A stretch of 34,322 bases of DNA from Paracoccaceae bacterium (GTDB lineage Bacteria; Pseudomonadota; Alphaproteobacteria; Rhodobacterales; Rhodobacteraceae). The translations under genes and the position numbers were made by a program. This document shows, one piece after another, positions 1 through 34,322 of this stretch (within the stretch, counting starts at the first letter, position 1; every line of letters starts with the position of its first letter). Below the pieces are notes generated by a model. The model was not told the DNA's origin, did not search any database, and worked only from the letters and a program-made list of their open reading frames with translations. The DNA lies in the NCBI GenBank assembly GCA_902525995.1, contig CABZJG010000003.1, positions 1 through 34,322 of the forward strand, read 5' to 3'.

Positions 1-178
1 GGTAAAAATACAAAATTGATAGATTACAAAAGGAATGGAACCACTAGTTTAACTGATGTGGTTTGGCCCCATATCCGAAACTGATTTGGGCCGCACTAGA
101 GTTGAATTTAAGCTGATTCTTGAACCATCGCGAAACTGCCGTGATACTGACGCGATACCGATGGTGGATTTTGCGGTT

Positions 179-733
179 TTAGCGCGGGCTGCGTTTGGCC
201 AAGATGCGCTGCAATGTGCGGCGGTGCATGTTGAGCCGACGGGCGGTTTCGGACACATTGCGATCGCACAGCTCATAGACGCGCTGGATATGTTCCCACC
301 GCACACGATCGGCGCTCATCGGGTTTTCTGGCGGCGGCGGCAGGTCATCGCCACTGGCCAAAAGCGCATTGGTAATATCGGTCGCATCGGCCGGTTTGCT
401 AAGGTAATCGGTCGCGCCGATTTTCACCGCAGCAACGGCTGTAGCGATAGCGCCATAACCCGTTAAAACAACAACGCGACAGTCCGGGCGCTTGGTGCGC
501 AGCACTTCAACCACGTCCAAGCCATTGCCATCTTCCAAGCGCAAATCAATCACCGCATAGGCGGGTGGCCGCGCTGTTGAAATCGCCCGGCCAGCCGCAA
601 CAGAGCCGGCTGTTTCAACAGAAAATCCGCGTTTTTCCATGGCTTTGGCCAGACGGCGCAGAAACGGCTCGTCATCATCTACCAACAACAGCGAAGGATC
701 AGGACCTAAATCTTGTAGATTTTTCTCTGACAC
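179..733 (-). CDS. regA: Photosynthetic/redox response regulator RegA (PrrA/ActR family)
   Basis: 184 aa; receiver motif LLVDDDEPFLRRL and C-terminal Fis-like HTH RRLNMHRRTLQRILAKRSPR; adjacent to senC and regB as in the classical reg/prr locus. Confidence 0.96.
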   Translation of the reverse strand: MSEKNLQDLGPDPSLLLVDDDEPFLRRLAKAMEKRGFSVETAGSVAAGRAISTARPPAYAVIDLRLEDGNGLDVVEVLRTKRPDCRVVVLTGYGAIATAVAAVKIGATDYLSKPADATDITNALLASGDDLPPPPENPMSADRVRWEHIQRVYELCDRNVSETARRLNMHRRTLQRILAKRSPR

Positions 734-814
734 CGGAAAACCCCCTTATTGGCCTGTGCTGATAGGCTATTTAGTGCTGTTTACCAACGGGGTCAAACCG
801 AACTGGGCAACACT

Positions 815-1450
815 TCATGATTTATCAATAAAGCACGCCGCTTTCGCCGCAAGCGCCTCGGGGCCAACATCGCGGCGAAAAAATTCGACAACCCCATGCT
901 CGGGCAGCACCAGATAGGTCATGGTTGAATGATCCACAAGATAGTATTCATCATCGTCATCGTGGGCTTTGTAGTAGGTGCGATACGCCCGGCTGGCGGC
1001 TTTGACCTGCTCGGGCGATCCTGTCAGTCCGATGATACGCGGATGGATCGCTTCGGCATAGTCGCCAACCACCTCAGGCGTATCCCGCTTGGGGTCTATT
1101 GAAATAAACACAGGGGTGGCGGTTTTTCCATTTTCTTCAAGCACATCAACAGCTTCTGCATTCCGGATCGTATCCATCGGGCAGACATCAGGGCAAAAGG
1201 TATAGCCAAAATACACCAAAGAAGGCGCGGTAATGACATCTGCATCAGTGACGGTTTTTCCCGCGCTATCAAGCAGGTTAAACGGGCCGCCGATCTGGCC
1301 AACACCGCCGGCAACTGCACTGCTGCGACAACTGGCGAATTGGTCGCCCGAACGGTCTGCGAAGGGCCATATCCCAAGACTGGCAATCCACGTGACCAGC
1401 AATAGACAAACCACAGCAGAAGCGGCAAGTATGCTTAAAAAACGGAGCAT
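815..1450 (-). CDS. senC: SCO1/SenC/PrrC family copper chaperone
   Basis: N-terminal membrane anchor and SCO motif GYTFCPDVCPMDT (CxxxC) with a downstream conserved His region (VDHSTMTYLV). Confidence 0.94.
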   Translation of the reverse strand: MLRFLSILAASAVVCLLLVTWIASLGIWPFADRSGDQFASCRSSAVAGGVGQIGGPFNLLDSAGKTVTDADVITAPSLVYFGYTFCPDVCPMDTIRNAEAVDVLEENGKTATPVFISIDPKRDTPEVVGDYAEAIHPRIIGLTGSPEQVKAASRAYRTYYKAHDDDDEYYLVDHSTMTYLVLPEHGVVEFFRRDVGPEALAAKAACFIDKS

Positions 1451-1543
1451 GAATCACATCCTAATGGGCTTTCCTATCGCGTTGATTAGTAGCATGATGC
1501 AGCCTAAGGACAAGTCACAATTGGTTGAAAAGGTGCCATTGCG

Positions 1544-2929
1544 ATGACAGATACGACTCTAAACCTGTTGTTCCAGCAAAAGCGTGGAAGCTGGATTCGG
1601 CTGCGGACATTGATTTTGCTGCGCTGGATTGCGATTGCCGGACAGGTGATTGCGATTTTCACCGCGATCCAGCTTTATAATTTACAACTTGAGCTGGGGC
1701 TTTGCCTTTTGGCGATAGGTGTTTCCGTTGGCGGTAACCTACTGGCTATGTACAGTTTTCCGGAAACCAAACGGTTGTCGGAATTTGAAAACATGATGAT
1801 GATCCTGTTTGATCTTTTGCAACTTAGCTTTTTGCTTTTTTTGACCGGGGGATTGCATAATCCCTTTAGTATTTTGCTGCTGGCGCCAGTGGCGGTGGCG
1901 GCAAATGTGCTTAAACTAAGGTCTCTGCTGATTCTGGGGGGCACGGCCATTGCCTTGGTGACAATCATGGCCAGCTATCACCTTCCACTGCATACCGATC
2001 AGGGGTTTATTTTACGTATTCCTGATATTTTTGTATTTGGAAACTGGGCTGCAATCGTCATCGCATTGGTGTTTTTAAGCGTCTACTCACGCCGCGTGAA
2101 CAGTGAAATGAACGCTATGGGCGAAGCTGTTGTGGCCACCCAAATGGCACTGGCGCGCGAGCAAAAGCTGACCGACTTGGGCGGCGTGGTGGCTGCTGCT
2201 GCCCATGAATTGGGCACGCCGTTGGCTACCATTAAACTGGCAAGCTCAGAGCTGATGGAAGAATTGTCTGACCGGCCAGAGCTTTGTGAAGATGCTGAAT
2301 TGATCCGCGAACAGGCGGATCGCTGCCGCGATATTTTGCAATCTATGGGCAGAGCCGGCAAAGATGATCTGCATTTGCACAGCGCTCCGTTCAGCGAGGT
2401 TATTCGCGAGGCCGCCGAACCCCATCAAGATCGCGGTATCAACATTGAAATGGGCTCGCGGTCCAGTGATATGTCAAACCTTGCACAGCCCTTGGTCGAG
2501 CGGCGACCTGAAATCATTCATGGGCTTCGAAATATGGTGCAAAATGCCGTGGATTTTGCCCAATCACAGGTCTGGGTCGAAACCATTTGGAGCACAGAAC
2601 AGGTGAAGGTTCGGATTATGGATGATGGACCGGGCTATCCTTTGCATGTCATTGGGCGCATAGGCGATCCATTTATGCGAGATAAAAGATCGGAAAATGA
2701 TGATCCGAAACGTCCAGCCTATGAAGGCATGGGTTTGGGGCTTTTCATTGCCAAAACCCTGCTGGAAAGAACCGGCGCAGAGCTTTCTTTTTCGAACGGC
2801 TCACGTCTTGAAATTTTGGATGACAGTAAGGGCATGCCGACCGGCGCTAGTGTTGAAATATCTTGGCAACGAAGCGATATTGAGCAAGTCAACGGTGCGT
2901 TGGGTGAAAATAAGCAGATCAAAGCATAA
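1544..2929 (+). CDS. regB: Redox sensor histidine kinase RegB (PrrB)
   Basis: Multiple N-terminal TM segments, GGLHNPF quinone-binding-type motif, H-box AAHELGTPLATIKLA, conserved redox Cys context EQADRCRDILQSMG, ATPase G-boxes MDDGPGYP and GMGLGLFIAKTLLERTG. Confidence 0.96.
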   Translation: MTDTTLNLLFQQKRGSWIRLRTLILLRWIAIAGQVIAIFTAIQLYNLQLELGLCLLAIGVSVGGNLLAMYSFPETKRLSEFENMMMILFDLLQLSFLLFLTGGLHNPFSILLLAPVAVAANVLKLRSLLILGGTAIALVTIMASYHLPLHTDQGFILRIPDIFVFGNWAAIVIALVFLSVYSRRVNSEMNAMGEAVVATQMALAREQKLTDLGGVVAAAAHELGTPLATIKLASSELMEELSDRPELCEDAELIREQADRCRDILQSMGRAGKDDLHLHSAPFSEVIREAAEPHQDRGINIEMGSRSSDMSNLAQPLVERRPEIIHGLRNMVQNAVDFAQSQVWVETIWSTEQVKVRIMDDGPGYPLHVIGRIGDPFMRDKRSENDDPKRPAYEGMGLGLFIAKTLLERTGAELSFSNGSRLEILDDSKGMPTGASVEISWQRSDIEQVNGALGENKQIKA

Positions 2930-3021
2930 GGAACGTCGGTCATGGGCAAATCTTCCCAATATGTAAGATGGCTATATGCCATTTCTATTCGGCCTGTCCT
3001 AGCAAGTGGCATTGACGGCCA

Positions 3022-3492
3022 ATGACCCATAAACCTCTGAAAATTGAGCTAAAATCAGAACAGAATACCGCCAATTTGGCGCATCAGTTAAGCCATCATC
3101 TGGTGCCCGGTGATGTTGTGTTGCTCAGTGGGGAAATCGGAGCCGGAAAGAGTTATTTTGCGCGCTCGCTGATCCAATTTTCTCAGGATATTGCCGAAGA
3201 TGTGCCCTCGCCGACATTTACATTGGTACAAACTTATAGCACCCGAATTGGCGAAATATGGCATGCTGATCTGTACCGGCTTGGCGCCACCGATGAAATT
3301 ATAGAACTGGGTTTAGCGGAGGCTTTTCAAGAGGCTATTTGTCTGGTGGAATGGCCCGAAATTCTTGGAAGTCTTACCCCAAAAGACGCATTGACCCTCA
3401 CGTTCAAAACCACGCCAACCCCCGGCCACCGCCAGCTTGAAATGAGTTGGACGGGTGGATCCTGGGCAGATCGGCTCTTAGGCTTTGGCTAG
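3022..3492 (+). CDS. tsaE: tRNA threonylcarbamoyladenosine biosynthesis ATPase TsaE (YjeE)
   Basis: Walker A LSGEIGAGKSYFAR, VPSPTFTLVQTY and HADLYRL motifs typical of TsaE. Confidence 0.94.
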   Translation: MTHKPLKIELKSEQNTANLAHQLSHHLVPGDVVLLSGEIGAGKSYFARSLIQFSQDIAEDVPSPTFTLVQTYSTRIGEIWHADLYRLGATDEIIELGLAEAFQEAICLVEWPEILGSLTPKDALTLTFKTTPTPGHRQLEMSWTGGSWADRLLGFG

Positions 3493-3507
3493 GCTTGGGG
3501 TGGCAGG

Positions 3508-4830
3508 TCACTCCAAAGCCACGGTCAGCGCTTTTCCTAACTTTTCTGTGATTTCGCCAATTTGATCTTCACTGACAATAAATGGCGGCGCAAGCAATAT
3601 GTGGTCACCCTGTTTTCCATCCCGCGTTCCAGAATTTGGATAACAGATCAATCCCGCGTTAAACGCTGCTGATTTGATTTTTTTTGCGGTCTCAAGGCTA
3701 GGATCAAGCGGGGATTTCGTGGCACGGTCCGCCACCAATTCTATGCCCCAGAAAAGTCCACGCCCGCGAATATCACCAATGTTTTCGTGTTGCGCAAACT
3801 GCGCGCGCAAAGCGGTTTCCAAATCCGCGCCACGGCGTTGAACCTGATCAAAAAGGTTGCGGTTGATCAGTGCCTTTACCACAGCAAGCGCAGCAGCAGA
3901 GGCAACGGGATGTCCAATATAGGTGTGACCATGCTGAAAAAACCCCGAGCCCTTGGCGATGGTTTGATAGATCTCATCTGAGCATAGCATCGCGCCTATG
4001 GGCTGATAGCCCGCCCCAAGACCTTTGGCGATGCAAAGAATATCAGGGGCAACCTGATCAGCGTCACAGGCAAACATATGGCCCGTGCGCCCCATCCCGC
4101 ACATCACTTCATCAAAGATCAGCAAAACACCGTAGCTATCACAAATCTCTCGAATGCGTTTAAAATAGCCGTTGACGGCCGGAACAGCCCCCAAAGTTGC
4201 CCCGACCACCGGTTCAGCGATGAAGGCCATGACGGTGTCTGGCCCGAGCCGAAGCAGCTCATCTTCCAGCTCTTGCGCCACCCGTTGACCATAGTCATAG
4301 GCGGTTTCTTGGGGCAGACGACCAACATATTCATAACAGGGGGAAATATGGCTCACGTCGATTAAAAGCGGGGCAAACTGGGTGCGCCGGAACACATTTC
4401 CACCAGCGGCCAATGATCCCAATGTATTACCATGATAACTTTGGCGTCGGGCAATAACGTGTTTTCTTTGCGGCTCTTGGCGTTCCACATGATATTGGCG
4501 CGCCAATTTAAGAGCAGCCTCCGTTGCCTCTGATCCTCCCGAGACAAGATAGACACGCTTAAGATCGCCCGGTGCGCGGCTGATCAAAAGATCGGCCAGC
4601 TCTTCGGCCGGCTCTGAAGTGAAAAATCCTGTATGGGCAAAGGCAAGTTGCTCGGCCTGATGTTGAATGGCTGCAATGATATCTGGATCACCATGACCAA
4701 GGCAGGACACAGCAGCGCCGCCCGATCCATCAAAATACTGCTTTCCGGAGCTATCAACTAGGTAACATCCTTGACCACCAACCGCGGTGGGAACCTTGGA
4801 TTTAGAATGCCGTGGGAATATGTGGCTCAT
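3508..4830 (-). CDS. Class III (PLP-dependent, omega-type) aminotransferase
   Basis: LVSGGSEATEAALKLARQYH, SYHGNTLGSLA, LLIFDEVMCGMGRTG and PDILCIAKGLGAGYQPIGA (PLP lysine). Start taken at MSHIFPRHSK (4830) because of the ATGA overlap with the upstream BKACE stop; the ORF track extends to 4857. Confidence 0.93.
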   Translation of the reverse strand: MSHIFPRHSKSKVPTAVGGQGCYLVDSSGKQYFDGSGGAAVSCLGHGDPDIIAAIQHQAEQLAFAHTGFFTSEPAEELADLLISRAPGDLKRVYLVSGGSEATEAALKLARQYHVERQEPQRKHVIARRQSYHGNTLGSLAAGGNVFRRTQFAPLLIDVSHISPCYEYVGRLPQETAYDYGQRVAQELEDELLRLGPDTVMAFIAEPVVGATLGAVPAVNGYFKRIREICDSYGVLLIFDEVMCGMGRTGHMFACDADQVAPDILCIAKGLGAGYQPIGAMLCSDEIYQTIAKGSGFFQHGHTYIGHPVASAAALAVVKALINRNLFDQVQRRGADLETALRAQFAQHENIGDIRGRGLFWGIELVADRATKSPLDPSLETAKKIKSAAFNAGLICYPNSGTRDGKQGDHILLAPPFIVSEDQIGEITEKLGKALTVALE

Positions 4831-5630
4831 TGGAAAACCCCTTCTTGCGCCCGACAAGAGCGTGGGTAATACCCCGATAGTTTTGCAGCAGATACCAAGT
4901 TACCGACAGCGCAGGCGTTATCTGAAACAACGCGCCCGTCAGGCGCTTGGACATTATTCTCAAACCCTATTCTCGCATGACCGCCTAAAAAGATAGCCGC
5001 CAGTGCACAGCTTTGTTCAGCAGGTCCAAAGGCACAAACCGTCCACCGATAATTTGAACCGAGAGCACCGGTTAAAAAAGGAATAAGGTCTTCTGGGCGG
5101 GCCCGCACCTGAGGGCTGTATTGGCCCAAAACAAAAATCACATCTAGTGAGGTGTCCTTGATAATGCCCTCTTCAATCCAGTTTTTCAGCGTATGAAGGT
5201 CCTGCGTTGAATAGAGTATATGCTGAAGTTTCATACCTGTTTCGGCAGCCAACGCATAGGCTTTGCGTCCAAGCTTCGGATCGCGCGCCATCTCACGAAT
5301 TGATAGGCTGGCCGCTTTGGGGCGCAGCTGGTCCAAACATGCAAGTTGATCTGCAACATCATAAATGTTCATGGACTCGGTTGAAATTTGCACCTCAAGT
5401 CCGGGTGCGGCGGCCTGAACAGCATCAATGGCGTCTTGGTACCGGTCTAGGCCAAGGGAATGCCGCCCCGGTGCGTCGCGGACATGTAAATGAATACCAG
5501 TCGCGCCTTTGTTTTGTGCTTGGCGCGCTGTATCGGCCAATTCCTTTGCGCTCATGGGAAGGTTGGCATGATCTTGCTTTGTCATACGAGCACCGTTAGG
5601 GGCCACCATCAAGTCATATGTCTTTTGCAT
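4827..5630 (-). CDS. Beta-keto acid cleavage enzyme (BKACE, DUF849) family protein
   Basis: N-terminal MVAPNGARMTKQDHANLPMSAKELADTA, HLHVRD metal-ligand motif, FVLGQYSPQ and GGHARIGFENN motifs. Start assigned at MQKTYDLMVAP (5630); the track ORF starts at 5663. Confidence 0.85.
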   Translation of the reverse strand: MQKTYDLMVAPNGARMTKQDHANLPMSAKELADTARQAQNKGATGIHLHVRDAPGRHSLGLDRYQDAIDAVQAAAPGLEVQISTESMNIYDVADQLACLDQLRPKAASLSIREMARDPKLGRKAYALAAETGMKLQHILYSTQDLHTLKNWIEEGIIKDTSLDVIFVLGQYSPQVRARPEDLIPFLTGALGSNYRWTVCAFGPAEQSCALAAIFLGGHARIGFENNVQAPDGRVVSDNACAVGNLVSAAKLSGYYPRSCRAQEGVFQ

Positions 5631-5732
5631 CCACTCATCCCTTTCAACAAGACCCTGATCCAAATTATGTGCAAAGCCATATTTATGATTCTATTTGACA
5701 TCTGAATTACAAAAACATTCAATAGCATCAGG

Positions 5733-5750
5733 AAATAACATATGTTATTT
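5733..5750. promoter_or_regulatory. Perfect 18-bp palindrome AAATAACATATGTTATTT, candidate RpiR operator
   Basis: Exact self-reverse-complement, in the divergent intergenic region between the BKACE and rpiR genes, about 30 bp upstream of the rpiR ATG. Confidence 0.55.
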
Positions 5751-5780
5751 TTCGATCAGCAAAAAAAGGAATGATTCGCG

Positions 5781-6677
5781 ATGGACCCAACATTAAAATC
5801 CAAAACAATTTCAAAGCTTAAAGATGAAATTGAGCACCTATCCCCACAGCTGAGAACAGCTGCAAAATACGTTATTGATAACCCTGCAGACTTTGGTTTG
5901 GACCCTATTCGTGAAACCTCGCGTAAGTCAGGAGTAAGTACATATACATTGGTTAGAACCGCCCACCGTTTGGGGTTTTCAAGTTACGAAGAGTTCCGAG
6001 AACCGTTTCGACATGCGCTTGTATCGACCTCAGAATTTATTCAAGAACCGGCCTGGGTTGATGAGCTGCGAGAAAGCGGAGATATTGGCCGGGTTCAAGC
6101 CGAGGCAACGCGCAATGCAATGTCAATAGTTCAAAGGTCACTTGAGCGCCAATCAACCGATGAGCTTAAAGAAGTGGTTGATACCCTACTTGCAGCCCGC
6201 AATGTCTATTTGACCGCTGTGCGTTCAAGTTATGCCATGGCATATTACTTTCACTATGTAGGCCGTATGGCATTGACATCATTGCAGTTAATTCCCCGAA
6301 ATATGAACAGCGCCATTGATGAGCTTAACTATGCCGGACCCGGAGATGTTCTGATTGCAATCACCATCACGCCCTACTCTCGCGAAACTATTCAAGCCTG
6401 TGAATTTGCCAGAAAAAAAGGCGTCAAGCTGATCCTCATAACCAATTCAGACATTGTATCGCCAGAATTAAAACCGGAATATGTTCTGGTCACATCGGTT
6501 ATCAGCACGCATCACTTCGGCTGCTTCACTGGCATGCTTGCTACACTTGAATTATTGCTGGCGCTATTGGTTAGCCGTGGTGGCGATGCGGCGCGCGAGC
6601 GAATCAAATCCTATGAAGATTTGCGAGCGGAAAACAATGCGTATTGGGTGCGAAAAAAAACATTAGTTTTTAGGTGA
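5781..6677 (+). CDS. RpiR-family transcriptional regulator (HTH + SIS domain)
   Basis: N-terminal HTH_6-like region (LSPQLRTAAKYVIDNPADFGLDPIRETSRKSGVSTYTLVRTAHRLGFSSYEEFREPFR) and SIS-like C-terminal region (PGDVLIAITITPYSRETIQACEFARKKGVKLILITNS). Confidence 0.9.
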   Translation: MDPTLKSKTISKLKDEIEHLSPQLRTAAKYVIDNPADFGLDPIRETSRKSGVSTYTLVRTAHRLGFSSYEEFREPFRHALVSTSEFIQEPAWVDELRESGDIGRVQAEATRNAMSIVQRSLERQSTDELKEVVDTLLAARNVYLTAVRSSYAMAYYFHYVGRMALTSLQLIPRNMNSAIDELNYAGPGDVLIAITITPYSRETIQACEFARKKGVKLILITNSDIVSPELKPEYVLVTSVISTHHFGCFTGMLATLELLLALLVSRGGDAARERIKSYEDLRAENNAYWVRKKTLVFR

Positions 6678-6718
6678 CAAGCGGGCGTTAGTTCGCAACT
6701 CTTTTACACATTCAAAGG

Positions 6719-6737
6719 GCAGAACATGTCGTTCTGC
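6719..6737. promoter_or_regulatory. Inverted repeat GCAGAAC-atgtc-GTTCTGC upstream of the TAXI solute-binding gene
   Basis: 7-bp perfect arms with 5-nt spacer, 22 bp upstream of the ATG at 6759. Confidence 0.4.
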
Positions 6738-6758
6738 TGATCGACTTGGGAGAACAAA

Positions 6759-7727
6759 ATGAAATATAGTAATTGGTTTAGTGGCCTGGCAGCAGCAGCA
6801 GCTTTGTCTGTTGGAAGCATCGCGAGCGCAGAACAGCAGTTTATCTCGATCGGAACGGGCGGCGTAACCGGGGTTTATTATCCAACTGGTGGCGCAATTT
6901 GCCGTTTGGTCAACCGCGACCGCAAAGAGCACGGCATTCGCTGTGCGGTCGAATCCACCGGCGGGTCAGTCTATAACATCAACACCATCAAAGCCGGCGA
7001 GCTTGAGTTCGGCGTTGCCCAGTCTGACTGGCAGCACCATGCCTATAACGGGACATCAAAATTCTCAGACAACCCGTTCCCGAACATCCGCGCGATGTTC
7101 TCGGTTCACCCAGAGCCCTTCACACTTCTGGTTCGTGCCGACAGCGGCATCACTTCTTTTGAAGGGCTGAAAGGCAACCGTGTAAATGTTGGTAACCCTG
7201 GTTCAGGCCAGCGCGCGACCATGGAAGTTGTGATGGAAGCCTTTGGCATGGGCATGGATGACTTTAGCCTTGCAACAGAATACAAAGGCTCAGAAATGGC
7301 CAAGCAGATCTGCGACAACAACATCGACGCGATGATCTACACCATTGGTCACCCAGCTGCTGCGATTAAAGAAGCAACAACCAGCTGCGATGTAAAACTG
7401 GTTTCCGTAACAGGTGCGCCGATCGACAAACTGGTTGCCGACAACCCATATTACCGCGTTGCGACCGTCCCTGGCGGCATGTATGCGGGCAACCCGGATG
7501 ACACCACCACCTTTGGTGTGGGCGCAACTTTCGTCACCTCAACTGATATTTCAGACGACGTGGCCTATATTGTTGCCAAATCAGTGATGTCAAACCTCGA
7601 TGACTTCCGCAAACTGCACCCAGCCTTTGCAAATCTGGACGCGGCGCAGATGATCTCTGATGGTTTGTCCGCACCGCTGCATCCTGGTGCTGCCAAGGCC
7701 TACAAAGAGCTTGGCTTGATGAACTAA
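6759..7727 (+). CDS. TAXI family TRAP transporter solute-binding protein
   Basis: Signal peptide; IGTGGVTGVYYPTGGAICRLVNRDRKEHGIRCAVESTGGSVYNINTIKAGELEFGVAQSDW and GNPGSGQR are hallmark TAXI motifs. Confidence 0.95.
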   Translation: MKYSNWFSGLAAAAALSVGSIASAEQQFISIGTGGVTGVYYPTGGAICRLVNRDRKEHGIRCAVESTGGSVYNINTIKAGELEFGVAQSDWQHHAYNGTSKFSDNPFPNIRAMFSVHPEPFTLLVRADSGITSFEGLKGNRVNVGNPGSGQRATMEVVMEAFGMGMDDFSLATEYKGSEMAKQICDNNIDAMIYTIGHPAAAIKEATTSCDVKLVSVTGAPIDKLVADNPYYRVATVPGGMYAGNPDDTTTFGVGATFVTSTDISDDVAYIVAKSVMSNLDDFRKLHPAFANLDAAQMISDGLSAPLHPGAAKAYKELGLMN

Positions 7728-7757
7728 GAGCGGATCACATCTGTTCTTGAAAAAATA

Positions 7758-7792
7758 CCCAGCGCTTTCACATTGCGCTGGGCTCTTTTTTA
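7758..7792 (+). terminator. Rho-independent terminator/attenuator between TAXI SBP and TRAP permease
   Basis: CCCAGCGC-tttcacatt-GCGCTGGG followed by a T-rich tract (ctcttttttt). Confidence 0.85.
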
Positions 7793-7827
7793 ATTAGGGT
7801 ATTCTTAAAAAAGTACGGGATGTAAAA

Positions 7828-10452
7828 ATGAGCGAAGACGGAGCTAAATCAGCACAGGAAATGGTCGCGGAAACAGACTCAGGTGGACGTGTCTTAACCG
7901 GTTCGATGGGCAAAACTTTGTTCTACTTGTGTATTTTATGGTCTTTGTTTCAACTGTATATCGCATCGAAAGTTCCAGGGGTTTTAGCCCAAGCCACTGG
8001 TGTAAGCGATTTTGCCAATATCGTTGCGCAAGCACGCTATGTGCACTTGGCTTTTGCAATGGCGCTGGCAACACTTGCCTTCCCGCTTTTCGGCCATAAA
8101 CGCCATATTCCGCTTTACGACTGGGCTTTGGTTGTCTTGGGGGTCTCAGCCTGTCTTTATCTGGTCATTTTCCGGTTTGAGATTGCCGACCGCCCGGGTC
8201 TTTGGACCACCACTGACATTGTGATGTCTGCCATTGGTATGATGGTTTTAATGATTTCAGTGTTTCGCACATTGGGGCTGCCATTGATGGTAATCGCAAG
8301 TGCTTTTTTAATGCTAGCCTTTTTTGGCGGGTATTCGGAGTGGGTGGGCAACGTCACAAATTATGGTGGCGCATCTTTCAAAAAGGCGATGGGCCATTAT
8401 TGGATGCAGACCGAAGGCGTATTTGGCGTGGCGTTGGGCGTTTCCACAACAATGATCTTTCTCTTTGTTCTTTTCGGTGCTTTGTTTGAAAAGGCTGGGG
8501 GCGGAAACTGGTTCATCAAAGTAGCTGTTGCCCTTTTGGGTGCGCTACGTGGCGGCCCGGCCAAAGCAGCTGTTTTATCTTCGATGATGACAGGAATGAT
8601 ATCGGGGTCCTCTATTGCCAACACTGTAATCACGGGAACATTTACGATCCCGCTGATGAATCGGATCGGGTTTTCACGAGAAAAGGCTGGCGCAGTTGAG
8701 GTTGCATCCTCAACCAATGGCCAGCTTACGCCTCCTTTCATGGGAGCGGCCGCCTTCTTGATGGTGGAATACGTCAATATCTCTTACATTGAGGTGATGA
8801 AGCACGCTTTTCTACCCGCCGTGATTTCCTATATTGCTTTACTGTATATCGTTCATCTTGAAAGCCTGAAGTTAGGACTAAAAGGTCTTGAAAAGCCGGG
8901 ACGCAACATCGGTGTTTTGATGATCCTCATCATGTTTCTTACCGGTTTTTTTGCAATGGCTGCGATTACAGTGGCAGCCATCATTTTCCGTGTTCTGCTT
9001 GAGCCCATAATGCCCGGGGCAACGGTTTATCCTTCTTTGGTCTTGCTAGGGCTGGCCTACTTAGCATTGGTGTTTGTCGCTGCGCGCTATCCTGATATTG
9101 AGATAGATGATCCAAATGCAGAGAGCCTTAAGGCACCAAGATTGACACCGACATTTCTGGCGGGTGCCTATTTCGCACTGCCAATTTTTGTTCTGGTCTG
9201 GAACTTAATGGTGCGCACTGAGCACATGGACCGATTGTCACCGGCTCTTTCGGTATTTTGGGCTACTTTTGCAATGATCATAGTCGCTTTGACCCACAAA
9301 CCGCTCAAAGATATGTTTCGCGGCGGCGCTATGGCTAGCAGCGGCTATGCACGCGGTTTTCATGATTTGGTAAATGGGCTTGAAGCGGGCGCACGAAATA
9401 TGATCAGCATCGGGGTGGCTACCGGTGCCGCTGGGATCATTGTGGGTACAATATCTTTAACCGGTGCCCATCAGATCATTGGACAGGTCATCGAAACCAT
9501 TTCGGGTGGCAATCTCATTATCTTGCTCGTCCTAGTTGCAATATTATCGCTGATTTTAGGAATGGGTCTACCAACCACTGTTAATTATATCGTGGTTTCA
9601 TCTCTTATGGCGCCTGTCATTGTGTCCGTCGGGGCGCAGTCCGGTCTTATTGTACCGCTTATTGCGGTTCATATGTTTGTCTTTTATTTTGGCATCTTGG
9701 CCGACGATACACCGCCCGTCGGCCTTGCAGCTTATGCCGCTGCAGCCATTTCGCGTGGGGATCCGATAAAAACCGGCCTGCAGGGGTTTAGCTATGATAT
9801 TCGAACCGCGCTTTTGCCGTTCATGTTTATATTCAACACGGATTTGCTGCTCATTGATGTTGGCCCTGCCAAAGCCGTTTTAGTGTTTTTTGTATCATTG
9901 GTGGCTATGTTGCTGTTTGCCGCCGCAACCCAAGGCTATTTCATCGCCAAAAGCAGGCGCTGGGAAACAGCGGTGATCTTGTTGATTGTCTTCACTCTTT
10001 TCAGGCCAGATTTTTGGCTAAACGTGGCCCAAGACGAGTATACTGCATCTTCAGGGCCAGCTGCGATAGACGCAGTTGGATCCGTTCCGCTTGGAACACC
10101 AGTAAGGTTGGTCATATCGGCCCCTGACTTTGACACCGGCGAAGTTGGCACAAAAACGATTGTTTTGATACCAGAGCAAGACGCAGGCGGTTTAGAGCGC
10201 CTTAGTGCCGTGGGTCTTGATGTGTTTGAAGAGGGTGATGTTTTAAGGGTGGATGAACCTTTCCCGGGAACACCATATTTTGAGACTCTGGCAAACGAAT
10301 ATGATTTTTATGCTGATGAGCCCGTACAGATTATATCTGCCGAGGTTCCAAATGATCGCATGCCCAAAGAGATATTCTTTTTGCCGGCCTTTTTACTTTT
10401 GGGACTAATCATTTTGATACAAAGGCGCCGCGCAACACAGCCAGCGTTTTAA
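7828..10452 (+). CDS. Fused TRAP transporter permease (4TM + 12TM) with C-terminal DUF3394-like region
   Basis: 874 aa, many TM helices; SSMMTGMISGSSIANTVITGTFTIPLMNRIGF, GQLTPPFMGAAAFLMVEY, LILGMGLPTTVNYIVVSSLMAPVI, and a C-terminal non-transport extension ending in a TM helix. Confidence 0.94.
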   Translation: MSEDGAKSAQEMVAETDSGGRVLTGSMGKTLFYLCILWSLFQLYIASKVPGVLAQATGVSDFANIVAQARYVHLAFAMALATLAFPLFGHKRHIPLYDWALVVLGVSACLYLVIFRFEIADRPGLWTTTDIVMSAIGMMVLMISVFRTLGLPLMVIASAFLMLAFFGGYSEWVGNVTNYGGASFKKAMGHYWMQTEGVFGVALGVSTTMIFLFVLFGALFEKAGGGNWFIKVAVALLGALRGGPAKAAVLSSMMTGMISGSSIANTVITGTFTIPLMNRIGFSREKAGAVEVASSTNGQLTPPFMGAAAFLMVEYVNISYIEVMKHAFLPAVISYIALLYIVHLESLKLGLKGLEKPGRNIGVLMILIMFLTGFFAMAAITVAAIIFRVLLEPIMPGATVYPSLVLLGLAYLALVFVAARYPDIEIDDPNAESLKAPRLTPTFLAGAYFALPIFVLVWNLMVRTEHMDRLSPALSVFWATFAMIIVALTHKPLKDMFRGGAMASSGYARGFHDLVNGLEAGARNMISIGVATGAAGIIVGTISLTGAHQIIGQVIETISGGNLIILLVLVAILSLILGMGLPTTVNYIVVSSLMAPVIVSVGAQSGLIVPLIAVHMFVFYFGILADDTPPVGLAAYAAAAISRGDPIKTGLQGFSYDIRTALLPFMFIFNTDLLLIDVGPAKAVLVFFVSLVAMLLFAAATQGYFIAKSRRWETAVILLIVFTLFRPDFWLNVAQDEYTASSGPAAIDAVGSVPLGTPVRLVISAPDFDTGEVGTKTIVLIPEQDAGGLERLSAVGLDVFEEGDVLRVDEPFPGTPYFETLANEYDFYADEPVQIISAEVPNDRMPKEIFFLPAFLLLGLIILIQRRRATQPAF

Positions 10453-10633
10453 ACTTATTAGGTTAAGGCAATTTCGCAGTTTGTTTTGGTGATCAGAATG
10501 GATTCATATATCACTGATCGCAGAGGTATTGAATTCTGAAAAACAACTTGAAAGAAGGCTACATTTCCAGTGTGGCCGACAAAACATAATGTATTATGAG
10601 TTTTGCCAAGTAATGTTCATTCAAAAATGATCA

Positions 10634-10661
10634 AGCCGCAGGCATTGGTCCTGCGGCTTTG
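10634..10661. terminator. Hairpin AAGCCGCAGG-cattggt-CCTGCGGCTT, probable bidirectional terminator
   Basis: 10-bp perfect stem, short T run on the plus strand; lies downstream of the TRAP permease and downstream of the minus-strand lipoprotein ORF. Confidence 0.65.
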
Positions 10662-10704
10662 TGAGAGCCTATATAATTTAAAAGCCCTAGAAGCGGATGT
10701 TGGT

Positions 10705-10827
10705 TTACTCACTGCTAGAGTCTGAACCACCATCAAACCAACCCAGTGGGTTTAGATTATAATCTTCTACGACACTACATGCAGAAAGCCCCAATACAAC
10801 GATTGATAATGCAAGATATTTTTTCAT
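10705..10827 (-). CDS. Small lipoprotein, 40 aa (MKKYLALSIVVLGLSACSVVEDYNLNPLGWFDGGSDSSSE)
   Basis: Read from the minus strand; absent from the ORF track, apparently because of its length. Basic N-terminus, hydrophobic core, lipobox LSA|C, SD-like GGAGA 8 nt upstream of ATG, stop TAA, terminator hairpin downstream. Confidence 0.75.
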   Translation of the reverse strand: MKKYLALSIVVLGLSACSVVEDYNLNPLGWFDGGSDSSSE

Positions 10828-11100
10828 TTTTTCGTTCTCCAAGTTTACTGCGTATATCAATGCCAAAATTATCAAAAAGATCAACCAATAAGACAGAAAG
10901 AAAGTAATTATTTTGGAATTTTTGCCTCAAAAATAGAACCATTTCTTCGATGGAAACGGATTTTTTATTTGGCTTAGATATCTTTTTGAATGTAACGATC
11001 TAAAGATATCAGATGGTTTGAGATTATTTGCCAAACAAACTATACTCAATCTTGTTTGTTAAAAGCCTTGTAGAAACTTTGAAAAGAAGTGGGGTTTTAA

Positions 11101-11568
11101 GTGGTAAGAGTATCTTTGGCAGCTTTTTCGATGATGGTCGGTTTCTGGTCGCAAAGCGCGCTTTCCGATGAAATGTTACCCTGCGGAATTATGTTGAAAT
11201 TTGGTCAGGACGCCACAGGCTCCGTGGCCAATTACACCTTATCGGCTCAAGTCAAAAACCCCACGGGCCGATCAGTTTCCGGCGTATCCGTTCTATTTTA
11301 TAATTCAAACGATAATTTGCTTGGAAACACAGAGCTAAATTGCAAAGAGCGCGGACACACGCTTGAGCCGGGCAGCACCGGACAATGCTCAATGTTACTG
11401 CAAACAATCGATGGAAAAATGATGGAAAATTTTGGAACTGAAATGTGGACAGCTATTGTGAATGTGCAACTGCAAAAACTGAACAGCATTTCCAAGTGCC
11501 AATTGCTAGGGTTTCGCTACACCAATCAGGATCGGCTTGAAAACATCACAAGCGGCAGCGATAAATAG
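11101..11568 (+). CDS. Secreted hypothetical protein with FxLYD-like beta domain
   Basis: GTG start, signal-peptide-like N-terminus, pattern NYTLSAQVKNPTGRSVSGVSVLFYNSNDNLLGNTEL...LEPGSTGQCSMLL resembling FxLYD-type domains, four cysteines in the putative mature part. Confidence 0.6.
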   Translation: MVRVSLAAFSMMVGFWSQSALSDEMLPCGIMLKFGQDATGSVANYTLSAQVKNPTGRSVSGVSVLFYNSNDNLLGNTELNCKERGHTLEPGSTGQCSMLLQTIDGKMMENFGTEMWTAIVNVQLQKLNSISKCQLLGFRYTNQDRLENITSGSDK

Positions 11569-11604
11569 TGAACGTAGAATGGGCGCGTTCAACGGGCGGT
11601 CGGT

Positions 11605-12030
11605 TTAGGTTAGTTTGTCACGCTCTAGTCTAATTTCCTCTAATTTTTTTTCACGCAAAAACTCATAATTAATGCCAGCCATTGCTTTTAGGGATGCCAA
11701 CATCGACTGGCCGTTTTTGGTTGTAGAATCCAGCTGCTGTCCGGCAATGTCCAAAATCACCAAATACGATGACTTTTTTTCAATGTGTTGAAATGCCTTT
11801 TCGAAGTCTTCCGGTTGATAGCCCAAACTCGAGAGTTTGTTGACAACAAACTTATCATCTTTCCTCAAGCAGTTTAACGCCATATGCAACTGATAGCGTT
11901 CCTCACTGCTTGCGGTTTGTTCTTGATAGATGTTTTCTTCAAGGCATCCGTAGTTTTTTAACGCCTCAATCTCCAGATCACTGTCTTCTTTTGGCTGGAC
12001 CAATGCAGTCCTAGAATACCCAACCAACAT
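11605..12030 (-). CDS. Serine recombinase (resolvase N-terminal domain)-like protein, catalytic residues substituted, no DNA-binding domain
   Basis: MLVGYSRTALVQPKEDSDLEIEALKNYGC...SEERYQLHMALNCLRKDDKFVVNKLSSLGYQPEDF...QLDSTTKNGQSMLASLKAMAGINYEFLREKKLEEIRLERDKL follows the resolvase-domain pattern (GYaRvSt..., RP.l..al..lr.GD.lvv.klDRLGRs..dl, iDT.s..Gr....m.a.aefEreliRER). Confidence 0.75.
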   Translation of the reverse strand: MLVGYSRTALVQPKEDSDLEIEALKNYGCLEENIYQEQTASSEERYQLHMALNCLRKDDKFVVNKLSSLGYQPEDFEKAFQHIEKKSSYLVILDIAGQQLDSTTKNGQSMLASLKAMAGINYEFLREKKLEEIRLERDKLT

Positions 12031-12208
12031 GTCATGCCCCTTTAAAAACCACTTTCAGAAAATTTAGTATTTATGTGAGTATGTAAGCAAATAGCCCCGC
12101 TGTAATCAATTTTATTGTCTCATAAGAACTTCAGTCCGACATTTACGGCCGATTGAATTCAACTTTTTTGGTGAATTCAGGGACATTCGATGACAGTTCA
12201 TATGAAAA

Positions 12209-12227
12209 GCCGGGCGCTTTGCCCGGC
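12209..12227. repeat. GC-rich hairpin GCCGGGC-gcttt-GCCCGGC
   Basis: 7-bp perfect inverted repeat, followed on the minus strand by TTTT, and placed just upstream of a strong SD on the plus strand. Confidence 0.55.
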
Positions 12228-12247
12228 CAGTATCTTGGGGAGGAAAT

Positions 12248-12298
12248 ATGAAAATGATCTTCTGCCTATTGATACGGCGCTTTGCTCTAATTGTTTAA
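12248..12298 (+). other. Very short ORF (MKMIFCLLIRRFALIV, 16 aa) with strong SD; leader peptide or gene remnant
   Basis: GGGGAGGAAAT-ATG start context and TAA stop; upstream of the FAH-dctQM genes. Confidence 0.4.
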
Positions 12299-12338
12299 TG
12301 CTAAAGCCCTAAGGCCAATACTACGATAAAGAGTTTGC

Positions 12339-12380
12339 GCAGCTTATTTTGCTGCTTTTGGCTTTTTTTACCAAAGCCAA
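12339..12380 (+). terminator. Tandem hairpins (GCAGC-ttatttt-GCTGC and TTGGCTTT-ttttacc-AAAGCCAA), possible attenuator
   Basis: Short stem followed by TTTTGGCTTTTTTT, then an 8-bp inverted repeat, between the 16-aa ORF and the FAH-family start. Confidence 0.4.
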
Positions 12381-12447
12381 GTGTGTTTTGCTTTACTTTT
12401 CAACTGTTCAGTTAGTAAGCCTTTTGCAAACCATAGGAGTGCTTAAC

Positions 12448-13146
12448 GTGAGCCAATTATTGTTTGAACTGCCCGCTTTACCCGTTGTTCCAATGTCAGA
12501 CGGCTCCGGGCATTATCCGGTTGGAAGAATTTTTTGTGTAGGGCGCAACTATGTTGACCATGCAAAAGAAATGGGGGTCGAAGTAGATCGCGAAGCCCCT
12601 TTCTATTTCACCAAGACCCCTTGGACCGCGCAGCCCAGCGGCAGTGTATTGGCCTATCCCCCGGGAACGGAAAATTTCCATTATGAGATGGAATTGGCAC
12701 TGGCAATCGGCACGCCTGTATTTCGCGCCAACAAAGACCAAGCGCTTAGGGCCATTCACTCCTATGGCTGCGCTCTGGATATGACACGGCGCGATTTACA
12801 ACTTGCCGAGCGCGCCAAGCAGCGGCCGTGGGATTTGGGAAAAGATGTCGAGGGCTCGGCGGTCTTTGCCCCCCTTACACCTGCTCACAGCATGGGGGAT
12901 ATTGGGGCCCGGCGGATTCATCTGGCGCTCAACGGCAACGTGAAACAAGATGCACGCCTTAGCGATATGGTTTGGGCAGTCGATGAAATAGTGTCTCACC
13001 TCTCCCACTTTTATCATCTCCGCCCCGGGGATTTAATTCTAACGGGAACGCCTGCAGGTGTCGGACCGGTTGTGCCTGGTGATAAAATCACTGGTGGGAT
13101 TGAAGGATTAGACCCAATTTCCTTAATAATTTCCGAGGCCGAGTAA
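12448..13146 (+). CDS. Fumarylacetoacetate hydrolase family protein (fumarylpyruvate hydrolase-like)
   Basis: GRIFCVGRNYVDHAKEMG, FTKTPWTAQPSG, NFHYEMELALAIG, GDLILTGTPAGVGPVVPGD. GTG start at 12448 preceded by AGGAG; the track ORF starts upstream at 12349. Confidence 0.9.
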   Translation: MSQLLFELPALPVVPMSDGSGHYPVGRIFCVGRNYVDHAKEMGVEVDREAPFYFTKTPWTAQPSGSVLAYPPGTENFHYEMELALAIGTPVFRANKDQALRAIHSYGCALDMTRRDLQLAERAKQRPWDLGKDVEGSAVFAPLTPAHSMGDIGARRIHLALNGNVKQDARLSDMVWAVDEIVSHLSHFYHLRPGDLILTGTPAGVGPVVPGDKITGGIEGLDPISLIISEAE

Positions 13147-13156
13147 CCTGCATAAC

Positions 13157-13741
13157 ATGTATGCTTTAATCAAAAAACTGGCTCAAGTAATGGCCGTTTT
13201 TGGGGGGCTTGTCCTCACCTTTTTGGTTTTGTTGGTTTGCACCTCTGTGCTTGGAAGATCGGTTGGCACTTTGCTTCACGGCACCTTTATGCAATCAAAT
13301 TTTGCCGATTTTTCCAATTGGGCGCTCGCGGTTGGGATCGGCGCGATTAATGGTGATTTTGAATTGGTAGAAGCTGGTATTGCTTTTGCAATATTTGCGT
13401 TTTTACCTCTGTGCCAATTGAGCGGCAGCCATGCTACGGTTGATGTTTTTACATCTAAATTTTCACGGCGCACCAATCAGGCGTTGCAAATGATTTCCGA
13501 GTGCCTTTTTGCGCTTGTTTTGGGATTGATTGCGTGGCGCCTATTCGCCGGTATGGAGGCAAAGCAGCGCTATGGTGAGACAACCTTTTTGTTGCAGTTT
13601 CCAATTTGGTGGGCCTATGCGGCCAGCTTTTCTGGCGCGGTGATCGCCGCCTTTATTTCCTTTTACATGGCAATAATTAGGATCCTAGAGGCCTTTAGTG
13701 GGCAACAAATGCTCCCTGAAAACGAAAGCGATGAACGATGA
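13157..13741 (+). CDS. dctQ: TRAP transporter small permease (DctQ)
   Basis: Four hydrophobic segments, DctQ-like position directly upstream of dctM with ATGA overlap. Confidence 0.85.
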   Translation: MYALIKKLAQVMAVFGGLVLTFLVLLVCTSVLGRSVGTLLHGTFMQSNFADFSNWALAVGIGAINGDFELVEAGIAFAIFAFLPLCQLSGSHATVDVFTSKFSRRTNQALQMISECLFALVLGLIAWRLFAGMEAKQRYGETTFLLQFPIWWAYAASFSGAVIAAFISFYMAIIRILEAFSGQQMLPENESDER

Positions 13742-15081
13742 GCACCCTAGAAATTGGACTGGCCTCGTTTCCGGCGCTTTTGGCCTTAATTTTTTTACGC
13801 GTACCGATCGGTCTTGCAATGTTTTTGGTAGGTTTTGCAGGGTTATACCTTGTGACTGGCAGCTCCAATATGGCGTTGGCTAAAATGAAAAATGAAACCT
13901 ACAGCACGTTTTCAAACTATTCGCTTTCGATTATTCCGATGTTTTTACTGATGGGGCAGTTCGCCACTCTTGGCGGGATGTCCCAGGCGCTGTTCAAAGC
14001 CGCGGAAAGCTGGCTGGGTCATCGCAAGGGCGGTGTGGCTATGGCAGCGATAGGGGCCTGTGCCGGTTTTGGCGCGATAGCAGGATCATCCTTGGCAACT
14101 GCGGCCACCATGGGCCGTGTCGCGCTTCCCGAGCTGAAATCCTATGGCTACGCGGGCGGGTTTTCAACGGCAACGCTTGCTGCAGGGGGAACATTGGGGA
14201 TTTTAATTCCGCCTTCCGTGGTTTTGGTGATCTATGCCATCTTGGCCGAACAAAATATCTCAAAACTGTTTTTGGCTGCTTTTGTGCCCGGTATTATGGC
14301 TGCGCTTGGGTATATGATTGCGGTGTCGATCTATGTGCGCCTTTATCCTGATCGCGCAGGAACCCGGGCGCCGGTGCCCTACAAGGGTCGGTTCCAGGCT
14401 TTAGCCAAAGTCTGGCCGGTTGTGGTGATATTTTTATTGGTAATTTTTGGAATTGCTGGTGATTGGAATTGGTCACAAAACGGCATCCAAGCGCTGTTCA
14501 CCCCCACCGAAGGGGCGGCCGTAGGAGCGTTTGGCGTTGGCTTAATTGCGTGGCGCAGCGGAGGGCTGACATGGTCCAGCTTGGTCGATAGTTTTCTGGT
14601 CACGGGACGGTCCTCAGCCATGATCTTTTTTATCATTCTCGGAGCCGGGTTTTACAATGGCTTTTTAAGCCTGACACAGGTGCCACAGGAAATCGCGGGC
14701 TGGGTTGTAAATCAGGGGCTCAGCCCCATGGGTGTTTTGCTTTTAATCTTGCTCTTCTATTTACTGTTAGGCTGTTTGATGGACAGTCTTTCAATGATCC
14801 TGCTCACTGTTCCGATCTTTTTTCCAGTGGTGATGTCATTAGATTTCGCCCTGCCGCCGGAACATCTAGCAATCTGGTTTGGCATCTTGGTTCTAATTGT
14901 GGTTGAGGTGGGCTTGATTACGCCACCGGTGGGGCTGAACCTTTTTGTGATCAATGCAATGGACAAAGAAACCCCAGCCGTAGAAACCTATAAAGCAGTT
15001 GGTTTTTTTGTGGCCACCGATTTGGTCCGCGTGGCCATTTTGATCACTTTTCCAGCAATCACTTTGTTCTTATTGCCCTAG
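13738..15081 (+). CDS. dctM: TRAP transporter large permease (DctM)
   Basis: 447 aa, GSSLATAATMGRVALPELKSYGYAGGFSTATLAAGGTLGILIPPSVVLVIYAILAE and LGCLMDSLSMILLTVPIFFPV motifs. Confidence 0.95.
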   Translation: MSTLEIGLASFPALLALIFLRVPIGLAMFLVGFAGLYLVTGSSNMALAKMKNETYSTFSNYSLSIIPMFLLMGQFATLGGMSQALFKAAESWLGHRKGGVAMAAIGACAGFGAIAGSSLATAATMGRVALPELKSYGYAGGFSTATLAAGGTLGILIPPSVVLVIYAILAEQNISKLFLAAFVPGIMAALGYMIAVSIYVRLYPDRAGTRAPVPYKGRFQALAKVWPVVVIFLLVIFGIAGDWNWSQNGIQALFTPTEGAAVGAFGVGLIAWRSGGLTWSSLVDSFLVTGRSSAMIFFIILGAGFYNGFLSLTQVPQEIAGWVVNQGLSPMGVLLLILLFYLLLGCLMDSLSMILLTVPIFFPVVMSLDFALPPEHLAIWFGILVLIVVEVGLITPPVGLNLFVINAMDKETPAVETYKAVGFFVATDLVRVAILITFPAITLFLLP

Positions 15082-15178
15082 TCGTTGGAAATTTTTTTAA
15101 AGCATCCTGCGCAGTAAGCCGAAAAGTTTAAGCGTTTACAGCAGCGCGTTATATTTTGTTTTTATCTGGCAATGATGC

Positions 15179-15210
15179 AAAAAGCCGCCCGAGGGCGGCT
15201 TTCTTTTTCT
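15179..15210. terminator. Bidirectional rho-independent terminator between dctM and the minus-strand ABC operon
   Basis: AAAGCCGCCC-GA-GGGCGGCTTT with T-rich flanks on both strands. Confidence 0.85.
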
Positions 15211-15228
15211 GTTGTCTACATCGTAGCG

Positions 15229-16002
15229 TTAGATCGCTGACAGTTCTTGCTCCAGATCTTTGATCTCGGCGCCACCAGCCATCAAGCGACGAATATCTTC
15301 GCCCTCAAGCTCGGCCTTGGTGCCTGACCCGATCACTTTGCCAAGAGCCAAGAAGGTGTAGCGATCCGCAATAAGTCGCGAATGGATTTCATTGTGCGTG
15401 ATAAAGATGATCGCAATGTCACCGCGTGCACGCACACGTTTGATTGTTTTCAAAACTTCCATCTGCTGTTTCTGACCCAAGGCGGATGTTGGTTCATCTA
15501 AGATTAGAACCTTGGCGCCGAAATAAATTGCACGCGCAATCGCAAGTGTTTGACGCTGGCCGCCGGACATTGTGCCCACGGCTTGTGTTGGATCGGAAAA
15601 GTCGATGCCAATTTTCAACATTTCATCATGCGCGATTTGGTTCATTTCGTCCATGCGCAATGATCCAAACCTTGAGGTCAGCTCACGCCCCATGAAAAAG
15701 TTACGTGTCACACTCATCAATTGGTTGATCGCCAAATCCTGATACACCGTCCCAATGCCAGCGGCGGCTGCATCACGCGGGTTGCGAAATTCTCTTTTCG
15801 CACCCTCGATATAAATCGAACCACTTGAGGGCTGGTGCACCCCAGACAGAATTTTAATCAGGGTCGACTTTCCAGCACCGTTGTCACCCAAGAGGGCATG
15901 GACTTCACCGGGATAGACCGAAAGATCTACACCACCCAGAGCGATAAAGGGGCCGAATTTTTTCTCAATGTTCTCAACGCGCATGTAGGCTTGTTTTGAC
16001 AT
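15229..16002 (-). CDS. Sugar (likely inositol) ABC transporter ATP-binding protein, single NBD
   Basis: Walker A LLGDNGAGKSTLIK, signature GTMSGGQRQTLAIARA, Walker B VLILDEPTSALG. Confidence 0.93.
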   Translation of the reverse strand: MSKQAYMRVENIEKKFGPFIALGGVDLSVYPGEVHALLGDNGAGKSTLIKILSGVHQPSSGSIYIEGAKREFRNPRDAAAAGIGTVYQDLAINQLMSVTRNFFMGRELTSRFGSLRMDEMNQIAHDEMLKIGIDFSDPTQAVGTMSGGQRQTLAIARAIYFGAKVLILDEPTSALGQKQQMEVLKTIKRVRARGDIAIIFITHNEIHSRLIADRYTFLALGKVIGSGTKAELEGEDIRRLMAGGAEIKDLEQELSAI

Positions 16003-16004
16003 GA

Positions 16005-17198
16005 TTAGATCCCCCCTGTGATACGTTTGCGAATGCGCTCATTCGCGAACACAGCGGCCAACAAAACGGTACCAACGAACACGCGGAACCACGCACCATC
16101 GATCCAAGGGATAAAGAACACGGCATTGGCCACCAATCCAAATGTCACAGCGCCGAATATGACGCCGACAATGGAGCCAAAACCACCTGTCATCAGAATG
16201 CCGCCCACAACCGCGATCGCAATTGCTTCAAGTTCTTTGAACATACCTTTTGCAGCATCTGAGGAATTTGTATCAAACACTTGGCAAGTTGCAAAAATAG
16301 TTGCGCAGAAAGCAGAGAACATGAACAGGCCAATTTTAACGCGGTTCACAGGAACCCCGTTTGCGCGGGCGCTTTCTTTGTTATCACCGGTTGCGTAGAT
16401 CCAGCTACCCAACTGAGTACGCGCAAGAACATACCAGGCCACACCGGCAATCAGGATGAACCAAAATAGTCGCGCATCAAACCCTGTCACCCATTGTTCC
16501 ATCTTGCGGTTGATGTTCAAAAAACTGAGATAGTTGATCAAATCGAGCTTTTCCGACTTGGTCATATCGCCAGTGAATTCCAAGCCTGCGGAAACCTTTG
16601 TACCAATCCAGTACCAAGCATCAAACAGCCAGCCAAAGACCTCACCGCCCATTTGTTCGGCAAACCAACTTTCTTTTTTGAAATCAGGCAGGCCAGAAAC
16701 ATTGGTGTTTTGGTTGATCAAACGGAAGCAAACTTCTGTAAGTCCGCGCAAGAAGAACCAAAAAGCGAGCGTAACAATAAAGCTGGATAATCCCGATCGC
16801 ACAACAATATTTCCAATGATCCACCCAAAGGCAAGGGTCATCGCAAGCGTGATCAGAAATGCCAGAAACGGTGTCGCCTCACCTAATCCGAACGGCAGGC
16901 CCCATTTCATCATGACTGCGATGGACATCCCTGCAAAGGCAATCATAGGTCCGATCGATAGGTCAAATTCACCCGCAATCATCAAAAGCGCGGCGCCCAC
17001 AGCAATGATGCCAAGCTGCGAAATAATGGCGATGTTGTTTTTCAATCCGAGTGCGTTGAACGCTTTCCCCTCAGAAGCTATGGCCAAGGCTGTGATGATT
17101 AGAACCATCACAATGAAAGATCCAATTTCTGGCCGGCGTAACATACGCTGTAGCCAACCTTCGCGTTGGAGGCGGTCAGATTCACTTCGTTCCGACAT
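16005..17198 (-). CDS. Sugar ABC transporter permease (RbsC/FrcC-type)
   Basis: ISQLGIIAVGAALLMIAGEFDLSIG, TGDNKESARANGVPVNRVKIGLF, VVGGILMTGGFGSIVGVIFGA; ATG at 17198 chosen over the TTG (17204) of the track. Confidence 0.92.
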   Translation of the reverse strand: MSERSESDRLQREGWLQRMLRRPEIGSFIVMVLIITALAIASEGKAFNALGLKNNIAIISQLGIIAVGAALLMIAGEFDLSIGPMIAFAGMSIAVMMKWGLPFGLGEATPFLAFLITLAMTLAFGWIIGNIVVRSGLSSFIVTLAFWFFLRGLTEVCFRLINQNTNVSGLPDFKKESWFAEQMGGEVFGWLFDAWYWIGTKVSAGLEFTGDMTKSEKLDLINYLSFLNINRKMEQWVTGFDARLFWFILIAGVAWYVLARTQLGSWIYATGDNKESARANGVPVNRVKIGLFMFSAFCATIFATCQVFDTNSSDAAKGMFKELEAIAIAVVGGILMTGGFGSIVGVIFGAVTFGLVANAVFFIPWIDGAWFRVFVGTVLLAAVFANERIRKRITGGI

Positions 17199-17235
17199 TT
17201 TCAACCCATCTCTTAAAATTTTCTGTTCAAGTTAT

Positions 17236-17266
17236 GGAAACAGGCGAGACTTTGCCCGCCTGTTCC
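17236..17266 (-). repeat. Intercistronic stem-loop between SBP and permease genes
   Basis: GGAACAGGCG...CGCCTGTTTCC (10 bp with one bulge), no U-tract on the minus strand, so more likely an mRNA-stabilising/processing hairpin than a terminator. Confidence 0.6.
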
Positions 17267-17287
17267 GATCACAATACGTGATAAATA

Positions 17288-18199
17288 TTAGCGGTTAACA
17301 CCAGCTTGGCTTGCAACTGAATCTGCGTTTGACGCGTCAACAAAGCCCGGGCCTGATGGAATGTTCGCACCTGGCAGCATACCTGCGTTTGTGTTGTACA
17401 GGTGTAGAACGATAACCGGCATATAACCTTGCAAACGCTGCTGCTGGTCAATTGTGTAAGCCGCGTCACCTGATTTGATCATGTCCATAACCTCTGGTGA
17501 AAGGTCAAAGCATGCCAGGTGTACGTCTGCACCCACGTCTTTGATCGCTTTGTTTGCTGCCGCACATACGTGTGGACCAACAGCCAAAACGCCGTCGATT
17601 GATGGGTCAGCTGACAATGCAGCGGCGGTACGTGTTTCGATTTGTGTAACGTCGTTTGACACGTCGATCATGTTCAGATCGCCGCCCAAGCCTGAGAAGT
17701 ATCCCTCACAACGGTCAACAAGCGCTGTATTGAACGCTTCTTGGTTCAAACATAGGCCGTTTGTTACACCTTCTGCTTTCGCGCGTGCACCTGCTTTTTC
17801 ACCGGCAAGACGCTCTGGCTGACCAACGTGCATCAAGGCGCCAACTGCGGCTGATGACTCGAGGCCTGAGTTCATGGTGATCACAGGGATACCCGAGTCT
17901 GCAGCTGCGCGGATTGCGCCGCCCAGTGCGTCTGCGTCAGGCAGTGACACAATGATGCCATCTGGGTTTGATGCCGCAGCAGCTTCGATCAACTTGGCCA
18001 TGCCTGACATATCGCCTGATGGGTCAAAGTTGTACTCAAAATCTGCGCCGATCGCTGCAGCTGCATCACGACCACCTTTTTCCACAACTGGCCAGAATGG
18101 GTCTGTACCTTGTGTGTGTGTGATCATGACATAGCGCTCAGCAAAAGCTGAACCTGCTACCATTGCAAGGGCAGCTGTAGCCAAAAGTAGTTTCTTCAT
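17288..18199 (-). CDS. Periplasmic sugar-binding protein (Peripl_BP_4 type, likely inositol)
   Basis: Signal peptide MKKLLLATAALAMVAGSAFA; THTQGTDPFWPVVEKGGRDAAAAIGADFEY; strong SD GGGAGGA before ATG at 18199. Confidence 0.93.
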   Translation of the reverse strand: MKKLLLATAALAMVAGSAFAERYVMITHTQGTDPFWPVVEKGGRDAAAAIGADFEYNFDPSGDMSGMAKLIEAAAASNPDGIIVSLPDADALGGAIRAAADSGIPVITMNSGLESSAAVGALMHVGQPERLAGEKAGARAKAEGVTNGLCLNQEAFNTALVDRCEGYFSGLGGDLNMIDVSNDVTQIETRTAAALSADPSIDGVLAVGPHVCAAANKAIKDVGADVHLACFDLSPEVMDMIKSGDAAYTIDQQQRLQGYMPVIVLHLYNTNAGMLPGANIPSGPGFVDASNADSVASQAGVNR

Positions 18200-18436
18200 G
18201 ATAGTCCTCCCAAATTCGATGTCCGGTACATCCATGGTTAAATCCGGAACCCACCGTCAATTTTCCTGACAGTCGAGAAAAATAAACACAAGACAATGAA
18301 GATGTCAATTCGACCCTCTAAATCGATGCAAGATCGCAAAACAAGATGGTTAATTGATACCCCCCTCATCTGATGTGAAAATCGCGAGTTTGTCGTTTCA
18401 AGAAACAACAGAATCAGCTAATCATAATTCTGAAGG

Positions 18437-18456
18437 TTTTGCAACCGGTTGCAAAA
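18437..18456. promoter_or_regulatory. Perfect 20-bp palindrome TTTTGCAACCGGTTGCAAAA, candidate LacI-family operator (site 1)
   Basis: Self-complementary; in the divergent region between the SBP and lacI-family genes; its 18-bp core is repeated at 21733-21750. Confidence 0.85.
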
Positions 18457-18535
18457 ATGTTAAAGAGGCCTCATAGTGCCTGCCTGTCGAATTCCGAATA
18501 TAATCGGCTTTCAAACTATGGGGGAAGCTTGGCTG

Positions 18536-19543
18536 ATGGCCATAACGCTGGATGATGTTGCAAAATTAGCAGGGGTATCGCGTTCAGCGGTGTCGCGCAC
18601 CTTTACAGATGGCGCATCGGTTTCTTCGAAAATGCGCCGCAAAGTGGAAAAGGCGGCAAGCGAGCTGGGCTATAGTCCAAATTTTCTTGCCCGAAGCTTA
18701 ACCACCCGCCGGACAAAGTTAATCGGCTTGGTATCGGACAACTTCCATAATCCTCTGTTTTTGGAAGTCTTTGATCAATTTACACGCGGACTTCAGGACC
18801 GCGGACTGCGGCCTTTGCTGGTTAATCTGTCAGTGGAAACCGATGCTGAAAGCTCGGCGCGAATGCTGCAACAATATTCTGTCGACGGGGTGATTGTAGC
18901 CTCCTCCACTCTGCCCCCTGCGTTTTCCAAAACCTTTCGGGATGCCGGAGTGCCAGTGGTGAATAGTTTTGGCCGCTATTCAAGTGACCCCGATATGCAT
19001 ATCGTCGGGATCGACAATATAGAATGCGGCCGGATGGCTGCGCATGAATTGCTCAATCGCGGCTATAAGAACATCGGATTTCTGGGCGGGCCAGAACCGG
19101 CCACCTCGACCCAAGACCGATTTACGGGGTTTCAAAACGAATTGCAAAAGCATCCAGAAGCAGTGCTGAGCTATAGTTTTTCCGAGGCTTATTCTTTTGA
19201 TGCAGGGCGCAAAGAAATGCAGCGATTGCTGCGCGGGGCATCCCATGCCGAAGCTTATTTCTGCGGCGATGATGTGCTTTCCATTGGCGCTTTGAGTGCC
19301 ATCAAAGAAGCAGGTTTAAACGTGCCAAGCGATATAGGGATCATTGGCTTGAATGATATGCAGATGTCCGGTTGGCAGAATATCAATCTAACCACAATTC
19401 GGCAGCCAATAGCTCAAATCATTAATGCGTCGATCGAATTGATGGTTTCAATGCTTGAAAAACCTGACCGCTACCCCGAGGCCCGTGTTTTTCCCTGCGC
19501 AGTGATCGAACGCGGCACGCTGCGCGCGCCGCAAGAAAATTAA
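18536..19543 (+). CDS. LacI-family transcriptional regulator of the inositol cluster
   Basis: MAITLDDVAKLAGVSRSAVSRTFTDGASVSSKMRRKVEKAASELGYSPNFLARSLTT headpiece; periplasmic-binding-like C-terminal domain. Start reassigned from 18476. Confidence 0.94.
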   Translation: MAITLDDVAKLAGVSRSAVSRTFTDGASVSSKMRRKVEKAASELGYSPNFLARSLTTRRTKLIGLVSDNFHNPLFLEVFDQFTRGLQDRGLRPLLVNLSVETDAESSARMLQQYSVDGVIVASSTLPPAFSKTFRDAGVPVVNSFGRYSSDPDMHIVGIDNIECGRMAAHELLNRGYKNIGFLGGPEPATSTQDRFTGFQNELQKHPEAVLSYSFSEAYSFDAGRKEMQRLLRGASHAEAYFCGDDVLSIGALSAIKEAGLNVPSDIGIIGLNDMQMSGWQNINLTTIRQPIAQIINASIELMVSMLEKPDRYPEARVFPCAVIERGTLRAPQEN

Positions 19544-20697
19544 CGAAACATCGGCGGGCGGGCATCAACCCAAGTGCCATCCTGTTTGCCGGACGCGGCC
19601 ACGGCAAACACCGCCGCCATCGAGCGCAGGCCCGCTTCGGCGTTTGGATACAATCCTGCAGCGGGATCCATAGGACGATTTTCTTTGCGCGCCGAAATTG
19701 CTTCGGCCAGATCACTGTAGATATTTGCAAAGGCCAAAGGCATGCCCTCGGCATGGCCTATCGTAACGCGGCTGCTGCGATCCGCTTCTGGCGACAGTCC
19801 GCTTTCGCCGCGTTCAATCACCTGAAGGCGCTCGTTCAATGGCATCCAATACAGCTGGTTTGGCTGTTCTTGCGCCCAGCGCAACCCGCCTTTTTCTCCA
19901 AAAACCTGAATGCCAAGCCCATGCTGGCGACCAATGGCAATCGAGGATGTCCAAAGCCGGCCAACAGCGCCGCCATCCATGCGGAAATTGACCATGGCAT
20001 CATCTTCCAATTCGCGGCTCGCAAGACAGGAAACCGTATCAGCCGAGAGCTTTGTGACCTCTTGTCCAGTCACAAAACTGGCCATGTGCAGCGCATGTAT
20101 CCCGCAATCTGCAAATTGCGCTGAAACCCCTGCCTGCGCTGGGTCATAGCGCCATCTGACGCGCGGATTATCTGCATCGGCTGCATCCGCATGATGCCCA
20201 TGGTCGAATTCGGCTTTCACAAGCCGGATTTCACCCAAATCACCGCGCGCGATCATGGCGCGCATGTGGCGGACCAGTGAATAGCCGGAATAACCGTAAT
20301 TCACCGCACAAATTTGGCCTGTTTTCTCAGCGATTTGTACAATCGCTTCGCCTTCTTCCACAGTCATTGTCATGGGCTTTTCACACAAGACATGAAAGCC
20401 AGCTTCCAAAAAAGCCTTGGTGATTTCAAAATGGGTCGCGTTTGGTGTCGCCACAGTGACAAGGTCAATGCGGTCCTCGCGGCCCGTTTCACCTGCCAGC
20501 ATTTCCTGCCAATTCCCATAGGCCCGGTCTGCCGCCAACCCTAAACGCTGACCATATTCGCGGCCGGCTTCGGGCCGGTGATCAAGCGCACCGGCACTAA
20601 ATTCAAAATACCCGTCGAGACCTGCGCCCAAGCGGTGCGCCGGACCGATCTGACTGCCTTCGCCGCCACCAATGAGACCCCATTTGAGTTTGCGCAT
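19540..20697 (-). CDS. Gfo/Idh/MocA family oxidoreductase (second dehydrogenase of the cluster)
   Basis: WGLIGGGEGSQIGPAHR Rossmann motif, VATPNATHFEITKAFLEAGFHVLCEKPMTMTVEEG, ADCGIHALHMASFVTG. Confidence 0.92.
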   Translation of the reverse strand: MRKLKWGLIGGGEGSQIGPAHRLGAGLDGYFEFSAGALDHRPEAGREYGQRLGLAADRAYGNWQEMLAGETGREDRIDLVTVATPNATHFEITKAFLEAGFHVLCEKPMTMTVEEGEAIVQIAEKTGQICAVNYGYSGYSLVRHMRAMIARGDLGEIRLVKAEFDHGHHADAADADNPRVRWRYDPAQAGVSAQFADCGIHALHMASFVTGQEVTKLSADTVSCLASRELEDDAMVNFRMDGGAVGRLWTSSIAIGRQHGLGIQVFGEKGGLRWAQEQPNQLYWMPLNERLQVIERGESGLSPEADRSSRVTIGHAEGMPLAFANIYSDLAEAISARKENRPMDPAAGLYPNAEAGLRSMAAVFAVAASGKQDGTWVDARPPMFR

Positions 20698-20701
20698 GCC
20701 C

Positions 20702-21601
20702 CTACTCCTCGTTAAACCCGATCGACCGCAGATAGGTCCGGTTTATTTTGGCATCATCTATCGGCTTTACATCAAGCGTTGGGTCACAATCTTGCTCAAT
20801 TGTGCACCAGCCTTGAAAACCGACTTCTACTAATATTTGCCGAACAGAGGGGAAATCAACGTCGCCCTCACCCAGATTGCAGAAAATTCCCTGCCCACAT
20901 GCATCATAAAATCCGGTACGCTTAGCAATCACATCCGCTTTCACAGCAGGATCAATATCTTTGAAATGCATGTAGGAAATTCGGCCCACATGGCGACGCA
21001 TAAAGGCCACAGGATCATAACCGGCATAAGAATGGTGTCCTGTGTCAAAACAGATTTTCAAGATCGAGGGATCAACCTCATCCAAAAGCCGCTCCAGTTC
21101 CGGCTCAAAATCAATAAACCCTGCGGCATGGGCATGGATACTCACGGTCAGCCCATACTCCTGGCTGCCAATTTTTGCACAGGTTGCAATACGATCTTTG
21201 AAGGCGGCCCATTCTGCCTGATCCATTTGTTCGGCCTCGGCGGCGCGGCCCGCAGTGGGCGCGCGGCGCGGCGAGATCGAGTCAATGAGCACGAGATGCT
21301 CCGCGCCGTGGGCCGTCAGCGCTTTGCAGGTGCGGTGGGTGCCATCCAAGACATCCTCCCATCCCTGTGCATCATGAAAGGGACGAAAAACCACGCCTCC
21401 GATCAACGTAAGATCATGCTCCTGCAGCGCCGGACCAAGAATATCAGGATTTTCAGGCATGAACCCAACCGGCCCCAACTCAATCCCCTTATACCCCGCC
21501 TCAGCGCAGTCTTTTAAAACGCTTTGCCATGTCGGGTTGCGCGGGTCATCGGAAAATTCAACCCCCCATGAACAGGGCGCATTGCCAATTCGGATTGTCA
21601 T
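20702..21601 (-). CDS. iolE: Sugar phosphate isomerase/epimerase family, IolE-like (inosose dehydratase)
   Basis: IGNAPCSWGVEFSDDPRNP, YKGIELGPVGFMP, ICFDTGHHSYAGYDPV, YMHFKDIDP, FCNLGEGDVDFPSV; located within an iol cluster. Confidence 0.78.
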   Translation of the reverse strand: MTIRIGNAPCSWGVEFSDDPRNPTWQSVLKDCAEAGYKGIELGPVGFMPENPDILGPALQEHDLTLIGGVVFRPFHDAQGWEDVLDGTHRTCKALTAHGAEHLVLIDSISPRRAPTAGRAAEAEQMDQAEWAAFKDRIATCAKIGSQEYGLTVSIHAHAAGFIDFEPELERLLDEVDPSILKICFDTGHHSYAGYDPVAFMRRHVGRISYMHFKDIDPAVKADVIAKRTGFYDACGQGIFCNLGEGDVDFPSVRQILVEVGFQGWCTIEQDCDPTLDVKPIDDAKINRTYLRSIGFNEE

Positions 21602-21732
21602 TCAAAGGCCCCTTTCACCGGCTGGGATGGATCAATACTTGTTGCGCATATCAGTTCTGGCTTTACACACATCCGTTTCGGTATTTCTGAGGACGGAGGA
21701 GAGTCATTTTTGACCATGGACCAGAAAATCAA

Positions 21733-21750
21733 TTTGCAACCGGTTGCAAA
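21733..21750. promoter_or_regulatory. Perfect 18-bp palindrome TTTGCAACCGGTTGCAAA, candidate LacI-family operator (site 2)
   Basis: Identical 18-bp core to site 1, in the iolE-like/iolD divergent intergenic region. Confidence 0.87.
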
Positions 21751-21816
21751 ACCAGTATCTATTGAGTCGTCGCTTTGCAAGTTGCAATTCACTACCTACG
21801 CCAAAAAGGATATCTT

Positions 21817-23685
21817 ATGCCGCATCAATCAACTGTTTGCCTGACCACCGCTCAGGCGATTGTCAGGTATCTTGCCAATCAATTCATTGAAATCGATGGA
21901 CAAGAGCAGCGCCTATGTGGCGGTGGCTTTGGTATTTTTGGCCATGGGAATGTAACCTGCCTTGGCGAAGCGCTTTATGACCACCGTGAGGCGCTGCCGC
22001 TTTACCGCGGACAAAACGAGCAAAGCATGGGGTTCGCGGCCGCAGGATACGCCAAACAATGGCTGCGCCAACGGTTTATGTTCTGCACGGCCAGTGCTGG
22101 TCCTGGTACATCCAATTTGCTCACCTCGGCGGCTTTGGCGCATGCCAACCGATTGCCGATGTTGATGCTGTGTGGGGATACCTTTCTGACCCGCCTGCCC
22201 GATCCGGTGCTGCAACAGCTTGAACATTTTGGAAACCCCACATTGAGCGTCAATGATGCGTTTAAATCAGTGTGCCGCTATTGGGACCGGATCACCCATC
22301 CGGCGCAGGTGATACAGTCGCTGCCGCAGGCACTGGCGACCATGCTTGACCCAGCAGATTGCGGCCCTGCCTTTATCGCATTGCCCCAAGATGTACAGGG
22401 GTGGAGCTATGAATTTCCATTAAGCTTTTTTGAAAAGAAAGTGCACCGCATTCGGCGTATTTCACCCGATCCGCTCGAAATAGAAGAGGCTGCCGCCCTG
22501 TTGCTTACTGCACAAAGACCGATGATTATTGCCGGCGGCGGCGTGCAATATAGCGGCGCCGTATCCGAGCTGACCACATTTGCTGAAAACCACAACATTC
22601 CCGTGGTCGAAACCATTGCCGGGCGCGCCAATATGATCGCCACGCATCCTTTGAATATCGGGCCCATCGGAGTAACCGGCTCAGACAGCGCCAACGCCAT
22701 TGCGGCGCAGGCCGATGTAATTGTCGCGGTTGGCACGCGGCTGCAGGATTTTACCACCGGATCATGGACCGCCTTTGATGCAGAGGCCCGATTTATCGCC
22801 ATCAATACCGCCCGCTTTGATGCGCTCAAGCATATGTCGCAACCGATTGTTGGTGATGCAAAAACTGCTTTGCCAATGTTAAGCGCGGCGGCACAGGGCC
22901 TGCCTGCGCCGGACGATTGGATGCAAACAGCCCAAGATGAGCGCCGCAAATGGGATGATTATGTGGCGCGCAATGTGGCGCCGGACAATGGCCCCAATTC
23001 TTATGCAAAAGCGATCGGCGTCGTCAACGCGCTGTGCGATCCCCGTGATCGGATTGTTGCGGCGGCTGGCGGCTTGCCAGCCGAGGTAACCGCAAACTGG
23101 CGCACATTGGATATCGGAACGGTCGATGTCGAGTTTGGCTTTTCCTGCATGGGATATGAAATCGCTGGCGGTTGGGGCGCGCGCATTGCCCAGACCGAGC
23201 GTGAGCCCGATAAAGACACGATTGTGTTTCTGGGTGACGGGTCATACCTGCTGATGAACTCGGACATTTATTCATCGGTTCTCAGTGGCAAAAAGCTTAT
23301 TATTCTGGTGCTGGATAATGGTGGTTTTGCCGTGATCAACAAATTGCAGAACAACACGGGCAACGAGAGCTTTAACAATCTTATCGCGGATTGTCCGACC
23401 GTAGAGGCGCCGTTTGCGGTTGATTTTGGGGCCCATGCTGCAGCCATGGGGGCTATGGCCGAAACCGTGGGCAATCCGGGCGAGCTGGCCGAGGCGTTCA
23501 AACGCGCCAAATCCGCAGATAAGACCTATGTCATCACCATGCAGGTGGACGCTTATGACGGCTGGACCACCGAGGGACACGCCTGGTGGGAAGTGGGCAC
23601 ACCGCAAGTTTCCGAAAGCGAAAAAATCCGCAGCGCTCATGCCGAACAAGAGGCGGGCCGCAACGCACAAAGGCGGGGTGTCTAA
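21817..23685 (+). CDS. iolD: 3D-(3,5/4)-trihydroxycyclohexane-1,2-dione acylhydrolase (ThDP-dependent) IolD
   Basis: ThDP-enzyme features (GQNEQSMGFAAAGYAKQ, GDGSYLLMNSDIYSSVLSGKKLIILVLDNGGFAVINKLQ); start at MPHQSTVCLTTAQAIVRYL (21817). Confidence 0.95.
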   Translation: MPHQSTVCLTTAQAIVRYLANQFIEIDGQEQRLCGGGFGIFGHGNVTCLGEALYDHREALPLYRGQNEQSMGFAAAGYAKQWLRQRFMFCTASAGPGTSNLLTSAALAHANRLPMLMLCGDTFLTRLPDPVLQQLEHFGNPTLSVNDAFKSVCRYWDRITHPAQVIQSLPQALATMLDPADCGPAFIALPQDVQGWSYEFPLSFFEKKVHRIRRISPDPLEIEEAAALLLTAQRPMIIAGGGVQYSGAVSELTTFAENHNIPVVETIAGRANMIATHPLNIGPIGVTGSDSANAIAAQADVIVAVGTRLQDFTTGSWTAFDAEARFIAINTARFDALKHMSQPIVGDAKTALPMLSAAAQGLPAPDDWMQTAQDERRKWDDYVARNVAPDNGPNSYAKAIGVVNALCDPRDRIVAAAGGLPAEVTANWRTLDIGTVDVEFGFSCMGYEIAGGWGARIAQTEREPDKDTIVFLGDGSYLLMNSDIYSSVLSGKKLIILVLDNGGFAVINKLQNNTGNESFNNLIADCPTVEAPFAVDFGAHAAAMGAMAETVGNPGELAEAFKRAKSADKTYVITMQVDAYDGWTTEGHAWWEVGTPQVSESEKIRSAHAEQEAGRNAQRRGV

Positions 23686-24665
23686 TGGCTGACCTAGACC
23701 GTATCAAAGGCAATAATTTTGTCATCATCGGCCGTGCGGGCATGGATTTTTATCCTGACCCGCCGGGCACCAAAACCGAAGAGGCTTCTATGTTTTTTGC
23801 CGCTTTGGGCGGCTCATCGGCCAATATTGGCGTAGCGATCAACCGCCACGGCGGCCGCTCGGCCTTGGTGACCTGCGTGTCTGATGATGCCATTGGCCGC
23901 TATTGTCTCAATCAGCTAGATCATTACGGTATTGAACGCCACCATGTGCGATCTGTTGGCGGTGAAGCGCGCAATTCGCTGGCCGTCGTGGAAAGCCGCA
24001 CCGAAGATCATCAATCCATTATTTATCGCAATGGGGCGGCCGATTTCGAGATGGGGCTCGAGGATGTCGAGCCGGTGGATTATTCGGCCTATAGCGCCCT
24101 GATCACCACCGGCACTGTGCTGGCGGCCGAGCCCTCGCGCAGCGCCAGCTTTCGCGCTTTTGAGCTGGCCAAAGCAGCAAGGCTTCCCTTGATATTTGAT
24201 CTCGATTACCGACCCTATAGCTGGCCATCGCCGCAGGTCGCCTCAGAGACTTATTCACGTGCTGCTAATTATTTTGACATTGTCATTGGCAATGATGTTG
24301 AGTTCGGGTTTATGGCAGGAAGCTATGAAAGGGGTCTTGAAAAAGCCCGCGACTTGGCCAAAACCACGGCGCAAATAGTGATCTATAAAATGGGTGAAAA
24401 GGGCGCGATCACCTTGACCCCCGATGGTGAGTTTCGCACGGGCATTTATCCGGTAAAGGCTCTAAAGCCAACCGGGGCAGGCGATAGTTTCATGGGCGGC
24501 TTTATTGCCGCGCTTGCAGCCGGACGCGATCTGCATGATGCTGTTTTGCGCGGCTCAGCTTCGGCCGCGATCGTTGTTTCAAAAGTGGGCTGCGCGCCGG
24601 CCATGCCCAATACCGCCGAGCTTGAAGCGTTTCTGGATGAACACGCCGGGCCAACACAGATTTAA
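23685..24665 (+). CDS. iolC: 5-dehydro-2-deoxygluconokinase IolC (PfkB family)
   Basis: MADLDRIKGNNFVIIGRAGMDFYPDPPGTK..., GGSSANIGVAINRHGG, PTGAGDSFMGGFIAALAAG; TAATG overlap with iolD. Confidence 0.94.
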   Translation: MADLDRIKGNNFVIIGRAGMDFYPDPPGTKTEEASMFFAALGGSSANIGVAINRHGGRSALVTCVSDDAIGRYCLNQLDHYGIERHHVRSVGGEARNSLAVVESRTEDHQSIIYRNGAADFEMGLEDVEPVDYSAYSALITTGTVLAAEPSRSASFRAFELAKAARLPLIFDLDYRPYSWPSPQVASETYSRAANYFDIVIGNDVEFGFMAGSYERGLEKARDLAKTTAQIVIYKMGEKGAITLTPDGEFRTGIYPVKALKPTGAGDSFMGGFIAALAAGRDLHDAVLRGSASAAIVVSKVGCAPAMPNTAELEAFLDEHAGPTQI

Positions 24666-24679
24666 ACAGGACACAGCCA

Positions 24680-25522
24680 ATGCATATTGCGCCTTTTAAC
24701 AACCAAAACCAGCCGATCGTGGATATAGATGATACCACGGTGCCTTTGAATTACTTCAATATCGTCAAACTGACCAAAGGCCAGTCTTTCGACTATCAGG
24801 TCCCGGGTTATGAAACCTGCATCGTGCCTGCGACAGGATCTTTGGATATCGAGGTGGAAGGCATTCGGTTTTCAGCGCTGGGCAATCGCGGCGTTGATGT
24901 CTGGGACGGAGAACCTGAAGGCGTTTATATCCCAAGTGGTGCCAAAGCCACATTCACCTGTGTCTCAGAGAGCACTGAAACCTTCGTCGCCGGGGCAAAG
25001 TACGACAAGGTGCTAGCGCCTTTTGCTGTGCTGAAAGACGATATTGATCTGGTGCAATATGGCAGTGATGACACTAAAACACATCGCAAGATCAAACACA
25101 TCCTAGGGCAAAAGCAACATGATAAAGTCGGCCGGCTGTTGGTCAGCGAACTGTTCACTGTCGGCGCGGGCGGGTGGTCGGGTTTTCCATCGCATAAGCA
25201 CGACACAAACCGTCTGCCAGATGAAACCCGTCATGATGAAACCTATAACTTTCGCTTCCGGCCCAACCATGGATCGGGTTTGCAAATGCTGCAAAGGGTC
25301 GATAACGAGCCCGGCGATGCCTATCATATTGTGGATGGATCAACCATTTGTATCGACAAAGGCTATCATCCCTGCGCGGCCCTGCCGGGATATGAGATGT
25401 ATTACTTTACCATTCTAGGGGGCTTAACCCAGCGCCCATTGGTGCAATATTTTCAACCCACACATGCCTATCAGGTGGAAACCATCCCCGGCATCAAGGA
25501 TATGGTGGCAAAGTTTAAATGA
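24680..25522 (+). CDS. iolB: 5-deoxy-glucuronate isomerase IolB
   Basis: GGWSGFPSHKHDTNRLPDETRHDETYNFRF and DGSTICIDKGYHPCAALPGYEMYYFTIL. Confidence 0.95.
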   Translation: MHIAPFNNQNQPIVDIDDTTVPLNYFNIVKLTKGQSFDYQVPGYETCIVPATGSLDIEVEGIRFSALGNRGVDVWDGEPEGVYIPSGAKATFTCVSESTETFVAGAKYDKVLAPFAVLKDDIDLVQYGSDDTKTHRKIKHILGQKQHDKVGRLLVSELFTVGAGGWSGFPSHKHDTNRLPDETRHDETYNFRFRPNHGSGLQMLQRVDNEPGDAYHIVDGSTICIDKGYHPCAALPGYEMYYFTILGGLTQRPLVQYFQPTHAYQVETIPGIKDMVAKFK

Positions 25523-26358
25523 CCCTTGCAACCCTAAAACAGGTATTAAAGCCGGCCCAATCCGGCGGCTATGCTGTGGCCGGTTTGGTCACCCTTGGAT
25601 GGGAAGATATGCGGGCCTATGTCGCGGCCGCCGAACAGGAAAATGTTCCAGTCATTCTTCAGGCTGGCCCCAGCTGCCGTGCCCATACCCCGTTGCCGAT
25701 TTTGGGAAAAATGTTTCGCCATTTAGCGGAAGGTGCCTCGGTGCCTGTGGTGGCTCATCTAGATCATGGCTATACGTTTGAGGAATGCCAAGAAGCGCTT
25801 GAGAGCGGATTTACATCGCTCATGTTTGATGGGTCGCGCAAAGCTTTGGCCCAAAATATTGACGAGACAGCCGCGATTGTCGAATTGGCCCGATCGGCGC
25901 AGATTTCCTGTGAAGGTGAAATTGGCTTTGTTGGATATTCAGGCGGTGAAAATTCTGCCGGCACAGACCCGGATGAGGCGGCAAAGTTCGCGCGTGAAAC
26001 CGGCGTTGATGCTATGGCGATTTCCATTGGCAATGTGCACCTTCAACAAGATCAGGAAGGCGGGCTTGATGAGCCGCGGCTGCGCGCGATCGAGGCGGTG
26101 ACAGACGTGCCCTTGGTCATCCACGGGGGCTCGGGGGTGCCAGCCGCCCAGCGCCGCTACTTGGCGCAAAACTCAAAGATTTGCAAATTTAATATCGGCA
26201 CCGAATTGCGTATGGCCTTTGGTTCGGCATTGCGATCCGCTGTAGAAGCTGATCCCACTCGTTTCGACAGGGTAGCCATACTCAAAGAAACGCACGACCC
26301 TTTGGTCGCCGCAACACGACATGTGCTAAAGGGTTTTAAAGCAAGGCAAGAAGGATAA
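25519..26358 (+). CDS. Class II fructose-bisphosphate/tagatose-type aldolase family protein, IolJ-like
   Basis: VPVVAHLDHGYTFEECQEALESGFTSLMFDGS, CEGEIGFVGY, VPLVIHGGSGVPAAQ; in the iol operon with ATGA overlap to iolB. Confidence 0.9.
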   Translation: MTLATLKQVLKPAQSGGYAVAGLVTLGWEDMRAYVAAAEQENVPVILQAGPSCRAHTPLPILGKMFRHLAEGASVPVVAHLDHGYTFEECQEALESGFTSLMFDGSRKALAQNIDETAAIVELARSAQISCEGEIGFVGYSGGENSAGTDPDEAAKFARETGVDAMAISIGNVHLQQDQEGGLDEPRLRAIEAVTDVPLVIHGGSGVPAAQRRYLAQNSKICKFNIGTELRMAFGSALRSAVEADPTRFDRVAILKETHDPLVAATRHVLKGFKARQEG

Positions 26359-26363
26359 CACTG

Positions 26364-27368
26364 ATGTTAAAACTGGCGCTTTTGGGATGTGGCCGTATCG
26401 GGCAGGTACATGCGCGCTCAATCAGCCAATTGGCTGACAAAGCACGTCTGGTCGCTGTTGCTGATGCTTATGAGCCTGCCGCACAAGAATTGGCTGCTGC
26501 CTCCGGCGCAGAGATGCGCAGCAGTGCACAAATCATGCAAAGCGATGATGTCGACGCCATCATCGTCGGCACTCCTACGGATACGCATTACCAGCTCATC
26601 CATGACGCTGCCGCCGCGGGAAAAGCCATTTTTTGCGAGAAGCCGATAGATATGTCTGCGGAGCGAATTCGCGACTGTATTGTTGCCGTCAAAAAGGCTA
26701 ATGTCGCTTTTCTTGCAGCCTTTAACCGCCGGTTTGATCCAAATTTTTCCGACATTCAGGCCCGTATTGCCGCTGGTGAAATTGGCGATGTCGAGCTTAT
26801 TACGATCCTGTCACGGGACCCCGCCCCGCCCCCGATCAGCTACATTAAATCTTCGGGCGGTCTTTTTCGCGATATGATGATCCATGATTTCGACATGGCA
26901 CGGTTTTTACTGGGCGAAGAGGTGACCAGTATTTTCGCGGTGGGATCTTCCTTGGTTGATCCCGAAATTGGGGCGGCAGGCGATATTGATACGGCTGCGG
27001 TAACACTGAGCACCGCAAGCGGTAAAATATGCCAGATTTCCAATTCACGCCGCGCCAGTTACGGCTATGATCAACGGCTCGAAGTGCATGGATCAAAGGG
27101 AATGCTGCGCGCTGAAAACACGTTGAAAAACGGGGTTGAGGTGGCCACGCAAAATGGGTTTCAAAAAGCGCCAGCGCAGCATTTCTTTTTAGAGCGCTAT
27201 GAGGAAGCCTACCGCCTTGAGATGGCGCATTTCATTGATGCTCTCAACAGTGGCCAAACGCCTTCGCCTTCTGCCAGTGATGGGTTGCAAGCGCAGCTAT
27301 TGGCTGATGCCGCGGCACAATCGCTGGCCACCGGTTTGCCGGTTCGATTGGCAAACGATCCGGCGTAA
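26364..27368 (+). CDS. iolG: Inositol 2-dehydrogenase IolG
   Basis: LALLGCGRIGQVHARSI, FCEKPIDMS, FNRRFDPNF, SRDPAPPPISYIKSSGGLFRDMMIHDFDMARFLLGEE, LEVHGSKGMLRAEN. Confidence 0.93.
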   Translation: MLKLALLGCGRIGQVHARSISQLADKARLVAVADAYEPAAQELAAASGAEMRSSAQIMQSDDVDAIIVGTPTDTHYQLIHDAAAAGKAIFCEKPIDMSAERIRDCIVAVKKANVAFLAAFNRRFDPNFSDIQARIAAGEIGDVELITILSRDPAPPPISYIKSSGGLFRDMMIHDFDMARFLLGEEVTSIFAVGSSLVDPEIGAAGDIDTAAVTLSTASGKICQISNSRRASYGYDQRLEVHGSKGMLRAENTLKNGVEVATQNGFQKAPAQHFFLERYEEAYRLEMAHFIDALNSGQTPSPSASDGLQAQLLADAAAQSLATGLPVRLANDPA

Positions 27369-27500
27369 AAACACGCAAGCTAACGCCAAAACAGCCGTAG
27401 GTATCCCTCAGAGCTGGGGGAGGTTATGCTTCGGGAAATCCTTTGCATCTGCACCGATCACCGATATGCTGATCCCTGCGACAGGCAGGCAATTGAGGCA

Positions 27501-30440
27501 ATGAATTTTAAAACACAAAAACTTTTTGGACTACTGCCGGGTGTTGATTTCCCAAAGGCACTGGTGGATGGTCTTTGCGCGCACTTCAAAACCTATCCGC
27601 CGGATGCCTTGGCCCGCAGCCATATCATCGTCAATACCGAACGCATGCGCCGCCGCATCCGCCAGCTTTTTGCTGCAAAGTCCGATATTCTGCACCCCAA
27701 ATTGCATGTACTCACCGATCTTGGCGGGTTTGCCACCGATCTAGAATTGCCGGTGGCGCCCTCATCGCTCAAAAACCGCTTTGAGCTAATTGCACTGATT
27801 GACAAGCTGCTTCAATCACAACCCGATCTGGCCGCACGGTCCGCGTTGTTTGATCTTGCCGATAGCCTTGCCAGTTTAATCGACGAAATGCAGGGCGAGG
27901 CGGTTGATCCTGCAGCCATCAGCGAGCTGAATGTGTCTGACCAATCCGGCCATTGGCAACGTATGCAGGCTTTTTTAGCCATTGCGCAAACCTATCTAGA
28001 TGCCCGCCAAACGGATCCTGACAAAGAGGGGCTTCAGCGGAAAATTGTAACGCATCTGGCCAAAAAATGGGCCAAGAGCCCAATTGCCGAACCAGTTATA
28101 ATAGCCGGTTCCACAGGATCGCGCGGCACCACGCTCGAGCTGATGAAAGCGGTCGCCCAATTGCCGCAAGGCTCTATTCTACTGCCTGGGTTTGACTTTG
28201 ATATGCCGCAACCGGCGTGGAATGATCTGGCCGAGGCGCTGAGTGCCGAGGATCACCCGCAATATCGATTTTATAATCTGCTTAGCATTTTGGGCCAGAC
28301 CCCTGATCAGGTCAAACACTGGCCTATGGGTGATGCTGCGCCCCATCCCAGAACTGCCTTGGTATCCTTGGCATTGCGCCCGGCTCCGGTGACCGACTGC
28401 TGGCTTGCCGAAGGGCCAAAACTTGCCAATCTTGCTCAAGCTACCGAAGCCATGACCCTGCTGGAAGCGCCTGATGCGCGGCATGAAGCACTTGCCATTG
28501 CGCTGCGCCTGCGCCAAGCCGCAGAAGAAGGCCAAAGGGCAGCGCTTATCACCCCCGACCGGCAGCTCACGCGGCAGGTGACGGCCGCGCTTGATCGGTG
28601 GGATATTTTACCAGATGACAGCGCGGGTATTCCGCTTCCGCTCACACCGCCGGGCCGATTTCTGCGTCATGTTTGCGGCCTCCTTGCCGCACCTTTGACC
28701 ACCGCCCAACTGCTTGCATTGCTCAAACATCCCCTGACCCACAGCGGCGGCGCCCGCGGTGATCACCTATTGCTCACCCGCGAGCTTGAATTGCACCTGC
28801 GCAAGAAGGCCATTCCCTATCCGGAGACAGCAGTGTTAAGGCGATGGGCAGCTAGTCAACCTCACGACATGGCCGCAGATTGGGCTGAATGGGCAATTCG
28901 CTGTTTCACCGACCAAAACACCGATGGCCTAAATGCGTTTTGTGACTTTTTTGATCAGCACATTCGCCAAGCCGAACTCATCGCGGCAGGATGTCAGCCC
29001 CAGCCAGAAGAAGACAGCGGTGCGCTTTGGGCCAAAAAGGCCGGCCAAGAGGCTCGCGCTGTGATTGCCGATATCGAAGCTGCTGCCGAGCATGCAGGTA
29101 TCATGTCGGTTCAGGATTATAGCCATATCTTCAACGGGGTCCTCAGCCAGAAAGAGGTGCGCGATCACGACACGCCGCACCCACATCTGCTGATATGGGG
29201 CACCTTAGAAGCGCGGGTTCAGGGCGCTGATCTGGTGATCTTGGGCGGTTTAAATGAGACAAGCTGGCCGCAAGCGCCGAGCCCCGATCCATGGCTCAAT
29301 AGAGCCATGCGCAACGCGGTTGGGCTTTTGCTTCCCGATCGGCGTATCGGGCTTTCGGCACATGATTTTCAACAGGCGGTGGCGGCAGAAAATGTCTGGA
29401 TAACAAGGTCTAAGCGCTCTGATGATGCTGAAACCGTCCCGTCCCGCTGGCTCAACCGGTTAACCAATTTGCTCAGTGGTCTCACTGACAACGGCGGCCC
29501 GCAGGCACTTGATGCAATGCAAGACCGCGGCGCGCATTATTTGGCACTGGTGGGTCAATTTGAAGCCTGTGAGCCCAGAGCGGCAGCCACACGCCCAGCG
29601 CCGAGGCCGCCGCTCTCCGCGCGCCCCACGCAGCTTTCGGTAACCGAGATTAAATCGCTGATCCGCGATCCATATGCAATCTATGCAAAGCGCGTTCTGC
29701 ACCTGCGGCCGCTCGAACCGTTGGACCAAGCGCCCGATGCCAAACTGCGCGGCATTATCGCCCACAAGGTGATGGAAACCTTTGTGCGCGACTGGGAAAA
29801 GTATCCCCTCATCGATCAAGAGCAGCGGTTTTTGGATCTATCGCGGACTATCTTGGCGGAAGATGTTCCATGGGCTGTCAGCCGTATGTTTTGGCAGACA
29901 CGGATGAAAAAAGTGGCAAGTGACTTGATCGCACAGGAAACCCACCGCCAAAGCCATGGCGAACCGATTGCCTTTGAGCATCGCGGCCATTTGGCCATAG
30001 ACGGTTTGAATTTTACCCTCTCTGCCATAGCCGACCGGATTGACCGCGCCGAAGACGGCGGGCTGCGCATTTATGACTATAAAACCGGCACGCCCCCGAC
30101 ACCCGATCAACAGCGCGTTTTTGACAAACAATTGTATCTTATGGCAGCGATTGCCGAACATGGCGGGTTTCAAGAAATCGACCCTGCGCCGGTGACAGCA
30201 GCTGCCTTTATCGGCATTGGCGGAAGTTACAAAGAACAAATCGCGCCGTTTGGCGATGAGCCGCTCGAGAGCGCCTGGAAAAAGTTCAAAGACCTAATCG
30301 CATCATATCAATCTTATGAGCAGGGCTATAGCGCGCGCCGGGCGCTCTTTAGTGTGAAAGATTTTTCCGATTATGACCAGCTTTCAAGATTTGGAGAATG
30401 GACCCTGAGCGATACGCCCATACCAGAGGATTTAAAATGA
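27501..30440 (+). CDS. addB: Double-strand break repair protein AddB
   Basis: FGLLPGVDFPKALVDGLCAHF N-terminus, PD-(D/E)XK nuclease motif IYDYKTGTPP. Start at MNFKTQKLFG (27501) favoured over the 27426 start of the track (GAGG SD just upstream). Confidence 0.93.
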   Translation: MNFKTQKLFGLLPGVDFPKALVDGLCAHFKTYPPDALARSHIIVNTERMRRRIRQLFAAKSDILHPKLHVLTDLGGFATDLELPVAPSSLKNRFELIALIDKLLQSQPDLAARSALFDLADSLASLIDEMQGEAVDPAAISELNVSDQSGHWQRMQAFLAIAQTYLDARQTDPDKEGLQRKIVTHLAKKWAKSPIAEPVIIAGSTGSRGTTLELMKAVAQLPQGSILLPGFDFDMPQPAWNDLAEALSAEDHPQYRFYNLLSILGQTPDQVKHWPMGDAAPHPRTALVSLALRPAPVTDCWLAEGPKLANLAQATEAMTLLEAPDARHEALAIALRLRQAAEEGQRAALITPDRQLTRQVTAALDRWDILPDDSAGIPLPLTPPGRFLRHVCGLLAAPLTTAQLLALLKHPLTHSGGARGDHLLLTRELELHLRKKAIPYPETAVLRRWAASQPHDMAADWAEWAIRCFTDQNTDGLNAFCDFFDQHIRQAELIAAGCQPQPEEDSGALWAKKAGQEARAVIADIEAAAEHAGIMSVQDYSHIFNGVLSQKEVRDHDTPHPHLLIWGTLEARVQGADLVILGGLNETSWPQAPSPDPWLNRAMRNAVGLLLPDRRIGLSAHDFQQAVAAENVWITRSKRSDDAETVPSRWLNRLTNLLSGLTDNGGPQALDAMQDRGAHYLALVGQFEACEPRAAATRPAPRPPLSARPTQLSVTEIKSLIRDPYAIYAKRVLHLRPLEPLDQAPDAKLRGIIAHKVMETFVRDWEKYPLIDQEQRFLDLSRTILAEDVPWAVSRMFWQTRMKKVASDLIAQETHRQSHGEPIAFEHRGHLAIDGLNFTLSAIADRIDRAEDGGLRIYDYKTGTPPTPDQQRVFDKQLYLMAAIAEHGGFQEIDPAPVTAAAFIGIGGSYKEQIAPFGDEPLESAWKKFKDLIASYQSYEQGYSARRALFSVKDFSDYDQLSRFGEWTLSDTPIPEDLK

Positions 30441-33400
30441 TCCGCGATGCTGCCACCCAGCGCCAAGTGCAGGCTGCGCATCCGAATATGTCCACATGGC
30501 TGTCTGCCAATGCGGGCTCTGGTAAAACCAAGGTTTTGACAGACCGTGTGGCGCGCCTGTTGCTCAGTGGAATTTCGCCCGAACATATTTTGTGTTTGAC
30601 CTATACCAAGGCTGCGGCCAGTGAAATGCAAAACCGGCTTTTCGAAAGGTTGGGCAAATGGGCGATGCTCGGCGATAAAGCTCTAGGCCAAGAATTGATC
30701 AAACTCGGGCTTGACCAAACCCCTGATCGTGCCACTCTGCGCCGTGCGCGCGCACTTTTTGCCCGCGCGATAGAGGCGCCAGGTGGATTAAAAATTCAAA
30801 CCATCCATTCCTTTTGTGCGACAATTTTGCGGCGCTTTCCGCTAGAAGCAGGTGTCAGTCCTCAATTCAAAGAAATGGAAGAGCGCGCCGCGGTTCTTCT
30901 GTGTAATGAAGTTTTGGAAACCATGGCGCAGTCTGCAGATGCACCATTGGTTGATGCGCTATCGCTCTATGCCGGTGAGCATTCTTTGGAAAAACTTGTC
31001 CAATCGGTGGTAAAATATCGCCACAAACTTCAGCTTGCAGCGCCCCGCGGCGAAATATGGGCGCGCTTTGGCCTTGCGCCGGGTTTATGCGAAGAGACGG
31101 TTTTGTCAGAGGTTTTGAGCAAAGAACATCTGGACTTGATTGCCCGGGTTATTCCCCATTTGGACGGGGGCGGGAAAACAGATGTTAAAATGGCCGCCCA
31201 ATTGCGCCGGATCACCCATGCCTCTTTTAGAGCCCTTGCGATCCTTGAAGGCGTATTTTTATTCGGGGGCTCTGCTAAAAACCCTTTCGGGGCCAAAATT
31301 GGCAAGTTTCCCAGCAAAGATTTGCGCCTTGGGGTCATGGCCGAAGATATGCCCGAACTGGAAGAGCTTATGCTGCAAGTCGAGCGTCTTCGCGAAACAC
31401 GGCTTTCCTTGCAGGCAGCGCAGAAAACAGCAGTTTTGCATGAATTTTCTGCCGCATTCCTACCCCGCTATGAACGCCAAAAACAACTGCGTGGCTGGCT
31501 TGATTTCGATGACTTGATCTTAAGGGCGCGCAATCTTTTAAGTGATCCCAAAGTGGCCGACTGGGTGTTATACCGTCTGGACGGCGGCATTGATCACATT
31601 TTGGTTGATGAAGCCCAAGATACCAGTCCAGTACAATGGGATGTCATCCAGTCCTTGGCCCAAGAGTTTACCAGCGGCCAAGGCGCGCGCGCGGATGTGG
31701 CCCGAACCATTTTCGTGGTTGGGGATAAAAAACAGTCAATTTATTCGTTTCAAGGCGCTGATCCGGCCGAATTTGACCGCATGAAAGATGAATTTTCCGA
31801 GCGCCTTAAGCAAAGTGAAACACCGCTATTAGACACCACGTTAGAGTATTCCTTTCGCTCTTCATCTGCGATCCTCAGCGTGGTTGATCAAACCTTTCAA
31901 GAGCATATCAGCTCGGGCTTTGCAGCAGACCAAAAACACCGCGCCTTTAAAACCGATTTACCTGGCCGAGTTGATTTATGGCCCGTTATTGATCCTGTAG
32001 AACGGCAAAAAGATACCGAATGGCAGCGGCCAGTGGATTTGCTTGGGCAAGACAACCATCTGGTGCAATTGGCCAATGAGGTTGCGCGATCCATTGATCA
32101 GATGATTTCAGACCGCACTCTTTTGCCGCAGGGCCCAGATGAAAAGGGCAACTATCCTGCGCGGCCCGTTGCACCGGGTGATTTTTTAATATTGGTGCAA
32201 CGCAGGTCAGACTTGTTTCATGAAATCATACGCGCCTGCAAAGCTAGAAATTTGCCGATAGCTGGCGCTGACCGGCTTAAAGTGGGGGCAGAGCTGGCAG
32301 TGCGTGATTTGGCAGCATTGTTGTCTTTTCTTGCCACGCCCGAGGATGATCTTTCCCTTGCGATCGTACTGAAATCGCCACTTTTTAATTGGGATGAGCA
32401 AAGGCTGTTTTCTTTGGCACATGGCCGGGGAAAGCAGTTCTTGTGGCAAAAAATGCGCAGCTCAGCCGATGCATATAAAACTGAATTAGCTGTGCTTCGT
32501 GATCTTTTACAGCAGGCTGATTTTCTTAGGCCGTTTGATTTGCTGAACCGTATTTTATCGCGCCATGATGGGCGGTCAAAAATCCTGTCACGCTTAGGGC
32601 CTGAAGCCGAAGATGGGTTAAATGCGCTTTTATCGCAAGCGCTGTCATATGAACAAAACGACGTGCCAAGCCTCACAGGGTTTTTGGTTTGGATGGAAAC
32701 CGATACATTGGAAATCAAACGTCAAATGGACGCCGCAAGCAACCAGATACGGGTGATGACTGTGCATGGTGCCAAAGGTTTGGAATCGCCAATTGTTATT
32801 CTGCCTGATTGCGCGCATCGCCAAATGCGGTTGCAAGATGAATTAATCGATGGCTCGGACGGGGTGATTTGGAAGACCAAGTCTGATGAAATGCCTGATG
32901 TGGTGCGACGGGCTGCAGCTGAAAAACGGCTATCAGAGATGTATGAGCGTGACCGCCTGCTGTATGTGGCCATGACGCGGGCGGAAAAGTGGCTTATGGT
33001 TGCTGCTGCTGGCGACATCGCAGGCGAGCCAACGGCGTGGTACAGCAAAGTTCAAAGCGCGATGCAGCACGCGGGTGCGGTTGAACACTCTTTTGGTCTT
33101 GGTAAGGGGCTGAGGGTTGAACATGGCATCTGGCCAAGCAGCGCCGAAATTGGTTCCTCCAAAAAAGGCGCCATTTCCATTTCCCCTCCGGACTGGGTAA
33201 ACAGCCCGCCCCCCGAAATCCATGAGCCAGAGGTACCTCTTAGCCCGTCAGAGCTTGGCGGCGCTAAGGCGCTTTCCCATGAGGACAATTCGGATGAGGC
33301 CGCCGCTAAAAAGCGCGGCATTCAAATTCACAAGTTGCTCGAAATACTTCCTGATGTGGATCAAAGGCTCTGGTCACAGCAAGGCCCTTCTATATTGGCA

Positions 33401-33820
33401 GCAGCAGGGGTTGCAGCCGAGCCCGTTGAATTTTCCGCGCTAATGCGTGAAGCAGCCGGTGTGATTCAAAACCCTGATCTAGGATTTTTATTTTCACCGA
33501 ATGCTTTAAGTGAAGTTGGTATTTCCGGGCAACTTTCCCCACAGCATCCAGAGCAGATGAACGGCGTTATTGATCGGTTATTGGTTCGGGATGAAGATGT
33601 TTGGGTTGTTGATTTCAAGTCCAACGCAAATGTTCCAAAGGCGCCATCAGATGTGCCCTTGGGGCTATTACGGCAGCTCGGCGCATATACAACCGCCGTG
33701 GCCAGACTTTATCCGAACCATATCATTAAGCCTGCGATTTTATGGACCAAATCAGCACAATTGATGCCGATTAGTTACGCTCAGGTGGCGGCGGAAATTT
33801 CTAAGGTTGAGCTCTCTTGA
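30437..33820 (+). CDS. addA: Double-strand break repair helicase-nuclease AddA (UvrD-like)
   Basis: Walker A LSANAGSGKTKVLTDRVARLLL, helicase motifs LVDEAQDTSPVQWDVIQ, VVGDKKQSIYSFQGADP, VMTVHGAKGLESPIVILPD, nuclease motif VVDFKSN; ATGA overlap with addB. Confidence 0.96.
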   Translation: MIRDAATQRQVQAAHPNMSTWLSANAGSGKTKVLTDRVARLLLSGISPEHILCLTYTKAAASEMQNRLFERLGKWAMLGDKALGQELIKLGLDQTPDRATLRRARALFARAIEAPGGLKIQTIHSFCATILRRFPLEAGVSPQFKEMEERAAVLLCNEVLETMAQSADAPLVDALSLYAGEHSLEKLVQSVVKYRHKLQLAAPRGEIWARFGLAPGLCEETVLSEVLSKEHLDLIARVIPHLDGGGKTDVKMAAQLRRITHASFRALAILEGVFLFGGSAKNPFGAKIGKFPSKDLRLGVMAEDMPELEELMLQVERLRETRLSLQAAQKTAVLHEFSAAFLPRYERQKQLRGWLDFDDLILRARNLLSDPKVADWVLYRLDGGIDHILVDEAQDTSPVQWDVIQSLAQEFTSGQGARADVARTIFVVGDKKQSIYSFQGADPAEFDRMKDEFSERLKQSETPLLDTTLEYSFRSSSAILSVVDQTFQEHISSGFAADQKHRAFKTDLPGRVDLWPVIDPVERQKDTEWQRPVDLLGQDNHLVQLANEVARSIDQMISDRTLLPQGPDEKGNYPARPVAPGDFLILVQRRSDLFHEIIRACKARNLPIAGADRLKVGAELAVRDLAALLSFLATPEDDLSLAIVLKSPLFNWDEQRLFSLAHGRGKQFLWQKMRSSADAYKTELAVLRDLLQQADFLRPFDLLNRILSRHDGRSKILSRLGPEAEDGLNALLSQALSYEQNDVPSLTGFLVWMETDTLEIKRQMDAASNQIRVMTVHGAKGLESPIVILPDCAHRQMRLQDELIDGSDGVIWKTKSDEMPDVVRRAAAEKRLSEMYERDRLLYVAMTRAEKWLMVAAAGDIAGEPTAWYSKVQSAMQHAGAVEHSFGLGKGLRVEHGIWPSSAEIGSSKKGAISISPPDWVNSPPPEIHEPEVPLSPSELGGAKALSHEDNSDEAAAKKRGIQIHKLLEILPDVDQRLWSQQGPSILAAAGVAAEPVEFSALMREAAGVIQNPDLGFLFSPNALSEVGISGQLSPQHPEQMNGVIDRLLVRDEDVWVVDFKSNANVPKAPSDVPLGLLRQLGAYTTAVARLYPNHIIKPAILWTKSAQLMPISYAQVAAEISKVELS

Positions 33821-33880
33821 CGTTTGAAGGGCGCGACCCTAGTTTTGCACAGTGTGAGCAGGTCACGATAGGAGACAAAA

Positions 33881-34201
33881 ATGGCGACAGTTGCGGTAAC
33901 AGATGACACTTTCGACGCAGAAGTAAAAAACTCAGACATTCCCGTTGTGGTCGACTTTTGGGCCGAATGGTGTGGTCCCTGCAAGCAAATTGGCCCCGCA
34001 TTGGAGGAACTTTCCAATGAAATGGAAGGCCAGATCAAGATCGTCAAAGTGGATGTTGATAATAATCCCAACTCACCCGCAGCGATGGGTGTGCGCGGCA
34101 TTCCCGCTCTGTTTATTTTCAAAGATGGTCAGGTGATTTCAAATCGTGCAGGAGCAGCACCAAAGGCAGCTCTGCAAAGCTGGATCCAAGATTCAATCTA
34201 G
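33881..34201 (+). CDS. trxA: Thioredoxin
   Basis: [23 protein letters not shown] active site WCGPC. Confidence 0.97.
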
Positions 34202-34322
34202 CCCATCCCTGACAAAAATCTGCACATCGGCAACATTTGTGCCCGTGGCGCCAGTTACAAGCAAATCATCCGCTAATGAAAGCGCGCGGTTGCTGTCGCT
34301 TTGGCTAAGCAATTGCCCGATG
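34193..34322 (-). CDS. Glycerate kinase, MOFRL family (3' end only, partial at window edge)
   Basis: Minus-strand C-terminus ...[41 protein letters not shown]; the TGxTGTNV.D motif is typical of MOFRL glycerate-2-kinase C-termini. Absent from the ORF track because it is truncated. Confidence 0.75.

Follow-up and report, generated by a model that had tools for sequence, protein, structure and literature searches.

The window, by which we mean the whole 34,322-nucleotide stretch of DNA analysed here, carries on its reverse strand an open reading frame of 141 codons (11605-12030, ATG to TAA) whose product resembles the catalytic domain of a serine recombinase, and next to it a gene for a small, apparently secreted protein. 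The features of the locus, with the evidence for each, are as follows:

11605-12030, (-) strand: stand-alone, to all appearance catalytically dead serine-recombinase catalytic-domain protein of 141 aa (the pseudo-recombinase), from PF00239, motif losses, orthologues and dN/dS.
12004-12021, (-) strand: GYSRTA motif (residues 4-9), with the R8 equivalent kept as R7 and the nucleophile Ser replaced by Ala9; Ser in 55/55 full-size comparators.
11818-11832, (-) strand: SSLGY (residues 67-71) in place of DRLGR, with D67, R68 and R71 lost; in the comparators R68 and R71 are present in 55/55 and D67 in 53/55.
11608-11712, (-) strand: E-helix region (residues 107-141), with the helix kept (AF2 helix 107-140), the E118 and R125 equivalents and the arm columns lost (column table), and no HTH after it.
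12037-12043, (-) strand: Shine-Dalgarno-like AAAGGGG 5' of the ATG, kept in an alignment of three species.
12081-12109, (-) strand: tentative promoter-like pair TTGATT-17-TTACAT, in a conserved alignment block and below the consensus threshold of the scan tool.
11101-11568, (+) strand: small secreted protein with four invariant Cys and a predicted beta-sandwich plus two helices, convergent with the pseudo-recombinase gene; the two adjoin in 10/11 genomes.

The 141-aa protein matched the Pfam Resolvase family PF00239 over residues 3-135 (profile positions 2-138 of 145) with an E-value of 2.2e-12 and a score of 47.7 bits against a cut-off of 23.3, and its sequence matches in the PDB, which were weak, were to Sin and gamma-delta resolvase. 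An AF2 model built from its own family alignment (mean pLDDT 78, with the C-terminal helix less certain) predicted a resolvase fold with a long E-helix. The 33 best PDB structure matches of this model were serine recombinases (gamma-delta, Tn3, Sin, Gin and others), the best being 1zr2 (E 3e-9, TM 0.73), and serine recombinases were the only matches at E < 0.001. Homology and predicted fold confirm the protein as a serine-recombinase catalytic domain, and bear out the first-pass annotation, which had recognized the resolvase pattern over the full 141 residues and had named a non-resolvase fold as what would speak against it. No HTH or other Pfam domain was found at the C-terminus, and the stop lies at 140-145 aa in 11/11 family members; in three species it occupies the same position, with the convergent neighbour ending 36 bp on, so that the absence of a C-terminal DNA-binding domain, also noted at first pass, stands. 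NCBIfam and PADLOC hold no family specific to this protein, and its match in PHROGs was to a general DNA-invertase family only.

In both congeners that carry the gene, TTAAAT replaces TTACAT in the promoter-like pair. GC content is 0.36-0.46 across 10.5-12.5 kb compared with 0.46-0.55 in the flanks, in agreement with the early description of the patch as AT-rich; its description as sparsely coding held only in part, since the conserved 155-aa gene at 11101-11568 lies within it. A possible small lipoprotein ORF with no Pfam match (MKKYLALSIVVLGLSACSVVEDY...) is found at 10705-10884 (-). Upstream of the pseudo-recombinase gene, an intergenic stretch at 12190-12430 (-) is conserved in three species, all of which share a GC-rich, terminator-like hairpin (12208-12228) preceded by a CCUCCCC anti-Shine-Dalgarno-like motif. 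This stretch folds better than its shuffles (z -2.2) and has no Rfam match; it might represent one of the CUCCUCCC-containing small RNAs known from Rhodobacter.

We compared the active site with those of 55 full-size recombinases from Rhodobacteraceae and other Alphaproteobacteria, in which S10, R68 and R71 are invariant. In the window protein the nucleophile is Ala9, as had been read from GYSRTAL, and D67, R68 and R71 are replaced by S67, S68 and Y71; E118 is lost and R125 is Lys, whereas E124 is kept. The loss of both active-site arginines had been proposed from SSLGY, and this is correct for R68 and R71; however, the R8 and R45 equivalents (R7 and R45) remain, which makes two of four active-site arginines retained. 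The structural columns G4, Y5, L24, G28, L48, R56, D59, V62, D101 and G107 are also kept. The Tn3 resolvase uses S10 as its nucleophile; its R8 and R68 contact the scissile phosphate, and R71 has been proposed to do so (PMC4499144). Since residues needed for catalysis are lost, DNA strand exchange by the pseudo-recombinase is very unlikely, as judged from its sequence.

The same losses recur throughout the family of 11 members, where truncation and the absence of D67 and R71 are common to all and R68 is lost in 10/11 (it persists in G452). The nucleophile position is Ala or Gly in 10/11; the single Ser, in G453, is found in a protein that is without D67, R68 and R71. R8, on the other hand, is kept in 11/11 and R45 in 10/11. 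Catalytic columns were lost more often than other conserved columns (6/9 versus 7/23), but this concentration is not significant (Fisher p 0.11), because columns of the C-terminal arm were lost as well. Ten residues that are not conserved in active enzymes are conserved in the family (Q12, N53, K60, S67, S87, V91, D94, S102, K105 and K129), a pattern that points to a new constraint.

The window comes from a 60%-complete assembly. Two of the three congeners examined carry the gene, at 95% and 90-91% identity and with unchanged length and stop, while in the third assembly (62% complete) neither it nor its partner was found. A profile search of 397 genomes of the family gave two more short, stand-alone members in two other genera, and searches around these brought the total to 11 genomes in three Rhodobacteraceae genera, all with intact genes of 140-145 aa that are 40-95% identical to the window protein at the protein level. 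Among 385 genomes of the class, every other match with an E-value of 1e-20 or below was to a full-size recombinase.

Within the window's genus, dN/dS values for three pairs were 0.025, 0.052 and 0.031, at dS of 0.8-1.2; these are at or below the values of most neighbouring genes, whose orthologues range from 0.016 to 0.17 (0.08-0.17 for the secreted neighbour). Single pairs from the other two genera gave 0.115 and 0.13. These values exclude relaxed selection on the pseudo-recombinase. A pseudogene is likewise ruled out by dN/dS and the intact orthologues, and a chance reading frame by the extensive synonymous change that has accumulated while the protein was conserved. In a tree with the 55 active recombinases, the 11 sequences form one clade (support 100/100) whose stem measures 2.17 changes per site, and G453 is basal within it; without an outgroup the three genera separate, so that the serine may have been lost once or more often.

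The locus gave little sign of mobility. No inverted repeats were found flanking the window gene, and the same neighbours surround it in three species, in a chromosomal and stable position. Plasmid matches were distant, full recombinases of at most 36% identity. Searches of phage and viral collections returned no relatives of the 141-aa protein, which led us to reject a present-day phage origin, although the viral scan, of two peptide patterns only, is a weak test. Elsewhere in the window's genome, an intact 200-aa serine recombinase lies beside a transposase-like fragment (L002, 1228-1830, (-)); in this protein too Ser replaces D67, yet the catalytic Ser and the arginines are kept.

The first-pass annotation had left two options for an intact gene of this kind, a repurposed protein or the early decay of a mobile-element gene. 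Decay, with the frame still open by chance, could account for the truncation, the lost catalytic residues and the AT-rich surroundings. It is refuted for the three genera sampled, where dN/dS of 0.025-0.05 with extensive synonymous change, intact genes in 11 genomes, conserved neighbours and the absence of flanking inverted repeats leave it hardly any probability. The comparison of orthologues that had been suggested as a check found purifying selection in three genera, and not a frame restricted to one strain and under relaxed selection; with the resolvase fold and the shared catalytic losses, it is the repurposed protein that is upheld. That its new role is specifically regulatory or one of protein-protein contact is what we infer.

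The neighbouring gene encodes 155 aa in the window and 142-162 aa across its family, with a signal-peptide-like start, and has neither a Pfam family nor a PDB fold match at E < 0.001. The two genes are convergent in the window's genus (gaps of 35-36 bp) and in the second genus (9 bp), and in the third they face the same way, separated by +10, +2, -1 and -4 bp, a spacing like that of a co-translated operon. The link is close but not obligate, since in G451, from the third genus, the partner is reduced to a fragment beside an intact pseudo-recombinase, and three genomes of other genera (G369, G314 and G438) have a partner homologue with no pseudo-recombinase detectable by profile. The partner family (homologues L079, L080 and L081) is wider in Rhodobacteraceae than the pseudo-recombinase; in G438 the homologue adjoins, by eye, a flagellin-like ORF. 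Only the partner, and not the pseudo-recombinase, carries a signal peptide, so the two proteins are probably unable to make direct contact. Trees built for the partner and for the metallo-beta-lactamase-fold (MBL) protein described below were too small or unbalanced to separate vertical from horizontal spread.

Upstream of the pair, the second and third genera carry genes for an MBL-fold hydrolase and for a cNMP-binding protein of 113 aa. Just beyond these, G440 and G452, the two genomes checked, have a class III adenylate/guanylate cyclase gene, and the third genus has a LuxR-type response regulator on the opposite side of the pair. The hydrolase and the stand-alone 113-aa protein are themselves conserved (L097 11036-13683, L098, L099, L103 and L104), and L097 and L104 also have a class III cyclase close by; in G048 a related MBL/cNMP-binding pair follows, by eye, a CheB-like ORF. 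In the window's genus the arrangement is different. In G002 the pair lies between TsaE and an FAA-hydrolase/TRAP operon, with the MBL and cNMP-binding genes some 80 kb away; in the window, TsaE and the pair are separated by a TAXI-TRAP block. This block (3508-10452), which includes an RpiR-like regulator and a BKACE-family gene, is absent from that position in two congeners, where TsaE is close to the pair.

We consider that the gene is best explained as a pseudo-recombinase that has been exapted for a regulatory role involving protein interaction, probably in signalling, and would give this reading a probability of roughly 0.6. Around the separation of the three genera, or earlier, a serine-resolvase catalytic domain would have shed its DNA-binding domain together with most catalytic residues, after which purifying selection would have kept the protein for a job other than recombination. 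The protein would be cytoplasmic, might form oligomers by means of its remaining core and E-helix, and would serve as an adaptor with a regulatory function in a signalling pathway, one of whose outputs may be the secreted partner. Its action would take place through protein contact, or through a phosphate-containing ligand bound by R7 and R45, and not through DNA cutting. Against the signalling part of this proposal, the pair is not beside signalling genes in the window's genus, and the link comes from two genera. A more specific version, in which the old scissile-phosphate pocket (R7, R45, the new S67, D94, K105 and K60) binds the nucleotide messenger of the neighbouring cyclase and relays it to expression of the partner, strikes us as a long shot.

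Other functions can be envisaged for a conserved domain of this type. As an oligomeric transcription or nucleoid factor, it would bind DNA weakly through the basic end of the E-helix, without an HTH, and regulate neighbours such as the adjacent partner gene. The end of the E-helix runs along the minor groove in resolvases, and REKKxE...R is conserved at the C-terminus of the family. Binding of this kind may occur, but the family lacks the arm columns and the HTH as well as R68 and R71, the residues positioned on the phosphate in resolvases, and no inverted repeat was found around the window gene; we regard this role as unlikely. The domain could instead join active serine recombinases, such as transposon resolvases or invertases, through its dimer and tetramer surfaces and poison or tune them. 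The core and E-helix needed for this are retained, active serine recombinases are present in several of the genomes, and an activated Tn3 resolvase carrying S10A still makes synaptic complexes (PMC4499144). As a general function this proposal is nevertheless improbable: in G381 (97% complete) no PF00239 protein was found other than the pseudo-recombinase, and the same is true of the less complete G449 and G451. None of the active recombinases found is more than 37% identical to the pseudo-recombinase, which is low for mixed assembly, and the linkage to a secreted protein would be left unexplained.

Given the signalling genes, the protein might also be an accessory part of a cyclic-nucleotide antiviral (Pycsar-like) module together with the cyclase, the MBL hydrolase and the cNMP-binding protein. 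Indeed, the cyclase and cNMP-binding proteins of G440 match PADLOC profiles for Pycsar cyclase and effector (E 5e-30 and 1e-9), but such matches are expected from common shared domains. In addition, no TIR or membrane effector was found, the G440 cNMP-binding domain is bare, the cluster is stably placed, and the MBL protein has no match in the defence library. In the window's genus the pair sits elsewhere and the cyclase/effector set is absent beside the window gene. A defence role is therefore very improbable, and the regulatory pseudo-recombinase remains the reading that we favour.

The pseudo-recombinase shares with the small serine recombinases (gamma-delta/Tn3, Sin, Gin) the fold, the R8, R45 and E124 equivalents, structural Gly, Leu, Val and Asp residues and the long E-helix; unlike them, it has no nucleophile Ser, D67, R68, R71, E118, arm or C-terminal HTH, and it is chromosomal and stably placed. 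Its nearest active relatives by profile score are alphaproteobacterial GYARTST-type resolvases (e.g. L037, L038, L039 and L005), with which it has LVIL..GGQ.(I/M)D(T/S)(T/S)T..G in common. These enzymes, however, are of about 180-217 aa, carry a C-terminal DNA-binding part and a full active site, and are separated from it by the long stem. The engineered S10A Tn3 resolvase has the same replacement of the nucleophile Ser by Ala (PMC4499144), but this laboratory mutant retains the arginines and the DNA-binding domain, whereas the loss described here is natural, wider and conserved. Recruited mobile-element serine recombinases covered in a review work as recombinases, for example as active invertases (PMC8987985), and our search of open-licence papers turned up no serine recombinase family described as domesticated, or as conserved, dead and stand-alone.

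A database annotation such as 'recombinase family protein' can thus mislead on function. The pseudo-recombinase and its linked secreted protein form a small, defined pair for direct testing. The domestication of mobile-element enzymes is a familiar theme; a conserved family found in nature that is under strong purifying selection while lacking catalysis and the DNA-binding domain would show that the serine-recombinase fold lends itself to reuse as a pseudoenzyme.
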